From contig JBFLYD010000023.1 of NCBI GenBank assembly GCA_040756905.1, positions 1-64,000 of the forward strand: a stretch of 64,000 bases of DNA. Direction: 5' to 3'. A program made the translations under genes and the position numbers. Positions within the stretch are counted from its first letter, which is position 1, and the number at the start of each line of letters is the position of its first letter. This DNA comes from Acidobacteriota bacterium. Lineage in GTDB: Bacteria; Acidobacteriota; Aminicenantia; JBFLYD01. A model generated the notes under the pieces. It ran no database searches. It was not told where the DNA came from and was given only the letters and a program-made list of their open reading frames with translations. This document shows, piece after piece, positions 1 through 64,000 of this stretch.

Positions 1-44
1 CCTAGCCGATAGGTGGTATAAAAGGAATAAGGAGGTACTGCAGG

Positions 45-1103
45 ATGAAAAGATTTTTTGGTTGCGATGCTCACAAAAGGTATTCGATGTTTGCCTCGAT
101 GAACGAAGCCGGTCATCTCCAAGGATCCATCCGCGTAGAAAACGACCGTTTTTCGTTCCAGAGCTTCTTGCGCAGGTTGCCGCCCAGATCGACGATAGCC
201 ATCGAGAGCGTTGGCAATTGGTACTGGATGATTGACGAGATGGAGAGAGCAGGACATATACCTCGCCTGGCCCATGCGGTGAAAGCGAAGCTGATGATGG
301 GACAGATCAACAAGACGGATAAACTGGATGCCCGGGGACTCGCCCTTTTGTTGCGCAACGGAACCCTGCCTTCGGTCTGGATTCCACCAGGAGAACTCCG
401 AGATCAGCGGGAGTTGCCTCGAATGCGCATGACTCTGGTCCACGTCCGGACGATGCTCAAGAACCGCATTCATGCTACCCTGGCTAAATATGCTCTTGAC
501 ATTCCAGGGGTGAGCAACATCTTTGGTGTCACTGGACGGCTGCTTCTGAGGAATCGCCTGGAGGAGTTGCCCCCTTACACGCGTCGCTCTGTTGAAACTC
601 AACTGGAACTCCTGGATCAAGTCGAAGCCCATATCCAGTGGTGCGAAAAACAGATCAAAGAAGTTGTGGCCACGACGCCTGCGATGAAGCTGTTGATGAC
701 TCTTCCTGGGGTGGGCCCTATCCTCGGCGTGGTGATAGCCATGGAGATCGGCGACATCAACAGATTTCCCAGTCCTCACCATCTGGCCAGCTATGCCGGA
801 ACCGTCCCCCGCATTAAGTCGAGTGGAGGGAAGACATTTTTTGGAAAAGTCCGGCCGGATGTGAATCGCTATTTGAAATGGGCCCTGGTTGAGGCGGCTA
901 ATGTCGTCACCATCCATTACCGCCGATGGCCGGGCGTTCACGTGGCCCAGCTCTACAGGCGAATCATGCAGCGCAAGGGCCATGCTAAAGCCGTTGTCGC
1001 TGTAGCTCGGCACTTGGCGGAAGCAGCATATTGGGTGTTGAAAAGGAATGAATCTTATAAGCAGCCTCAAGGGAATAAACCGATTTCGTCCACCCGGAAG
1101 TAA
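45..1103 (+). CDS. IS110-family DEDD transposase
   Basis: This 352-residue protein has the two-part plan of IS110-family recombinases. The N-terminal RuvC-like DEDD domain shows Asp8 (GCDAHK), Glu54 (IAIESVG) and Asp92/Asp95 (KTDKLDA). The C-terminal Transposase_20 region has a helix-hairpin-helix-like TLPGVGPILG around residues 219-228 and the conserved YAGTVPR...SSGGKT stretch that carries the presumed catalytic serine. Length is normal for the family and the frame is intact. A clear ribosome site (GGAGG, 31-35) precedes the ATG. Known family members excise and integrate using a bridge RNA encoded in the element. GC content and codon use differ from the neighbours, so it is probably acquired and possibly still active. 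Confidence 0.93.
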   Translation: MKRFFGCDAHKRYSMFASMNEAGHLQGSIRVENDRFSFQSFLRRLPPRSTIAIESVGNWYWMIDEMERAGHIPRLAHAVKAKLMMGQINKTDKLDARGLALLLRNGTLPSVWIPPGELRDQRELPRMRMTLVHVRTMLKNRIHATLAKYALDIPGVSNIFGVTGRLLLRNRLEELPPYTRRSVETQLELLDQVEAHIQWCEKQIKEVVATTPAMKLLMTLPGVGPILGVVIAMEIGDINRFPSPHHLASYAGTVPRIKSSGGKTFFGKVRPDVNRYLKWALVEAANVVTIHYRRWPGVHVAQLYRRIMQRKGHAKAVVAVARHLAEAAYWVLKRNESYKQPQGNKPISSTRK

Positions 1104-1310
1104 ACGCGACAAACGCATGAGTCTGAAAGACTCGTTTATTGACTGCGGAACTTCACGGGGGAGATGCTCATGCCGCAGAGACGGCGTATACATGCATCCG
1201 ACGAAAAGGTGTTTGAGCCCAGGAGACGAAATGTTTCCTTTTAGAAATAAAGGAGAAAACATGGGATAATAACTATTTAAAGCTCTTGACATAGGCAGCG
1301 CTTTCATACA
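1104..1310 (+). other. Structured non-coding tail of the IS110 element, possible bridge RNA region
   Basis: The 207 bases after the transposase stop contain no convincing gene. A perfect hairpin with stem GAGTCT/AGACTC lies at 1119-1133, and a wider pair CTGCGG/CCGCAG encloses 1143-1178. A TTGACA hexamer occurs at 1286-1291. IS110/IS1111 elements encode a guide-like bridge RNA in one non-coding end, and this is the only sizeable non-coding part of the element visible here. The bridge RNA assignment is inference; no guide loops were matched to a target. Confidence 0.4.
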
Positions 1311-1322
1311 TGCGTTTGTATT

Positions 1323-1481
1323 ATAGTGAACCGCATAAATAAGTTGACATTTTCTTCGTAGGGCAACCCTTTAGAGCCTGCCCCAAACCTTGCCCTGAAT
1401 TTGTTTCATGGGTTGATTCGGGGGTTGCTTTTCGCAAGGCTAAAGCCTTGCCCTACGTCTATTTATTTTAACGTTCACTAT
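1323..1481. repeat. MITE-like palindromic repeat with ATAGTGAAC ends
   Basis: The ends are perfect 9-base inverted repeats (ATAGTGAAC at 1323, GTTCACTAT ending at 1481). Inside them is a second inverted pair, CGTAGGGCAA and TTGCCCTACG, and a core GCAAGGCTAAAGCCTTGC palindrome. The inner part is shared with the repeat at 35460-35563. No coding capacity is seen, so this looks like a non-autonomous mobile element or an extragenic palindrome. Its right arm overlaps the last codons of the flavoprotein gene on the minus strand. Confidence 0.75.
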
Positions 1482-2766
1482 GGTATAAACCCGAAATTCT
1501 TTCTGCAGTTTCTTTTCCCTTCAAAAAACTTCCTTCCATGTTTAGGTATTCCCAGCTTCCAAACCTTCCTGTTGAATAGATTCCAATACTTTCTAAATAA
1601 TTTATTATTTGAGGTATGTTTTTTTGCCTTGGCTTATTATAAATAACATAAGCAACAGGAATTTTTAGAATCATTTTTTCCAAAATATCTTTCTCCGTTT
1701 GAATTATTTTAAGGTCTATCAATGATTTTGCGATTGAATTTATAAAAGTTTTTTCATCAAATTTATCTTTATGATTTAGGGAAATCTCAACAAAAATTGA
1801 AAAATTTCCTTCGGGTGCCATACAGGGAGAGAAATTTGAGTAAAAACCAATTCTGAAAAATGGATATTTTTCTTCTGGAAAATATATCCAGTGAATTTTA
1901 TCAGAATAATTTCCTTTAATTCCGAGATTTAATACATAAATTGATATATAATCAAGGCTTTCTCCAAGCTTTCTTATTTTTTCTGGGATTTTCTCCAGCA
2001 TGTTTAGAAATAGTTTGACTGGAATTGTGTTTATAAGGAACTTGTATTTTTCTTTTTGACCATTTTTAAAAAATATTTCTTTTTCTAAAGGGTCAACTTT
2101 TACAATTTCTGTGTTTGTTTTAATATTTTTTATACTTTTTAAAATTCCTTTGATAAGGCTTTCAATTCCGCCCTTTTCCGGATAGTGAAATTCAGGGTTA
2201 TAACCCAGATTTTCAATTTTAATTCCAAGAGAACCTTTTATTATCTGCTCGAGGTCTGGTATAGGAATAGCCCATGAACACCACTCATAGGTCAATTTTT
2301 CCAAGTTTCTTCTCCAGAATTTCTTATTGTATGGAAAAAGAAAATGCTCAGCTATCTCTCTTCCGAAATTTTTCAAAATCCATTCTTTGAAATTTTTTGG
2401 TGACAGTTTTCTTTCTTCTTTTTTAATAAACCCCAAAACACATTTATAAATCACTTCCTTAGGAAGTCCATAAAGGTTCACCTGAAAAGGAAATGGGATT
2501 AATGTATCCATCATGTGTATAAAGGATTTTCTTTTATGGGAGATGATGTTTTCTCCTAAAAATTCTTTAATTTTCTGATTAAAATAGGAATTATTTCCAT
2601 GGAGAAGATGGCCTCCATGATCGAATGTAAATCCATTCAGATTAAATGATTTTAAAAGCCCCCCAACTCTTTCATCCTTTTCATATATTTTATAATCAAA
2701 GCCTTTGAGATGATAGCCAGCTGATAATCCTGTAAGACCTGAACCAATTATTGCAATTTCAGGCAT
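1468..2766 (-). CDS. FAD-dependent amine-oxidase/UDP-galactopyranose mutase-like protein
   Basis: This 432-residue protein starts with an FAD-binding Rossmann motif (IIGSGLTGLSAG, residues 6-17), followed by YEKDERVGG and the DHGGH segment typical of the NAD_binding_8/amine oxidase group. The C-terminus has GRFGSWEYLNMEGSF, a pattern common in Glf-like and HemY-like proteins found in surface polysaccharide loci. It is the last gene of the minus-strand glycan run, 1 base after the WecA-like gene, so a sugar-nucleotide or glycolipid redox/mutase role is plausible. Protoporphyrinogen oxidase is less likely, because no haem genes are near. The final residues and stop codon lie inside the repeat at 1323-1481. 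Confidence 0.75.
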   Translation of the reverse strand: MPEIAIIGSGLTGLSAGYHLKGFDYKIYEKDERVGGLLKSFNLNGFTFDHGGHLLHGNNSYFNQKIKEFLGENIISHKRKSFIHMMDTLIPFPFQVNLYGLPKEVIYKCVLGFIKKEERKLSPKNFKEWILKNFGREIAEHFLFPYNKKFWRRNLEKLTYEWCSWAIPIPDLEQIIKGSLGIKIENLGYNPEFHYPEKGGIESLIKGILKSIKNIKTNTEIVKVDPLEKEIFFKNGQKEKYKFLINTIPVKLFLNMLEKIPEKIRKLGESLDYISIYVLNLGIKGNYSDKIHWIYFPEEKYPFFRIGFYSNFSPCMAPEGNFSIFVEISLNHKDKFDEKTFINSIAKSLIDLKIIQTEKDILEKMILKIPVAYVIYNKPRQKNIPQIINYLESIGIYSTGRFGSWEYLNMEGSFLKGKETAERISGLYHSER

Positions 2767-2767
2767 T

Positions 2768-3763
2768 TCACTCCATTTTAATTTTTGAAAGCATAATGCC
2801 AGAAAGTATAAAAATAATTAGAATTATCGAAAGAAGAATAACTGAGGAATTTAGACTTAGATAGTAATTAAAAATTGAGGCTAAGCCAAGAAAAAATGCG
2901 ATAATGAAGAGGATATTTATTAGCTGCTTTGTGGAAAGATTAAATTTTTTCTTAAGTCTCAGCGGAAAATGGTCTTTACTCCCAATCAGAGGGGATTTTC
3001 CTTTTGAAGTCCTGATAAGACTCACAAAGATTATTTCGAAAAGCGGAACTCCAAGAATAAGCAACGGGTTAATAAAACCAAGGAAGTTATATTTTGTATA
3101 ACTTATGGGAATCATCAATGACCCCAGGATAAACCCGATAAACATTGATCCTGTGTCTCCGAGGTAAATGTTTGCAGGAGGATAGTTATATTTTAGAAAT
3201 CCTAAGATACTTCCTATAAGAGCTGTACAGAAAATCGCTATTTCAGTTTTCCCATCGATAATTGAAAAGAATAAAAGGAAAAAGGCAGCAATAATAGCTA
3301 TTCCTGAGGCAAAACCATCGATTATATCGATGAAATTAAAAGCATTTATTGTGCCGATTATCCATAGAAAAGTTATTATGTAATCAAATGGGGCTGGTAT
3401 AAAGATGATGTTTATGAAAACCCCACTTTTTATCAGAATATAGCCTGCAAGAATCTGGCCAAAAAATTTGATGTAAGGAGTAAGCCCGCCTATATCATCG
3501 ATAAGTCCGAGAATAATGATTATACTTCCTCCCAGAAGCATTCCGAGTTCTTTTTTATTGAAATCGTAAATCAACAGTAATGGAATCAAAAAGGAAACAA
3601 AAACCGAGATTCCGCCAAGGTAGGGAATTGGCTCAGGATGAATTTTTAGAATACCATTTGGCTTATCAAGGATTCCATATCTTATCGAGATATTTCTGAT
3701 TATAGGTGTTCCATAGATTGAAATTAAAAGTGATAGAAAAAATACTAATGTGCCAAGAATCAT
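2768..3763 (-). CDS. WecA/MraY-family polyprenyl-phosphate sugar-1-phosphate transferase
   Basis: This 331-residue integral membrane protein has about ten hydrophobic segments. The family signatures are present: the Asp pair in GLIDDIGG, the NxxNxxDG block as INAFNFIDIIDG, the PPANIYLGDTGS loop, and DHFPLRL near residue 265. Such enzymes load the first sugar-1-phosphate onto undecaprenyl phosphate at the inner membrane. The setting among GT2 and O-antigen polymerase-like genes favours a WecA-type initiating enzyme over MraY, since no mur genes are close. The start overlaps the stop of the GT2 gene by 4 bases, so the two are probably translationally coupled. Sugar specificity cannot be told. 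Confidence 0.85.
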   Translation of the reverse strand: MILGTLVFFLSLLISIYGTPIIRNISIRYGILDKPNGILKIHPEPIPYLGGISVFVSFLIPLLLIYDFNKKELGMLLGGSIIIILGLIDDIGGLTPYIKFFGQILAGYILIKSGVFINIIFIPAPFDYIITFLWIIGTINAFNFIDIIDGFASGIAIIAAFFLLFFSIIDGKTEIAIFCTALIGSILGFLKYNYPPANIYLGDTGSMFIGFILGSLMIPISYTKYNFLGFINPLLILGVPLFEIIFVSLIRTSKGKSPLIGSKDHFPLRLKKKFNLSTKQLINILFIIAFFLGLASIFNYYLSLNSSVILLSIILIIFILSGIMLSKIKME

Positions 3764-4710
3764 TGAATCTCTTTTAGCTTATTTTTTATTTTCTTTCTCT
3801 TTTCGATTGCCCTTTTGAATATTTTCCTATTTTTATAAATCATTGCAAAAATTGAGGGCGAAAAAAATAGTAAGTATAAGAAGAGTAAAATATCAAAGCC
3901 CATGATAAAAGGCAAATACAAGACAAAATCTTTAAGTTTTTCATTTTTTATCAGAGTAAGATAGTGATTTTTTACCACATGAAAGATTATGGGTTTCTCT
4001 CTTGAGGCTATTCGAAAGAAATTTCCCAGAATAGTTTTTCTTTTCTGGGTTCCTCCTCGGAAATGGTATGCTACTGCTTCAGGTACATAGTAACCTTTCC
4101 ATCCGAATAGATTTGCTCTCCATCCTAAATCTATATCCTCCCAGAAAGAGAAAAAGTCTTCATCAAAATATTCTTCATCGATTTTTATTTGATCGAGCAT
4201 TTCTTTTTTATAGAAGGCACAGGCTCCACAGGATGAAAATACAAATCCTTCTTTTTCAAATTTTCCAATATCTTTTTTACCATATCCCCTTTCTATCACC
4301 TTTCTTGTTATCGAAAGGAATTGTCCTGTTGAATCAATGGTTGCTTTATCAAACCTTAATATTTTGCCTGAAACCATGCCTATTTTTTTGTCTTTCCTAA
4401 ACCCGTTCAAAGCCATTTCGAGAAAATTAGATTCTAAATAAACATCAAAATTAAGAATCAGGATGTATTCTCCTTTTGATTCTTTAATTCCCTGATTGCA
4501 TGCTTTTGCAAATCCTAAATTTTGTTTGTTTTTTATGATTTTTATTGAAAAACTATTTTTTAAATTTTCAACAATTCTTAATGAATGATCTGAGGAATTG
4601 TTGTCGATAAAAATTATTTCAAAATCTTTATAAGTTTGTTTTTTTATAGAATTTAAAAGCTTTTCTAAAAAAGATACGCCGTTATAATTTACAATTATTA
4701 TTGAAACCAT
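3760..4710 (-). CDS. Glycosyltransferase family 2 with C-terminal membrane segment
   Basis: This 316-residue protein opens with the GT-A fold start VSIIIVNYNG and has IDNNSSD at about residues 36-42. In place of a clean DxD motif it has ILNFDVYLE. The FWEDIDLGWRANLFGWKG stretch near residue 190 is typical of rhamnosyltransferase-like GT2 enzymes of polysaccharide loci. Residues about 265-290 form a hydrophobic segment, so the enzyme is likely anchored at the cytoplasmic membrane. It sits between a polymerase-like gene and the WecA-like gene and overlaps the latter by 4 bases. The donor sugar is unknown. Confidence 0.85.
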   Translation of the reverse strand: MVSIIIVNYNGVSFLEKLLNSIKKQTYKDFEIIFIDNNSSDHSLRIVENLKNSFSIKIIKNKQNLGFAKACNQGIKESKGEYILILNFDVYLESNFLEMALNGFRKDKKIGMVSGKILRFDKATIDSTGQFLSITRKVIERGYGKKDIGKFEKEGFVFSSCGACAFYKKEMLDQIKIDEEYFDEDFFSFWEDIDLGWRANLFGWKGYYVPEAVAYHFRGGTQKRKTILGNFFRIASREKPIIFHVVKNHYLTLIKNEKLKDFVLYLPFIMGFDILLFLYLLFFSPSIFAMIYKNRKIFKRAIEKRKKIKNKLKEIQ

Positions 4711-4743
4711 TTGAGAGATTATATTGCATTGAGTTAATCGTAA

Positions 4744-6597
4744 TCAATCGAGAATTTCTTTGTATTTTTCTGGAAAATTCAATATTTTCTGGAAATAATC
4801 AATTTCAAACTCCTGACCTTTTATTCTTTCAAGGATTGATTTTACTATTCTCTTTTCTTTCTCTTCACCATGTTTATCTTTTCTGAACTTGTGTATTTCG
4901 ATTAACCTTAAATGGGCCCCAACAAAGTTTGGCTCTATTTCTATTGCTTTCCTGAAGAAATTTTCAGCTTTTTTATCCTCTCCTGTGACATCTAAAAAGA
5001 AATTCCCGAGGGCAAAGGGATAAAAAGGGTATTTTGGGTTGAGTTCCATCGCTTTTGTGTACCATAGAATAGTTTTTTGATAATTTTCTTCTGTTGGAAA
5101 CATTTTAAACAATGAAAAGTAAAGAAAACCCAGTTCACCAGCTGCCTCATTATATTTAGGATTTAACCTTAGAGCATGCTTAAATTTCTCATCTGCATAC
5201 GCTAAAATTTCAAGGTTTTTTGTCTGGATAAAAAATGAGCTGTAGATTTTACCTAAATCATAATGAAATCGAGCATTTAAAGGAGTCAAAAATATTGACC
5301 TCTTGATGTATTTTGTTGCATTTACTATATCTTTCTCTGCAAGGGCTTTGCCCGTTTTTTCATAGAAATAATAATATGTGGAAGCAGGAAAGGCAGCAGT
5401 TATAAGCCAGAGAAATATTAACGAAAACACGAGTGGTAATTTTTTCATTCTAAATTCTTTTCTTATCAACTCGGGTAATAAATTTCTTGTATTTTTAAGT
5501 ATTAAAGAAAGGAAAATCATTGAATACAGTGGAATTGACGGATGGAAAAAGCAATTTTGAAAGAAAGCATTTATAAAAATTGAAAGAAGAGCCAGATATG
5601 ACATAAGTATATATCCATTTTGGTCTTTCTTTATCGAGGGAAAAGTTTTTAGAATAAAGTAGACTATTCCGAAAAGAAAAACAAACCCTCCAATTCCCAA
5701 TTCTGCAAGGATTTCTAAATAATTATTATGGGCCTGTCTTGCAGCGATTCCATAATGGGCGATTAAGTTTTTGTTCGGGAATATATAAGGAGGCATTGCA
5801 TGGGGGAAATTGTTTGCTCCAACCCCAACTAATAGGTGATCTTTGAACATTTCAAGATCCATAAGCCAAATTTTAATCCTCGCAAAAGCAAATGGGTCGG
5901 ATTTTGTAAGCTCAAAGAAAAATTTTGAGAATGGGTTTGGAATCAAGAGAAGAAGGGCGATTAAAACAGGGACGAGAACTAAATATTTTTTATTTTTTAT
6001 GTAAATAAAGAGGAAAAGAAGCACAAAGAAACTCAGGAAGGCAGATCTGGATTTTACAAATAAAAGGGATACTGTCATAAAGAGGGTGAGCAGAGAATGG
6101 AGTAGTAAATTTTTCTTCTCATAAAATATTTTTATAATTCCTATGATAATTCCGAATAGCACAATAATTGCAAAATGATTGGGATTTAGAAAATTTGCAC
6201 TGGCTCTTAATTCATCCTTAATAAAATATTTTAACGTGCTATAAACTGATAATACGAATATTCCGAAGTAAGAGAAATCTACAAAAAATTTTTCCTCTCT
6301 TTTATTTAAATAAGAAAAACTCAGATAAGCAATAATTATGAATGTTAAATCAAGGATTCTGATTATCGATGGGTACTTATAGAAAGTAAAAAATGAAGAT
6401 AGAATAGAGAAAACTAATAAACTTAAAAAAAGTATATGAATTACATTTAACCTAAGTAAAAAGTTTTTCGATTTAATTTTTTTTGAAATGAAAAATAGAA
6501 TAAGTATTGAATATATAATGAAAGTTACATAGTCATATTTTCTATCGGGGAAGAAAAATACGGCAAGGCAAAATAAAATAATAAAAAAATAACTCAT
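4744..6597 (-). CDS. O-antigen ligase/polymerase-like membrane protein with TPR tail (second copy)
   Basis: This 617-residue protein has about a dozen membrane segments over residues 1-410 and a Wzy_C/O-antigen ligase loop around residues 235-300. That loop includes LVGVGANNFPHAMP and the downstream RQAHNNYLEILAELG. The C-terminal 180 residues are soluble TPR-like repeats (ALRLNPKYNEAAGELG, AMELNPKYPFYPFALG, AIEIEPNFVGAHLRL). Proteins of this plan polymerise glycans, ligate O-antigen or glycosylate pilins in the periplasm. The start overlaps the preceding paralogue by 4 bases. Which of those activities applies cannot be read from sequence. Confidence 0.82.
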   Translation of the reverse strand: MSYFFIILFCLAVFFFPDRKYDYVTFIIYSILILFFISKKIKSKNFLLRLNVIHILFLSLLVFSILSSFFTFYKYPSIIRILDLTFIIIAYLSFSYLNKREEKFFVDFSYFGIFVLSVYSTLKYFIKDELRASANFLNPNHFAIIVLFGIIIGIIKIFYEKKNLLLHSLLTLFMTVSLLFVKSRSAFLSFFVLLFLFIYIKNKKYLVLVPVLIALLLLIPNPFSKFFFELTKSDPFAFARIKIWLMDLEMFKDHLLVGVGANNFPHAMPPYIFPNKNLIAHYGIAARQAHNNYLEILAELGIGGFVFLFGIVYFILKTFPSIKKDQNGYILMSYLALLSIFINAFFQNCFFHPSIPLYSMIFLSLILKNTRNLLPELIRKEFRMKKLPLVFSLIFLWLITAAFPASTYYYFYEKTGKALAEKDIVNATKYIKRSIFLTPLNARFHYDLGKIYSSFFIQTKNLEILAYADEKFKHALRLNPKYNEAAGELGFLYFSLFKMFPTEENYQKTILWYTKAMELNPKYPFYPFALGNFFLDVTGEDKKAENFFRKAIEIEPNFVGAHLRLIEIHKFRKDKHGEEKEKRIVKSILERIKGQEFEIDYFQKILNFPEKYKEILD

Positions 6598-8219
6598 TTC
6601 TTTTTAATTTCCTCAATAAGAAATTTTTGTAAGTTTAATCTTTCTTTTTTGAATTCTTCTCTTGATGGAAAGAGTCTTTCAGCTTTATATATATAGAGAT
6701 AAGCTTCAATCAATTCTTTTCTTTGAAGAGAAAGATTGAAGAAATTTCGGTAGAGGGAAAACGAGTTAGGGTCAAGGTCAATCGCTCTTTTTAAATATTT
6801 ATATGAATTTTCTAAATCTCCTTTCTGAAACATAATCTCTGCAATTTTATTAAAAGTTTTTGGGTTGTAAGGATTTATTGAGTTCGATGCATTAAGTATA
6901 CTAAGGGCAGAATCATTATTTCTGTTCATAAGCCTCTCTTCTGCAAGGGAGTTAAGATAATTTGATACATTAATCCATATGGAAAAAACCGATATCAATA
7001 TGACCAAAAGAATAAAAATTTTTCTGGATAATTTATTTAGTTGAACGTAGTTTTGATTTTTGTTGAGAATCGAGAGAAGAAAAGCTCCTAAAAATCCCAT
7101 GCCTGGGAAAAAAATTCCGATGTCGATTAAATTGTAAGCTAAAAAAGCAAAAAACGTTGAAAGGTAAAATAGTTCATCTTTTGAGGAATTATTAGAATTT
7201 TTTATTTTCGAGAATAACCATGAAAATATAATCCCTATGAAAAGGATGCCCCCTAAAGCTCCTGTTTCTGCAAATATATGTAAAAATACGTTATGGGCAT
7301 ATTTTGAAAAGCTTTCTCCTCCAAGTGTGAATAGAGAAGAACCTATTCCATAGTTTCCCAGCCCGATTCCAAAAAATGGGCTTGAAAGAAAAATCTGTGC
7401 TGCAACCCTCCAGTTTGAAAGCCTCAAAAATAATGGTGATTCCTCATGGAAACTTGAAAATCTTTCAATTAAGATGATAAAAGAAATGACAATCACTATA
7501 AAAAGAAATAGAATCAGATTTTTATTCTTTCTTTTTTCAGAGAGTATGTAAAAAGCAAAGAGTCCGGTTCCAAGTTCAAAAGCAGCGCCAAAAGATTGGG
7601 TGAACATGATAAGTGGGAAAGAGAGAAGAATAATTATAATAGGAAAAAATTTTGAGAGTTTTCTTGTGCTTTGAGAAAAAAGCCTTCCGAGGGATATTAG
7701 AATAGTGACGGTAAGAAATGCTGCGAGAGCTGTGGGAAGTGAAAAAGTTGAAAAAACTCTTCCACTTTGAAGTCTGATTAAAGCAGCATTTTTGAAGAAT
7801 TCATTTAGGTTTTGATTTGAGATAATTTCTTTGATCGCTATGTCGAATAGAAAAAATTTCTGCAAAAAGCCATATATGATGATTGAAATCGCTGTAAATT
7901 CAAATACTATCAGAAGGGTTTTTTTCTCCGAGTTTATTAATAGAATGTAAGTTGAAATAATTATCAGAAAATAGGAAAAGAATTCCAGAGAAAAAAAGGT
8001 TTTATTATTGAAGAAAAATGAAAAAATTATCAGAGAAAAAAATAAAAATGCTTCTGAAAATTTTGGGATTAATATCTCTTTCTTTAAAATAAAGAAAAAG
8101 ATGAGAAGAAGAGGTATCAGAATTAATGAAAATGGTTTATTTTCAGGAGGAAAAAGAAGAAAAAAAGCAAAAATTAATGAAATACTTAATATGTTTAACG
8201 CATTTTTAAAAATTATCAC
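6594..8219 (-). CDS. O-antigen ligase/polymerase-like membrane protein with TPR tail (first copy)
   Basis: This 541-residue protein has an N-terminal multi-spanning part and a Wzy_C-type loop at about residues 265-320 (FFGIGLGNYGIG, then YAHNVFLHIFAETGALGG). It ends with TPR-like repeats from about residue 435 (LNASNSINPYNPKTFNKIAE, AIDLDPNSFSLYRNFF). It has the same plan as the next gene but is clearly diverged, so the pair probably arose by an old duplication or divides two tasks. It lies about 50 bases downstream of the pilin gene on the same strand, so pilin glycosylation is a possible role besides O-antigen ligation. Confidence 0.82.
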   Translation of the reverse strand: MIIFKNALNILSISLIFAFFLLFPPENKPFSLILIPLLLIFFFILKKEILIPKFSEAFLFFSLIIFSFFFNNKTFFSLEFFSYFLIIISTYILLINSEKKTLLIVFEFTAISIIIYGFLQKFFLFDIAIKEIISNQNLNEFFKNAALIRLQSGRVFSTFSLPTALAAFLTVTILISLGRLFSQSTRKLSKFFPIIIILLSFPLIMFTQSFGAAFELGTGLFAFYILSEKRKNKNLILFLFIVIVISFIILIERFSSFHEESPLFLRLSNWRVAAQIFLSSPFFGIGLGNYGIGSSLFTLGGESFSKYAHNVFLHIFAETGALGGILFIGIIFSWLFSKIKNSNNSSKDELFYLSTFFAFLAYNLIDIGIFFPGMGFLGAFLLSILNKNQNYVQLNKLSRKIFILLVILISVFSIWINVSNYLNSLAEERLMNRNNDSALSILNASNSINPYNPKTFNKIAEIMFQKGDLENSYKYLKRAIDLDPNSFSLYRNFFNLSLQRKELIEAYLYIYKAERLFPSREEFKKERLNLQKFLIEEIKKK

Positions 8220-8273
8220 CTTTTAATCATCAATTTGTTTCAATAATATATTGATCTGCGGTTATTTAAGGAA

Positions 8274-8723
8274 TTAAGATTTTGGCTTTTTTACAAAATC
8301 TCCATTTTGAAAAATTATATCTCCTTCGAATTGGGTGGCGGGATAACCATCTGCTATCCCAGCATCTTCTGCACCATTTCTTCCATATGAAAGAATTGTA
8401 TATGATTCAGGATTAGCAGCATCGCTTGCTTCATAAAGAATTGGGTTTCCCCATCCATCTGTGGCTGGTATTCTGGTGTATAGTGCTAAATCCGCTGCAA
8501 TATTTGAAATATTACCTAAAGTTGCCTGTCGTGGAGCAAAGTAATAGTCTGTTATATAGGACTCAATAGCAGTTCCGATGCTTCTTATGTTTGCCATCGT
8601 CGTTTTTTGTTTGCCTTTTTGTAAGGCATTCATAAATTGAGGAGTGGCAATTGTGACGATTATCCCAATTATAGCAATAACGATTAGAAGTTCAATCAAT
8701 GTAAAACCTTTTTCTTCCTTCAT
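8274..8723 (-). CDS. Type IV pilin / GspG-like major pseudopilin
   Basis: This 149-residue protein has a classic class III signal: MKEEKG then FTLIELLIVIAIIGIIV, with cleavage expected after Gly6 and the conserved Glu at position 5 of the mature protein. After the hydrophobic helix comes ANIRSIGTAIESYITDYY. A TDGWGNPILYE stretch resembles the DPWGxPY region of GspG pseudopilins. It is assembled by the neighbouring PilB/PilC/PilT machinery. The ribosome site AGGAGG is 5 bases before the ATG. About 430 bases holding repeats separate it from pilC, and it has a good promoter of its own, as expected for an abundant subunit. Confidence 0.9.
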   Translation of the reverse strand: MKEEKGFTLIELLIVIAIIGIIVTIATPQFMNALQKGKQKTTMANIRSIGTAIESYITDYYFAPRQATLGNISNIAADLALYTRIPATDGWGNPILYEASDAANPESYTILSYGRNGAEDAGIADGYPATQFEGDIIFQNGDFVKKPKS

Positions 8724-8749
8724 CCATTCCTCCTCTCAAATTTATTATA

Positions 8750-8778
8750 TTTATATCAACCTATTTATATAAAGTCAA
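8750..8778 (-). promoter_or_regulatory. Sigma-70-type promoter of the pilin gene
   Basis: On the minus strand TTGACT (-35) and TATAAA (-10) are separated by exactly 17 bases, and the pilin start codon follows about 27 bases after the -10. The repeat at 8788-8914 begins 10 bases upstream of the -35 box. Confidence 0.6.
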
Positions 8779-8787
8779 CTTATTTTT

Positions 8788-8914
8788 AAGAGACCTCTGA
8801 AAAAGTCCATCTGCTGCGTTGCAGTCTCAGCTTTATCACTCCAACGTACAGAAAGTACGCCTCCGCTCAAAGCTTCACTGCGCCTTGCATCTGGAGCTTT
8901 TTAAGAGGTCTCTT
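8788..8914. repeat. MITE-like long imperfect palindrome
   Basis: The ends AAGAGACCTCT and AGAGGTCTCTT are perfect 11-base inverted repeats. The similarity continues inward (AAAAAGTCCA against AAAAAGCTCCA, GCGTTGCAG against AAGGCGCAG). The centre is a CGTAC/GTACG hairpin at 8845-8859, flanked by AGCTTT/AAAGCT. The whole 127 bases could fold as one long hairpin. Open frames through it look accidental. It separates pilC from the pilin promoter. Confidence 0.75.
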
Positions 8915-8982
8915 CTTTTCTACAGAAGGCAAATTTATCGATTCTCAAAAATTTTTTTTATTAACATAAAATACTTTTTTCA

Positions 8983-9063
8983 GGCACTCTGCATGTTTAG
9001 AATACATTCTCTCTTAAGTATTAAGATGCTCAAGGAGATATCGCTCAGAAGATGGATGGTCTC
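8983..9063. repeat. Dispersed repeat, partial copy (related to 61980-62063)
   Basis: The segment containing CTTAAGTATTAAGATG and ATATCGCTCAGAAGATGG closely matches the right half of the repeat at 61869-62065, which has the same CTTAAGTATTAAGATG followed by ATATGGCGCAGAAAATGG. The left half and terminal arm seen in the other copy are not evident here, so this is probably a truncated or decayed copy. The remaining bases to 9153 hold no recognisable gene. Confidence 0.6.
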
Positions 9064-9153
9064 TCGTTTACATAAAATATTTTTCTCGGTCACCCTTGCT
9101 GCTCAAATTTTAAAACCGCATTTTTGGTTTACAATTTAATTTTGTTAAGAATT

Positions 9154-10353
9154 TTAAAATTCACCGAGGAGCTTTATGAGGGGAAGGTACATCGAAATTA
9201 CAATGCCTCCTATCAAAATCCCAAGAAATACAATCATCGCAGGCTCTAAAAGAGATACAAGAGTTTGAACAGTTTTTTCAACTTCATCCTCATAGAATTC
9301 AGCTACTTTATCGAGCATTTCATCAAGAGCGCCTGTTTGTTCTCCTGCATTTATCATTTGCACTACCATTGGCGGAAATGTTTTGGTAACCTTTAATGAA
9401 TCACCAAGGGAGTTCCCTTCTGCCACAGACTCTCTTGACTTGTTTACCGAGTCTTCTATTATTGAATTTCCAGCTGTTTTTGATGTGATACTCATAGCTT
9501 CGAGCATTGGAACACCACTTGATATAAGAGTTGAAAGAGTTCTTGCGAATCTTGCTAAAGATATTTTTTTAATAAGCTCGCCAAAAACATAAATTTTAAG
9601 GATAAATGCATCCACAGTTCTTCTTCCTCGATATGTTTTATAGTATTGTCTGAATCCGAAAATTCCAGCAGTGATTATCAATATAAACAATAAAATATTA
9701 TTGGCGAAAAAATTGCTTAATGAGATTACAACCTGAGTGAAAAAAGGCAAAGAAGCCCCTAAATCTTGAAATAAATTTTTAAAAGCAGGTATTATTTTCC
9801 ATAAAATTAGGGAGAGGATGATAATCGCAACTGAAATTACTCCTATCGGGTAAGCCATTGCTGATCTAATCTGTCCCCTTAACTTTACAGATTTCTCCAT
9901 ATATGCAGAGATTCTCTGAAGAATCAAATCCAGATTTCCTGATGCCTCTCCTGATGCGATCATGTTGCAGTACAGTTCATTGAATATTTTTGGAAATTTT
10001 TTTAAAGCATTATTAAGAGTTGAACCTTCTTCAACACTTTTTTTGACTTCAAGAATTGCCTCTCTGAAATGCTTGTTGGTCTGCTGGGTTCCCAGGATTT
10101 CGAGGGATTGAACTATAGGAAGTCCTGCTGAGAACATTACTGCAAATTGTCTTGAAAGCACTGCTAATTCTCTTAAAGAAACCTTTTTTGGCAGGATGGG
10201 TGGGATAGGAAGCACTTTCTTTCTTTCAATGTTTATTGGAACTATTTGATCTCTGTGAAGAAGTTTTGAAACTTCTTCTATTGAAGAAGCAACTCTTTCT
10301 CCTTTTACAAATTGTCCGAATCTATTTCTTCCCTGCCAGGTATAAGTAGGCAT
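9154..10353 (-). CDS. pilC: Type IV pilus/type II secretion inner-membrane platform protein PilC (GspF)
   Basis: This 399-residue protein contains two copies of the T2SSF domain, at about residues 65-190 and 270-390. Each has the conserved pattern (LPIVQSLEILG with GNLDLILQRISAYME; VPMLEAMSITSKTAG with GALDEMLDKVAEFYE). Three hydrophobic segments at about 165-190, 215-235 and 370-395 place it in the inner membrane. It links the assembly ATPase to the growing pilus. Length is standard. It follows pilB and pilT on the same strand with short gaps. The gene could equally serve a type II secretion system; the adjacent pilT favours pili. Confidence 0.93.
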   Translation of the reverse strand: MPTYTWQGRNRFGQFVKGERVASSIEEVSKLLHRDQIVPINIERKKVLPIPPILPKKVSLRELAVLSRQFAVMFSAGLPIVQSLEILGTQQTNKHFREAILEVKKSVEEGSTLNNALKKFPKIFNELYCNMIASGEASGNLDLILQRISAYMEKSVKLRGQIRSAMAYPIGVISVAIIILSLILWKIIPAFKNLFQDLGASLPFFTQVVISLSNFFANNILLFILIITAGIFGFRQYYKTYRGRRTVDAFILKIYVFGELIKKISLARFARTLSTLISSGVPMLEAMSITSKTAGNSIIEDSVNKSRESVAEGNSLGDSLKVTKTFPPMVVQMINAGEQTGALDEMLDKVAEFYEDEVEKTVQTLVSLLEPAMIVFLGILIGGIVISMYLPLIKLLGEF

Positions 10354-10404
10354 TGTATCATCCCTTATGGTAAATTTTTAAAAAAATATTTTTTGAATTC
10401 CATC

Positions 10405-11526
10405 TCAGTATTTTTTCGGGTTGTATGAATGAGGAATTGAAGGAGCTTTCTGAACCGTGGTTCCCCTGTTGATTATATCGGATAGTTCATCAGGAAAATT
10501 GGATACTGATATAGCTGTTTCAAGGGAAATCAAACCCCTGAAATAAAGATTTGCAAGGGATTGGTTTAATGTTTGCATTCCAGATTTCTCCTGGCCAGTC
10601 TGCATAATTCCGTAAATCTGATGAATTTTATCTTCTCTTATTAAATTTCTGATCGCAGAGTTTGGAATGAGAATTTCCATTGCAAGGACTCTACCTTTTC
10701 CATCTACCCTCGGAAGAAGTGCTTGGGATAATATCCCTTCTAAAGTTAAAGCTAACTGGGTTCTTACCTGAGCTTGTTGATGGGGAGGGAAGATATCCAC
10801 TATTCTGTTTATAGTTTGAGCTGCAGAATTTGTATGGAGAGTTGCAAAGGTAAGATGACCTGTCTCTGCAATTCTCAAAGCAGATTCTACTGTTTCCAGG
10901 TCTCTCATCTCACCTATCAATACTACATCAGGGTCTTCCCTCAACGCTGATCGAAGGGCATTGGGGAAAGAAAGGGTGTCTGTATTCAATTCTCTTTGAT
11001 TTACGATTGCCCTTTTATGGGTATGGAGGTATTCGATTGGATCCTCAATCGTAAGAATATGAACAGGCCTTTCAGAATTGATTTTATCGATCATTGCAGC
11101 AAGAGTTGTGGATTTTCCTGAACCAGTTGGCCCTGTTACAAGAATCAATCCTCTTGGTTTATCGCAAAGCTTCGCCACATGAGCTGGTATTCCCAGTTGT
11201 TCAAAACTCCATATTTCATAGGGTATTCTTCTAAATGCGCCTGAAACAGCTCCTCTCTGATAGAAAATGTTTGCTCTGAATCTCGCAAGGCCCTTTATCC
11301 CGAATGAAAAATCTAGTTCCAAATTTTCTTCAAATTTATGCTTCTGAGCATCGTTCAGGATGGCGTAAATCAATTGTTTTGTTTCAACGGCAGTTAACGG
11401 AGGATGATCAAGAGACCTTAGATCTCCATGAAGCCTTATCTGGGGAGGAATATTGGGAGTTATATGAAGGTCAGAGGCTCCCATATCAACCATTATCTTT
11501 AATAATTCATGCATAGGTGCTGCCAT
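10405..11526 (-). CDS. pilT: Twitching motility/retraction ATPase PilT
   Basis: This 373-residue secretion ATPase has the Walker A motif GPTGSGKST (about residues 130-138), an Asp box ILTIEDPIEYLH, a Walker B-like DVVLIGEMRD and the His box HLTFATLHTNSA. The AIRNLIREDK motif near residue 290 is diagnostic of PilT rather than PilB. The N-terminal GASDLHITP is also typical. PilT powers pilus retraction in the cytoplasm under the PilC platform. It is 31 bases from pilB and 51 bases from pilC, in one apparent operon. Confidence 0.95.
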   Translation of the reverse strand: MAAPMHELLKIMVDMGASDLHITPNIPPQIRLHGDLRSLDHPPLTAVETKQLIYAILNDAQKHKFEENLELDFSFGIKGLARFRANIFYQRGAVSGAFRRIPYEIWSFEQLGIPAHVAKLCDKPRGLILVTGPTGSGKSTTLAAMIDKINSERPVHILTIEDPIEYLHTHKRAIVNQRELNTDTLSFPNALRSALREDPDVVLIGEMRDLETVESALRIAETGHLTFATLHTNSAAQTINRIVDIFPPHQQAQVRTQLALTLEGILSQALLPRVDGKGRVLAMEILIPNSAIRNLIREDKIHQIYGIMQTGQEKSGMQTLNQSLANLYFRGLISLETAISVSNFPDELSDIINRGTTVQKAPSIPHSYNPKKY

Positions 11527-11557
11527 TTTTTAATCCATTATTTTATCAATTTTATAA

Positions 11558-13279
11558 TCATACATTTATTGTCTCCCTTAAAACTTCTTCTATTGATGTA
11601 ATACCACTCTTAATTTTTTCAAGGCCACTTCTTCTCAAAGAAATCATCCCCTGGGAAATTGCTTTGTTTCTTATTTCTGAAGTGCTTGCCCCTGATATAA
11701 TCATTTCCCTGAGTTCTTCAGTCAATTCCATTACTTCGAACAGCCCTATTCTTCCTTTGTATCCAGTATCATTACATTCTGGACATCCCCTGGCTTTAAA
11801 AATGGTGATTTTTTCAATTTCATCAGGGTAAAATCCAAGGTCTATTAAAGCCTGAGGTGGAACCTGAGTTTCAGTTCTGCATTTTTTACATATCCTTCGA
11901 ACAAGTCTCTGAGCGACAATCAGATTGACTGATGTTGCTATAAGATAAGGTTCGATACCCATGTTTATTAATCTTGATATCGTTGTTGGAGCATCGTTTG
12001 TATGGACTGTGCTTAAAACAAGATGTCCTGTCAGAGCTGCTTTTATTGCGATATCAGCGGTTTCAAAATCTCTTATTTCACCCACTAATATTATGTTTGG
12101 ATCCTGTCTTAAAAAAGACTTTAGGCAGGTTGCAAATGTCAGCCCAATCTCTTCTTTTATCTGAACTTGATTTATTCCAAAAAGATTGAATTCTATCGGG
12201 TTCTCTGCTGTTAAAATGTTTATTTCTGGAGAATTAAGAGTAGAAATTGTAGAATAAAGAGTGTTTGTTTTTCCGCTTCCAGTAGGTCCTGTTACGAGTA
12301 TTATTCCCCAAGGTTTTTTTATTTGCTTTTCGAATTTTTCAAGGGAACTTAGTTCAAAACCAAGGGAACCAAGGTCGAGTTTTAACTGTTCTCTATCGAG
12401 TATTCTGATGGCAATTTTTTCTCCAAACATCGTTGGAAGAGACGAAACTCTCATATCAACTTCTTTTATGTTTTTATTCTGTGTCTTGATTCTAATATTA
12501 ATTCTTCCATCCTGAGGAAGTCTTTTCTCTGCTATATCCATTTTGGCTAAAATTTTTATTCTTGATATGAATGAATCTTTCATTCGATATGGTGGTGTCA
12601 TAACAGGATAGAGAATCCCATCTATCCTGTATCTTATCCTGAATTCTTTTTCATAAGGTTCCATATGGATGTCTGAAGCTCCCCGGTTAATGGCCTCTGA
12701 GATGATTAAATTAACAAGTTGGACAATTGGGCCTTCCTCAGATATTTTTTCCAAATCCACAAATTCATCTTTTGGTATTTCCTCTACCACTTGAATCTTT
12801 GCTGTGTCAAATTTCTTTGCTTTTTCTATCACCTTTTTAACTTCAACTTCATACAAGGAACCGTAATGTTTATCAATGGCTACCTTTAGAGCTGATTCTG
12901 GAGCAATAACAGGTTGTACATTTAAATTTGTTATGAATTTTACATCTTCTATCGCTGTAAGATTCGTTGGGTCTGACATTGCGACCGTAAGGATGGTTCC
13001 GATTCTGTGAATGGGAAGGATAATGTATTTTCTTGCAACATCTGCAGGAATGAGCTTTATAATTTCTGGTTCTACATCAAATTTAGAAATGTTTATCGCC
13101 GGATATCCATATTGTTTACTAAGTACATTTATGATCTCGTCTTCTGTAACAAAACCAAGTTTAAGGAGGGCACTCCCTAATTTTATCCCATTTTTTTTCT
13201 GATATTCAAGGGCTATATCAAGCTGCTCTTTTGTTATGAGTTTTTCTTTTAATAAAAAATCCCCTAATTTTACTCCCAT
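11558..13279 (-). CDS. pilB: Pilus assembly ATPase PilB (GspE family)
   Basis: This 573-residue protein starts with an MshEN/GspE_N domain (about 1-150, KLGDFLLKEKLITKEQL and KQYGYPAINIS). It is followed by the ATPase core with GASDIHMEPYE, Walker A GPTGSGKTNT (about residue 335), NILTAENPIEF, and the Walker B region IILVGEIRD with HLVLSTVHTND. A four-cysteine zinc site is present (CKKC and CPEC, about residues 475-520). Length and order match PilB/GspE that drives pilin polymerisation. It leads the pilBTC cluster and lies 26 bases after rph. Confidence 0.95.
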   Translation of the reverse strand: MGVKLGDFLLKEKLITKEQLDIALEYQKKNGIKLGSALLKLGFVTEDEIINVLSKQYGYPAINISKFDVEPEIIKLIPADVARKYIILPIHRIGTILTVAMSDPTNLTAIEDVKFITNLNVQPVIAPESALKVAIDKHYGSLYEVEVKKVIEKAKKFDTAKIQVVEEIPKDEFVDLEKISEEGPIVQLVNLIISEAINRGASDIHMEPYEKEFRIRYRIDGILYPVMTPPYRMKDSFISRIKILAKMDIAEKRLPQDGRINIRIKTQNKNIKEVDMRVSSLPTMFGEKIAIRILDREQLKLDLGSLGFELSSLEKFEKQIKKPWGIILVTGPTGSGKTNTLYSTISTLNSPEINILTAENPIEFNLFGINQVQIKEEIGLTFATCLKSFLRQDPNIILVGEIRDFETADIAIKAALTGHLVLSTVHTNDAPTTISRLINMGIEPYLIATSVNLIVAQRLVRRICKKCRTETQVPPQALIDLGFYPDEIEKITIFKARGCPECNDTGYKGRIGLFEVMELTEELREMIISGASTSEIRNKAISQGMISLRRSGLEKIKSGITSIEEVLRETINV

Positions 13280-13305
13280 CTTTTATAATTATACCAAAGA
13301 TTCTT

Positions 13306-14019
13306 TTAAAATAATATTCTTCTCTGAATCTCGAATATTTCTTCAAGCCCTTTTCTGGCAAGACTGGTTAAATCAATTATTTCTTCTATTGTAAAAGGTC
13401 TGACCTCTCCTGTTCCCTGAATTTCGACAATCTCTCCAGTTTCTGTTTGAACAACATTAAGGTCAATTTCTGCTCTTGAATCTTCGTTGTAATCCATATC
13501 GAGTAATTTATTCCCATCAATGATTCCAACGGAAATGGCAGCCACCAATTTCTTCAGAGGGTTTTGTTGGATCAAATTTTTTTCTACCATTTTTTGAAAT
13601 GCTAATCCAAGAGCCACGCATGATGCGGTTATCGATGCCGTTCTTGTGCCACCGTCTGCCTGAATGACATCGCAATCTATAAATATCGTTTTTTCAGGAA
13701 GAAGATTTAGGTCTACTACAGCTCTTAGAGACCTTCCTATCATTCTCTGTATTTCATGGGTTCTTCCGGATACTCTGCCCTGCGTGCTTTCTCTCACATT
13801 TCTTTTTTCAGTGGACCTTGGAAGCATTGAATATTCTGCTGAAATCCAGCTCTTTCCGGTTCCTTTTAAGAATGCGGGGACTTTTTCTTCTACTGAAACC
13901 GTAGTTATCACTTTTGTTTCACCAAGTTCAATGTAAGCAGAGCCCTCAGCAAATTTTAGGTAATTAGGTACTATATTTATAGGTCTAATTTTATCGAATG
14001 GTCTTCCATTTTGCCTCAT
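13306..14019 (-). CDS. rph: Ribonuclease PH
   Basis: This 237-residue protein is full length for RNase PH. The phosphorolytic exonuclease trims tRNA 3' ends in the cytoplasm. Visible signatures are the N-terminal RxxGRPFDKIRPI, the basic block ISAEYSMLPRSTEKRN, GRTHEIQRMIGRSLRAVVD and the phosphate/active-site region VIQADGGTRTASITAS. It sits between a metallo-beta-lactamase-fold gene and pilB on the same strand. The position is operonic rather than functional, as far as can be seen. No anomalies. Confidence 0.96.
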   Translation of the reverse strand: MRQNGRPFDKIRPINIVPNYLKFAEGSAYIELGETKVITTVSVEEKVPAFLKGTGKSWISAEYSMLPRSTEKRNVRESTQGRVSGRTHEIQRMIGRSLRAVVDLNLLPEKTIFIDCDVIQADGGTRTASITASCVALGLAFQKMVEKNLIQQNPLKKLVAAISVGIIDGNKLLDMDYNEDSRAEIDLNVVQTETGEIVEIQGTGEVRPFTIEEIIDLTSLARKGLEEIFEIQRRILF

Positions 14020-14024
14020 TCAGA

Positions 14025-14834
14025 TTATTCTTCCTTCTTCAGAACTTTTATTTCTGATTTACAATGTTTTTTGAATGTTTCCACATCATCGTAGTTTCCT
14101 ATAATTGAACCCCAGTGCATTGGAATTGCTATTTTTGGTGATATCGCATTGCATGCTTCTGCGGCTTCTAAGGCATCCATGGTATAAGTGCCACCGACAG
14201 GGAAAAAAGCTATGTCAATTTTTTCAATTTTTTTCATCTCTGGAATAAAATCAGTGTCTCCTGTATGATAGAGTGTTATATTGTCGAGTGTTATTATATA
14301 ACCTACCCAGTTGTTAGCCTTTGGGTGAAATTTTTTGTTGATGTTATAGGCAGGGATACCTTTTATTTTAACATTCATCACTTCTATTTCAGTATCAGGA
14401 GCGATTTCTTTTTTTTCACCTTTGTATTGGGATATTACATCTTTAGGACCCACAAGGATAGTTCCCTGTTTTTTTATTTTTTCAATATCTTCCACGGAGA
14501 AATGGTCGTAATGAGGATGGGTCACAAGAATTAAATCAGCTTTTTCTAAATTTTTAGGTAAGTTCCATGGGTCAATGTAGATTATTCTTTCCCATTTGAT
14601 CATGAAGGAATCATGACCATACCAGTGAATTGAATTTAAGAAATTTTGAATTCTCTCCATGTTAGTCTCTCCATTTATATAAAATAGTGTTGTGCCACTT
14701 AAATGATTTTCGTCTCTTCCCCATATCCCTTCAGGGTGCTTTGTGAGAAATTGTTTATATGCGAAAATATTTATAGGAAAGCACATTAAACTTAATAAAA
14801 AAATTAAAATAAAAATGTTAAGAGAAATCTTCAT
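14025..14834 (-). CDS. Exported metallo-beta-lactamase-fold hydrolase, UlaG-like
   Basis: The chosen start (ATG at 14834, preceded by GGAGAAAGGAG) gives 269 residues with a signal peptide or anchor (ISLNIFILIFLLSLMCFPIN). The longer frame to 14921 adds 29 residues of the upstream gene region and is unlikely. Metal ligands are in THPHYDHFS, YHTGDTDFIP and PMHWGS, the pattern of the UlaG/metal-dependent hydrolase branch of the MBL fold. Substrate unknown; such proteins include lactonases and phosphodiesterases. The start overlaps the LpxL-like gene by 17 bases. Confidence 0.8.
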   Translation of the reverse strand: MKISLNIFILIFLLSLMCFPINIFAYKQFLTKHPEGIWGRDENHLSGTTLFYINGETNMERIQNFLNSIHWYGHDSFMIKWERIIYIDPWNLPKNLEKADLILVTHPHYDHFSVEDIEKIKKQGTILVGPKDVISQYKGEKKEIAPDTEIEVMNVKIKGIPAYNINKKFHPKANNWVGYIITLDNITLYHTGDTDFIPEMKKIEKIDIAFFPVGGTYTMDALEAAEACNAISPKIAIPMHWGSIIGNYDDVETFKKHCKSEIKVLKKEE

Positions 14835-15735
14835 AAAGACTCCTTTCTCCTTTCGGCCTTGTTTTCCATCTTTTATGAAACCAAAACCAAAAAGCTGGGT
14901 TCTCTTTAACTTCTTTCTCAATAATTTTAGTGCAAAACTGAGTTATTTTCAACTGATTTTTTATTGAAGGATCATAATTCTCAAATTGAATTGGAGGATA
15001 TAATTTCACATAGTATTTATAGTTTGAATCGGGAACACAAAACATTGGGATAATGGGTGCTCCAGTTCTTAAATGAAATATGGCAAGAAAAGGAGTGGTT
15101 GAGGCTTTTTCTCCTAAAAAATCCACAAAAAGACCTTCTTTCTCTAAAATATTTTGATCTATAAGGATTCCGATAATGGTGTTCTTTCTTAAGTGAGAGA
15201 GCACTTCTCTTGTAGCATTTTTTTTATAAATAATCTTACTGCCGAACGATTGCCTTACTTTTGAAATAATATTCTCCAGATATGGATTATCCATTTTTCT
15301 TGCGAGCCAGCATATTGCATCATGCTCCAGAGCTAACCTTAATACAGCTATTTCCCAGTTTCCATAATGGGCTGAGAAAAGGAGGACTCCTTTTTTGTTT
15401 CTCAGAGCATTTTCTAAATTTTCTATCCCATTTATTTCTACTATTTTTAATAATTCTTCTTTTTTTATGTAAAGAGATTTAAAGATATCAGCGATTACTT
15501 TTCCGAAATGAATGAAAGTATTTTTTGCTATCTCATTTAATTCTTTTTCTGATTTTTCATTTTTGAATGCAATATAGAGATTCTTTAGAACTGTTTTTCT
15601 GTGAGCTCTATCCAAAAAATATAGAATTTTCCCTATTTGACCTCCAATTTTTAATGCGATGTATCTGGGAAAAAAATTTATTATCGTTTTTACGAGCAAT
15701 ATAAAAACAAATTCAATTTTAAATTTGGGCTTCAT
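14818..15735 (-). CDS. LpxL/HtrB-type lysophospholipid acyltransferase (lipid A acylation)
   Basis: This 305-residue protein has an N-terminal membrane segment and the LPLAT acyltransferase motif HYGNWE (H-x4-E) at about residue 121, within LLFSAHYGNWEIAVLRL. The later GILIDQN, FLGEKASTTPFLA and ENPAFWFWFHKRWKTRP segments are characteristic of the LpxL/LpxM family. The enzyme would add a secondary acyl chain to Kdo-lipid IVA at the inner membrane. Overlap with lpxK (17 bases) and closeness to waaA support this role. Which acyl chain it uses is not visible. Confidence 0.88.
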   Translation of the reverse strand: MKPKFKIEFVFILLVKTIINFFPRYIALKIGGQIGKILYFLDRAHRKTVLKNLYIAFKNEKSEKELNEIAKNTFIHFGKVIADIFKSLYIKKEELLKIVEINGIENLENALRNKKGVLLFSAHYGNWEIAVLRLALEHDAICWLARKMDNPYLENIISKVRQSFGSKIIYKKNATREVLSHLRKNTIIGILIDQNILEKEGLFVDFLGEKASTTPFLAIFHLRTGAPIIPMFCVPDSNYKYYVKLYPPIQFENYDPSIKNQLKITQFCTKIIEKEVKENPAFWFWFHKRWKTRPKGERSLYEDFS

Positions 15736-16711
15736 TTTGGATAAAAAGAGGTATGCATGTATTTTCGAAGTATTTCAGAAATTTTTCATTGAATTGAGCT
15801 TTAATCTTTAAGTAATACATTGGATATCTCGCCTTTAAATTTTTAATTTTAATCATATCTTTTTCTGTGGTTATAAGAAATTCAGCGTTTTTATCGATTA
15901 GAATGGATTCCATTTTTTTTATATTCTTTCGGGTATATCTGTGGTGATCGGAGAATCTTACAAAATTTACCACCTCCAATCCGATGGAATTAAGTGTTTC
16001 CAGAAATTTGGCAGGGTTTGCGATTCCACAAAAAGCGATGACTTTCTTACCGGATACATTCTCTTTAAGTAAACGATCATTACCATCATAAATTCCAATT
16101 GGCTCTATTCTGTATTCATAGATATTTCGATCGAGGAATTTTTTAATAGATTTATCATGTATTCCATTTCTTATCATAATTATATCTGCTCTTTTAAGAG
16201 ATGATAGACCTTCCCGTCTGGGGGTTCTGTCTTCATGATCAAAAAGGACGATCTCGATGTCTTTTTTTATTTTTCTGTACTGAAATCCATCATCAAGAAT
16301 AATTATGTTAAATCCAGAATCTTTGGCTTTCTTTATTGAATTTATTCTGTTCTTGCCGATAAAAACCCCTGCAATTTTTAAATTTTTAGCTATCATTACA
16401 GCCTCATCCCCGGCTGAATCTTCATCCAAGAGGATGCGTTCTCCATAAGAAAGAATGGCGCCTTTTTTTTCTAATTTTCCTCTATATCCTCTTATTATTA
16501 CTGCCGGTCGAAAATTATAACTCAACAGAATTTTTACCAATTCAATAGAAACCGGGGTCTTCCCTGTTCCTCCGAAGGAGATATTTCCAACTGAGATGAC
16601 TGGTACATCAAATTTAACCTGATCGAAAAGTTTAAGTTTATAAAAGATACCCCTTAATCGATTAAAAGTTTTAAAAAATAAACTTATGATAAAATATATA
16701 ATATTTTTCAT
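15719..16711 (-). CDS. lpxK: Tetraacyldisaccharide 4'-kinase LpxK
   Basis: This 330-residue enzyme phosphorylates the 4' position of the lipid A disaccharide at the cytoplasmic face of the inner membrane. The P-loop is VISVGNISFGGTGKTP (about residues 39-54), followed by IIRGYRGK, AGDEAVMIAKN and IILDDGFQYRKIKKD, all LpxK signatures. The C-terminal FVRFSDHHRYT is also conserved. A hydrophobic N-terminus anchors it. It is 4 bases after waaA and overlaps the acyltransferase, forming a lipid A-Kdo operon. Confidence 0.94.
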   Translation of the reverse strand: MKNIIYFIISLFFKTFNRLRGIFYKLKLFDQVKFDVPVISVGNISFGGTGKTPVSIELVKILLSYNFRPAVIIRGYRGKLEKKGAILSYGERILLDEDSAGDEAVMIAKNLKIAGVFIGKNRINSIKKAKDSGFNIIILDDGFQYRKIKKDIEIVLFDHEDRTPRREGLSSLKRADIIMIRNGIHDKSIKKFLDRNIYEYRIEPIGIYDGNDRLLKENVSGKKVIAFCGIANPAKFLETLNSIGLEVVNFVRFSDHHRYTRKNIKKMESILIDKNAEFLITTEKDMIKIKNLKARYPMYYLKIKAQFNEKFLKYFENTCIPLFIQNEAQI

Positions 16712-16715
16712 TAAA

Positions 16716-17969
16716 TTAAATAAGACTCAGGATTTTATCGATTGTTTTTTCGGTTCCACCTTTAAGCGAGAGATATGTTTTGTATGCCCTTATTCCCATG
16801 CTTTTTAATTCTTCAGAATCAATTTTTTTGATAAAATTTACCAAGTCTTTTTCATTCTTTATCAAGATAGATGCTTTTTTCTTTAAAAAAATTTCTGAAA
16901 TATTCTTAAAATTAGACATATATTTTCCAAAACAGATAGGTTTGGAGTAGAAGGCTGGTTCAAGGATATTATGGCCCCCTTTAGACACAAGGCTTCCTCC
17001 AACAAAAACTCCATTTGAAATTGCATAGAATTTGCAAAGCTCTCCTATGGTGTTAAGAAGAAGGACATCATACTCTTTATTCTGGAATGAGGTTCTTGTT
17101 TTCATTTTTAATTTATATTTTTTTATTATTCTCTCAACCTCTTCGAATCTATTCGGATGTCTTGGAGCCAGAATAAGTTTCAAATCGTCATTAGCTTTTT
17201 TTGCTTTTAAATAAGCCTCAAGGATTGTATTTTCTTCTCCTTTTGAAGTACTCCCTGCAACAAAAATTTTTTTGCCCTTAAGGTTGAATTGACTTTTAAG
17301 GATTTCAATTTCATTTTCTGTAAAAAATGGAAATGCAGTGTCAGCTTTGAGGTTTCCAGAGATTTGCAGTTTTTCTTCAGAAATTCCAAGTATTTTATAC
17401 TTATTGTATGTTTCATTATCCTGAACGAGAAAGTAATCGATTTTGTTTACTATAGGTTTTATGATAGACTTGAAAAAATTAAAATATTTAAAAGTTCTAT
17501 CACTCATCCTGCCATTTATCAGCAAAATCGGTATATTACGTTTCCTTGTTTCCAAAATAAGAGTTGGCCATATTTCATTTTCTACAAGGATTAGTATATC
17601 AGGAGAGATGAAATTTAAATATTTTTTAACAGAGAACCTGATGTCAAGGGGCGAGAAAAAAATTTTTTTTATTCCACTCAATCTTTCCGTTGCTACCTGG
17701 TATCCGGTTTGAGTTGTGGTTGTTATATATACGTCAAATTTCCCTAACTCTTTTATTTTTGAAATAATGGGGCTTGTAAGGAGTACTTCTCCGAGAGATA
17801 CAGCATGAATCCATATTCTTTTTTTTTCTTTTTTGTCTTTTTTTAAATTGAAACCCAGCCTTCTCAAAAAAACTGGAAATTCCTTTTTCTTGAGGATTTT
17901 GTTGCACAGGAAATAGGGAAATGAAAGGAATAGTAGCAGGAGATAAATTAATTGCCATAGCATTTCCAT
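16716..17969 (-). CDS. waaA: Kdo transferase WaaA (KdtA)
   Basis: The ATG at 17969 (MEMLWQLIYLL) is chosen over the upstream ATG at 18008, because an AAAGG ribosome site precedes it and a possible -35 box overlaps the longer frame. The protein has an N-terminal anchor and the family motif WIHAVSLGEVLLTSPI. The C-terminal GT-B half contains VAGSTSKGEE, LILAPRHPNRFEEVE and GGHNILEPAFYSKPI. The enzyme adds Kdo to lipid IVA from CMP-Kdo. The neighbours lpxK and the acyltransferase confirm the pathway. Confidence 0.93.
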   Translation of the reverse strand: MEMLWQLIYLLLLFLSFPYFLCNKILKKKEFPVFLRRLGFNLKKDKKEKKRIWIHAVSLGEVLLTSPIISKIKELGKFDVYITTTTQTGYQVATERLSGIKKIFFSPLDIRFSVKKYLNFISPDILILVENEIWPTLILETRKRNIPILLINGRMSDRTFKYFNFFKSIIKPIVNKIDYFLVQDNETYNKYKILGISEEKLQISGNLKADTAFPFFTENEIEILKSQFNLKGKKIFVAGSTSKGEENTILEAYLKAKKANDDLKLILAPRHPNRFEEVERIIKKYKLKMKTRTSFQNKEYDVLLLNTIGELCKFYAISNGVFVGGSLVSKGGHNILEPAFYSKPICFGKYMSNFKNISEIFLKKKASILIKNEKDLVNFIKKIDSEELKSMGIRAYKTYLSLKGGTEKTIDKILSLI

Positions 17970-17976
17970 CAAGCCT

Positions 17977-18005
17977 TTTTTATTAAATTTGTAAAGAGAT
18001 GTCAA
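17977..18005 (-). promoter_or_regulatory. Possible promoter for the waaA operon
   Basis: On the minus strand a perfect TTGACA lies 17 bases upstream of TAAAAA, with the preferred waaA start about 7 bases beyond the -10. The -10 is weak and the 5' leader would be very short, so this is tentative. It is nearly back to back with the promoter at 18010-18038. Confidence 0.3.
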
Positions 18006-18009
18006 CAAT

Positions 18010-18038
18010 TTGACGATTTTTAAAAAAAAATTTATAAT
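18010..18038 (+). promoter_or_regulatory. Sigma-70-type promoter for the disulfide oxidoreductase gene
   Basis: TTGACG and a perfect TATAAT are separated by 17 AT-rich bases. The start codon follows about 52 bases downstream, behind a GAAGGAGG ribosome site. Confidence 0.65.
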
Positions 18039-18090
18039 TAATTTAATTTTTTCTCAGAAGGAGGAAAAAGAACTTTGAAGGAGGATATAG

Positions 18091-18732
18091 ATGTCTTATA
18101 TTTCAGATGAAGATTCAAAAGAAATTAAAAAGATGTTTGAAAGTCTCAAAGATAAAATTCGAATAAGAATTTTTAGAGATGAAGAAGAAAATTGTCAGTA
18201 TTGCAAAGAAACTATTGCTTTGATTTCTGAGCTTTCCATGCTTTCAGATAAAATAGAAATGGAGATTTTAAACTTCTCATCGGATAAAGAAATGGTGGAG
18301 AAATATTCAATTGAAAGAGTCCCTGCAATAGTACTGGAGAAAGATACTGATTTAGGAATCAGATATTATGGGGTTCCAGCAGGATACGAATTTGCTTCTC
18401 TTCTTGGGGATATAATAGATATATCCAAAGGAGATTCCGGTTTGAGCGAAAAAACAAAAGAAGAGTTGAAAAAAATTAATGTTCCAGTTCATATAAAAGT
18501 ATTTGTAACTCCAAGCTGCCCATATTGTCCATCCGCAGTAAGATTAGCCCATAAAATGGCAATTGAAAACGAGTACATAAGAGCAGATATGATTGAGTCT
18601 ACAGAATTCCAAGAGCTTTCAATCAATTACAATGTATACAGTGTTCCTAAAGTGGTAATTAATGAAAAAATTCAATTTGAGGGAGCACTTCCTGAACCTT
18701 CTTTTTTAAAAAAGGTATTAGAAGTAATCTAA
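18091..18732 (+). CDS. Two-domain protein disulfide oxidoreductase (PDO / glutaredoxin-like)
   Basis: This 213-residue protein is a tandem of two thioredoxin folds. Each half has a CxxC redox site, CQYC at residues 35-38 and CPYC at 143-146. Each has a cis-proline loop, RVPAI with Pro78 and SVPKVV with Pro186. This is the plan of the PDO family known best from hyperthermophiles, which form or reshuffle disulfides in the cytoplasm; no signal peptide is seen. It is led by a strong promoter and an AAGGAGG site. It may head the short plus-strand run that continues with a small membrane protein and a TPR protein. Confidence 0.9.
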   Translation: MSYISDEDSKEIKKMFESLKDKIRIRIFRDEEENCQYCKETIALISELSMLSDKIEMEILNFSSDKEMVEKYSIERVPAIVLEKDTDLGIRYYGVPAGYEFASLLGDIIDISKGDSGLSEKTKEELKKINVPVHIKVFVTPSCPYCPSAVRLAHKMAIENEYIRADMIESTEFQELSINYNVYSVPKVVINEKIQFEGALPEPSFLKKVLEVI

Positions 18733-18757
18733 TGTACTGTATGGTAAAGGAGGTTTT

Positions 18758-18934
18758 ATGAGGTGGGAAATATTTTTTTTGCTATTCCTTGCATTCTTTT
18801 TTGTCCTTGCATTGATATTCCTTCCAAGTCTTGGTTTCAGGATAACTTGTTTTAAATGGAAACTAAAAGGCTCTTCCTCAAAAAAATCCAAAAATGAAAC
18901 AGAAGTTGATGATTACGGTTTCCGTTTAAAATAA
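18758..18934 (+). CDS. Small single-span membrane protein (58 residues), unknown
   Basis: A TAAAGGAGG ribosome site at 18745-18753 precedes an ATG that opens a 58-codon frame ending at 18934. Residues about 5-27 are a strongly hydrophobic helix (IFFLLFLAFFFVLALIF), followed by a Lys/Ser-rich cytoplasmic-type tail with CFKWKLKG and a hydrophilic end DDYGFRLK. It fills the gap between the disulfide oxidoreductase and the TPR gene with 25 and 11 bases on either side. The spacing, ribosome site and composition support a real gene. No family is recognised. Confidence 0.65.
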   Translation: MRWEIFFLLFLAFFFVLALIFLPSLGFRITCFKWKLKGSSSKKSKNETEVDDYGFRLK

Positions 18935-18945
18935 GGCAACCAAAA

Positions 18946-20862
18946 ATGAGAAATTTATTTGCTCCTATAATAATTGTACTATCATTATCGATGCTATTTT
19001 CTCAGGAAAAGAAAGATTCGTATTTAAGTTACTACTATTTCCTTCTTTCAAGTCAGGAAATATTTGAGGGGAATTGGGAAAGAGCTGATAAATTGCTCCA
19101 GGAATCGCTTAAATACTCTGAAGAGCCATCTGCCATTTATTATTATATTTCTGAGGTTAAAGCTCATCTGGACATGCTCGAAGAATCAGAAAAATATGCG
19201 ATGAGATCAATAGAACTTGATTCGAATAATTGTGATGCTTATGTATTATTAGCCAAGATAAATCTTTCTTATATATCCAGCAATGAAAAAGAAAATGAAA
19301 AATACTTTAGAAAAGCAAAAGATTTTTTAAAAGAATCTTTAAAATGTAACCCATCCAATGTCGAATCATTATTTCTTTTAGGAAATGTATCCATAAATCT
19401 TGGCGAGATTCCAGAGGCAAAGGAGAGCCTCAAAAAATTAATCGAGATTTCTCCTTTCTCAATAGAAGGATATCTTAGTCTTGCTGATGTCTACATTCGA
19501 GAGAAAAAATATGATGAAGCAGAAAAATTATTGTTGAAAACTCTCGATATAAATCCGTATTATTATAGAGCTTTTTCCGTTCTTGGGGATTTATATGAGC
19601 TTCAGAAAAATTTTGATAAAGCAGAAAATTTATATTCAAGGGCTGTTCAAATTTATAAATCTGACTTAAATTTTGAGAAAAGATTGATTAAAATATTGAT
19701 CAGAAAATCCAAGTATGGAGAAGCCCTTAAAGAAATTGAGCAAGCTCGGAAAAGAGAAAAAATTGACAAAGAGCTTTTAATTTTAAAGGCACAAATTTTA
19801 AAACAGATCAAAAAGCTTGAACAGGCAAAAGATGTTTATCAAGAGATCCTAAATCTCTACCCAGGAGATTGGGTACCAAGATATTACTTATCAGAACTCA
19901 ATCTTGATACTTATTATTATCAGGAGGCGTTAAATGTATTTTTATCCCTTAAAGATGACGAGACAATTCCCCATGGATTAAAGATAACAATCCTGAAAGA
20001 GATTGGATATATTTATATAATTATGAAAGACCATGATAATGCTGAGAAGTATTTCCAGGAGGTTAGAAAAATTAACGAAAGGGATCTCCAAGCAAATTCT
20101 TATATAGCCTATATCAAAAAAGGAAAAAAGAATTACGAGGATGCATTAAAAATTGTGGATGAGTTTTTGAAGGAAGTTCCTGATGACAAATTTCTTTTTA
20201 TAACTAAAATTGAAATTTTAAAAGCAGTTAATAAAAGAAACGAAGCGCTCCAGCTTGTCAAAGAAAAAATAAAAGAATACAACCATCTTGAATATTATTC
20301 TACAGGAGCATTGATTTATAACAAACAAAAGGACTGGGAAAAAGGGCTAAAATTTTTTAAGAGAGCTGAAAAAGAATTTCCTATGAAAGATGAACTTTTT
20401 CTGAGGTGGGGTGCCTATTACGAGGAAAACAATAGAATTTCTGAATCTGAGAAATATTTTAGAAGATGCTTAAGGATTAATCCGAAGAATTCATCTGCCT
20501 TAAATTATCTTTCATACATGTGGGCTGAACGAGGTTTAAATTTAAAAGAAGCTCTTGAAATGAGTAAGAAGGCAGTTAATATCGATCCTGAAAATCCTGA
20601 TTATATCGATACCCTTGGATGGGTATATTTTAAGATGAAAGATTATGAGAAAGCTAAAGATTATCTGGAAAAGGCATATAGGAAAAAGAACTGGGAACCA
20701 GAAATAATAGAACATCTGGGAGATCTGTATTTTTCATTGAAAGAATATGATCTGGCCCTTGAGTTCTGGAAGAAAGCGGCAGATTATAACCCGAAGAATA
20801 AAAAAGAGTTATACAATAAAATTAAAAATGTAACCAAGATAAAAAAAGAGGGAAATAAATAA
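18946..20862 (+). CDS. Exported tetratricopeptide-repeat protein
   Basis: This 638-residue protein begins with a hydrophobic signal (LFAPIIIVLSLSMLFSQ). It then consists almost wholly of TPR units to the end, for example AMRSIELDSNNCDAYVLLAK, SLKCNPSNVESLFLLGN, LDINPYYYRAFSVLGDLYEL and AVNIDPENPDYIDTLGWVYF. The last, LGWVYFKMKDYEKAKDYLEKA, is typical of outer-membrane or periplasmic TPR scaffolds in diderm bacteria. It follows the small membrane protein by 11 bases and precedes a putative lipoprotein. It likely mediates protein contacts in the periplasm or at the outer membrane; partner unknown. Confidence 0.82.
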   Translation: MRNLFAPIIIVLSLSMLFSQEKKDSYLSYYYFLLSSQEIFEGNWERADKLLQESLKYSEEPSAIYYYISEVKAHLDMLEESEKYAMRSIELDSNNCDAYVLLAKINLSYISSNEKENEKYFRKAKDFLKESLKCNPSNVESLFLLGNVSINLGEIPEAKESLKKLIEISPFSIEGYLSLADVYIREKKYDEAEKLLLKTLDINPYYYRAFSVLGDLYELQKNFDKAENLYSRAVQIYKSDLNFEKRLIKILIRKSKYGEALKEIEQARKREKIDKELLILKAQILKQIKKLEQAKDVYQEILNLYPGDWVPRYYLSELNLDTYYYQEALNVFLSLKDDETIPHGLKITILKEIGYIYIIMKDHDNAEKYFQEVRKINERDLQANSYIAYIKKGKKNYEDALKIVDEFLKEVPDDKFLFITKIEILKAVNKRNEALQLVKEKIKEYNHLEYYSTGALIYNKQKDWEKGLKFFKRAEKEFPMKDELFLRWGAYYEENNRISESEKYFRRCLRINPKNSSALNYLSYMWAERGLNLKEALEMSKKAVNIDPENPDYIDTLGWVYFKMKDYEKAKDYLEKAYRKKNWEPEIIEHLGDLYFSLKEYDLALEFWKKAADYNPKNKKELYNKIKNVTKIKKEGNK

Positions 20863-20895
20863 AGTTTTGCGACAAGAGAATTTAATTTAAATTTT

Positions 20896-21519
20896 ATGAG
20901 CTGGAAAGGTGGCCTAAAACACATATTTAAATTAAGAGGTCAACCATCTTCTGAGCGAAGGGGATGGTTGACCTCTTACTTACTTACGTTTTTTTTAATA
21001 AGTTGTTTTCCCCACCATCCTGAATTGAAATTATCCGATAGAATATCCGGCTTCGGAAAATTTTATTATAAAAACAGACAGAAATTAATAAGTTTTAACT
21101 TTTTATATTATCTTGATGGATTAAATTCTGTTTTTATTAAAGGTATTCTGCCCTCTGGGAAAAATTTTGTTTCAATCTATATTGAGAATAACTCTACAAA
21201 GTTATTTTTTCCTGAAACAAAAGAATTCTGGGAAGGAAGACTCGAGGAGTTATCGGAGAATCTTTTTGGGTGTTTGATGAATGAGGATGAATTGATACAG
21301 GATATGAGGGGAATCAGAAGAGTTTCAATTTTCAAAATTAAAAAATATTTTATAGGTACTTCCTTTCCAAAAGAGATGGAATATGTAAAAGAAAATATAG
21401 CTATTAAAATAAAAATATTCAATTTTAAAATTCAAAGATTATTTCCCTCTTTTGAATTTGATTATGATATGTACACATCCATTGATATAGATAGAGTTAT
21501 CAAAATTCTGGAAAGATGA
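20896..21519 (+). CDS. Putative lipoprotein, possibly LolB/DUF4292-like
   Basis: The frame codes for up to 207 residues. A lipobox-like LLTFFLISC ends at about Cys37, followed by a beta-rich, Phe/Tyr/Lys-rich domain (ISGFGKFYYKNRQKLISFNF, ENNSTKLFFPETKEFWEG). This recalls LolA/LolB-fold lipoproteins, but homology is not certain. The first ATG has no ribosome site, and codons about 13-27 are read through a 44-base palindromic repeat (20934-20977). A TTG at 20968, within the repeat and behind AAGGGGA, would give a more normal signal peptide and may be the true start. The stop overlaps ispE by 4 bases. Confidence 0.55.
   Translation: MSWKGGLKHIFKLRGQPSSERRGWLTSYLLTFFLISCFPHHPELKLSDRISGFGKFYYKNRQKLISFNFLYYLDGLNSVFIKGILPSGKNFVSIYIENNSTKLFFPETKEFWEGRLEELSENLFGCLMNEDELIQDMRGIRRVSIFKIKKYFIGTSFPKEMEYVKENIAIKIKIFNFKIQRLFPSFEFDYDMYTSIDIDRVIKILER
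20934..20977. repeat. Short palindromic repeat (AAGAGGTCAACCATC arms)
   Basis: The 15-base arms AAGAGGTCAACCATC and GATGGTTGACCTCTT are perfect inverted repeats around a 14-base centre. Read on the minus strand the centre gives CCCTTCGCTCAGAA, which also occurs at the left end of the repeat at 61869-62065. It lies inside the 5' part of the lipoprotein frame. Confidence 0.8.
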
Positions 21520-22373
21520 GAAGCATATCGCTCAGGGCATTTGCTAAAATAAACCTGGGACTCGAAGTTCTGGGAATGAGAAAGGATGGCTATCATGAGA
21601 TAAAAACAATTTTTCAGAGTGTTAATCTGTGGGATTCCATTTATATTGAGGAGATTGAAAAGGGAATTTATTTAGCTGGGAATTCACAAAAAATTCCGTG
21701 GGATAGAAGCAACCTTATTTTTAAGGCATGTGAAATATTTCTGGATACTTTCAGGATCAAAAAGGGCGTTAGAATTTATATAAAAAAAAGAATCCCTCCT
21801 GGTAAAGGATTGGGAGGTGGCTCAAGTAATGCAGCCTCTGTTCTTGTTGGATTAAAAAAAATGTGGGGTATTCCTGGAGATAATTCAATTTTGTTGCCGA
21901 TTTCAAAATCCCTGGGTGCTGATGTACCATATTTTTTATGCGGAGGAACTGCCCTGGGAACCGGAACAGGTGCCAGTATAACTCCATTAGAAGATATCAA
22001 AAATTTATGGGCTTTTTTAATTTTTCCGGATATATGTTTATCAACAAGCTTTGTTTATTCTAATTTGTTATTGACTTTTCAGACAAAAGAAAGTAATATA
22101 AATAGGTTTCTGAGAAATAAGGATTTAAGCTCTTTGGAGAACGATCTCGAGAAAGTTTCATTAGAAATACATCCAGATTTAAAATACATTAAGAAATTTT
22201 TAAAAGAAGAAGGAGCTAAATTAGTGTTGATGAGCGGGAGTGGAAGTAGTATTTTTGGTATCTTTAAAGAATATTCTGAAGCTAAAAAAACAGCAAAAAA
22301 AATTGAAAATATGGATTTTAAGATAGCAAAATTTATTGAGAGAAAATATTACTGGAAATATTTATGGAATTAA
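21516..22373 (+). CDS. ispE: 4-diphosphocytidyl-2-C-methyl-D-erythritol kinase IspE
   Basis: This 285-residue GHMP kinase of the MEP isoprenoid pathway phosphorylates CDP-methylerythritol in the cytoplasm. The N-terminal AFAKINLGLEVLGMRKDGYHEI is diagnostic. The ATP loop is PPGKGLGGGSSNAASVL (about residues 91-107), followed by SKSLGADVPYFLCGG and the C-terminal VLMSGSGSSIFGIF. Its ATG overlaps the stop of the upstream gene (ATGA), so translation is coupled. ispD and ispF occur about 10 kb downstream. Its stop is immediately followed by a tRNA gene. Confidence 0.95.
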   Translation: MRSISLRAFAKINLGLEVLGMRKDGYHEIKTIFQSVNLWDSIYIEEIEKGIYLAGNSQKIPWDRSNLIFKACEIFLDTFRIKKGVRIYIKKRIPPGKGLGGGSSNAASVLVGLKKMWGIPGDNSILLPISKSLGADVPYFLCGGTALGTGTGASITPLEDIKNLWAFLIFPDICLSTSFVYSNLLLTFQTKESNINRFLRNKDLSSLENDLEKVSLEIHPDLKYIKKFLKEEGAKLVLMSGSGSSIFGIFKEYSEAKKTAKKIENMDFKIAKFIERKYYWKYLWN

Positions 22374-22445
22374 TGGGGTGTAGCCAAGCGGTAAGGCACT
22401 GGTCTTTGGAACCAGCATCCGGAGGTTCGAATCCTCCCACCCCAG
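22374..22445 (+). tRNA. tRNA-Gln (anticodon TTG)
   Basis: A full cloverleaf can be drawn: acceptor stem TGGGGTG/CACCCCA, D-arm GCC...GGC, anticodon stem CTGGT/ACCAG around CTTTGGA (anticodon TTG), and T-arm GGAGG-TTCGAAT-CCTCC. The discriminator base is G and CCA is not encoded. The first base directly follows the ispE stop codon, so the tRNA is probably processed from the ispE-prs transcript. Confidence 0.95.
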
Positions 22446-22448
22446 ATA

Positions 22449-22482
22449 GTCTCGTGGCACATAAATTTCTTTTGTTATTCCA
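22449..22482. repeat. Inverted repeat downstream of tRNA-Gln
   Basis: CGTGGCAC and GTGCCACG are perfect 8-base arms separated by about 22 AT-rich bases. A second imperfect hairpin with GGCAC/GTGCC arms follows up to about 22519. Together they fill the gap before prs. Their role is unknown; a processing or transcript-attenuating structure, or repeat debris, are options. Confidence 0.5.
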
Positions 22483-22542
22483 TTGTGCCACGGCACTCTA
22501 CTTATGGAGTAAGGTGCCCTTTATGGGAGAGGTTGAGGATAG

Positions 22543-23481
22543 ATGAATAATATAAAAATTTTTTCAGGTTCATCTAACAGGCCCCTTGCAGAGAAAATAT
22601 GTGAATATTTGAAAATTCCTCTGGGCGAAGCTATTTTAAAAACTTTCAGTGATGGGGAGGTTAATTTTCAGATACTTGAAAATGTTCGTGGCGCAGAGGT
22701 TTTTGTAGTTCAGAGCACATCATATGAAGTTAATTTTCATTTTATGGAATTGTTGATAATGGTGGATGCATTTAAAAGAGCTTCTGTGAATTCAATAACA
22801 GCAGTAATTCCATATTATGGATATGCAAGGCAGGATAGAAAAGATAGACCAAGGGTTCCAATATCAGCAAGGCTTGTTGCAAACTTATTAGAAACATCTG
22901 GTGTGAGCAGGGTCCTCACAATGGATTTACATGCTCCTCAGATTCAGGGTTTTTTTTCAATTCCTGTTGACAATTTATATGCTTTACCGGTTCTTATTTC
23001 TTATTTTAATTCTATCAATTTAAAGAAGCCAGTTGTTATTTCTCCAGATGCAGGAGGAGTGGAGAGAGCAAGAATGATGGCAGGACATTTGAGTGCTGAT
23101 TTAGCAATTGTTTATAAGAGAAGGACGGGGCCTAATGTATCAGAATCGATTTCTATAATCGGAGATGTGGAGAATAAAGATGTAATAATTTTAGATGATA
23201 TTGTTGATACAGCAGGAACTCTGATTCAAACTGTTAATCTTCTGATAAAACATAGGGCATCCAGAATTTGGGCAGCCTTCACCCATGCTGTATTATCTGG
23301 AGAAGCAGTAAAAAGAATAGATAATTCTCCAATTGAGAAAGCTATAATAACGGATACAATAAATGTTAATAAGGATAAAAAATTGGGTGAAAGAATGCAG
23401 GTTTTATCCGTTTCACAATTGTTTGGAGAAGCTATAAAGAGAATATATGAACAGAGCTCAGTGAGTTCTTTATTTCAATAG
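22543..23481 (+). CDS. prs: Ribose-phosphate pyrophosphokinase
   Basis: This 312-residue PRPP synthetase makes the ribosyl donor for nucleotide, His, Trp and NAD synthesis. It is full length with KIFSGSSNRPLAEKI at the start, the ATP/regulatory flexible loop IPYYGYARQDRKDRPR, and MDLHAPQIQGFF. The PRPP-binding loop is VIILDDIVDTAGTL (about residues 215-228). A GAGG ribosome site precedes the ATG. The order prs-rplY-pth is widely conserved in bacteria and supports the calls for all three. Confidence 0.96.
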   Translation: MNNIKIFSGSSNRPLAEKICEYLKIPLGEAILKTFSDGEVNFQILENVRGAEVFVVQSTSYEVNFHFMELLIMVDAFKRASVNSITAVIPYYGYARQDRKDRPRVPISARLVANLLETSGVSRVLTMDLHAPQIQGFFSIPVDNLYALPVLISYFNSINLKKPVVISPDAGGVERARMMAGHLSADLAIVYKRRTGPNVSESISIIGDVENKDVIILDDIVDTAGTLIQTVNLLIKHRASRIWAAFTHAVLSGEAVKRIDNSPIEKAIITDTINVNKDKKLGERMQVLSVSQLFGEAIKRIYEQSSVSSLFQ

Positions 23482-23493
23482 GAGGATATTGTC

Positions 23494-24147
23494 ATGGAAG
23501 AAATTTTAATACGAGCAGAAAAAAGAGATAAGGTGGGGAAAGAATATGCAAAGAAGATCAGGAAAATCGGGAAAATTCCCTCTATAATTTATGGAAGTGA
23601 TGTATCTTCTATACCAGTTACTCTTGAAAAGAAAGATATAATTAAGATTATGAAAATGGGGGAAAATATCATATTTAAAGTTAACGTGGATAAAAAAACT
23701 TACAGCGTGATGATGAAGGAATTTCAGATTGATCCGCTTACAACAGAGATACTTCATGTGGATATTTACAAAGTTTTAATGGATAAGCCAGTAAAAGTTA
23801 AAGTCCCGATTAGTTTGGTAGGGACACCTATAGGAGTAGCTGAAGAAGGAGGATTTATAGAATTTCTTCACAGAGAATGCGATATAGAATGTCTTCCTAA
23901 AGATATTCCTGAAAAAATAGATGTAGAAATTTCTCCTTTGCACATAGGACAATCTTTGAAAATAGAGGATATAAAATTTGATAAAAAAATAAAAATTTTG
24001 GATGACCCTGATTCGGTAATACTTACGATTGAAGCTCCAAGGAAAGAAGTAGAAGAAGTAATTGTGGTTCCAGCTGAAGAAGCAGTTGTTGAGCCTGAAG
24101 TTATTAAGAAGAAAAAAGAAGAAGAGGAAGAAAAGAAAGAGGAGTAA
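23494..24147 (+). CDS. rplY: 50S ribosomal protein L25, long (CTC/TL5) form
   Basis: This 217-residue protein binds 5S rRNA. The N-terminal L25 domain (RAEKRDKVGKEYAKKIRKIG, IPSIIYGSD) is followed by a beta-rich CTC domain with VPISLVGTPIGVAEEGG and ECLPKDIPEKIDVEIS. The tail is a Lys/Glu-rich run of charged residues, as in many long L25 proteins. The ribosome site is AGGAGG. The gene ends 1 base before the likely TTG start of pth, and the two are evidently co-transcribed. Confidence 0.95.
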   Translation: MEEILIRAEKRDKVGKEYAKKIRKIGKIPSIIYGSDVSSIPVTLEKKDIIKIMKMGENIIFKVNVDKKTYSVMMKEFQIDPLTTEILHVDIYKVLMDKPVKVKVPISLVGTPIGVAEEGGFIEFLHRECDIECLPKDIPEKIDVEISPLHIGQSLKIEDIKFDKKIKILDDPDSVILTIEAPRKEVEEVIVVPAEEAVVEPEVIKKKKEEEEEKKEE

Positions 24148-24148
24148 A

Positions 24149-24742
24149 TTGTGGGTACTGGTTGGATTGGGAAATCCAGGATTTTTATACAGGAATACGA
24201 GACATAATGTGGGTTTCATGTGTTTGAAAATGTTCGCAAAAAAATGGAATGTTAGATTGAATGAAAAAAAATATTATAGCTATACAGGAAAGATCAGATT
24301 ATTTAATGAAGAGGTCTCCCTTGTTCTTCCTCAGACATATATGAACAACAGTGGTATTGCAGTGGAAGCAATTTTAAAGGGAGAAAAGATTCTTCCTGAA
24401 AATCTTATAGTAATTTATGATGATATGGATATACAGGTTGGAGAAATAAGAATTAGAAAAAAGGGAAGTGCAGGAGCCCATAAGGGAGTGAAGTCAATAA
24501 TTGAAAAGATTGGTACTGATGTTTTTTTCAGGGTAAGAATAGGTGTAGGAAAGTCAGAAAAAGAAGCGATAAGATATGTTCTTTCTCCTTTCGGAAAAAA
24601 AGAAAAAAAATTGATAAAAAAATCTTTGGAAAAGGCAATTGAAGCAGCTGAACTCATTATCAAAAAAGAGGAAGATTTTGCAATGAATAAATTTAACAAG
24701 AGAATAAATCCTTGCTCTTCTTACATTAATGAAGGGCTATGA
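24149..24742 (+). CDS. pth: Peptidyl-tRNA hydrolase
   Basis: A TTG start at 24149 behind GAGGAG gives 197 residues starting LWVLVGLGNPG, the normal Pth N-terminus. The longer frame from 24062 only reads the rplY tail out of frame and is rejected. Catalytic and binding residues are visible in GLGNPGFLYRNTRHNVGF (His in RHN), QTYMNNSG, IVIYDDMDI and GSAGAHKGVKSI. The enzyme recycles peptidyl-tRNAs dropped from ribosomes. It is followed after 16 bases by rpsF. Confidence 0.95.
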   Translation: MWVLVGLGNPGFLYRNTRHNVGFMCLKMFAKKWNVRLNEKKYYSYTGKIRLFNEEVSLVLPQTYMNNSGIAVEAILKGEKILPENLIVIYDDMDIQVGEIRIRKKGSAGAHKGVKSIIEKIGTDVFFRVRIGVGKSEKEAIRYVLSPFGKKEKKLIKKSLEKAIEAAELIIKKEEDFAMNKFNKRINPCSSYINEGL

Positions 24743-24758
24743 GCCATAAGGAGGAAAA

Positions 24759-25157
24759 ATGAGCAATTATGAAACGTCTTTCATCATTTCACCAGAGGTA
24801 AAAGATGATGAAAGGCAGTTAATAATCAACAATGTGAAAAAAATAATTGAAGATTTTAAAGGAGATTTATTGAAGGAAGACGGATGGGAAAAGAAAAAAT
24901 TAGCGTATAAGATACGCCAGTTTCAGGAAGGATATTATTGTTTCTTTGCCTACACTGGACCCCCTGGGTTGCCAAAAGAACTGGAGCGGAGATTTAACCA
25001 GAATGAAAAAATCATCAGATATCTGACCTTGAAGCTTGATGAATATTTAGAGAAGTCTGAAAAGTTAAAGCGGGAAAGAGAGAAAAAAGCGAGAAAAAAA
25101 GAAGGAATAAAATCATCGGCTGATGAAGATATAGAATTTGCCGAACAAGGTAAATGA
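24759..25157 (+). CDS. rpsF: 30S ribosomal protein S6
   Basis: This 132-residue protein begins NYETSFIISPEVKDDE and has GWEKKKLAYKIRQFQEGYY and FNQNEKIIRYLTLKLDE, the S6 signature. It pairs with S18 on the 30S platform. The C-terminal 30 residues form a highly charged Lys/Glu/Arg tail, longer than in E. coli S6 before modification but common elsewhere. A strong AAGGAGG site precedes the ATG. Only 16 bases separate it from pth, so no S6:S18 leader RNA element fits there. Confidence 0.95.
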   Translation: MSNYETSFIISPEVKDDERQLIINNVKKIIEDFKGDLLKEDGWEKKKLAYKIRQFQEGYYCFFAYTGPPGLPKELERRFNQNEKIIRYLTLKLDEYLEKSEKLKREREKKARKKEGIKSSADEDIEFAEQGK

Positions 25158-25169
25158 GAGAAAAAGAAT

Positions 25170-25424
25170 ATGACAGATAAAAAAGAATCATCAGTAATAA
25201 CAAGAAGATATTTTGCGCCAAAAAAGAAATACTGCAAATTTTGTTTCGAAAAAATAGACTATATTGATTTCAAAAATGTAAATTTGATAGAGGTATTCTT
25301 ACAAGATCGGGGAAAAATTCTTTCAAGAAGAATTACTGGGATATGTGCATATCATCAGAGAGAACTGGCTAAAGCAATAAAAAGAGCAAGACACATGGCT
25401 CTTCTTCCATTTCTTCCCGAGTAA
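25170..25424 (+). CDS. rpsR: 30S ribosomal protein S18
   Basis: This 84-residue protein has RRYFAPKKKYCKFCFEK, with two cysteines (CKFC) of the possible zinc-binding form of S18. It also has DYIDFKNVNLIEVFLQDRGKI and the conserved ITGICAYHQRELAKAIKRAR motif. It binds S6 and 16S rRNA. It follows rpsF by 12 bases and precedes rplI, the usual order. Confidence 0.96.
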   Translation: MTDKKESSVITRRYFAPKKKYCKFCFEKIDYIDFKNVNLIEVFLQDRGKILSRRITGICAYHQRELAKAIKRARHMALLPFLPE

Positions 25425-25453
25425 TATTAAAATTTTATACAAAAGGGGCTCTT

Positions 25454-25900
25454 ATGAAGGTAATGTTAAAAGAAGATATAGAAAATTTAGGAAAAAAAGG
25501 TGATGTGTTAGAGGTAAAGGCAGGTTATGGAAGAAATTATTTAATTCCAAAAAAATTAGCCATTGAAATTACAGATTCGAATATGGCTTTAATTGAATCC
25601 GAAAAAAAGAAAATTCAGAAGAGAATCGAGATGGAAAAAATTAATGCGATTGGATTAGCAGAAAAGCTGAATAATATAAATTTAAAGATATATAAAAAGG
25701 GTGGAGAAAGGGATATGATTTTCGGCTCTGTTACTGTCTCAGACATAAAAAATTCTCTTGAAGAGCAGGGAATTGAAATTGACAGGAAAAAAATAATTTT
25801 ACTGGAACCAATAAAAAGAATCGGAATTTACTCAATTCCCATTAAAATTTTACCTGAGATTAAAGCTGAAATTAAGTTAGAAGTGTTAAGGGAGGAATGA
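25454..25900 (+). CDS. rplI: 50S ribosomal protein L9
   Basis: This 148-residue protein has the L9 N-terminal signature KVMLKEDIENLGKKGDVLEV...YGRNYLIPKKLA. A long connecting helix (about 45-75) follows, then a C-terminal domain starting GGERDMIFGSVTVSDIKNSL. L9 binds 23S rRNA at the base of the L1 stalk. The ribosome site is AAAGGGG. The stop overlaps the region that holds the ribosome site of dnaB. Confidence 0.96.
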   Translation: MKVMLKEDIENLGKKGDVLEVKAGYGRNYLIPKKLAIEITDSNMALIESEKKKIQKRIEMEKINAIGLAEKLNNINLKIYKKGGERDMIFGSVTVSDIKNSLEEQGIEIDRKKIILLEPIKRIGIYSIPIKILPEIKAEIKLEVLREE

Positions 25901-25905
25901 TTTTT

Positions 25906-27261
25906 ATGGATGAGATTTTTTCAATTCCACGAAAACCTTTACCTCACACTGTGGAAGCTGAGAGAGCTGTAATTGGGGGAGTGGTAATTGAGAATTCTCA
26001 TTTGTATACAGTTCTTTCCATAATTTCTCCTGAGGATTTCTATCTTGACTCTCACAGGAAAATAATGAAAAGGATCATGGGAATGTCAGAAAAAGGGAAA
26101 GTCGTTGACCTCCTAACCCTTTCTGAGGAGCTCGAAAGAAATGGAGAGCTTCAAGAAATTGGAGGAGCAGGATATTTAGCTTCGTTGTTAGATGGTGTCC
26201 CAAGAAGTTTAAATGTTGAATATTACGCTGAAATAATCAAAGAAAAATCTCTCATGAGAAAGCTCATTATTTCCAGCTCTAAGATAATTCAGACTACATT
26301 TGAGGGAAGGGAAGATCCGGGTGAAATCCTCGATAAAGCTCAAGATTGGATATTTGAGATAGCGGGTAAGAGAATAAAACAGGGGTTTGTTGAAATGAGA
26401 GAAATTACAAGCGAAACCTTAGAAGCAATTGAAGCTCTTTCAAAGAGAGGAGAAAGGATACTGGGAATTCCGACAGGATTTATTGATTTTGATATAAAGA
26501 CCTCAGGATTGAAAAACTCAGAGTTTATAGTGATTGCAGGAAGACCCTCTATGGGAAAAACTGCTTTTGTTCTAAATACTGCTATCAATATTGCGATAAA
26601 ATTAGAAAAGAAAGTAGGAATATTTTCTCTTGAAATGTCAAAAGAAAACTTAGGGCTGAGATTTTTAGGAACAGAAGCAAAAGTGGATATTCAGAAAATT
26701 CAAAGCGGATACATAAGTCAGAATGAATGGAGCAGAATACTCATGGCATCAAATGTTATCGCAAAAGCACCCATTTTTATAGATGAAAGCGCATCTCTTT
26801 CCATTCTTGAAATGAAAGCAAAAGCAAGAAGACTTAAATTGGAAAAAGGACTTGATATGTTAATCATAGACTATCTTCAGCTTATGAGAGGGGGAGGGAA
26901 ATATGAAAACAGAAATCAGGAAATTTCTGCAATATCCAGAGCTATGAAAGAGTTAGCAAAAGAAATTTCAATTCCAGTTGTTGCCGTATCTCAATTGAGT
27001 CGTGCACCTGAAAAGAGAGAAAGAAGAGCTGCAAGACCTCAATTATCAGACTTAAGAGAGTCAGGCGCAATTGAACAAGATGCTGATCTTGTAGCCATGT
27101 TATACAGAGAAGAGTTTTACAATCCTAACACCCCAAAGAAAGGAATAACAGAAATTATTATCGCAAAGCAGAGAAATGGTCCAACAGGAACAGTGGAACT
27201 GGCTTTTTTAAACAAATTTGCCCGGTTTGAAAATTTAGAAAAAAGAGAGGAAATACATTGA
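25906..27261 (+). CDS. dnaB: Replicative DNA helicase DnaB
   Basis: This 451-residue hexameric helicase has an N-terminal DnaG-interacting domain (PHTVEAERAVIGGVVIEN) and a RecA-like motor. The Walker A is AGRPSMGKTAF, Walker B is MLIIDYLQLM, and the DnaB motifs SQLSRAPEKR and LSDLRESGAIEQDADLV are present. The ATG at 25906 is preferred over 25897 because GGAGG lies 10 bases before it and only 1 base before the other. It is coupled to rplI, as in many bacteria. No intein was seen. Confidence 0.96.
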   Translation: MDEIFSIPRKPLPHTVEAERAVIGGVVIENSHLYTVLSIISPEDFYLDSHRKIMKRIMGMSEKGKVVDLLTLSEELERNGELQEIGGAGYLASLLDGVPRSLNVEYYAEIIKEKSLMRKLIISSSKIIQTTFEGREDPGEILDKAQDWIFEIAGKRIKQGFVEMREITSETLEAIEALSKRGERILGIPTGFIDFDIKTSGLKNSEFIVIAGRPSMGKTAFVLNTAINIAIKLEKKVGIFSLEMSKENLGLRFLGTEAKVDIQKIQSGYISQNEWSRILMASNVIAKAPIFIDESASLSILEMKAKARRLKLEKGLDMLIIDYLQLMRGGGKYENRNQEISAISRAMKELAKEISIPVVAVSQLSRAPEKRERRAARPQLSDLRESGAIEQDADLVAMLYREEFYNPNTPKKGITEIIIAKQRNGPTGTVELAFLNKFARFENLEKREEIH

Positions 27262-28055
27262 AATTTTTTTTAAACAATCGAACATTAAAGCTTTACCAAG
27301 CCTTCGAAAATACATTGATAGATATCGGAGAGATTACACTTTTATTTTTTAAGAGCATGAACACAATTTTAAAAAGGCCATTTGAGAATAAAGTTTTTTT
27401 CAATCAGATGAAAGAGATAGGAATTAGATCAATGCCAGTTGTCACTCTTACATGTCTTTTTACTGGAATGGTGTTTTCATTACAAAGTTACATAGGATTT
27501 AAAAGATTTGGAGCTGAGATTTATACTGGGTCTATAGTTGGAATAGGTCTTACAAAAGAGTTAATCCCGGTTCTCACAGCCCTTATGATTGCAGGAAGAG
27601 TTGGTTCTGCAATGGCAGCGGAAATTGGAACAATGAAAGTAACAGAACAAATCGATGCTCTGTTAACTCTTGGAACAAATCCAATTAAATACCTTATCGT
27701 TCCAAGAATTCTTGCTGCAACAATTATGACCCCGATACTTACAATTTATGGAGATGCGATAGGGTTAATAGGAGCATATTTTGTTGCTGTATACCTTATG
27801 GGTTTAAATCCAATTGTTTATAATGAATTTCAACTTGCGTACATGGAAGTGTGGGATATTTTATCTGGTTTGATTAAATCTTTTTCTTTTGGAGTGATTA
27901 TTTCTTTAATCGGTTGTTATAAGGGATTAAAGACTGAAGGAGGCGCTGAAGGCGTTGGTAAGTCCACTACATCTGCTGTTGTTCTTGCGAGTATTCTAAT
28001 ATTGATTACAAATTTCTTCTGGGGAAAACTTCTGCCTTTTACTTTAAAAAAATGA
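27258..28055 (+). CDS. mlaE: Mla/Mce ABC transporter permease MlaE
   Basis: This 265-residue permease has about five to six membrane segments and the MlaE signature GIGLTKELIPVLTALMIAGRVGSAMAAEIGTM. This is followed by EQIDALLTLGTNPIKYLIVPR. It forms the inner-membrane channel of a phospholipid transporter that works between inner and outer membranes. Translation starts from a TTG that overlaps the dnaB stop (TTGA). mlaF and mlaD follow with tight overlaps. Together with the lipid A genes this supports a diderm envelope. Confidence 0.94.
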   Translation: MKFFLNNRTLKLYQAFENTLIDIGEITLLFFKSMNTILKRPFENKVFFNQMKEIGIRSMPVVTLTCLFTGMVFSLQSYIGFKRFGAEIYTGSIVGIGLTKELIPVLTALMIAGRVGSAMAAEIGTMKVTEQIDALLTLGTNPIKYLIVPRILAATIMTPILTIYGDAIGLIGAYFVAVYLMGLNPIVYNEFQLAYMEVWDILSGLIKSFSFGVIISLIGCYKGLKTEGGAEGVGKSTTSAVVLASILILITNFFWGKLLPFTLKK

Positions 28056-28798
28056 TAAAAATAGTAGATTTATACAAAAGTTTCGATGGAAATGCTGTTT
28101 TGAAAGGGGTCAACATTGATATTTTTGATAATGAGGTAATGGTAATTCTTGGAGGGAGTGGAGCTGGAAAAACTGTGTTAGTAAAACATATTCTTGGCCT
28201 TCTTAAGCCAGACAGGGGAAAAATTTTTGTAGATGGAGTGGATATTACTGCTATAGGTGATGATGAGCTGTTGAAAATTATTAGGAAATTTGGAATGGTT
28301 TTCCAAGGCGCTGCCCTTTTTGACTCAATGAATGTATATGAAAATATTCAATTTGGATTAAAAAGATGCACTGATTTATCCCATAAAGAAATTGATAAAA
28401 GAATAAAAGATAGTTTACACAGGGTTGGCTTAAAAGGGATGGAAAGAATGATGCCTTCCCAGTTGAGCGGTGGAATGAAGAAAAGAGTGGGTCTTGCAAG
28501 AGCGATTGCCCTTGAACCTAAATTTCTCATTTATGATGAACCTACCACTGGTTTAGATCCAATAATGGCAGATGTAATTAACAATTTAATCTTAAAAACG
28601 AAAAATGAACTCTCAATAACATCAATTATTATTACCCATGATATTAAGAGTGCTTATAAAGTCGGCGATCGTCTTTCAATGCTTTACGATGGAAGAATCA
28701 TTGAAATCGGGGTCCCTGAGGAATTTAAAAATTCTTCTAATCCAATAGTCCAACAATTTATTAAAGGAGAATCCTCAGGCCCTATAGAAGTTATGTGA
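28052..28798 (+). CDS. mlaF: Mla/Mce ABC transporter ATPase MlaF
   Basis: This 248-residue ABC ATPase has Walker A GGSGAGKTVL (about residues 36-45), a Q-loop MVFQGAALFDSM and the signature LSGGMKKRVGLARA. Walker B is FLIYDEPTTGLDP and the H-loop is IITHD. The GMVFQ and GGMKKRVGLARAIA segments are typical of the MlaF branch. It energises phospholipid movement through MlaE. The ATG overlaps the mlaE stop (ATGA), and its own stop lies 10 bases before the preferred mlaD start. Confidence 0.95.
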   Translation: MIKIVDLYKSFDGNAVLKGVNIDIFDNEVMVILGGSGAGKTVLVKHILGLLKPDRGKIFVDGVDITAIGDDELLKIIRKFGMVFQGAALFDSMNVYENIQFGLKRCTDLSHKEIDKRIKDSLHRVGLKGMERMMPSQLSGGMKKRVGLARAIALEPKFLIYDEPTTGLDPIMADVINNLILKTKNELSITSIIITHDIKSAYKVGDRLSMLYDGRIIEIGVPEEFKNSSNPIVQQFIKGESSGPIEVM

Positions 28799-28808
28799 GG
28801 TGAGGGAA

Positions 28809-30143
28809 ATGAAATTAGAAATGAAGGTGGGTATTTTTATAACATTGGCTCTTGTCATTCTGGCTTATTTAATAATAAAAGTGGGCTCAATCACTTTTTT
28901 AATTCAGAAAGAAGGGTATGAGCTCTATGCAACTTTTAGTTCAATAGCTGGGCTTGAGAAAAGAGCTTCTGTTAAGCTGGCAGGAATTAAAATTGGAAGC
29001 GTTGAAGATATTTCTTTGAAAGGAGGAGCTGCTGAAGTTCGCATGAAAATTAATAAAGAGGTAAAGATAAGAAAAGGTTCAAAAGCTACGGTGAGTTCTT
29101 TAGGAATGATGGGAGAAAAATACATTGAAATTTTTCCTGGTCCTCCAGCTGCTCCTTTTGTTGAATCTGGTTCATATTTGGAAGGAATTCAGCCTCTTTC
29201 CGTTGATCAGCTGGGTCAGACATTTTATTCCATTGGAGAGGATCTGAAATCTCTTGGAGAGACTTTTAAAGAAGCCATATTAACTGAAAGAGGCGGAAAT
29301 CGACTTCAGATGATACTGCAGGATATTCAGGTTTTTACGGGAGTTTTAAAAGAAATTTCGACTGAGAACAGAACTCTTCTGAAAGAAACTGTTTATGATT
29401 CAAGAATGGTTGTATCAAGATTAAATGATGCTGTGGAAAATTTTTCAAAAATTCTTAACAGCGTATCTTCTCAGATGGAAAGTCTTATAAAGGAAAATAG
29501 AGGTGATTTAAAGGAGAGTATTAAGAATCTGAAAGAAATATCTGACAGGACTAAATCCATGATGAATGACATAGATAGCATAATAAACAACATCAACTCA
29601 AATGATAGTACTATCGGAAGATTGATAAAGGATAGAGAAATGTATGGACGATTGAAAGATAACCTTGATCAATTAAAAATCAGTCTGGAAAAAACAGATG
29701 ATGTTATTTCTCAGTTTGATTTTCCCGATTTTAAGCTTGGCATTCGTGCTGAATATCTAAACAGAGATATACTCGGAAGAGGCTATTTTTCAATATTCAT
29801 CAATCCCAGGGGAAATAGATTTTTTGTTGGAGAAATCTTAAAAAATCCATGGGAGAATAAAATTAAGTTTTCTGCTGAGGGAGGAATAAAAACAGGAGAT
29901 TTCGGTTTCAGAACAGGATTCATTGAATCTGAGTTTGGTTTTGGATTGGATTATTCTTTATGGAATGGAAACATTAAATTTACTTTAGAAAGTTTTGATT
30001 TCAACAGAAGACCGAGGCCAGTGTATAGATTCTCAACAAAATTTTCAATAGGTAAAAATCTCTTTATTGTAGGAGGATATGAAGATTTTGCCTTGAAGGC
30101 AAAAAGACAAGTATTCTTTGGCTTGGGAGTTGGAGAAAAGTGA
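28809..30143 (+). CDS. mlaD: MlaD/Mce-domain lipid transport protein with extended beta-rich C-terminus
   Basis: The ATG at 28809 (behind AGGTGAGGG) is preferred to the GTG at 28800 and gives 444 residues. A membrane anchor at about residues 5-25 is followed by the Mce domain (LYATFSSIAGLEKRASVKLA, GIKIGSVEDISL, GMMGEKYIEI, about 35-115). A long helical stretch with coiled-coil character runs to about residue 300. The final 140 residues are rich in alternating aromatic strands (GYFSIFINPRGNRFFVG, FGFGLDYSLWNGNIKFTL) and end VFFGLGVGEK. This looks like a barrel or beta-sheet tail, unlike short E. coli MlaD. The tail may reach the outer membrane, which is inference. Confidence 0.88.
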   Translation: MKLEMKVGIFITLALVILAYLIIKVGSITFLIQKEGYELYATFSSIAGLEKRASVKLAGIKIGSVEDISLKGGAAEVRMKINKEVKIRKGSKATVSSLGMMGEKYIEIFPGPPAAPFVESGSYLEGIQPLSVDQLGQTFYSIGEDLKSLGETFKEAILTERGGNRLQMILQDIQVFTGVLKEISTENRTLLKETVYDSRMVVSRLNDAVENFSKILNSVSSQMESLIKENRGDLKESIKNLKEISDRTKSMMNDIDSIINNINSNDSTIGRLIKDREMYGRLKDNLDQLKISLEKTDDVISQFDFPDFKLGIRAEYLNRDILGRGYFSIFINPRGNRFFVGEILKNPWENKIKFSAEGGIKTGDFGFRTGFIESEFGFGLDYSLWNGNIKFTLESFDFNRRPRPVYRFSTKFSIGKNLFIVGGYEDFALKAKRQVFFGLGVGEK

Positions 30144-31480
30144 AATTAGATAGTAATTATGTATGTCAAAGCTGTGGCTATGTATCCACAAAATGGCTGG
30201 GGAAGTGTCCGAATTGTTCAAGCTGGAATTCATTTCTTATAGAAACATCAGATAGAGCTGGAGAAATCATCTCATCTCCATCAGAACCAGTTCTTTTATC
30301 AGAGATACCATCAAATACAATGGAGAGGATAAAAACCGATATAAATGAGTTTGATAGATGTCTTGGTGGAGGAATTGTAAGGGGGTCTATTGTATTGATC
30401 GGAGGTGAACCCGGGATAGGGAAATCAACTCTTGCATTACAGATTTCTAATTTGCTGGATAATTTAGGGTTCAAAGTTATTTATGTCTCAGGAGAGGAAT
30501 CCCAGGCTCAGATAAGAATAAGAGGAGAGAGACTTGAAATTAAGCCAAGAAATTTATTTATTTTGTGTGAAACCCTATGGGAGAATATAAAAAATAAGAT
30601 AAAAGAAGTTAAACCCGATTTTCTGATTTTTGATTCCATCCAGACAATTTATTCAAAGAATATATCTTCTCTTCCCGGAACAATATCCCAGGTTAGAGAA
30701 GTTACTGGAAAAATTTTTTATCTTTCAAAAACAGAAAATATTACTTCTTTTCTGATTGGTCATATTACAAAAGATGGAAGTCTGGCAGGGCCAAAATCAT
30801 TGGAGCACTTAGTTGATGTAGTGCTTTATTTTGAGGGTGAAAAATATCAGAATAGCAGAATATTGAGAGCAGCAAAGAATAGATTCGGACCTGTTTCAGA
30901 GATAGGGCTTTTTAACATGGAAGAAAAGGGATTGGTTCCAGTTCAGAATCTCTCGGAATTTTTCATTCAGTATAAGGAAGAAAGAGAATCTGGTGTAGCG
31001 GTATTCTGTGCTCTCGAAGGCTCAAGGCCGCTTTTACTCGAGATTCAGGCCCTTGTAACACCCTCACCCTATTTAGGAAATCCAAGAAGAATTACTCTTG
31101 GGCTTGATTATCTGAGGACATCGATGATAATTGCCATTATCGAAAAAAGAATGGGGTTGAGTTTTTCTGGAGAAGATATATTCGTAAATGTTGCTGGTGG
31201 CATTAACATTGAAGAGCCTTCCTCTGACCTTGCCCTTGTTTCTGCTTTGATTTCAAGTAAAAAGAACAAACCCATATCTCCTCATACAGTTTTTTTTGGA
31301 GAAATAGGGCTTGGAGGTGAGGTTAGACCTGTGAGGAATTCTGTAGCAAGAATTAAAGAAGCAAAGTCGTTAGGTTTTAAAAAAATAATCTTTCCACACA
31401 GTAATGTTTCAAAAGATAGAATAGATGGGGTCGAAATTCATGGCATAAAAAAAATTAAAGAATTAATAAATTATATCTAA
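30140..31480 (+). CDS. radA: DNA repair protein RadA (Sms)
   Basis: This 446-residue protein has an N-terminal zinc finger (CQSCG and CPNC within the first 30 residues). The RecA-like ATPase has Walker A GGEPGIGKSTLALQ, and the RadA-specific KNRFGP motif is present as AAKNRFGPVSEIG. A C-terminal Lon-like domain (VNVAGGINIEEPSSDLALVSAL) follows. It remodels recombination intermediates during DNA repair. Start is a GTG overlapping the mlaD stop (GTGA). No missing residues. Confidence 0.95.
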   Translation: MKLDSNYVCQSCGYVSTKWLGKCPNCSSWNSFLIETSDRAGEIISSPSEPVLLSEIPSNTMERIKTDINEFDRCLGGGIVRGSIVLIGGEPGIGKSTLALQISNLLDNLGFKVIYVSGEESQAQIRIRGERLEIKPRNLFILCETLWENIKNKIKEVKPDFLIFDSIQTIYSKNISSLPGTISQVREVTGKIFYLSKTENITSFLIGHITKDGSLAGPKSLEHLVDVVLYFEGEKYQNSRILRAAKNRFGPVSEIGLFNMEEKGLVPVQNLSEFFIQYKEERESGVAVFCALEGSRPLLLEIQALVTPSPYLGNPRRITLGLDYLRTSMIIAIIEKRMGLSFSGEDIFVNVAGGINIEEPSSDLALVSALISSKKNKPISPHTVFFGEIGLGGEVRPVRNSVARIKEAKSLGFKKIIFPHSNVSKDRIDGVEIHGIKKIKELINYI

Positions 31481-31500
31481 CAATTTTAAGGAGAATTAAA

Positions 31501-32493
31501 ATGGGACTTATGCTATTGAGAGTGGCTTTTGTATTTTTAATGGGATTCATCGGGTTCCAGTTCCCTCCATATTTTTTTAGTGGAAATAATTTTTTTGGAG
31601 CTGGATTTGCGATGTTTCTTGCTCTTGTTGCTCTTTATGTTGAGCATCAGATAAAGAAGACTCAGTTTACAGTTATCTGGGGAGCAACGATGGGAACGAT
31701 AATTGGAGTATTTCTTGGATATCTATTTTCTTTAATTTTTAGAATTCTTGCCATTGAAGGGGATAAACATACAATTGATTTTATAAATTATTTCTTTTTG
31801 ATAATAATGCCTTACATGGGATTTGTGGTCGGTTCTAAAAAGTCAGAATGGTTTAACCCGGCAACTCTTTTTACTTTTTTTAAAGAAAAAAGTGCTGGAA
31901 GAAGTTATAAGATACTCGATACATCGGTTATAATAGATGGTAGAATTTCTGATATATGTGATACAGAATTTATTGAAGGAACTTTGATTATTCCCCAGTT
32001 TGTTTTGAAAGAACTTCAGCTTGTGGCTGATTCCAGTGATAATCTGAAAAGACAGAGAGGGAGGAGAGGCCTTGATATATTACAAAGATTACAGAAGACC
32101 TCAGGAATTTCAGTTGTTATATCCGAGCTTGATTTTCCAGAAAAGAAAGATGTGGATGCAAAATTGATTGAACTGGCCAAGACCCTTGATGCTAAAATAA
32201 TAACAAATGATTTTAATTTGAATAAGATTGCGCAGCTCCAGGGAATTCGTGTATTGAACATTAATGAGCTTGCAAATTCTTTAAAACCTGTGGTTCTTCC
32301 TGGTGAAACGATGAAAGTATTCATCCTGAAAGAAGGAAAGGAGAAAGACCAGGGAGTTGCTTATCTTGACGATGGAACAATGGTTGTGGTCGATAATTCA
32401 AGAAAAATGATAGGCAAAAATATTGAAATCACCGTTACATCTGTTCTACAAACCACAGCCGGAAAAATGATATTTGGAAGATATAATGAGTAA
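31501..32493 (+). CDS. Membrane PIN-TRAM domain protein (YacL family)
   Basis: This 330-residue protein has four membrane segments (about residues 1-115). A PIN nuclease domain follows, starting KILDTSVIIDGRISDI, with conserved acidic residues also in RGRRGLDILQ and ITNDFNLNKIA. A C-terminal TRAM domain has LPGETMKVFILKEGKEKDQGVAYLDDGTMVVV. The family is widespread beside radA and ispD in bacteria, and its exact RNA substrate is not established. A GGAG ribosome site precedes the ATG. The stop overlaps the start of ispD by 8 bases. Confidence 0.9.
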   Translation: MGLMLLRVAFVFLMGFIGFQFPPYFFSGNNFFGAGFAMFLALVALYVEHQIKKTQFTVIWGATMGTIIGVFLGYLFSLIFRILAIEGDKHTIDFINYFFLIIMPYMGFVVGSKKSEWFNPATLFTFFKEKSAGRSYKILDTSVIIDGRISDICDTEFIEGTLIIPQFVLKELQLVADSSDNLKRQRGRRGLDILQRLQKTSGISVVISELDFPEKKDVDAKLIELAKTLDAKIITNDFNLNKIAQLQGIRVLNINELANSLKPVVLPGETMKVFILKEGKEKDQGVAYLDDGTMVVVDNSRKMIGKNIEITVTSVLQTTAGKMIFGRYNE

Positions 32494-33175
32494 AGTGATA
32501 ACAATAATTGTAGCTGCAGGTGAGGGTAAGAGATTTGGTATGGAAATCCCAAAGCAATTTACCTTTCTAAAAGGAAAGCCAATTATAGAATGGAGCGTGG
32601 AGGCATTTGAAAAGAATTCAAGAGTAAAAGAAATAGTTGTTGTATTGAATAGCCTTAACTGGGGAGAGCCTTTAAAGGAAAAATTTAAGAAAGTTAAAAA
32701 AATCGTCCTGGGAGGAAAAAGAAGGGCGGATTCTGTTTTCAATGGCCTCAGGGAAATTAGAGCAAAAAATGATGATATAATATTAATTCATGATGGAGTA
32801 AGACCGATTATTGATGATAAGATTATAAATAATGTAATAAAAAAAACTGAAAAATATGGAGCTGTGGTGCCAGCAATTCCAGTTAAGGATACGGTAAAAC
32901 AGGGAAAGGGAAATTATGTAATTAGAACTTTAGATAGAAAGAAAGTATTCAGAATTCAAACTCCCCAGGGTTTTAAATTCAGATGGTTAATTGATGCCTT
33001 TAATGCTCGACTAAAAAGAATAAAGAGAATAACCGATGATTCTTATCTTCTGGAAAGGATAGGGAAAAAAGTTTATATGATACAGGGCTCAGAAGAGAAT
33101 ATAAAAATTACAGAACCTATCGATTTAAAATTTGCTGAGGTTATAATTGAAAATAAGAGTTGGAATAGGATTTGA
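32486..33175 (+). CDS. ispD: 2-C-methyl-D-erythritol 4-phosphate cytidylyltransferase IspD
   Basis: The ATG at 32486 gives 229 residues starting SKVITIIVAAGEGKRFG, the nucleotide-binding start of IspD, with KQFTFLKGKPIIEWS. The motif ILIHDGVRPIIDD and the C-terminal TDDSYLLERIGKKVYMIQG are conserved. It makes CDP-methylerythritol from CTP in the MEP pathway. The longer frame from 32474 adds four residues inside the preceding gene and is not preferred. The end overlaps ispF by 29 bases. Confidence 0.94.
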   Translation: MSKVITIIVAAGEGKRFGMEIPKQFTFLKGKPIIEWSVEAFEKNSRVKEIVVVLNSLNWGEPLKEKFKKVKKIVLGGKRRADSVFNGLREIRAKNDDIILIHDGVRPIIDDKIINNVIKKTEKYGAVVPAIPVKDTVKQGKGNYVIRTLDRKKVFRIQTPQGFKFRWLIDAFNARLKRIKRITDDSYLLERIGKKVYMIQGSEENIKITEPIDLKFAEVIIENKSWNRI

Positions 33176-33632
33176 TATACATCCTCTTGTTGGGGGAAGG
33201 GAGCTTATTCTCGGGGGGAAAAAAATTGATTTTGAAAAGGGACTTCTGGGGCACTCTGATGGGGATGTTCTGATTCATTCTGTCATAGATTCAATCCTTG
33301 GTGCCGTGGGTGAAAAAAACATAGGAGAGTTTTTTCCTGATTCTGACCCAAAATACAGAGGAATTAGTTCCTTAAAACTCCTTCAAAAAATAGCTAAGTT
33401 GCTTAAAAGAAAAAATTCATCGGTTATGAACATTGATTCTGTAATTATTGCCCAGAAGCCAGAAATTACACCCCATGTAAAAGATATGAAAAAAAATATA
33501 TCAAAAGTCCTTGGCATTTCAGAGCAATTTATCGGAATAAAGGCTAAATCTCATGAAGGAATTGGAGAGATTGGAAGAGGTGAAGCAATTTCCTGTTATT
33601 CTGTTGTTTTAGTGAAAGAAAAGAAAAAATGA
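33147..33632 (+). CDS. ispF: 2-C-methyl-D-erythritol 2,4-cyclodiphosphate synthase IspF
   Basis: This 161-residue enzyme has the metal-binding motif IGFDIHPL at its start and GLLGHSDGDVLIHSVIDSILGA, both diagnostic. DIGEFFPDSD is represented as IGEFFPDSDPKYRG, and the C-terminal IGIKAKSHEGIGEIGRGE is present. It cyclises the IspE product. Translation begins at a TTG behind GAGG, 29 bases inside the ispD end, so the two are coupled. It overlaps gltX by 4 bases. Confidence 0.95.
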   Translation: MKIRVGIGFDIHPLVGGRELILGGKKIDFEKGLLGHSDGDVLIHSVIDSILGAVGEKNIGEFFPDSDPKYRGISSLKLLQKIAKLLKRKNSSVMNIDSVIIAQKPEITPHVKDMKKNISKVLGISEQFIGIKAKSHEGIGEIGRGEAISCYSVVLVKEKKK

Positions 33633-35122
33633 AAAAAATAAGAGTGAGGTTTGCTCCTTCACCCACTGGATTTATTCATGTTGGCAATGCTCGAACCGCG
33701 CTTTTTAACTGGCTTTTTTCAAGGAAGGAAAATGGAGTATTCATTTTAAGAATAGAAGATACGGATGTGGAAAGATCCACAGTAGAATCTGAAATTTCTT
33801 TAACCCAAGATTTAAAATGGCTTGGAATCGATTGGGATGAAGGTCCTGATGGGGGAGGAACCCATGGGCCATATCGTCAATCGGAACGCCTTGAAAAATA
33901 TAAATACTTTGCTGATACATTACTGGATAAAGGATCTGCTTATTATTGTTTTTGTGCTCCCCAAGAACTTGAAAGGGAAAGAGAGGAAGCTTTAATAGAA
34001 AAGAGAATGCCCAAATACTCTGGAAAATGCAGAGAATTGGAACTTAGCGGGTCAATTGAAAGAGTTAGAAGGGGTGAGAAAGGTGCTTTAAGATTAAAAG
34101 TTCCTGCCGGAGAGGAAATAATTTTCAATGACCTTGTAAGGGGTGAGATAAGATTTCAAACTGATTTCATTGAAGACTTTGTCCTTATAAGGTCGAACGG
34201 CCTTCCCTCTTATAACTATGCCTGTGTTATAGATGATAGGCTTATGGAGATTACCCATGTGATAAGGGGTGAAGATCATATTCCCAATACTCCAAAGCAA
34301 ATCATGGTTTATAGGGCTCTGGGATGGGAGATACCTCTGTTTGCCCATTTATCGATGGTAATGGGAAAGGATAATACACGATTGAGCAAGAGACATGGAG
34401 CAACTTCCCTCGATCAATTTAGAGAGCAAGGTTATCTACCAGAAGCGCTTTTTAACTACTTAGCGCTCCTTGGCTGGGCTCCTCCTGAGGGAAGAGAAGT
34501 TCTGACAAAAGAAGAGATGGTATCAATGTTTCAACTTGAAAAAGTTGGAAAAGCATCAGCAATATTTGATTATGATAAGTTAAATTGGATGAACAGACAA
34601 TACATAAGATCAGTTCCATCTGAAAATCTTGTGAGAATGGCAATTCCATTCTTAAAGAGAGATGGTATCATTCATGGGGATATAACAGAGCTTCATTTTT
34701 TATGGCTTATCAAGGCAATTAATAGTATAATCTCAAACATTTCCATTTTGAGTGAAATACCAAAGGAACTCGATATTTTCTTTTCATTTCCCATTTCTGA
34801 AATGGATAAGGAAAGCAAGAAAATTTTAATGGATGAAACCTCAAAGAGAGTGATACTTCAGTTTGAAGAAGAATTACTTAAATATGAAAGGATAAACTGG
34901 GAAATTTTCATAGAAATTACAGAATCCATCAAAGGAAAACTCGGTGTCAAGGGCAAATCCCTTTTTCATCCGTTAAGAGTAGCAATCACTGCAAGGTCAT
35001 CCGGCTTAGAACTTCAAAAGTTTGTTCCTATTGTTGAGGAAGGCGCAAATCTGAATTTTCCCAGAAAAATAAAAAGTATAAGGGAAAGAATTTCTGAAAT
35101 ACTGGAATTTATTACTAATTAG
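33629..35122 (+). CDS. gltX: Glutamyl-tRNA synthetase
   Basis: This 497-residue class I aminoacyl-tRNA synthetase has the HIGH-type motif PSPTGFIHVGNARTALFNW and the KMSKS-type motif TRLSKRHGATS. A Cys-rich patch (YYCFCAP and later KYSGKCREL) resembles the zinc site of some GluRS. The C-terminal anticodon-binding part ends EFITN. It could be discriminating or non-discriminating for Glu/Gln, and a separate tRNA-Gln gene lies upstream. The ATG overlaps the ispF stop. It ends the long plus-strand run. Confidence 0.94.
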   Translation: MKKIRVRFAPSPTGFIHVGNARTALFNWLFSRKENGVFILRIEDTDVERSTVESEISLTQDLKWLGIDWDEGPDGGGTHGPYRQSERLEKYKYFADTLLDKGSAYYCFCAPQELEREREEALIEKRMPKYSGKCRELELSGSIERVRRGEKGALRLKVPAGEEIIFNDLVRGEIRFQTDFIEDFVLIRSNGLPSYNYACVIDDRLMEITHVIRGEDHIPNTPKQIMVYRALGWEIPLFAHLSMVMGKDNTRLSKRHGATSLDQFREQGYLPEALFNYLALLGWAPPEGREVLTKEEMVSMFQLEKVGKASAIFDYDKLNWMNRQYIRSVPSENLVRMAIPFLKRDGIIHGDITELHFLWLIKAINSIISNISILSEIPKELDIFFSFPISEMDKESKKILMDETSKRVILQFEEELLKYERINWEIFIEITESIKGKLGVKGKSLFHPLRVAITARSSGLELQKFVPIVEEGANLNFPRKIKSIRERISEILEFITN

Positions 35123-35198
35123 TGTGCTGTCCCATAAATATCTTTGCATGCAAAAGATCTCTAAGAAAGCACACTGAAGGGTTATAAGGAAGGAACTT

Positions 35199-35227
35199 GA
35201 GGCTGTCTAAAAAGTATGGACAGCCTC
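35199..35227 (+). terminator. Hairpin downstream of gltX, possible terminator or IS-end remnant
   Basis: GAGGCTGTC and GACAGCCTC form a perfect 9-base stem with an 11-base loop, followed by TCTTA. It lies 77 bases after the gltX stop. The left arm GAGGCTGTCTAA resembles the terminal repeats of several IS families and is inverted again at 35356-35365, so it may be a mobile-element end rather than a dedicated terminator. Confidence 0.45.
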
Positions 35228-35369
35228 TCTTAAAGGGGACTTAAAATACCCCCTTTATAACCCCAAAAGAAAATTAAATTCTTTATCTTCATACTCAAAT
35301 TTTATCTTTGGAGAGTTTGAGAGGAAATCCTCTCAAAGGAGGGGGTGTTTCCTTCTTAGACAGCCCCTC
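35199..35369. repeat. MITE/IS-remnant with GGCTGTCTAA ends
   Basis: GGCTGTCTAA at 35201-35210 recurs inverted as TTAGACAGCC at 35356-35365, and the inward bases are also similar (AAAAG against AGAAGG). Inside are further inverted pieces, including TTTGAGAGGA/TCCTCTCAAA around 35317-35338. No transposase fragment can be read. Confidence 0.55.
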
Positions 35370-35459
35370 TGCTCAGCGAAGCGTCTAAGGGGCCTTGCCC
35401 CCATAGGGAAAGTATCATGTCAAAATAATATAACAAAAGATATTTAAGTGACATGATAC
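35362..35459. repeat. Inverted repeat copy A flanking the zinc-ribbon gene
   Basis: This copy reads GCTCAGCGAAGCGTCTAAGG, then CCCATAGGGAAAG, then a 48-base palindrome with arms GTATCATGTCA/TGACATGATAC (35412-35459). The same sequence blocks occur in opposite orientation at 35850-35945. The two copies bracket the gene at 35566-35856. Confidence 0.75.
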
Positions 35460-35563
35460 TAACACAAACGCAATATATAATTTGTAGGGCAACCCTTTAG
35501 GGTTGCTTGATGCAAGGCTAAAGCCTTGCCCTACATGTAAAAATATTTTGTGCGTTTGTATTA
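35460..35563. repeat. MITE-like palindromic repeat sharing its core with 1323-1481
   Basis: Outer arms are TAACACAAACGCA (35460) and TGCGTTTGTATTA (35551-35563). The inner arms are TGTAGGGCAA/TTGCCCTACA, with the core GCAAGGCTAAAGCCTTGC. The inner arms and core match the repeat near 1357-1457. The outer arm TGCGTTTGTATTA also occurs alone at 1311-1323, at the end of the IS110 element. It ends 2 bases before the stop codon of the zinc-ribbon gene. Confidence 0.75.
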
Positions 35564-35565
35564 GA

Positions 35566-35856
35566 TTACTGGGATATTATCTTTTTCTTTCGTTTGTTTT
35601 TTATTCTTCCGATAAAATAGATAATTACTCCGATGCCGAATAAAATTGAGCCAAAAAACCTTGAAAAATAGTGAAAAATTGCGATGGCGCTCAATATTAT
35701 TAAAATTCCTATTCCCTGAATATTTTTTCCTGATTTTAAATTCTGGTATATTATTCTATCAGCTTCAGTGAGCTGATGTCCACATTTTCTGCAATAATTA
35801 AAATCTATATCTAACTTCTGAATGTTTCCGCATTTTTTGCATTGAACCAGTGTCAT
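35566..35856 (-). CDS. Small zinc-ribbon membrane protein, unknown
   Basis: From the ATG at 35856 the protein has 96 residues. The zinc ribbon shows CKKCGN near its start and CRKCGHQL about 14 residues later. Two hydrophobic segments (about 47-65 and 68-85) and a Lys/Arg-rich tail follow. The frame is open upstream to 35982, but those 42 codons are translated from the repeat at 35850-35945 and are not believed; the ATG itself sits in a repeat arm (GTGACATGACAC). The gene has no obvious ribosome site. It is bracketed by inverted repeats, so it may be a passenger or a remnant. Confidence 0.6.
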   Translation of the reverse strand: MTLVQCKKCGNIQKLDIDFNYCRKCGHQLTEADRIIYQNLKSGKNIQGIGILIILSAIAIFHYFSRFFGSILFGIGVIIYFIGRIKNKRKKKIISQ

Positions 35857-35945
35857 GTCACTTAAAAACTTTTCGTTGTTTTGATGTGACACGACACTTT
35901 CCCTCTGGGGGCAAGCCCCCCTTAGACGCTTCGCTGAGCACCCCT
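35850..35945. repeat. Inverted repeat copy B flanking the zinc-ribbon gene
   Basis: A 48-base palindrome with arms GTGTCATGTCAC/GTGACACGACAC (35850-35897) is followed by TTTCCCTCTGGGGGCAAG and CTTAGACGCTTCGCTGAGCA. It is the reverse-complement counterpart of 35362-35459. Further out, CCCTTCAGTGTGCTTT at about 35986 is also inverted relative to AAAGCACACTGAAGGG at about 35166. The symmetry therefore extends over about 830 bases. Confidence 0.75.
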
Positions 35946-36061
35946 TCCGAGCCATTGGTCTCGGGAGGAAGCTTCTTCCCAATACCCCTTCAGTGTGCTT
36001 TTTAAGAAATTATTCACCTTTGAAGATATATCTTGGATCGCACACTCCCATCTAATAAAAT

Positions 36062-36144
36062 GCCGAGGAGGGGACTCGAACCCCTACGAGTTTTCACTCA
36101 CTGACACCTCAAATCAGCGTGTCTACCAGTTCCACCACCCCGGC
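36062..36144 (-). tRNA. tRNA-Leu (anticodon GAG)
   Basis: The minus strand folds into a class II tRNA. The acceptor stem is GCCGGGG/CTCGGC-type pairing, the D-arm is GTGGAACTGGTAGACAC, and the anticodon loop is TTGAGGT with GAG. A long variable arm (GTGAGTGAAAACTC) and T-arm AGGGG-TTCGAGT-CCCCT follow. CCA is not encoded. It lies 8 bases after secG and probably comes from the same transcript. Confidence 0.94.
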
Positions 36145-36152
36145 TCATTTTT

Positions 36153-36464
36153 TTAATTTTTGGGTAAATTCTTTTGAGGACTGGGAATACTCTGGGTTTG
36201 AGAAACCTTTTCCCCTTTCACAACTGATTCAGGTCCCCTTGCAGAAAATATCCATAGACTTAAAGAACTAATCATAAAAAGAACTGCCAGTACAGTGGTA
36301 ATTTTAGATAATAGAGTGGCTGCACCTCTGGGACCAAAAAAAGTTTGACTTCCAACACCACCAAAAGCACCTGCAAGATCTGCACTCTTTCCTGATTGAA
36401 GTAGCACTGCAATTATAAGTAATATACTGATTATTATATGGAATACAGTAATCAAAACTACCAA
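36153..36464 (-). CDS. secG: Preprotein translocase subunit SecG
   Basis: This 103-residue protein has the SecG pattern: a first membrane helix, the polar LLQSGKSADLAGAFGGVGSQ loop, then GPRGAATLLSKITTVLAVLFM as the second helix. A Ser/Pro/Lys-rich tail follows. SecG assists the SecYE channel in the inner membrane. Order tpiA-secG-tRNA-Leu is common. The start overlaps the end of tpiA by 7 bases. Confidence 0.93.
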   Translation of the reverse strand: MVVLITVFHIIISILLIIAVLLQSGKSADLAGAFGGVGSQTFFGPRGAATLLSKITTVLAVLFMISSLSLWIFSARGPESVVKGEKVSQTQSIPSPQKNLPKN

Positions 36465-37246
36465 GTCTTTCCCTCCTTTTCTCTTTGAGCTTCAATTGCT
36501 TTACGTACTATTTCACAGAAGGAATTGGATTTTAGGGATGCTCCTCCGACCAATACTCCATCAACATCCTTTTGAATTATCAATGGGTAAATATTGTCTT
36601 CCTTCACTGAACCACCGTAAATTATTATAGCACAGGATGAAGTTTCATTTCCATATCTTTTTTCAAGATTTTTTCTTATAAATAGATGCATTTCTTCTGC
36701 TTGTTCAGGGGTTGCATTTACTCCTGTTCCTATTGCCCATATTGGTTCGTATGCGATTATAATTTTCTGGATGTCTTCCCCTGTTAAATTCTTCAATGAA
36801 TCTTCAATTTGGCACTCAATTTTTTCGTATAATAACCCTTTTTCTCTTTCTTCAAGAGTTTCGCCAATGCATACGATGGGTATAAGATTATTTCTTATAC
36901 ACGAGATAATTTTTTTATTTACTAGATCATCATCTTCTTTAAGAATAGTCCTTCTTTCTGAATGTCCTACAATAGAAAATTCACATCCTGCATCTTTTAT
37001 CATCAGAGGTGATATTTCTCCTGTAAATGGCCCCCATTCATAACAGAAAACATCCTGGGCTCCAAGTTTTATGTTTCGATTCAGTATAATTTTTTCTACC
37101 TCATATAAACTTGTAAAAGGAGGTATTAATATAATAAGAGCATCTTCAACTTCTTTAAGAGATTCTGATATTTCTTTTGAAAGAGAGATGGATTCAGAAA
37201 TTGTATTATGCATCTTCCAGTTTCCAGCGATTATCGGTTTTTTCAT
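36458..37246 (-). CDS. tpiA: Triosephosphate isomerase
   Basis: This 262-residue TIM barrel interconverts dihydroxyacetone phosphate and glyceraldehyde 3-phosphate. Visible residues are the N-terminal IAGNWKMH (catalytic Lys), the catalytic His in SIVGHSERR, and the catalytic Glu with hinge loop in AYEPIWAIGTG. IIYGGSVKEDN and DGVLVGGASLK are the phosphate-binding segments. It overlaps pgk by 4 bases and secG by 7 bases. Confidence 0.96.
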   Translation of the reverse strand: MKKPIIAGNWKMHNTISESISLSKEISESLKEVEDALIILIPPFTSLYEVEKIILNRNIKLGAQDVFCYEWGPFTGEISPLMIKDAGCEFSIVGHSERRTILKEDDDLVNKKIISCIRNNLIPIVCIGETLEEREKGLLYEKIECQIEDSLKNLTGEDIQKIIIAYEPIWAIGTGVNATPEQAEEMHLFIRKNLEKRYGNETSSCAIIIYGGSVKEDNIYPLIIQKDVDGVLVGGASLKSNSFCEIVRKAIEAQREKEGKTW

Positions 37247-38424
37247 TGTTTCTCCTTGAGAACTTTTATACCAGGTAGCTCAATTCCAGAAAGGAATTCA
37301 AGGGAGGCTCCTCCTCCTGTGGATACATGGGAAATTTTTTCAGCTACCCTTGCTTTGGATATGGCAGAAACTGTATCTCCTCCTCCAACGATTGAAAAAG
37401 CAGTGGAAAATGCAATTGCTTTTGCTATTTCTGTTGTCCCTCTTGAAAAAATGTCTTTCTCAAAAACTCCCATTGGACCATTCCAGATAATCGTCTTACC
37501 CTGCTTTATCTCTTCAGAAAAATTTTTTAGTGTTTCATCTCCAATATCAAATCCCATGTATCCTTCAGGTATTGGGGTTTTAGTTTCAATTATTTCATTA
37601 TCATCGATTCCTTTTGCAACTATATGGTCTATTGGAAGAAGAAATTTAATTCCTCTCTTCCTCACCAATTCAAGGATTTTACTGATATTTCCGAATTGGT
37701 CTTCTTCTACAATTGATTTTCCAACTTCTTCACCTTTAAATTTCAAAAAGCTATATGCCATAGCTCCGCCAATGATTATAGAATCAGAAAAATTAATTAA
37801 ATTTTTTAACACGGGAATTTTATCTTTTATTTTGGCACCACCAAGTATTGTAACTAAGGGTTTCTCAGGCGAGACTATAGCTTTACTCAGATTGGAGATC
37901 TCTTTTTCCATCAGGAATCCAATTGCCAGCTCGGAAACAAATTTTGGTATACCCACGATTGAGGCGTGGGCTCTATGAGAAGCAGAAAAAGCATCGTTAA
38001 CATAAATATCGATGTTTTTTGAAAGGTCTCTTGAAAAGTCTTCATCATTATCTGTTTCCTGTTTATAAAATCTGAGATTTTCAAGGAGTAGTATTTCTCC
38101 ATTTTTTAATTTTGCTTTTTCTTCATCAACCTTAATTCCGATTACATCAGGAACAAATTTAATCTTATCTCCATAAATTTCCTTGAGTCTGTTAAAAACT
38201 GGTTTAAGTGAGAATTCATCTTTAAATATTCCTTCTGGTCTTCCAAGATGGGAGCCTACTATGATTTTAACTTGATTGTTCAGAAGATAATCAATTGTTG
38301 GAATAGATTCTCTTATCCTTGTATCATCGGTAATCATTTTTTTTTCGTCGATTGGAACATTAAAATCCACTCTAAGGAATACTCTCTTTCCAGAAATAAC
38401 AATATCTTTTATTGATTTTATCAT
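37243..38424 (-). CDS. pgk: Phosphoglycerate kinase
   Basis: This 393-residue monomeric kinase makes ATP from 1,3-bisphosphoglycerate. The N-terminal domain has RVFLRVDFNVP, SHLGRPEG and VNDAFSASHRAHAS. The C-terminal domain has TILGGAKIKDKIPVL, WNGPMGVFEKD and FSIVGGGDTVSAI. Length is standard. It lies 10 bases after gap and overlaps tpiA, giving a gap-pgk-tpiA glycolytic operon on the minus strand. Confidence 0.97.
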   Translation of the reverse strand: MIKSIKDIVISGKRVFLRVDFNVPIDEKKMITDDTRIRESIPTIDYLLNNQVKIIVGSHLGRPEGIFKDEFSLKPVFNRLKEIYGDKIKFVPDVIGIKVDEEKAKLKNGEILLLENLRFYKQETDNDEDFSRDLSKNIDIYVNDAFSASHRAHASIVGIPKFVSELAIGFLMEKEISNLSKAIVSPEKPLVTILGGAKIKDKIPVLKNLINFSDSIIIGGAMAYSFLKFKGEEVGKSIVEEDQFGNISKILELVRKRGIKFLLPIDHIVAKGIDDNEIIETKTPIPEGYMGFDIGDETLKNFSEEIKQGKTIIWNGPMGVFEKDIFSRGTTEIAKAIAFSTAFSIVGGGDTVSAISKARVAEKISHVSTGGGASLEFLSGIELPGIKVLKEKQ

Positions 38425-38434
38425 GAGTGCTCCT

Positions 38435-39492
<1,058 letters not shown>

Positions 39493-39547
39493 GAGGTTAG
39501 TCTCTTATTTTTCTTATCTAATAACTTCTTTTTTTAATTGATTTTGA

Positions 39548-39553
39548 TATAAT
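39548..39553 (+). promoter_or_regulatory. -10 box close to the nnr start, possibly leaderless
   Basis: A perfect TATAAT ends 9 bases before the ATG at 39563, and no Shine-Dalgarno sequence lies between. Transcription from this box would begin at or within a few bases of the start codon. No good -35 box was seen. Confidence 0.35.
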
Positions 39554-39562
39554 TTTGATATT

Positions 39563-41119
39563 ATGAAAATATTGAACTCAGAACAGATGAGAGAAATTGA
39601 CAGGAAAGCAATTGAGGAAATTGGAATACCTGGGGTAGTTTTAATGGAAAACGCGGGAAGGAATACATATCATGAAATTGTAAAAAGGATTCCTCATATC
39701 CAGAAAAAGAAGGTTTCAATCCTATGCGGGAAGGGAAACAATGGTGGAGATGGATTTGTTATATGCAGGTATTTATTGAAATCGGGTAATTCACCGAGAG
39801 TGTACCTGTTCGCTAAAAAAGAAGAATTAAGAGGAGATGCAAAAATAAACTTTGAAATTATCGATAAAATGCGCGCAAACATAATAGAAATTATAGATAA
39901 AAATCAATGGAGAAAAGAGAAAGATATTATTTTCAACTCTGATGTAATAATAGATGCTCTTTTTGGAACTGGGCTTAAAAGTGAATTGGGAAATTTCTGG
40001 AGAGAAGTTTTTGATTGTTTAAAAGATTCACCGGCTTTTAAAGTCTCAGTGGATATCCCATCAGGCTTATCATCGGATACTTTTTTACTTCAAGGACCAT
40101 GCTTTAAAGCTGACCTTACAGTGACAATGGCAGCTTTAAAAATTCCCCATGTATTCTCACCTGCCTCTGAATATGCAGGAGAGGTTGTTGTAGCAGATAT
40201 CGGTGTACCTGATTTTCTATTCGATAAAGAAGATTATTTTTTAGAGCTAACAGATCTAAATGCAATAAAAAGAGGAAAATTATTTTTAAAGCGTAAAATG
40301 AATTCTCATAAAGGAGATTATGGTCATCTTCTAATCGTTGCTGGATCGCTTGGGAAAACAGGAGCTGCAGTAATGGCAGGGAGGTCTGCATTAAAAATTG
40401 GGGCTGGACTTGTAACAATAGCTGCTCCCAAAAGCTGCATTCCAATAATTGCATCATCTTGTGAAGAAATAATGACCTATCCAGCAGAGGAAACTGAGGA
40501 AGGCACTATTTCAGAAAATTCTTTTGAAAACATTTTAGAGTTTTCTAAAGATAAAGATGTTTGTGTAATTGGTCCGGGTCTTTCAACAAATCCGTCTACA
40601 TGCAGTTTAGTATTAAAATTGTTAGAGAAAATCGAAACCCCTCTCATTGTTGATGCTGATGGCCTGAACTGTCTTTCTTTAAAAATGCAGGAACTGAAGA
40701 ACAGAAAAAGTGCAACAGTTTTAACTCCCCACCCTGGAGAGATGGCAAGGATTCTTAAATTGAGTGCAAAAAAGATTTTAGATAACAGAATAAGTATTGT
40801 GAGAGATTACTGTTTGCAAAATAGACTTTATTTAGTATTAAAAGGCTGGAGAACTCTAATTGGTTCAAACGATGGAAAAGTTTATGTCAATCCCACCGGA
40901 AATCCAGGGATGGCAACTGCAGGCTCCGGGGATGTTCTTTCAGGGATAATAGGAGGCATTCTAGCCCAGGGTGAGGATATTCTTAATGCATTGATAAAAG
41001 GTGTATACATTCATGGGTTATGCGGAGACCTTGCAGCAAAAAAATTCGGGGAAAAATCCCTCATTGCAGGAGATATAATAGACTGTATTCCTGAAGCCAT
41101 AAAAGAAATTGAAAGCTGA
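39563..41119 (+). CDS. nnr: Bifunctional NAD(P)H-hydrate epimerase/dehydratase
   Basis: This 518-residue fusion repairs damaged NAD(P)H. The N-terminal YjeF_N epimerase domain (about 1-215) shows MENAGRN, ILCGKGNNGGDGFVICRYL and IIDALFGTGL. The C-terminal ribokinase-like ADP/ATP-dependent dehydratase domain (about 235-510) has KGDYGHLLIVAGSLGKTGA, ADGLNCLS, LTPHPGEMARIL and NPGMATAGSGDVLSG. Length is normal for the fused bacterial enzyme. The ATG lies just after a TATAAT box without a ribosome site. The stop overlaps tsaE by 11 bases. Confidence 0.95.
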   Translation: MKILNSEQMREIDRKAIEEIGIPGVVLMENAGRNTYHEIVKRIPHIQKKKVSILCGKGNNGGDGFVICRYLLKSGNSPRVYLFAKKEELRGDAKINFEIIDKMRANIIEIIDKNQWRKEKDIIFNSDVIIDALFGTGLKSELGNFWREVFDCLKDSPAFKVSVDIPSGLSSDTFLLQGPCFKADLTVTMAALKIPHVFSPASEYAGEVVVADIGVPDFLFDKEDYFLELTDLNAIKRGKLFLKRKMNSHKGDYGHLLIVAGSLGKTGAAVMAGRSALKIGAGLVTIAAPKSCIPIIASSCEEIMTYPAEETEEGTISENSFENILEFSKDKDVCVIGPGLSTNPSTCSLVLKLLEKIETPLIVDADGLNCLSLKMQELKNRKSATVLTPHPGEMARILKLSAKKILDNRISIVRDYCLQNRLYLVLKGWRTLIGSNDGKVYVNPTGNPGMATAGSGDVLSGIIGGILAQGEDILNALIKGVYIHGLCGDLAAKKFGEKSLIAGDIIDCIPEAIKEIES

Positions 41120-41537
41120 AACCTATTTATCCTGGTCAGAAGAAGAAACAATTAAAATTGGTGAAAAAGTTGCATCTTCCCTCAAAGGAGATGAGGTAGT
41201 TTTTCTCCAGGGAGAACTTGGATGTGGAAAGACTGTTTTTGTAAAAGGTATTGCTAAAGGATTGGGTTTTAAAAAAATTGATTTTGTAACAAGTCCATCG
41301 TATGTTTTATTGAATATATACGATGCAAAATATCCAATATATCATTTTGACCTTTACAGGCTGGAGAGAAGCAGAGATATAGCAGGTTTAGATTGGGAAG
41401 ATTACATCGGGAAAGGCATTGTAGTGGTGGAGTGGTCTGAAAAGATAGAATTTAAATTGAGACAGAAAATACTCCTTATAAAATTTTTCATGGAAGATGA
41501 GGTGAGGAAAATTACAATAAAAACTATTAAAGGCTGA
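41109..41537 (+). CDS. tsaE: tRNA threonylcarbamoyladenosine biosynthesis ATPase TsaE
   Basis: This 142-residue protein has Walker A GELGCGKTVFVKGIAKGLG (about residues 36-54), SPSYVLLNIY and YHFDLYRLER. These are the TsaE signatures, with IVVVEWSEK as the Walker B-side strand. It works with TsaD/TsaB in t6A formation at position 37 of ANN-decoding tRNAs. Start is a TTG overlapping the end of nnr, a gene order seen in many bacteria. It converges with thiE. Confidence 0.94.
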   Translation: MKAETYLSWSEEETIKIGEKVASSLKGDEVVFLQGELGCGKTVFVKGIAKGLGFKKIDFVTSPSYVLLNIYDAKYPIYHFDLYRLERSRDIAGLDWEDYIGKGIVVVEWSEKIEFKLRQKILLIKFFMEDEVRKITIKTIKG

Positions 41538-41545
41538 GTGTCGTG

Positions 41546-42202
41546 TCACCTAAATTCTCTCAGGTTTTTGGTTTCTTCTATTATTTTCAGTAATTCTTTC
41601 GTTGCTTTATAAGGTTCTGAAGAAGCCATAATAGCAGATACAACAGCTACTCCATCAACCCCTCTTTTTATTACTTCTCTAACATTTTCTCTGTTTATCC
41701 CTCCTATCGCTATAAGAGGAGCCTTGACATATCTCCTCATTTTTTCAAGTCCATCGAGCCCGATTGGAGTTCTTATATCAACTTTTGTTGGAGTGAAGAA
41801 TATTGGACCTGCTGCGATGTAATCAGCACCTTTGTTCTGAGCTTCGATTGCTTCTTCCACATTGTTTGCCGATACTCCTATTATCTTCCTTTTTCCGAGA
41901 ATTTTTCTTGCATATTCAATCGGCAAATCATTCTGACCCAGATGAACTCCTTCAGCATTAACTGCAGAAGCTATATCACATCTATTGTTAATTATAAGAG
42001 GGATATTTTTTGCTGAAAGAATCTCTTTCAGTTTATTCGCTTTCGCGATAAATTCTCTATCCGAAATATTTATTTCTCTCAATTGAACGATTGTTACTCC
42101 AGCTTCTACAGCTTCTTTTATTACTTCAAAAAAATCTCTCTCCCCAATTATAGTATTGTCTGTTACCAGATAAAGGAAGAAATTTGCTTTTATTTTTCTC
42201 AA
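41546..42202 (-). CDS. thiE: Thiamine-phosphate synthase ThiE
   Basis: This 218-residue TIM barrel joins the thiazole phosphate and pyrimidine pyrophosphate halves of thiamine. Motifs are FLYLVTDN, AGVTIVQLRE, LIINNRCDIA, GVHLGQNDLP, GVSANNVEEA, YIAAGPIFFTPTK and LIAIGGINRENV. Translation seems to begin at TTG (42202) without a clear ribosome site. It stands alone on the minus strand, converging on tsaE with an 8-base gap. Its stop lies in a GTGTCGTGTCAC stretch like the repeat arm at 35886-35897. The Thi4 at 53593 could supply its thiazole substrate. Confidence 0.93.
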   Translation of the reverse strand: MRKIKANFFLYLVTDNTIIGERDFFEVIKEAVEAGVTIVQLREINISDREFIAKANKLKEILSAKNIPLIINNRCDIASAVNAEGVHLGQNDLPIEYARKILGKRKIIGVSANNVEEAIEAQNKGADYIAAGPIFFTPTKVDIRTPIGLDGLEKMRRYVKAPLIAIGGINRENVREVIKRGVDGVAVVSAIMASSEPYKATKELLKIIEETKNLREFR

Positions 42203-42357
42203 GATTATTCTAATTTAATCTCTTCCATAAAAATTTTTTCATCAAAAATTTTTTAGATGTGTATTTTAAAACATAATTCATTTTTTTCCAATTGCTCAAT
42301 GAATTTATTTGACTTGGGTTAGCTTATAATTTACACTTGTATGAAGCAGGAGGAAAA

Positions 42358-43071
42358 ATGAGTAAAGATTCAGAGGTTAAGATAAATGGAAAAGAAATTG
42401 ACGTTAATGAAATCATGGATACGATAAGGAAAAGAATTGAAGAGAGAAAAGCAAAAGGAGTAATGGTTGAAAAAGATTTGGAAAAAATTGAAGAAGCAGA
42501 ATTGAAGCCATGGGCTGATCATATGGAGATAATGAGTTTTTATGAACAACACATTTTTCCAGAATTTGAAAAAGAAACAGAAGAGGATACATCATTGACC
42601 GAAGTTCCTGAACCAGAATCCGGTGAGATTGAAGCTTCGAAAAGAATGGAGGAAGAAGAAAGAGTTGAAACCCAGATACCTGAGACAAGAGGAATAAAAA
42701 GTTTAATAAAAAAATTTTTTAGAATACCATCTCCACTTATTAGCCATTTTTTCATGTTTTACATGAGGCCTTATTTTCTTTCTCTCCAGCATGGGATTGA
42801 ATCTTTGCAATCTGCTTTACAGGATAATGTTAACTCAATTATTAACAATATTAATTCTATAAATCGTTCAATTGAATACATAAGAAGAAATTCTCAGAGG
42901 TCTGTGGAATATATCAAATTATTACACAATCTTTCGAACAACCTGGTTGTTGAAATAAGTAAGCTAAAAGTAGAGGTTGATTCATTGAGAAATAGAATAA
43001 TTACCCTTGAGAACAAAGTGGAACTCGTGGAAAAAAGAGAAAGGATTCTTGAGGATAAGATAAGAGATTAA
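42358..43071 (+). CDS. Coiled-coil protein at the head of a glycosyltransferase cluster, unknown
   Basis: The ATG at 42358 follows a perfect AGGAGG and gives 237 residues. The N-terminus KINGKEIDVNEIMDTIRKRI resembles short N-terminal segments (I-D-V-x-E-I-M..I+..I) that I have seen in proteins of O-antigen clusters. A central acidic linker (about 75-115) is followed by a short hydrophobic patch (FFMFYMRPYFLSL). The last 90 residues are a long amphipathic coiled coil (NSIINNINSINRSIEYIRRN, then VEISKLKVEVDSLRNRI). It probably acts as an oligomerising scaffold or chain-length/assembly partner for the four transferases. That role is inference. Confidence 0.6.
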   Translation: MSKDSEVKINGKEIDVNEIMDTIRKRIEERKAKGVMVEKDLEKIEEAELKPWADHMEIMSFYEQHIFPEFEKETEEDTSLTEVPEPESGEIEASKRMEEEERVETQIPETRGIKSLIKKFFRIPSPLISHFFMFYMRPYFLSLQHGIESLQSALQDNVNSIINNINSINRSIEYIRRNSQRSVEYIKLLHNLSNNLVVEISKLKVEVDSLRNRIITLENKVELVEKRERILEDKIRD

Positions 43072-43189
43072 GAGAATTTACTATTACGTAAAAATATTTA
43101 GAATGTTTCTTAAAGGCATACCAGTATTTAAGGCTTTTATTATACTAAAGAGTTAAGGTTAATAACCGATGAGAAATAAATGAGAGCAG

Positions 43190-44371
43190 ATGAGTAAGTT
43201 GCAGGTTGCTTTTGCTGTTCAGAGGTATGGGTTGGAAGTAAATGGAGGAGCTGAACTTCATGCCAGACTTGTAGCCGAACATATGAATAGACACTGGGAG
43301 ATACAAGTTTTAACATCCTGCGCCCTTGACTATATCACATGGAGAGATTTTTATAAAAAAGGCATTGATAGGGTTAATTCGATTAAAATTTTAAGATTCC
43401 CGGTGAGAAAAGAGAGAAACCTTGAGAGATTTGCTCGAATCCAGGAAAAAATATTTCAGAACGAACACAGTGTTTCTGATGAAATAGACTGGATAAACGA
43501 AAATGGTCCCTACTGTCCAGATCTCATAAAATGGCTGGAAAAACACAGAAATGATTTTAATTATTTTATTTTTTTTAGTTACAGATATTATCATTCATAC
43601 TGGGGGATAAACTCTATTCCTGAGAAAAGTATTCTGGTTCCAACGGCAGAGCATGATGAGGTTCTTTACATGAGGGTTTTCAGGGATATTTTCAAAAATG
43701 CGAGAGGGATTATTTACAATTCATTAGAAGAAAAAGAATTGATAAACAATATTTCTAAAAATTTTGATGTTCCTTCTGACATAGTAGGTTTAGGAATAAA
43801 CAAGTTTGCTGATATAAATCCTGAAAGATTCAGAAAAAAATACAGGATAGAGGATGAGTTTATCGTATATGTAGGAAGGATTGATGAGAATAAGGGATGC
43901 AAAGAACTTTTCGAATATTTTTTAGAATATAAAAAAAGAAAAAAAGGTAATGTAAAATTAATCTTAATTGGAAGTCCTGTGATGAGAATTCCCCAGAACA
44001 AAGATTTAATCTATTTAGGTTTTATTCCAGAAGAGGATAAATGGGATGCTCTTGCAGCTTCTTCGTTTTTAATAATGCCTTCATTCTATGAAAGTCTATC
44101 GATTGTAACATTAGAAGCATGGGCAGCAGAAAAACCTGTTCTTGTTAATGGTAAATGTGAAGTTTTAAAAGGGCAGGCTTTAAGGTCAAATGCTGGCCTC
44201 TTTTATACAAATTATGAGGAATTCGAAGAATGTATGGAATTTTTATTGAAAAATAGAGACTTTAACATTTCCATGGGGAAAAACGGGAAGGAATATTATG
44301 AGAATAATTACAGATGGGAAATCATAGAGTCCAAGTATTTGAAACTGATTGAAAGAATAACGGAGACTTGA
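43190..44371 (+). CDS. GT4-family glycosyltransferase, subtype A copy 1
   Basis: This 393-residue GT-B enzyme begins VAFAVQRYGLEVNGGAELHA and has the donor-binding half VYVGRIDENKGCKELFEYF. The GT4 E-x7-E region is PSFYESLSIVTLEAWAAEKP. It is clearly paralogous to the gene at 46502: both have the start QRYG-E, the DYI-W-FYK-G segment and a long HSV-DEI-W-E-GP stretch. It starts 118 bases after the coiled-coil gene, with a GAGCAG-type weak ribosome site, and overlaps the next gene by 4 bases. Sugar and acceptor unknown. Confidence 0.85.
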   Translation: MSKLQVAFAVQRYGLEVNGGAELHARLVAEHMNRHWEIQVLTSCALDYITWRDFYKKGIDRVNSIKILRFPVRKERNLERFARIQEKIFQNEHSVSDEIDWINENGPYCPDLIKWLEKHRNDFNYFIFFSYRYYHSYWGINSIPEKSILVPTAEHDEVLYMRVFRDIFKNARGIIYNSLEEKELINNISKNFDVPSDIVGLGINKFADINPERFRKKYRIEDEFIVYVGRIDENKGCKELFEYFLEYKKRKKGNVKLILIGSPVMRIPQNKDLIYLGFIPEEDKWDALAASSFLIMPSFYESLSIVTLEAWAAEKPVLVNGKCEVLKGQALRSNAGLFYTNYEEFEECMEFLLKNRDFNISMGKNGKEYYENNYRWEIIESKYLKLIERITET

Positions 44372-45444
44372 ATTTGAAAGGTATTCATCAGATATTAACC
44401 TCTCTTACGTATGGAGATGCAATTTCAGATGAAGCATTGGAAATAATGAGAATAGTTAAAGAACAGGGCCTCCAGTCATACATATTTTCTTACTATTTCC
44501 ATCCTAAAATGGCCCATCTGCGATATAGAAAAGAGGATTTTTTTGGTATGGTGTCTTCTGATGACATCTTAGTATTCCATTTTTCAATAGGTTCTCCCAT
44601 TTCCTCTCTTTATCTTTTCTCTCGCCAAAAAAAGATTCTAATCTATCATAATATAACCCCCTATGAATATTTTATAGATTATCAAAGGGATTTAGCTAAA
44701 TTTACATACCTTGGAAGAAAAGAACTGGAAAAGTTCGCTCCTGTTACTGACCTTGGTCTTGGAGATTCTTCATTTAACAGAGAGGAACTCGAGGCCTCTG
44801 GATACAGAAAAACAGGTGTTCTTCCTGTGATAAGAGATTTTTCAAAGTTTGATAAGGCTGAAAATGTTTCAATTGAAAAAATCTATAGGAATAAGAAAAC
44901 AACTATTATTTTTGTAGGAAGAATTATACCGAATAAAAAATTCGAAGATTTAATAAGAGTTTTTTATCTTTATAAGAAAATGTATAACCAGAATTCCCAG
45001 CTAATACTTATCGGAGAGCATGGTGGCTTTGAGAGATATTATTATTCTCTTCTAAATTTAATCGAAGAATTAAAATTAAAGGATGTAATTTTTCCAGGAC
45101 ATGTTACTTTTGATGAATTGAGCTCATTCTACAGGATTTCAGATTTGTTTCTCTGTCTGAGTGAACATGAAGGATTTTGTGTGCCAATTCTTGAGGCTTT
45201 CTATCATAGAATTCCAGTTATTGCATTCAATTCAAGTGCTGTTTCTGAGACGATGAATGGTGGTGGGACTTTAATTGAAAATAAAGATTATGAATTCATC
45301 GCTTGTCTAATCGATGTAATTATAAATAACGAAGAATTAAGGGATAAGATAATCAAATCTCAGGATGAGGCGATGGAAAAGTATAAAATGGAAAAATTAA
45401 AAAATGTATTTCTTGGTTATATAGATATAGTAGAAAATACATGA
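44368..45444 (+). CDS. GT4-family glycosyltransferase, subtype B copy 1
   Basis: This 358-residue GT-B enzyme contains GDAISDEALEIM near the N-terminus, ILIYHNITPYEYF, and the donor half IIFVGRIIPNKKFEDLIRVF. The active-site side is LSEHEGFCVPILEAFYHRIPV, with the E-GFC-P--EA pattern of GT4. It is a close paralogue of the following gene (shared GDAI-DEA, IYHN-TP-E-F, LSEHEGFC). The start is a TTG overlapping the previous stop (TTGA). The cluster probably builds an oligosaccharide in ordered steps. Confidence 0.85.
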   Translation: MNLKGIHQILTSLTYGDAISDEALEIMRIVKEQGLQSYIFSYYFHPKMAHLRYRKEDFFGMVSSDDILVFHFSIGSPISSLYLFSRQKKILIYHNITPYEYFIDYQRDLAKFTYLGRKELEKFAPVTDLGLGDSSFNREELEASGYRKTGVLPVIRDFSKFDKAENVSIEKIYRNKKTTIIFVGRIIPNKKFEDLIRVFYLYKKMYNQNSQLILIGEHGGFERYYYSLLNLIEELKLKDVIFPGHVTFDELSSFYRISDLFLCLSEHEGFCVPILEAFYHRIPVIAFNSSAVSETMNGGGTLIENKDYEFIACLIDVIINNEELRDKIIKSQDEAMEKYKMEKLKNVFLGYIDIVENT

Positions 45445-46505
45445 TTATAAATCAATTACTACCTGCACTTCATAAAGGAGATGCTATTGGTGATGAAGCA
45501 TTTTATCTAAAAGATTTTTTTAAAAGTAATGGGTATCAATCAGAAATTTATGCTATTGATATTGATTCTGAGATTTTATATCTGGGGAAGTCGGTCAAAT
45601 CATTTCCCGATCCATCAGAAAGAGATACAACAATTCTTCATTACGCAATCCCCTCCCCTTTAAATGAGTTAATCAAAAGGGTAAAAGGAAAGAAAGTAAT
45701 TATCTATCACAATGTAACTCCGGAAGAATTCTTTGTCGATTTTTCTAAAGAAATGGTTAACATAGCGATAGAAGGAAAAAAACAATTGAAATCATTAATG
45801 AATTATATCGATTTAGTTTTTGCAGACTCTTTTTATAATAAAATTGAGTTGGAAAATGTAGGATTTAAAAATGTTCAATTGTTGCCTCTTTTTATAAATT
45901 GGGAAAAATATGAATTAAAGCCGGATGAAAATATTATCGAGTTATTTTCTGATGAATTTGCCAACATTCTTTTTGTAGGAAGAGTTGTTCCAAACAAGAA
46001 AATAGAAGATTTGATGAAAGTGGTGGCTTATTATAAGAAGTTTATCTCACCCCTTGCCAGACTTTTTGTTGTGGGAAAAATTCACTCCTGCAGAGAATAT
46101 TATTATTCTCTTCTGAATTTAATGGGAAAATTGGAATTGACCAGAGATAATCTGATCTTTTTTGATCATGTCCCTGATAATGAGCTTTTCGCCTTATATC
46201 AAATTTCTGATGTATTTCTCTCAATGAGTGAGCATGAGGGATTCTGTCTTCCGTTGATTGAGAGCATGATTTTTGATTTGCCTGTTATTTCCTATGACTC
46301 TACAGCCATTCCATATACATTAAATGGAGCTGGTATTTTATTCAATCAAAAGAATACACAGGTTGTAGCAGAACTATGCAATTTAGCTATTGAGAATATG
46401 GAATTAAGAGAGAAAATCCTGAAAACCGAGAGGGAGAGGCTAAATGAATTTAAAAAGTTAAATATTGGAGAAATAATTTTAAACAAATTTAGAGAAATTT
46501 TATGA
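45441..46505 (+). CDS. GT4-family glycosyltransferase, subtype B copy 2
   Basis: This 354-residue protein is paralogous to the upstream gene. It has INQLLPALHKGDAIGDEAFYL, VIIYHNVTPEEFFVDFSKEM, the donor-site strand NILFVGRVVPNKKIEDLMKV, and MSEHEGFCLPLIESMIFDLP. The ATG overlaps the previous stop (ATGA). The two adjacent B-type enzymes may add successive identical or similar sugars, or be a recent duplication that is diverging. No signal peptide or membrane segment is seen, so it acts on the cytoplasmic side. Confidence 0.85.
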   Translation: MIINQLLPALHKGDAIGDEAFYLKDFFKSNGYQSEIYAIDIDSEILYLGKSVKSFPDPSERDTTILHYAIPSPLNELIKRVKGKKVIIYHNVTPEEFFVDFSKEMVNIAIEGKKQLKSLMNYIDLVFADSFYNKIELENVGFKNVQLLPLFINWEKYELKPDENIIELFSDEFANILFVGRVVPNKKIEDLMKVVAYYKKFISPLARLFVVGKIHSCREYYYSLLNLMGKLELTRDNLIFFDHVPDNELFALYQISDVFLSMSEHEGFCLPLIESMIFDLPVISYDSTAIPYTLNGAGILFNQKNTQVVAELCNLAIENMELREKILKTERERLNEFKKLNIGEIILNKFREIL

Positions 46506-47665
46506 GAGTGGCTTTTATAATTCAAAGGTATGGGAAAGAAGTACTGGGCGGCTCAGAATCTCTCTGCAGGGCAGTGGCTGAAAATTTATACAGGAGAGGA
46601 GTTGACATAGAAGTTTTTACCACCACTGCAAAAGATTACATTAGCTGGAAAAGATTCTATAAAGAAGGGGAGAGTGTATTAAATGGAGTATTAATTAAAA
46701 GATTTAACCCCGAAAGAGAGAGGAAAATAGGAGAGTTTAACAGATTCAGTGACTGGATATTTTCCAATCCGCATAGCGTTGAAGATGAAATTAGATGGCT
46801 GGAAGAGCAAGGCCCTGTAGTACCAGAATTGATAAAAAATTTAAAAGATGAGGAGTCCAATTTTGATTTAATAGTTTTCTTTACCTATCTATACTATCCA
46901 ACATATTGGGGGTTGAAAAATATAGGGAGAAAGAAAGCTCTTGTTTCAACTGCCCATGATGAGCCTCCATTATATTTAGAAATCATGAAAGATGTGTTTA
47001 AAATTCCTGATGGATTTATTTTTCTTACTGAAGCTGAAAAAAATTTAGTTAATGAAAAATTTATCTTGAGCAATAAACTAAATGATGTAATCGGGATGGG
47101 AATTTCTGTATCAAAGAATATAAACCACCTCCACTTCAGAAAGAAATATTTTATTTTTTCCCCCTTTATCCTTTATTCAGGGCGTATTGATAAGGGAAAA
47201 GGTCTTGGAGAGCTTTTTGATTATTTTATAAAATTCAAAAAGAAATACTATCCGATAACTCTTGCATTGATTGGGAATCTTTCAATGAAATTACCTAATG
47301 ATCCTGATATAAGATATTTAGGTTTTCTCTCTGAGGAGGATAAATTAAATGCGATTGCTTCATCAGTATTGACGATACATCCATCTCATTTAGAAAGTTT
47401 TTCAATATCCGCTCTTGAATCTTTAAGCCTCGGAATCCCTATTGTAGTTCAGGAGAGAACCAAGCCTCTTGTGGAGCATTGTAAAAAGAGTAATGGAGGG
47501 TTATGGTATTCTGATTATGAAGATTTCGAAGAAGTTCTCAATTTATTGTTGAAAGAACATAAACTAAGGAACACCCTCGGTGAAAACGGGAAAAAATACA
47601 TAACAGAAAATTTTTCCTGGGAAAAAGTTTGTTCAAAATGGAAAGAGATTTTTAGAAAAATTTAA
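46502..47665 (+). CDS. GT4-family glycosyltransferase, subtype A copy 2
   Basis: This 387-residue paralogue of the first transferase has VAFIIQRYGKEVLGGSESLC, KDYISWKRFYKEGES, the donor half FILYSGRIDKGKGLGELFDY and the GT4 region PSHLESFSISALESLSLGIP. The ATG overlaps the previous stop. Its stop TAA and the dnaE stop on the other strand share one TTAA palindrome, so the two genes converge with no space between. It closes the A-B-B-A array. Confidence 0.85.
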   Translation: MRVAFIIQRYGKEVLGGSESLCRAVAENLYRRGVDIEVFTTTAKDYISWKRFYKEGESVLNGVLIKRFNPERERKIGEFNRFSDWIFSNPHSVEDEIRWLEEQGPVVPELIKNLKDEESNFDLIVFFTYLYYPTYWGLKNIGRKKALVSTAHDEPPLYLEIMKDVFKIPDGFIFLTEAEKNLVNEKFILSNKLNDVIGMGISVSKNINHLHFRKKYFIFSPFILYSGRIDKGKGLGELFDYFIKFKKKYYPITLALIGNLSMKLPNDPDIRYLGFLSEEDKLNAIASSVLTIHPSHLESFSISALESLSLGIPIVVQERTKPLVEHCKKSNGGLWYSDYEDFEEVLNLLLKEHKLRNTLGENGKKYITENFSWEKVCSKWKEIFRKI

Positions 47666-50600
47666 TATTGGATTTCGATGTTGTTCTTTCCCACGATATT
47701 TTCAATTTCTTTAACAAAATTTGGTAGTGGGTCCACGAAGGGAAACAAGTTAGATTTGAACAAAATTTTATATGGTGGGTAGAGGACATTTAAATAAAGA
47801 GGCGTATCTCCAGGATATTCTGAAATTATATTTTTAATTCTTGATATATTGGTTTCGTTCATTAAATCTACAGTTAGTTTAATAAAAATTTTCTTTGCTA
47901 ATTTTTGCGTGGCTTCATCCAATAGAAGTCCTTTTGACATTCTCATTCTTTTTATTTCTCCCTCTTCGTTTATTCTTCCAGAAATCCAGATAATTTTATC
48001 TTCCTGGAGAAGATGAGGATGTTCTTTGTAAACATCAGGAAACGCAATTACCTCTATCCTTCCAGTCAGATCCTCAAGAATAAATGTAACATATTTCTCG
48101 CCTTTTTTATTTTTTTTATTTTTTAAAGATGTTATGACTCCTGCAATGGATACCTCATTGCTTATCTCTTCTCTTTCGAAAATATCTTGGATGGAGACAG
48201 ATGTAAGTTTTTTTATCTGGTTTTCGTAATTTTTTAAGGGATGACCCGTGATATAGAATCCGAGTGTTTCTTTTTCATATTGTTGGAGTGTTGATTCATC
48301 CCATTCTTTTAAAACTCTTACATCATTCATAATTGTTTCTATTTCTGATAATTTGCTTTGTTCAAAAAGGGATTTCATTTGAAAAATTTCTTTCCTGCTC
48401 TCTCTATGGGCAAGGTCTAGTATTTTATCTATGGAATGATACAATTGGGACCTTTTGATGTTCAAAGAGTCCATCGCACCAGATTTGATTAAACTCTCTA
48501 ACACTTTTCTATTCACAATTCTCAAGTCCACCTCATTGATAAAGTCTCTTATACTTTTAAATTTCCCGATTTTTTCTCTTGCTTCTAATATGGATTTCAC
48601 AGCAATCTCTCCAACGTTTTTTATTGCGCTCAATCCAAACCTTATTCCTTCTTTTACCACTGTAAAATAGTAATCACTTTCGTTTATATCAGGAGGAAGA
48701 ATTTTTATCCCCATTTCTTTGCATTCATTGATATATTTAACTACATTATCCTGAGCTCCTCTTTCTGATTCATTAGTAAGGAGAGAGGCCATGAATGGGA
48801 TAGGATAGTGAGCTTTTAAGTAGGCTGTTTTATATGCTAAGTATGCATATGCTGTTGAATGACTTTTGTTGAATCCATATCCTGCAAAATATTCCATCTG
48901 ATCGAAAATTTTTTGAGCTAATTCCTTTTTCACATCTTTTTTTGTTGCTTTTTCAACAAAATTTTTTCTCTGCTCTTTCATGATTTCCGGGACTTTTTTC
49001 CCCATAGCTTTTCTTAGTAAATCAGCATCTCCCATTGTAAACCCTGCGATCTCGTTGGCTATATTCATAACCTGTTCCTGATACACGATGATTCCATATG
49101 TTTCCTCGAGAATTTTTTCCATCTGGGGAAGAGGATAGTTTATAAGAGAGGGATTGTTTTTTCGATTTACAAAGTCATCTACAATCCCGCTCATTAAAGG
49201 CCCTGGTCTGTGAAGAGCATTTAGAGCTATTAAATCTTTTAGATTGGATGGCTTAAATTTTTTTAAAATTTCCTTCATTCCGATACTTTCAAACTGGAAG
49301 ACACCGTCTGTATTCCCTGAGCAGAAGAGGCTGAATGTTTGGGGATCGTCCAGAGGGATGTTATCGATGTCTATTTTTTCGCCGTAATATTTTTCAATTA
49401 TTTTTATGGCATCGTCTATGATTGTCAGGTTTCTGAGGCCAAGAAAATCCATTTTTAAAAGCCCTATTTTTTCAACCTCTCCCATTGCAAATTGAGTTGT
49501 TATTTCATTTTTATTCGTGAGATAAAGAGGCATGAATTCTGTTAGAGGTTTTGGTGCAATAACAATACCAGCTGCATGAGTTGATGTATGTCTGACGAGC
49601 CCTTCAAGTTTTTTTGAAATTTCTATCATGTTGATAAACCTGGAATCACTTTCTATTTTATTCTTCAATTCCTGGGTCGAATTTATAGCTTCATCGATTG
49701 AAGTATTTCCAAAGGGAATCATTTTAGCAATTCTATCTACTTCTGCAAGGGGAACCTCCATTACCCTTCCCACATCTCTTACAACTGCTCTTGCTGCCAT
49801 TGTTCCAAAGGTGATAATTTGAGCAACATTTTCCTTCCCATATTTTTCTCTAACATAGTCGATTATCTCCTGTCTTCTTCTCCCGCAGAAATCCATATCT
49901 ATGTCTGGCATTGAAATTCTTTCCGGGTTAAGAAATCTTTCAAAAAGGAGGTTATATTCAATCGGATCGATATCTGTAATCTCAAGGGCGTATGCGACAA
50001 GAGAACTTACTACAGAGCCTCTGCCAGGGCCTACCGGGATCTTCTTCTTTTTTGCAAATTGGATTATATCCCATACAATCAGAAAATATCCAGAAAAGCC
50101 CATCTTTTTGATTAGGTTTAATTCATACTGGAGTCTTTCCTGATAAGCTCCTTGATTAAAATCTTTTTTTCTTTCTTTTAAAAGGCTTATTCTTTTTTCA
50201 AAATTTTCTTTTACCACTTTCTCAAAGTATTCATCTTCTTCAATTAAATCAGGGGTCTTAAATTTTGGGAGAAAATATCCTTTTTTTGGAAACCCGAAAT
50301 CACACATACCTGCAATAGTTAAGGTATTATTTAGGGCATCTGGATAGTCGCCAAAAAGTCTATACATCTCCTCGGTGGACTTGAAATAGAATTCATCGCT
50401 TCCAAATTTTAGCCTATCCTGATCACTAATTTTTTTATTTGTTTGAATACACAATAGGACATCTTGAGATTGAGCATCAGATTTTTTTAAGTAGTGAATA
50501 TCATTTGTCACAACAAGAGGAATATCAAGATTTTTGGCAATTTCTACGAGTAGAGGATTAATTTTTTTCTGTTCAGGAAGATTATGGTATTGGAGCTCTA

Positions 50601-51123
50601 AGAAGAAATTTTCTTTACTAAATATTTCTTTATATTCTCCTGCAGTTCTTGTTGCTTCAGGTATAAGGTCTTTTATCAAAAGGGAGGGTATTTCTCCCTT
50701 TAAGCAAGAGGATAAGCCTATTAATCCTTCACTACATTCCTGAAGGAGTTCCTTATCGATTCTTGGCTTATAGTAGAATCCTTCAAGATACGATTTTGTT
50801 AACAAGTTAACAAGGTTTTTATAACCTTTTTCATTCTTGACGAGTAATATGAGATGATAAGAGGTGACTTCTTCCTCTTTTCCTTTTTTTTCAAATCGAG
50901 AAGATGGAGCTATGTAAACTTCAGCCCCTATTATTGGTTTAATATTTTTTTCTAAAGCCTTATGATAGAAAGATACTGTTCCGAATATGTTTCCGTGGTC
51001 TGTAATTGCTACTGCAGGCATGTGGTATTTAGCAGCAGCTTCTACCAATGAATCAATTTTTATTGCACCATCCAGTATTGAATATTCTGAATGGTTGTGT
51101 AAGTGAACAAATGGCTTCTGCAT
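47662..51123 (-). CDS. dnaE: DNA polymerase III subunit alpha DnaE
   Basis: This 1153-residue replicative polymerase is full length. It has an N-terminal PHP domain (HLHNHSEYSILDGAIKI, AITDHGNIFG) and the palm with catalytic Asp residues in SMPDIDMDFCGRRRQEIIDY. GPGRGSVVSSLVAYALEITD and the fingers region with GYGFNKSHSTAYAYLAYKTA follow. A C-terminal OB-fold (VSIAGVITSLKNKKNKKGEK) and tail complete it. It is the DnaE1 type without an embedded exonuclease domain. It converges on the glycosyltransferase cluster and follows guaA by 53 bases. Confidence 0.97.
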   Translation of the reverse strand: MQKPFVHLHNHSEYSILDGAIKIDSLVEAAAKYHMPAVAITDHGNIFGTVSFYHKALEKNIKPIIGAEVYIAPSSRFEKKGKEEEVTSYHLILLVKNEKGYKNLVNLLTKSYLEGFYYKPRIDKELLQECSEGLIGLSSCLKGEIPSLLIKDLIPEATRTAGEYKEIFSKENFFLELQYHNLPEQKKINPLLVEIAKNLDIPLVVTNDIHYLKKSDAQSQDVLLCIQTNKKISDQDRLKFGSDEFYFKSTEEMYRLFGDYPDALNNTLTIAGMCDFGFPKKGYFLPKFKTPDLIEEDEYFEKVVKENFEKRISLLKERKKDFNQGAYQERLQYELNLIKKMGFSGYFLIVWDIIQFAKKKKIPVGPGRGSVVSSLVAYALEITDIDPIEYNLLFERFLNPERISMPDIDMDFCGRRRQEIIDYVREKYGKENVAQIITFGTMAARAVVRDVGRVMEVPLAEVDRIAKMIPFGNTSIDEAINSTQELKNKIESDSRFINMIEISKKLEGLVRHTSTHAAGIVIAPKPLTEFMPLYLTNKNEITTQFAMGEVEKIGLLKMDFLGLRNLTIIDDAIKIIEKYYGEKIDIDNIPLDDPQTFSLFCSGNTDGVFQFESIGMKEILKKFKPSNLKDLIALNALHRPGPLMSGIVDDFVNRKNNPSLINYPLPQMEKILEETYGIIVYQEQVMNIANEIAGFTMGDADLLRKAMGKKVPEIMKEQRKNFVEKATKKDVKKELAQKIFDQMEYFAGYGFNKSHSTAYAYLAYKTAYLKAHYPIPFMASLLTNESERGAQDNVVKYINECKEMGIKILPPDINESDYYFTVVKEGIRFGLSAIKNVGEIAVKSILEAREKIGKFKSIRDFINEVDLRIVNRKVLESLIKSGAMDSLNIKRSQLYHSIDKILDLAHRESRKEIFQMKSLFEQSKLSEIETIMNDVRVLKEWDESTLQQYEKETLGFYITGHPLKNYENQIKKLTSVSIQDIFEREEISNEVSIAGVITSLKNKKNKKGEKYVTFILEDLTGRIEVIAFPDVYKEHPHLLQEDKIIWISGRINEEGEIKRMRMSKGLLLDEATQKLAKKIFIKLTVDLMNETNISRIKNIISEYPGDTPLYLNVLYPPYKILFKSNLFPFVDPLPNFVKEIENIVGKNNIEIQY

Positions 51124-51176
51124 CTTTATGTTATCCTATATTTTCTTTTTCCATCATATGGAGCTTCTTTTCTTCA

Positions 51177-52706
51177 TCATTCCCATTCTATCGTTCCTGG
51201 AGGTTTTGTTGTTATATCATAGAGTACTCGATTTACACCTTTTACCTCGTTAACTATTCTTGAAGAAATTTTTGAAAGAAGGGGATAATCGATTCTATAC
51301 CAGTTAGCAGTCATCCCGTCAATGCTTTCTACCATTCTAAGAACAACCGCCTGTTGGTAAGTTCTCTGATCTCCCATTACTCCTACTGATCTAACAGGGA
51401 GAAGTACTGAAAATGCCTGCCAGAGATTATTGTAGATATTTGATTTTTTTATTTCCTCTAAGAGAATTTCGTCGACTTCCCTTAAAATTCTTAACCTTTC
51501 AGGGGTGATTTTCCCGACAATTCTAACAGCAAGTCCAGGGCCTGGAAAAGGATGTCTTGAAATTATTTCTTCATCAATCCCTAATTTTCTTCCTATCTCT
51601 CTTACCTCATCTTTGAATAATTCTTTTAGAGGCTCGAGCAATTTAAAACCGATATTTTTAGGAAGTCCTCCTACATTGTGATGGCTTTTTATTACTGCGG
51701 AAGGTCCTTTGACTGATGAGCTCTCAATCACATCGGGGTAAGTCGTTCCTTGGGCAAAAAATTTAATACCGCCCATATTTTTTGCCGAATCTTTGAAAAT
51801 ATCGATGAATAACTTTCCTATAATTTTTCGCTTTTTTTCAGGATTTACTATTCCCCTCAATGCCTCGAGAAATTTTCTTGAAGCATCTACTCCAATGACT
51901 TTCAATTTTAAATTTCTAAATGTATCCAAAAAATACTCAAATTCTCCTTTTCTTAAAAATCCCGTGTTTACAAATATGGAGATAAGACTTTTATCTACAG
52001 CTTTATTAATCAACATAGCTGTGACTGTTGAATCAACCCCACCGCTTAAAGCGCATAATACTTTTTCCTGTTTGACCGTATTTCTTATTTTTTTAATTGA
52101 ATCCTCTATGAATGATTCTATACTCCATGATGGAGATATATGACAGATATTGAATATAAAATTCTGGAGGATTTTTTTACCCTGCTGGGTATGGACAACT
52201 TCAGGATGAAACTGGACGCCATAGATATATTTTTTTCTGTTTTCAATTGCGGCAACTCTTGAATTTTCAGTGGAGGCAGTTATTTTAAATTCATCAGGAA
52301 GTTCATATACTTCATCTCCATGACTCATCCACACCTGAGATTTTTCCGGTAAATCTTTAAAAAGTCCATCAAAATCTTTTACAAAAAGTTCGGCGAAACC
52401 ATATTCTCTTTTTTTTGCCTTTACTACCTTACCTCCTAACAGGTGTGATATAAGTTGAAGACCATAACATATTCCGAAAACAGGGATTTCTAAGTTGAAA
52501 ACTTCTTTAGATATTTTTGGAGAATCCTTTTCCCATACACTGCTTGGGCCTCCGGAGAGAATTATTGCTCTGGGATTTTCTGTTTTTATTTTACTGAGTG
52601 ATAGGTCATATCTATGGATTTCAGAATAGACTCCTAATTCTCTTATTTTTCGAGCAATAAGTTGTGTATATTGAGATCCAAAATCTAAAATTATAATCTT
52701 TTCCAT
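51177..52706 (-). CDS. guaA: GMP synthase (glutamine-hydrolysing)
   Basis: This 509-residue enzyme converts XMP to GMP. The class I amidotransferase domain (about 1-190) begins ILDFGSQYTQLIARKIREL and has the nucleophile Cys in PVFGICYGLQL plus GVQFHPEVVHT. The ATP pyrophosphatase domain has the P-loop ALSGGVDSTVTAMLI. The C-terminal dimerisation domain has HPFPGPGLAVRI and ends YDITTKPPGTIEWE, the usual terminus. No anomalies. Gaps of 53 and 68 bases separate it from its neighbours. Confidence 0.97.
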   Translation of the reverse strand: MEKIIILDFGSQYTQLIARKIRELGVYSEIHRYDLSLSKIKTENPRAIILSGGPSSVWEKDSPKISKEVFNLEIPVFGICYGLQLISHLLGGKVVKAKKREYGFAELFVKDFDGLFKDLPEKSQVWMSHGDEVYELPDEFKITASTENSRVAAIENRKKYIYGVQFHPEVVHTQQGKKILQNFIFNICHISPSWSIESFIEDSIKKIRNTVKQEKVLCALSGGVDSTVTAMLINKAVDKSLISIFVNTGFLRKGEFEYFLDTFRNLKLKVIGVDASRKFLEALRGIVNPEKKRKIIGKLFIDIFKDSAKNMGGIKFFAQGTTYPDVIESSSVKGPSAVIKSHHNVGGLPKNIGFKLLEPLKELFKDEVREIGRKLGIDEEIISRHPFPGPGLAVRIVGKITPERLRILREVDEILLEEIKKSNIYNNLWQAFSVLLPVRSVGVMGDQRTYQQAVVLRMVESIDGMTANWYRIDYPLLSKISSRIVNEVKGVNRVLYDITTKPPGTIEWE

Positions 52707-52774
52707 CAGATTTTCTCAGAAATGTCTTTCAAAAGAAATTTTATCAGATATTTTTGATAATTTAAACATAGAAT

Positions 52775-53596
52775 TTAAAAATGATTTAAAATTTTCTCAT
52801 GAAATGAGCAAAATTCCGTAGGAGATTTCAATTGACATTCTATCATTTCTTCCTGCCAGTGAGCATTGAATAGCCTGCAATGTCTATTTTTACAGAAGGG
52901 GTTTCCTAAGAGATAATAGAATAACGCTTGCATCACATATCCTTTTACTATTTCATTGATAGCAGGATCTCCATAATCAATGAATCTGCCTTTAAACCTT
53001 TCTTTTAATTCTTTCATCCTGTCTTCGTTGTACAATGCCTGCTTTAAGATATAATATTCTCTTGGCTTTGCGGGCGCTTCCACGATGCCTGTCAGCGAGA
53101 TTATCGAAGGGAAACCATAAACACTTGTTCTCAAATGATATCTTCTATCCCTGTAGTCCCATGTTACTATAAGCTGGTTTGTAAAAATCACATGGAGATA
53201 GTTAAGATTTCTCTCTTTTTCAGGGATAAGTTCATGGAAAAAAGATTGAAGTTTAAACCCCTCATAAAGCAACCCTGAAATTTTTTTAGATGTTTCTTTT
53301 ATATTTTTTATCTCAAATCTGATTTCTTGAAGAAGAGGCTCAGTTTCTTCATGAAGTCTTTCAATGTTTGAAACCCTCAGACTTGCCATTTTTTTAGAGA
53401 GAAAATCAATCATATTTTCTTTTTTTGATTGGAAATTTTTGGAAAGAATGTTATCGAAAAAATCTGGTCTTTTTTCTATAGATTTTGACGTTTTTCTTTT
53501 TAGATACTGAAATATCTCTTCAATATTGAATTCTTTACAACTTTTCTCATCGTAGAGGATTATAAATTTCGGATTCAGGATAATATCATTTATCAT
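52775..53596 (-). CDS. Unknown protein with C-terminal Cys/His cluster, paired with Thi4
   Basis: This 273-residue protein has no signal peptide or membrane segment. The N-terminal half is helical and charged. The middle has [20 protein letters not shown] and [19 protein letters not shown]. Near the end [20 protein letters not shown] and [15 protein letters not shown] place Cys235, Cys240, His246, Cys254, Cys263 and His266 close together, a likely metal site. I recall similar tails in archaeal and bacterial proteins labelled DUF6775, but cannot confirm the match. Its start overlaps the thi4 stop (ATGA), so a link with thiazole, sulfide or metal handling is a fair inference. Confidence 0.6.
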
Positions 53597-54384
53597 CCTT
53601 TTTCTAAAATTTCCATTATCATCTCAGCGCATCTTTTTCCAGAGAGAAGCATGGCTCCAAAAGTGGGACCCATTCTTGGTAACCCATAAGTGGTGGTTAC
53701 CGCCATTCCACATACTACAAGTCCTGGATAGGCTTCGCCTGTATGTTCTACTACAAGGTCTTCTGATCTTTCTACCCACATGGCTCCGAACCCTTTTGTT
53801 TTGAAGAATCCCCTCTCTTCTAATTTTTTTACTACCACAGCATCGTGACCTGAGGCATCAACAACTATTTTTGCTTCAAGACCTACAGGGTCAACGCATG
53901 TTATTTCTCTCGGAAGAGCAGTAATAGGTGTCCAGTTTACCACGACTCCACCAACCTTCCCATTTTCTTTTAGAATAATGTCATCAAATATTGTCATATT
54001 GGCAAATTTAACTCCTGCATCGCAGGTAGAAGCGATTAGTTTTGAACAAGCATGGGGGCCATCTGCCACATACAGCCCTTCAGAAGCTTTATCAAAAGGA
54101 ATTCCCAGTGCTTTGAGAATTTCCTCGCCAGGTGCCCTTACAGTAACTTTATTCATTAGGTATCCACCAATCCAGAATCCTCCACCAAGATAGTTATTTC
54201 TTTCAATTATTAGCACTTTAATTTTCCGGGAGGAAAGCTCCTTACCGGCCATGAGACCCGAGGGACCTCCTCCTACAATAATGACATCACTTTCAACATA
54301 TTCTGTAAATTGTTTAAGAAAGCTCTCAGTTATTGCCCTTGTTACTTCTTTCTCTCCCACGGGAAAGAATTTTATTTTTTCCAT
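53593..54384 (-). CDS. thi4: Thi4-family thiazole synthase with Cys at the sulfur-donor position
   Basis: This 263-residue protein has the Thi4 fold markers: FAD/NAD-binding [18 protein letters not shown] (about 33-50), an [14 protein letters not shown] loop, [10 protein letters not shown] and [16 protein letters not shown]. The C-terminal [20 protein letters not shown] is also conserved. Thi4 makes the thiamine thiazole from NAD and glycine. In eukaryotic Thi4 the sulfur comes from a Cys just before (M/V)DP, while methanogen enzymes have His there and use sulfide. Here ITCVDP gives Cys163. It is coupled to the unknown downstream gene. A strong GGAGAGGAG ribosome site precedes the ATG. Confidence 0.88.
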
Positions 54385-54423
54385 TATGTTTTCTCCTCTC
54401 CTGAAACAAATATTGAACGGAAG

Positions 54424-54466
54424 GCTCGCCCCAATCCCGCTCCTTCAGGGGCGGGTCAAGGCGAGC
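54424..54466 (-). repeat. GC-rich hairpin upstream of thi4
   Basis: The minus strand reads GCTCGCCTTGACCCGCCCC, a short loop, then GCGGGATTGGGGCGAGC, which pairs imperfectly over about 17 bases. It is far richer in GC than its surroundings and lies 40 bases before the thi4 start. It does not match the TPP riboswitch consensus. Leader structure or repeat debris are both possible. Confidence 0.45.
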
Positions 54467-54494
54467 AATATTAATGATAAAATACCTTTCCGTC

Positions 54495-54528
54495 GAAGAA
54501 TCCCCACCATTTATAGCGGGGATTCTTC
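54495..54528. repeat. Perfect hairpin GAAGAATCCCC/GGGGATTCTTC
   Basis: Eleven-base perfect arms flank a 12-base centre. It lies between the divergent thi4 and apgM genes. Hairpins of this type resemble REP-like extragenic palindromes. No U-tract follows on either strand, so a terminator is unlikely. Confidence 0.6.
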
Positions 54529-54591
54529 AAACTTATTATAAAAAGATTTACCACAATATTCAACCAGAGTTACACAAATAGATCTTTTTAT

Positions 54592-54620
54592 TTGACAAAT
54601 ATACATATTTTTTATTTTAT
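54592..54620 (+). promoter_or_regulatory. Possible promoter of apgM
   Basis: A perfect TTGACA is followed after 17 bases by TTTTAT. The apgM ATG lies 18 bases beyond, behind GAAAGGAGG. The -10 is weak, so the assignment is tentative. Confidence 0.35.
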
Positions 54621-54638
54621 TTTTGGAAAGGAGGGAAT

Positions 54639-55844
54639 ATGGAAAATGAAGAATTATTGAGGGAGTTGTCAATTAAAAATGATAAAAAAATTGTTCTTTT
54701 GATCATCGATGGTGTTGGAGGAATTCCTTTGAATGGTGCTACTGAGCTTGAATCTGCTCACAAACCAAATTTGGATAAACTTGCTGAAATGAGCTCATGT
54801 GGAACAATAATTCCAGTAGAAATAGGAATAACCCCTGGCTCTGGTCCAGCTCATCTGGCTATTTTTGGATACGACCCATTGAAATACCACATAGGAAGAG
54901 GAATTTTAGAAGCCCTGGGAATTGGTATTTTAGTTGAAAAAAATGATCTGGCTGTTCGGGGAAATTTTGCTACTATAAATGAAAAAGGAATCATTGTGGA
55001 CCGAAGGGCAGGAAGGATTTCAACTGAAAAAAACATAGAAATATGTAAATACCTTTCTGATAGGATAAGACAAATTGATGATGTTAAAGTAGAGATTTTT
55101 CCAGGAAAAGAGCATAGATTTGTGGTGCTTTTAAAAGGAGATAATCTAAGGGATGAGTTGTCAGATGCAGATCCTCAGAAGGATGGCTTACCATTGAAAT
55201 ATGCGTCCGCTTTGGTAAAAGAAGCAAAAAATACAGAGATTGTTGTCAATAAGTTCATCAACATGGCAAATGAAAACCTGGAGAAATATTTCCCCGCAAA
55301 TTCAGTTCTGTTGAGAGGCTTTTCTAAACATCCTGATATTCCCAGTATGGGTGAGCTTTTCAAACTGAATCCAGCTGCGATTGCTCAGTATCCTATGTAC
55401 AGAGGATTGGCTCAGATTGTTGGGATGAAGATTCTCGATGTAGGAGCTGAGATTGGGGAGATTTTTGAATGCTTGGAAAACAATTGGAAAAACTATGATT
55501 TTTTTTACATTCACATAAAAAAGACAGATAGCTTTGGAGAGGATGGAGATTTTAAGGAAAAAGTTAAGATGATAGAAAAGCTGGATAAATTTATCCCTGA
55601 AATACTAAAATTAAATCCAGATGTATTTGCCGTAACTTCTGATCATTCAACCCCATCTTCTATGAAAGCTCACTCATGGCATCCTAACCCATTTTTGCTT
55701 TATTCTCCTTATGAAATTAGGGACGAAATAAAAAGGTTTACTGAAAGGGAGTGCGCAAAAGGAATCCTGGGAAGATTTTATTCAAAGGATGTCATGCGCC
55801 TTCTCCTTGCAAATGCCTTAAAGCTTAAAAAATTTGGAGCCTAA
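54639..55844 (+). CDS. apgM: 2,3-bisphosphoglycerate-independent phosphoglycerate mutase, archaeal (ApgM) type
   Basis: This 401-residue member of the alkaline phosphatase superfamily converts 3- to 2-phosphoglycerate. It begins VLLIIDGVGGIPLNG (metal-binding Asp) and has GITPGSGPAHLAIFGYDP with the catalytic Ser/Gly region. YHIGRGILEALGIG, NFATINEKGIIVDRRAGR, and the second metal site TSDHSTPSSMKAHSWHPNPF follow. The length of about 400 and the motifs place it in the archaeal ApgM group rather than the 510-residue bacterial GpmI. The ribosome site is AAAGGAGG. It complements gap, pgk and tpiA at 36-39 kb. Confidence 0.93.
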   Translation: MENEELLRELSIKNDKKIVLLIIDGVGGIPLNGATELESAHKPNLDKLAEMSSCGTIIPVEIGITPGSGPAHLAIFGYDPLKYHIGRGILEALGIGILVEKNDLAVRGNFATINEKGIIVDRRAGRISTEKNIEICKYLSDRIRQIDDVKVEIFPGKEHRFVVLLKGDNLRDELSDADPQKDGLPLKYASALVKEAKNTEIVVNKFINMANENLEKYFPANSVLLRGFSKHPDIPSMGELFKLNPAAIAQYPMYRGLAQIVGMKILDVGAEIGEIFECLENNWKNYDFFYIHIKKTDSFGEDGDFKEKVKMIEKLDKFIPEILKLNPDVFAVTSDHSTPSSMKAHSWHPNPFLLYSPYEIRDEIKRFTERECAKGILGRFYSKDVMRLLLANALKLKKFGA

Positions 55845-55915
55845 AAAGGAAGAAATTAAATTCTTGTGGTAGGTAAAAATTTGAAAAATTTATGTCATGG
55901 ATAATAAAATAGTTG

Positions 55916-55942
55916 TTGACAAGGAGAAAAAAAAGATATAAA
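55916..55942 (+). promoter_or_regulatory. Promoter close to the start of the outer-membrane protein gene
   Basis: TTGACA and TATAAA are separated by 15 bases, shorter than ideal. The start codon lies 11 bases after the -10, leaving almost no leader. Confidence 0.35.
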
Positions 55943-55953
55943 AAATAGATAAA

Positions 55954-57471
55954 ATGAAAAAGATAATATTTATAGGATTTATTATTTTGATTTTTAATTT
56001 ACCGATTGTTTCAGATGATGAAATATCTCCTACCGTATATGCTGAAAAAGTTCCTACAAAGAAACCAAAATTTGATTTTTTAAGCATCGCGTATAGCCAG
56101 GAAACACCATTAGGATTTAAAAAATTGATTGAAGAGGAAAAAGAAAAGGAAAAGGCTAAGGAAAATTTAAAATGGGTTTTAAGAGCAAATAGAAAAAATA
56201 TTCTCGATAAAAAGAAGGAAAGCTTTTTTGGTTCAAAGGAGAAATTTAAAAAGAATTATCTTCCTGAGGTTTTTAATACCAGAATAAGAATGATTGTTTC
56301 CCCCTATTATGTAAGTGGAATTGGTAATTTCCATAATTCAGAGTCAGAAAAAATCAGTAATTTTATTTTTAGTGGAAAAAGAGGAGAAAACATTAGCTGG
56401 AGCATTAATTCCCAGATATATTCATCCACTCATTATATATTTAGATTATCAGGGGGTGTTAGCTTAAAAAATTTTAATGGACATAATTTAGATTTCATAC
56501 TCGGATATAAAGGTAAATCTCTAACCGGCCTTAATCAAAGAAATCTTCTTAGTGATTTTACTGGATCTTTGTTGTTAGCTGAGAATTGGGCCTTTAACTC
56601 CAATTTGAATCTTATTGTAAGATTAAAATATGACTATAACGAATATTTTTCAATTCACTCAAATTTTTTAAGCCCTGATGTTTATATCAGCTGGGAATTT
56701 CTTCCAAAATGGAGGTTCTTAGGCGGGTTTTCCATTGACTGGAATTTTCCTGGTGAGGAAATATTTAATAACGAAAATTTAATTTTTGATGAATTTTCAA
56801 AGGAATTCATTTTCCATGGATATGAACCCGAGAATGTTCTAAGATATTCTTTGAATTTAGAAAGAGAAATTGGTTCCAATGGCCTTATAACATTTTTATT
56901 TTATTATGAGAACGTTAACAATCCTCTATTGAAATTTCCAGTTGAGAGGGCTAATAATGTATTTTTACCTGAAGTTTCTTATCTGATATTGAATCAGAGT
57001 AACAATGAAGAAAAGGGATTCAATGTATCTTTTTATAAAGAAATAAATCCTTTCATAAAAAGTAACATATCTTATAAATTAATGGATACTATCTCTCTAA
57101 TTGATGCAAAGAAATTTTCTATCGAGGATGTTTATGCGGGTAAAGCATTTCAAAGGAGTTATGTTTCAATCCTTTCTTCTTTTATAGAGGCAAGGATACC
57201 TTTTATAAACACAATTTTTAATGTAGATTATAAATGGATGTCATCTGTACCAGTAAGAGGACTTTTGATTTATCCATATTACAAATCAAGAATTTCTTTA
57301 ACTCAGGGGATTCCTTACTTAAATTTTGGAGGGCACTGGACAGTATTTCTGGATCTGAGAAATATAACAGAAAATTTAAGATTTAGTTTGGGAAAGAATG
57401 ATTATGATGAGATATGGGTGATAATTCCATTTCCGATAAAAATTTTAGGCGGAATAGAATTTAATTTTTAA
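55954..57471 (+). CDS. Predicted outer-membrane beta-barrel protein, unknown
   Basis: This 505-residue protein has a signal peptide (IIFIGFIILIFNLPIVSD). A short Lys/Glu-rich helical linker (about 65-90) follows, then about 400 residues of alternating aromatic and polar residues typical of outer-membrane strands (WSINSQIYSSTHYIFRLSGG, LITFLFYYENVNNPLLKFP). It ends in Phe (GGIEFNF), as barrel proteins often do. The barrel resembles TonB-dependent receptors without a plug domain; function unknown. No ribosome site precedes the ATG: a TATAAA box ends 11 bases upstream, which suggests a leaderless or very short-leader message. Confidence 0.65.
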   Translation: MKKIIFIGFIILIFNLPIVSDDEISPTVYAEKVPTKKPKFDFLSIAYSQETPLGFKKLIEEEKEKEKAKENLKWVLRANRKNILDKKKESFFGSKEKFKKNYLPEVFNTRIRMIVSPYYVSGIGNFHNSESEKISNFIFSGKRGENISWSINSQIYSSTHYIFRLSGGVSLKNFNGHNLDFILGYKGKSLTGLNQRNLLSDFTGSLLLAENWAFNSNLNLIVRLKYDYNEYFSIHSNFLSPDVYISWEFLPKWRFLGGFSIDWNFPGEEIFNNENLIFDEFSKEFIFHGYEPENVLRYSLNLEREIGSNGLITFLFYYENVNNPLLKFPVERANNVFLPEVSYLILNQSNNEEKGFNVSFYKEINPFIKSNISYKLMDTISLIDAKKFSIEDVYAGKAFQRSYVSILSSFIEARIPFINTIFNVDYKWMSSVPVRGLLIYPYYKSRISLTQGIPYLNFGGHWTVFLDLRNITENLRFSLGKNDYDEIWVIIPFPIKILGGIEFNF

Positions 57472-57569
57472 AATATTTTTTTGGATTTTTAATCCAAATA
57501 ATTGAATTTTGGATTTAAAAAATTGATTGGAACAATGAAGAATGGTCTTTAATAAAAAAAATTAAAAAA

Positions 57570-57585
57570 TGGCATGGAAATTGAT
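57570..57585 (+). promoter_or_regulatory. Sigma-54-like promoter upstream of the histidine kinase
   Basis: TGGCATGGAAATTGAT matches the -24/-12 consensus TGGCACGnnnnTTGCW except for T at the sixth base and A in place of the C of the -12 GC. Spacing of the GG and TG pairs is exact. It lies 14 bases before the kinase ATG. The regulator encoded in the same operon is a sigma-54 activator, so autoregulation is possible. The changed -12 base makes this tentative. Confidence 0.35.
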
Positions 57586-57599
57586 ACAAACTTTTTGAA

Positions 57600-60428
57600 A
57601 TGAAGAAGATATTTTTCATAGGTTTGGCTTTATTTTTGTCCCTTTCGCTAATAAACATCATACATAAGATTCAATGGAAAGAGCCTTCTGATGGCCTAAT
57701 CTGGGAAGAAAAGCCAAGTGGCCTTTTCCTTCGAGGGGTAGAGACCAGTAAAATTAATAAAGATTTAATTCTAGAAAAGGGAGTAAGATTATTATCGATT
57801 AATGGAATTAAAGTTAAAAAAAGAGCAGATTTATTTAAAATTTTATGGGGTAACAGAATCGGAGAAGAACTCTACTACGAGTTAGAAAAAAACAATGAAA
57901 GACTAGTAGCAAAAATCAAATTGATATCAAGCAGGACTGACTTGCTGTATTTTTATTTAGCTTTTCTCGGGATTTTTTCTTTCATTGTTTCTTTTATTGT
58001 TTATGAAGAGAAGGAGAAAAACAACCAGTATTATTATTTTTTCTTTTTGATGTTTTTGCTTTTTGGATTTTATAGTTTTTCTGCAACCGGTAAATTCAAT
58101 ACATTAGACTGGATTTTTTTTTGGACAGATAGATTTAGTTTTATTCTATTTCCTGCAGCATTTTTAAATTTTGCTTTAATTTTTCCAGAGAGGAAACATT
58201 TTTTAAAGAATAAGCCTTTTTATCAATTTTTATTGTACTTTCCTTCAATATTCCTAATAATGATAAATTTTTATATCATACATAATGTATCTTTCCAGTT
58301 AAAAGTGAAAGATATTTCTTTAATAATTTCTGGATTAAGCAAAATAAATATATTCTTTTTTGGTTTTTTAGTGCTCATCCCATTGTTTGTAATGTATAAT
58401 TCATTTATTAAAGCAAGGGATTTAATTATTAAGAACCAGATAAAATGGATATTACTGGGTTTATCCCTTGGGATTGTTCCATTTATACTTTTTTATTTAA
58501 TTCCTTTTTCGATGGATGTCCATCCTTCAAGAGTTCAGGAATTCACAGTTTTATTTCAGATTTTAGTACCTGTTTCATTTGTTTACGCTATTAAAAAATG
58601 GAGAATAATGGACATAGAAGTATTAGTTAAAAAATCAATTAATTATTTTCTGAGTTTTATTCTTTTGTTTTTTATATATATATATTTGAGTTATAAAACA
58701 GAAATTTTCAAGGATGATAAGTATTCTTATTTTATTCTTGGGGTGTTAGCAATAATTCTGGGAGCAACGCTTTATTTTCCTTTGAAAAATTTTATTTCAT
58801 ATTTTTTTAACAGGGTTTTTTTCAAAAAGGAATTTTTCGAAAGAAAAAAAGTTTTATCAAAGATAAGGAACTTTTCTCTTAGGAATTTGGATGAGCTTTC
58901 CAATTCAATTATTGAAGCTATAAATAAGGTTGTCTCTGTTGATAGACTCGGTATATTTCTTGCTAAAAACGATGTTAATTCTTTTACATTATTGTCAGAA
59001 AAGGGAGAGATTTTCTCAAATAGAGATTATAACTTTTCCAATAGATTTCTAAATAAATTAAAGAGTGATGAATATTTTTATGTATATTCTTTAAAAGAAG
59101 CTGCGGAGAAATTCCCTGAAGATATAGAATTTTTGAAAGATTCAAGAATGTTTCAGTTTATGCCTCTCAGGTCAGATGGAAATATTATAGGTTTTATCGG
59201 GATGGGAAAGAAAATCGATGGTAAATTTTTGAACAGCGAGGATTGGGAAATTATGAAAACAATTCAACTTTCAGCCTCTCTATCAATTGAAAATGCAAAG
59301 CTATGGAAAGAGTTAGAAAATAAAATAAAGGATTTGCAGAGACTTAAAGACTTTAACGAAAGAATAATCGAAAGCCTCAAAGCAGGTGTGGTTGTGGTGG
59401 ATAAGAATGAAAATATAATTGGTTGGAATAAATTCTCTGAGGTAATTTTTGGAAAAAAGAGAGAGGATGTAATCGGCAAAAACATTAAAGATATTATAGA
59501 ATCCAACATATACAGTTCTTTATTCACCCAGGTAAAGAAAGACTATTATTTATTCCTCAATAGAATAGGTTTAAATCTTCCTACTGGTGAAAGAAGATTG
59601 TTCGATGTTTCAAGGTCTTCTTTTTTGGGAGAAGACGATGTGTATATGGGAACAATTTTCATGTTTGAGGATATAACTGATAAAATAACTATTCAACAGC
59701 AGCTTATCACTTCTGAAAGACTTGCCTCCATAGGATTATTAGCAGCAGGCATTGCGCATGAAATAAATACTCCCCTAACTGGAATTTCCAGCTATATTCA
59801 ATATCTTTTAAAAACACCTTCAGAGGATGAGAAATTACCAGAGATCCTTAAAAAGATTGAATCCCAAACAGAAAGGGTTGGGAGAATTGTCAAGAGCCTC
59901 CTAAGTTTTTCTCGGCAGGGGAGGCCTTCTGTCCAGAAGATTAAACTTGAAGAGATGATTTCTGATATTATTTCTCTCCTTGATTATAAAATAAAAAAAT
60001 CAAGAATAGATCTGAATTTAGCTTTGAAAGAATCCCTCATGGTTTGGGGCGATAGAGATAAATTACAACAGGTATTTTTAAATATTATTTCAAATGCCAT
60101 AGATGCGATGAGTAAGGGAGGGGTTTTAAGTATAGATATACAAGAAACAAAGGGTAATGCAATTATCAGGATTCAGGATACTGGAATCGGCATAAAAAAA
60201 GAACATCTTCCTAGAATATTTGATCCGTTTTTTACAACTAAAGGATTTGGAAAAGGAACAGGACTTGGTCTTTCTATTAGTTATGGAATTATTAAAGAAC
60301 ATGGGGGAGATATAGAAGTCCAGAGTGAAGAAGGAAAAGGAACAACTTTTACAATAGAGCTTCCTATCGAGAATAAGAAATTGTTGAATTATGAAGATTT
60401 TGAGGGTGAGAGCAAAAATGGCTTATAA
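57600..60428 (+). CDS. Hybrid-sensor histidine kinase: PDZ-like, multi-TM, GAF, PAS, HisKA, HATPase
   Basis: This 942-residue sensor starts with one membrane helix. A PDZ-like domain outside the membrane (about 35-110, GLFLRGVETSK, GVRLLSINGIKVKKRADLF) and about eight membrane segments (115-400) follow. Then come a GAF-like domain (about 425-570), PAS (about 587-697, AGVVVVDKNENIIGWNKF), and HisKA with the phospho-acceptor His in AAGIAHEINTPLTGISSYI (about residue 720). The HATPase has NIISNAIDAM, DTGIGI and GKGTGLGLSI. It overlaps the sigma-54 regulator gene by 11 bases, its obvious partner. No receiver domain is present. Signal unknown; the PDZ-like part suggests sensing of protein ends or ligand in the periplasm. 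Confidence 0.88.
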   Translation: MKKIFFIGLALFLSLSLINIIHKIQWKEPSDGLIWEEKPSGLFLRGVETSKINKDLILEKGVRLLSINGIKVKKRADLFKILWGNRIGEELYYELEKNNERLVAKIKLISSRTDLLYFYLAFLGIFSFIVSFIVYEEKEKNNQYYYFFFLMFLLFGFYSFSATGKFNTLDWIFFWTDRFSFILFPAAFLNFALIFPERKHFLKNKPFYQFLLYFPSIFLIMINFYIIHNVSFQLKVKDISLIISGLSKINIFFFGFLVLIPLFVMYNSFIKARDLIIKNQIKWILLGLSLGIVPFILFYLIPFSMDVHPSRVQEFTVLFQILVPVSFVYAIKKWRIMDIEVLVKKSINYFLSFILLFFIYIYLSYKTEIFKDDKYSYFILGVLAIILGATLYFPLKNFISYFFNRVFFKKEFFERKKVLSKIRNFSLRNLDELSNSIIEAINKVVSVDRLGIFLAKNDVNSFTLLSEKGEIFSNRDYNFSNRFLNKLKSDEYFYVYSLKEAAEKFPEDIEFLKDSRMFQFMPLRSDGNIIGFIGMGKKIDGKFLNSEDWEIMKTIQLSASLSIENAKLWKELENKIKDLQRLKDFNERIIESLKAGVVVVDKNENIIGWNKFSEVIFGKKREDVIGKNIKDIIESNIYSSLFTQVKKDYYLFLNRIGLNLPTGERRLFDVSRSSFLGEDDVYMGTIFMFEDITDKITIQQQLITSERLASIGLLAAGIAHEINTPLTGISSYIQYLLKTPSEDEKLPEILKKIESQTERVGRIVKSLLSFSRQGRPSVQKIKLEEMISDIISLLDYKIKKSRIDLNLALKESLMVWGDRDKLQQVFLNIISNAIDAMSKGGVLSIDIQETKGNAIIRIQDTGIGIKKEHLPRIFDPFFTTKGFGKGTGLGLSISYGIIKEHGGDIEVQSEEGKGTTFTIELPIENKKLLNYEDFEGESKNGL

Positions 60429-61854
60429 AGGTAAAATTCATATCGTCGATGATGAGCCCATTATAAATGAAATCCTTGAGAGAATTCTAAAATCAGAGGG
60501 ATATGAAATAGAAATATCAAAGACTGAGAAAGAGGCGTTTGAAAAACACAAAAGGAGCTATTTCGATGTGGTGTTACTCGATTTGATGATCCCTGGAAGT
60601 GATGGAATAAGAATATTGGAAAAACTTAGAAAGATTGATCCTCATTTAATTGTAATAATAATGACCGCTTATGCCTCGATTGAATCAGCTATTAAATCGA
60701 TGAAATTAGGAGCATATGATTACATTCAGAAACCATTTAAAAATGAAGAATTGTTAATTCTTATCGAAAAAGGATTGGAAAAAAGAAGATTAGAAGTAGA
60801 AAATATCCGATTAAAAGAAGAATTAAAAAAGAAATACAGTTTTAATGATATAATTGGAAAATCTTCATCAATGCAAAAAATTTTTGATCTCATTCAGTCT
60901 GTAGCATCTACAAAAGCTACGATACTGATACAGGGAGAGAGTGGAACTGGAAAAGAGCTTGTAGCAAAAGCTATCCATTTAAATTCATTAAGAGCAAAAT
61001 ACCCTTTTGTTGTTGTAAATTCAGGAAGCCTTCCCCCAGACCTTCTTGAGAGTAATCTGTTCGGGCACGTAAAAGGATCGTTTACCGGTGCAATAGCTGA
61101 TAAGAAAGGGCTTTTTGAAATAGCGAACAATGGCTCAATTTTTTTTGATGAGATTGCTACCATTAATCTGGAGACCCAGGCGAAACTATTAAGAGTTATT
61201 CAGGAAAAAGAATTTATGAGACTTGGTGGAACAGAGGTAATAAAAGTTGATGCAAGGATAATTGCAGCAACAAATGTTGATTTAAAAAAAACAGTAGAAA
61301 AAGGAAGGTTCAGAGAGGACTTGTTTTACAGGTTGAATGTTATAAAAATTGATTTACCGCCATTACGGGAAAGGAAGACTGACATTCCTCTTTTAGTTAA
61401 CTACTTCATAGAAAAATATTCAAAAGAGAATAACAAAGAAATTCACGGAATTGATGATGATGTGATGGGAATTTTTATGGATTATTGGTGGCCTGGAAAT
61501 GTGAGGGAGCTTGAACATGTGATTGAGAGGGCTGTAGTCCTTACAAGATCAAAAATTATCACAAAAGAAGATATTCCTGATCCCATTGTAAATTATAACC
61601 CTTTAGAAGCCATCCATCAGGGTTTATTGAATAAGATTGAAAGAGAGAGCTCATCCTATTTTAGAAAAGAAGAATCAAATGAAGTTGAAATGAATGAGGA
61701 TTCTTTCTCATTTAAGGAAATGGTGTATGAATATCAAAAAGAGTTGATTTTAAATGCCTTAAAAAAAGCTAATGGAGTTCAGAAAAAAGCTGCGGAATTA
61801 TTAAAAATTAAACCTACAACTCTGAATGAAATGATAAGAAGATTCAAACTTTAA
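60418..61854 (+). CDS. NtrC-family sigma-54-dependent response regulator
   Basis: The ATG at 60418 gives 478 residues; the frame from 60391 only adds kinase-gene codons. The receiver domain (1-120) has IVDDEP, the phospho-acceptor Asp in VVLLDLMIPG, TAYAS and the Lys in QKPF. The AAA+ domain (about 145-370) has Walker A GESGTGKELVAKAIH, Walker B GSIFFDEIA, and the sigma-54 contact loop as GSFTGA instead of the usual GAFTGA. A Fis-type helix-turn-helix ends the protein (GVQKKAAELLKIKPTTLNEM). It is expected to activate sigma-54 promoters after phosphorylation by the overlapping kinase. Confidence 0.93.
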   Translation: MAYKGKIHIVDDEPIINEILERILKSEGYEIEISKTEKEAFEKHKRSYFDVVLLDLMIPGSDGIRILEKLRKIDPHLIVIIMTAYASIESAIKSMKLGAYDYIQKPFKNEELLILIEKGLEKRRLEVENIRLKEELKKKYSFNDIIGKSSSMQKIFDLIQSVASTKATILIQGESGTGKELVAKAIHLNSLRAKYPFVVVNSGSLPPDLLESNLFGHVKGSFTGAIADKKGLFEIANNGSIFFDEIATINLETQAKLLRVIQEKEFMRLGGTEVIKVDARIIAATNVDLKKTVEKGRFREDLFYRLNVIKIDLPPLRERKTDIPLLVNYFIEKYSKENNKEIHGIDDDVMGIFMDYWWPGNVRELEHVIERAVVLTRSKIITKEDIPDPIVNYNPLEAIHQGLLNKIERESSSYFRKEESNEVEMNEDSFSFKEMVYEYQKELILNALKKANGVQKKAAELLKIKPTTLNEMIRRFKL

Positions 61855-61868
61855 TACTACTTTCTTAG

Positions 61869-62065
61869 AGAGGTTAACCATCCCCTTCGCTCAGATCTCC
61901 TCGCATTAAAAAAGTAAAAATGACCAGGAAGGGTGACTACGAAAACATGCTTTATTTCCCCTTTTTCTCCGCCACCCTTCCTGCTCACTCTTTTATGTTT
62001 AAAATTTATTCTCCCTTAAGTATTAAGATGTTCGTCAATATATGGCGCAGAAAATGGTTGACCTC
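61869..62065. repeat. Palindromic dispersed repeat, full-length copy
   Basis: The left end AGAGGTTAACCATCCCCTTCGCTCAGA matches the minus-strand reading of the short repeat at 20934-20977. The right end GCAGAAAATGGTTGACCTC completes the inverted ends. Inside are a perfect 11-base pair CAGGAAGGGTG/CACCCTTCCTG (61925-61983) and the CTTAAGTATTAAGATG block shared with 8983-9063. It fills the gap between two convergent genes and reaches the stop codon of the metallopeptidase. Confidence 0.75.
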
Positions 62066-64000
62066 ATAGGAGAGAAGAAGGAATAGCTCCTTTGCTTATT
62101 CTTATGTACGCTGGTAGAGAATTGTCATGATTAATCTCTAATTTTTTAATTTTATCTGATGTCTCTAAATTAAAGATTTCATTAAAATTTTCTATTTTAA
62201 ATATCTTATAGATGATTTTATTTCCTTCTTTCCATCTGAGTTTCAAGGGAAAAGTAAATTTGTCCTTTCCTTTCTGTGAAACCCAGATATTTAGAGACGA
62301 TTTAGAGTCTTTAAAAGATTGATTCCATACAATCTGGATATTAGGAAGGATAAAATCTTTAATCCATAAATTGAAAAATTGCTCTAAATTTACATTTGAG
62401 ATTTTTTCGAACATATTCTGAAAATTTCTTGTTGAAACTTCGCTGAACTGGAATGTAGACAAAAATTCTCTTAAAATTTTATAAAACATTTCATTTCCCA
62501 GAAGATCATTTAGCATATTTAGAGAGAGAGCGGATTTATCATATATAATTGAAAGAAAAGCTTCTGAGTCATCATTGTAATGACCTATCCTTGGACCCAA
62601 AAATACAGGCCCTGATGTTGTTTTTTTTCTTGTCCACTGGGAGAATTTCTTCAATGTGTCTGAAAAAATTTTTTCGCCGTATTTTTTTTTATGAAACATT
62701 AAAGATGAAAACTGAGCCAGGCCTTCCGTTATCCATAGGTCTTTGTATGATTTACCCGTTATGCATGCTCCCCACCATTGATGAGCTATTTCATGGGCTA
62801 AGAAATATTCATCTAAATGAGGAACATTAACTGGATTATCTTTAATCTTTAATAGCTTTCGATCATTTGATCTATTTATTATTACGATCGAGGCTGGACT
62901 ATGACCACCCATCTCTTTTTGTGATTTTTCAATGATGGATAATTTTTCATAAGGAAAATTCCCGAATTTTTCTATATAAAAATTTAGTATTTCCATTAAT
63001 GTATTTTGACTAATTTTTTTTGGAAAAGGGCTTTGATAGGAAGAGTAGACTTCCACAGGAATTCCGTTCAGATTGAATTCAATATATTTATTCAGCTTTC
63101 CCACCACAAATGTTAAATATTTTAGAGGTTTCTTGCATTCCCAGAAATAAACATTTTGATCGGTTTTAATTAATTTTCCGTTGGAAATACATTTGTATCC
63201 AGATGGTAGAGATATTTTTATTTCAGCTGTAAAATAATCCCAGTCTGAAGATGAAGGGTACCATAGGGAATAATGACTGTACAGATAAATATTTTCATCA
63301 TAGTCCCAAAATTCGTCTAATTGTATTATATCGACAAGTTCTTTTTCAGTCTCTAATTTTCCTCTTAACCAGAAATCAAGATAAACAAGTTCATCTTTTT
63401 CATATTGTTTAGCAAAATAGATATAAACAGTGTCTCTTTTTCTGTCCCTCGTAAAAAAAAGTTCTCTTCCATCACTATCTGCCACTTTCAGGATGTTTAA
63501 AGAATTGTTTAATTTTAAGGATATATTTGAAAATTCATCCTCAAGAGATTTTATAATTATCTTTATTCTTGAATTAATAAATTTATTTTCAGGATTAAAC
63601 TTCAGATCAATGTCATAATGAAGAATATCTTTTTTCTTCTCCGTATCGAAAAGAATCATAATCTTCTCATCTCCCGGAGAATATGAGCAAAGAATTTTGT
63701 GTTTTTCCCTTTCGTAAAAAACTATATTTTCTTCCTGAAAAGAGCTGAAAAGGTATGTAAAATTCCCTAGAGGGCTTCCCAATGTATCGAGGGTGAAATC
63801 ATTGGAGGTTGGAATGTATGAAAGATATTCATTTGTAATTGAATTTATGGTCGTGAAAGAGTTTGGATAAAGAGATTGAAAAACCCGCAAGGCTCTTTTC
63901 AGGATTTGTTCTGATGGTGTAAAAGGTTGAGAGTCTTTTATTTTTATTTTTTCATTTAGAAAGTAAGGAGGAAATCTTATGTAAGCCCAGTTTATGGATG
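62064..64000 (-). CDS. M1-like (gluzincin) metallopeptidase, 5' end beyond the window
   Basis: The reading frame stays open from the stop at 62064 to the window edge at 64000, so this is a partial gene of at least 645 codons. The TTG at 63890 that begins the longest start-to-stop frame has no special support. The zinc site is HEIAHQWWG with the third ligand Glu 18 residues later in LWITEGLAQ, as in M1 aminopeptidases. The exopeptidase GAMEN motif is missing: the equivalent place reads EMGGHSPASIVII. An N-terminal beta-rich domain and a C-terminal IVWNQSFKDS domain flank the catalytic part. It may be an endopeptidase or a non-classical aminopeptidase. Location cannot be told without the start. 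Confidence 0.8.
   Translation of the reverse strand, partial: SINWAYIRFPPYFLNEKIKIKDSQPFTPSEQILKRALRVFQSLYPNSFTTINSITNEYLSYIPTSNDFTLDTLGSPLGNFTYLFSSFQEENIVFYEREKHKILCSYSPGDEKIMILFDTEKKKDILHYDIDLKFNPENKFINSRIKIIIKSLEDEFSNISLKLNNSLNILKVADSDGRELFFTRDRKRDTVYIYFAKQYEKDELVYLDFWLRGKLETEKELVDIIQLDEFWDYDENIYLYSHYSLWYPSSSDWDYFTAEIKISLPSGYKCISNGKLIKTDQNVYFWECKKPLKYLTFVVGKLNKYIEFNLNGIPVEVYSSYQSPFPKKISQNTLMEILNFYIEKFGNFPYEKLSIIEKSQKEMGGHSPASIVIINRSNDRKLLKIKDNPVNVPHLDEYFLAHEIAHQWWGACITGKSYKDLWITEGLAQFSSLMFHKKKYGEKIFSDTLKKFSQWTRKKTTSGPVFLGPRIGHYNDDSEAFLSIIYDKSALSLNMLNDLLGNEMFYKILREFLSTFQFSEVSTRNFQNMFEKISNVNLEQFFNLWIKDFILPNIQIVWNQSFKDSKSSLNIWVSQKGKDKFTFPLKLRWKEGNKIIYKIFKIENFNEIFNLETSDKIKKLEINHDNSLPAYIRISKGAIPSSLL

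Follow-up and report, generated by a model that had tools for sequence, protein, structure and literature searches.

Coiled-coil proteins are described as membrane-associated scaffolds for glycan assembly complexes in one report (PMC11231755), and according to another, WbdD recruits WbdA and Wzt recognises terminated chains (PMC3482155). Here, we analysed a set of five genes of an Acidobacteriota bacterium (class Candidatus Aminicenantes), in which a coiled-coil protein (CC) precedes four GT4 glycosyltransferases of two types (A1, B1, B2, A2; Table 1). The window, by which we mean the whole stretch of DNA analysed, comprises 64,000 nucleotides. We see roughly an even chance that CC is a membrane-docked scaffold and that the four GT4 enzymes act sequentially to build a conserved glycan, which is exported by an ABC transporter and linked to LPS.

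The set is flanked by thiE, which was identified by domain search, and by a gene convergent to A2, which we take to be dnaE from a look at its sequence. Neither polymerase nor flippase genes are present within the cassette. An earlier interpretation, made from the letters of the window without database searches (the sequence-only reading), had described every junction as a 4-base overlap. This is true for the three junctions between the enzymes (TTGA for A1/B1, ATGA for B1/B2 and B2/A2), but CC and A1 are separated by a gap of 118 bases. In many relatives, CC and the next gene overlap by four bases. In the window, an overlap of this length was also found between A2 and the convergent gene. Exact 4-base overlaps are common within the window (13 of 44 co-directional junctions) and thus, the overlap on its own means little. 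In its other parts, the earlier description of the locus as a whole mostly holds.

Table 1. Position and assignment of the five genes and of one additional LPS gene in the window
Gene	Position	Strand	Description
CC	42358..43071	+	237 aa; no family over cut-off; scaffold-like
A1	43190..44371	+	GT4 glycosyltransferase, 393 aa
B1	44368..45444	+	GT4 glycosyltransferase, 358 aa; starts with TTG; overlaps A1 by 4 bases
B2	45441..46505	+	GT4 glycosyltransferase, 354 aa; overlaps B1 by 4 bases
A2	46502..47665	+	GT4 glycosyltransferase, 387 aa; overlaps B2 and the convergent gene by 4 bases each
KdtA/WaaA (Kdo transferase)	16716..18008	-	Context only; LPS genes in source genome; phyletic marker

At other positions of the window, two adjacent Wzy_C proteins (O-antigen ligase family), the first of which involves TPR repeats, are encoded at 4744-8219 and adjoin a Glycos_transf_4 (WecA-like) gene and a GT2 gene. 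The region 52775-54384 carries a DUF6775 protein, a probable metallopeptidase, which adjoins a presumably Thi4-like gene (label from a look at the sequence).

All four enzymes matched Glycos_transf_1 above the Pfam cut-off and all of them have kept the E-x7-E motif (residues 301 in A1, 268 in B1, 266 in B2 and 298 in A2), which is in agreement with their earlier assignment to GT4. Two unlike pairs of paralogues in a symmetric A-B-B-A arrangement had also been proposed. When we aligned the sequences, we found that A1 and A2 share 42% identity (164/388) over their full length and that B1 and B2 share 37% (124/337). The matches across the pairs were far weaker (BLAST E of 2e-09 for A1 and B1, involving the C-terminal half only, and of 0.011 for B2 and A2) and therefore, the proposed pairing is correct. 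Within each pair, the two paralogues probably form linkages that are related but not the same. A structural model of A1, the sole enzyme modelled, showed a GT-B fold (pLDDT 94.5). Its nearest PDB structures, with 10 to 17% identity in the fold alignments, include GlgM as well as sucrose-phosphate synthase, MshA, PimB' and WaaG. With the latter four A1 has the GT-B fold and the E-x7-E motif in common, but these fold neighbours do not indicate the donor sugar.

The conservation of the set was explored in 60 genomes of the class, including the source genome. CC was present in 45 of them, A-type and B-type enzymes in 48 each; both types occurred together in 47 genomes and both were missing in 11. 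From the class, 40 CC loci were fetched and their domain order was determined (profile matches below 20 bits were ignored, and L085-L087 of a further set of loci were left out). The complete order CC-A1-B1-B2-A2 was found in nine of these loci (in L043, A2 is cut by the contig end, and in L071, CC is cut). CC-B1 alone was observed in 23 loci, all of which belong to families f2 and f6, and here the A1 and the B2 or A2 copies are usually located elsewhere, often as B2-A2 or B2-B2-A2. Four loci read CC-A1-B1-B2, with an A2-like gene located elsewhere, two have an inverted A1, one lacks A1 and one ends within A1. In three loci of family f2 (L091, L092, L094), B2 and A1 have an additional A-type enzyme between them, which is divergent (26 to 29% to A2). 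A profile scan of contigs with the CC alignment hit at least 28 records and among the matches listed, 22 are titled Aminicenantes, five Acidobacteria or Acidobacteriota and one Bacterium only.

At the level of the phylum, the B2 query matched 91 of 396 genomes, class-mates counted. Twenty further acidobacterial families were represented by a single locus each, the loci being picked for having B, and we found the full five-gene order in 16 of them. As to the remaining loci, L180 lacks A1, L171 and L179 read B1-B2-A2, and L185 has distant relatives only. The full order was also present in all three named Acidobacteria records (L134, L136, L137). The further flanking genes outside the class are presumably housekeeping genes for the most part, as named from a look at their sequences. 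The sequence-only reading had considered that the cluster might not be conserved in relatives; these data indicate that its order recurs across families of Acidobacteriota and since it recurs, the A-B-B-A gene set is more than chance.

The phylogeny of the enzymes also bears out the two pairs. In the class (the 40 loci and the window, with 29 A and 57 B rows, the dispersed copies of L075-L109 being left out), A1 is separated from A2 by a supported branch and so is B1 from B2. When the outside loci were included (A and B fragments of less than 250 residues and the f6 B1 rows except L040, L044 and L046 were left out), the B1|B2 split (48 and 39 rows) was clean with an SH-aLRT of 99, and the A1|A2 split (37 and 32 rows) had two exceptions. 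One of them is the L178 row at the A2 position, which we read from this position as mislabelled by the domain call, and the other one is the A-type row of L185, which forms a divergent long branch. Both duplications are therefore older than the divergence of the families sampled.

These findings bear on the simplest alternative explanation, according to which the cassette consists of ordinary variable O-antigen genes that were duplicated by happenstance in the source genome. The relatives of B that we detected on plasmids were all distant, A had one relative there, which is full-length but also distant, and CC had no match among plasmid sequences. The B-type homologues (below 31% identity), which would fit this explanation, are located in polysaccharide gene clusters of Pseudomonadota, one of which also carries GDP-mannose dehydratase and ABC transporter genes. 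However, one-to-one orthologues across families, a constant gene order and housekeeping flanks do not suit variable genes. A variable O-antigen cluster was ruled out on the basis of orthology and conserved order, and we give this explanation next to no probability.

CC did not match any Pfam or NCBIfam model above the cut-off, which is consistent with its previous description as an unrecognised protein. The likeness of its N-terminus to proteins of O-antigen clusters, which the sequence-only reading had suggested, is at most a lead, and plasmids gave no match for a CC protein. In the 40 loci, an N-terminal module of some 70 residues is followed by a linker, a basic amphipathic stretch, a spacer of varying length and a conserved C-terminus of about 55 residues. 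The N-terminal module carries the motif IDVxEIMxxIxxRI (in its longer form IDVxEIM..I..RI..KK, further on LPDI.D...VYE..L), and the C-terminal consensus reads ..EYIKLLHN..N..VE.SKLKIE...LK.KI..LE...EFLE.RER..EKK. For residues 111-128, an amphipathic character with a net charge of +5 and a hydrophobic moment of 0.75 was computed. A single-chain AlphaFold2 model (18 sequences; mean pLDDT 75.5, pTM 0.33) involves one predicted helix (residues 126-236), in which the block pLDDT is at least 93 from residue 141 onwards. The N-terminal module forms a separate ORF, roughly 70 to 80 residues long, immediately before a second ORF in several families (L047, L060, L072 and others), and many CC proteins outside the class (L172, L175, L176, L181-L187) carry a long C-terminal tail with an arginine run.

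The spacer, which corresponds to residues 126 through 189, varies between 28 and 95 residues across 41 CC proteins. This variation might be a ruler-like feature; an inspection of the spacer lengths by eye for increments of 7 or 11 residues was judged uninformative. A terminator or catalytic domain was not matched by Pfam or NCBIfam models in CC of the window, L173, L134 and L169. Filing CC as a chain-length ruler of the WbdD type was rejected since it lacks a terminator.

In the source genome, contig C43 carries a Wzm/Wzt pair with Wzt_C and ABC2_membrane above the Pfam cut-offs. Among the class genomes, Wzt_C was present in 45 of the 48 B-positive ones (exceptions G017, G032, G050) and absent from 11 of the 12 B-negative ones (exception G023). 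Over all 60 genomes, agreement with B was reached in 56 for Wzt_C, in 53 for KdtA and in 52 for LpxC. Wzm was located beside Wzt in all 14 Wzt loci fetched and in ten of them, a cytidylyltransferase-like gene follows the pair. L207 carries a stand-alone Wzm-Wzt pair together with such a gene at 9648-12196. Several Wzt loci adjoin genes which we take to resemble those of ATP synthase subunits. CC, A and B genes were not detected in the 14 loci except for a weak 44-bit match of the B2 profile in L211, and in the loci fetched, the cassette and Wzm/Wzt never occurred together. Thus, of the two hallmarks of an ABC-transporter-dependent pathway, Wzm/Wzt is present in the genome, but the glycosyltransferase genes are not clustered with it.

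Seven markers (CC, A, B, UbiA, Wzt_C, KdtA and LpxC) are all absent from ten genomes that belong to genera g4 and g18 of family f4, and G045, which also belongs to f4, has all seven. In the phylum sample, three further genomes of genera g4/g18 (G378, G399, G411) lack B and PF04413 (KdtA). The absence of LpxC and KdtA from the ten genomes points to an LPS-free clade within the Aminicenantes. These ten genomes also contain few GT4 matches (4 to 9 vs. 17 in the source genome), and their GT9 numbers are low, too. G059 has KdtA and LpxC, and CC, A, B, UbiA and Wzt_C are missing. Its family-mates G007, G019 and G032 also lack a UbiA match, so that only the absences of the module and of Wzt count for G059, and with 89% completeness of this genome both could be due to chance. 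The shared absences are few events, namely one ten-genome clade and G059.

The same patterns have to be weighed for a second explanation, according to which the four enzymes build a non-repeating LPS core on Kdo-lipid A, each adding one sugar, with export by MsbA and CC as scaffold. Single-copy conserved enzymes among housekeeping genes suit a core better than a variable O-chain, and the loss of the set along with LpxC and KdtA in the ten f4 genomes, a cassette without polymerase and flippase, and WaaG as structural neighbour of A1 point in the same direction. However, a core should be present wherever the lineage makes LPS. Here, we found that G059 has kept LpxC and KdtA although the entire set and Wzt are missing, for which reason the LPS core was demoted from first choice. 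Moreover, 278 of 363 KdtA-positive Acidobacteriota lack B, and thus the set cannot be a general core. Phylum-wide, PF04413 was found in 85 of 91 B-positive and in 278 of 305 B-negative genomes, which means that the set is not associated with KdtA at this level (Fisher p 0.67). GT9 enzymes, which are present in 57 of the 60 class genomes, are other candidates for core enzymes. Taken together, we consider a core function rather doubtful.

Outside the class, the gene of a UbiA-type phosphoribosyltransferase is located upstream of CC in 13 of the 20 loci, either next to it or, in five loci, separated from it by DUF362 only, and UbiA is also found upstream of CC in L134, L136 and L137. In the source genome, the single UbiA-type gene is directly followed by DUF362 on contig C47 (L201 9375-11349), apart from the cassette, and this UbiA matched the NCBIfam model NF008977 (decaprenyl-phosphate phosphoribosyltransferase) with 269 bits (cut-off 234). 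In five B-positive class genomes (G007, G019, G032, G033, G052), a UbiA match was missing. In L206, a UbiA-like gene and a DUF362-like gene are followed by two large proteins, one of them with a YfhO match. Among the loci fetched for the module, nine class loci carry a sulfatase-fold gene that is at most two genes away from CC or A1 and shares their strand, and a GTPase gene, which matched TIGR00231 below the cut-off only and which we take to be MglA-like from a look at the sequence, follows A2 in nine class loci.

From this context a third explanation arises. The genes may serve another envelope glycan or glycolipid (a protein O-glycan, an exopolysaccharide or a UbiA-tied pentose glycolipid), and their co-absence with the LPS genes would then reflect envelope remodelling. 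UbiA of the decaprenyl-phosphate phosphoribosyltransferase type upstream of CC outside the class, the UbiA-DUF362 pair of G002, behind which two large proteins are encoded (YfhO was matched by one of them), and the general scarcity of GT4 genes in the f4 clade are in line with such a function. On the other hand, B matches the Wzt_C pattern across the class genomes, and the sulfatase-fold gene near CC or A1 suits decoration of LPS equally well. Thus, we regard this explanation as unlikely.

If the scaffolded, ABC-exported and LPS-linked glycan is considered again, the five genes would encode the unit that assembles, in the cytoplasm, a single conserved glycan of the acidobacterial cell surface. 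CC would dock to the inner membrane via the basic amphipathic segment and would gather the four GT4 enzymes with its long C-terminal helix, which presumably forms an oligomeric coiled coil. A1, B1, B2 and A2 would add sugars in succession onto a lipid-borne acceptor, the stand-alone Wzm/Wzt exporter would carry the product out and this product would be joined to LPS. A Wzy polymerase and a Wzx flippase would not be needed because of the proposed export through Wzm/Wzt. The UbiA-type phosphoribosyltransferase and DUF362 may supply polyprenyl-phosphate-pentose for the same glycan. Gene order, ancient paralogy, GT4 motifs, helix prediction, the linkage of UbiA and DUF362 and the shared absences are directly supported. 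From them we infer that CC docks to the membrane and recruits the enzymes, and likewise the order in which these act, the sugars, the acceptor and the export route, and this applies to every step that leads from the gene pattern to biochemistry.

The sequence-only reading had suggested a compact, undescribed module for oligosaccharide assembly. As to the module, the conserved order is in its favour, and as to assembly, the suggestion was deduced from the enzyme family only. We found no description of the cassette in the open-access literature, which is weak evidence of novelty since subscription journals were mostly outside this search. The module is probably not self-contained, and the UbiA-DUF362 pair and Wzm/Wzt look like partners encoded elsewhere in the source genome.

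That a major phylum of soil and subsurface carries a conserved, ordered enzyme set along with a scaffold-like protein points to a common surface glycan and makes the cassette a clean system to learn how a scaffold orders glycosyltransferases. In a more far-reaching interpretation, which we offer tentatively and with less confidence than the scaffold model, a sizeable part of Acidobacteriota might possess a fixed glycan machine consisting of four mirror-order GT4 enzymes derived from two ancient duplications, a terminator-less scaffold, a UbiA/DUF362 phosphoribosyl-lipid branch and stand-alone Wzm/Wzt. This machine might produce an O-chain or outer-core glycan that is invariant and inherited vertically, the composition or length of which would be set by the scaffold and the four dedicated enzymes. 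O-chains are usually encoded by some of the most variable gene sets of Gram-negative bacteria. If true, such an invariant glycan would contrast with the strain-variable O-antigens of model Gram-negatives.

When compared with known systems, the UbiA of the source genome resembles Rv3806c/UbiA of mycobacteria (PMC10994848) in that it matches NF008977 and that its homologues precede the cassette in other families. It differs from the mycobacterial enzyme by its linkage to GT4 enzymes and DUF362 and by its occurrence in a Gram-negative phylum. The WbdD-WbdA systems of E. coli O9a and K. pneumoniae O3 (PMC3482155, PMC11231755) share with our locus a predicted coiled-coil protein with an amphipathic segment beside glycosyltransferases, an ABC exporter of the same genome in which Wzt carries the C-terminal domain and a cassette without Wzy polymerase. 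Unlike WbdD, CC carries neither a methyltransferase nor a kinase. In addition, the glycosyltransferases are four separate single-domain proteins, the exporter is unlinked, and in contrast to the serotype-specific WbdD-WbdA systems, the genes are conserved across families. In the O4 and O7 complexes of K. pneumoniae, the glycosyltransferase modules are likewise located on separate polypeptides and a coiled-coil protein serves as membrane scaffold (PMC11231755). However, the coiled-coil protein of these complexes bears the terminator (a GT137 Kdo transferase or a methyltransferase-kinase), whereas no catalytic domain was found in CC, and for this reason we liken CC to the WbdD-type proteins rather than filing it with them.
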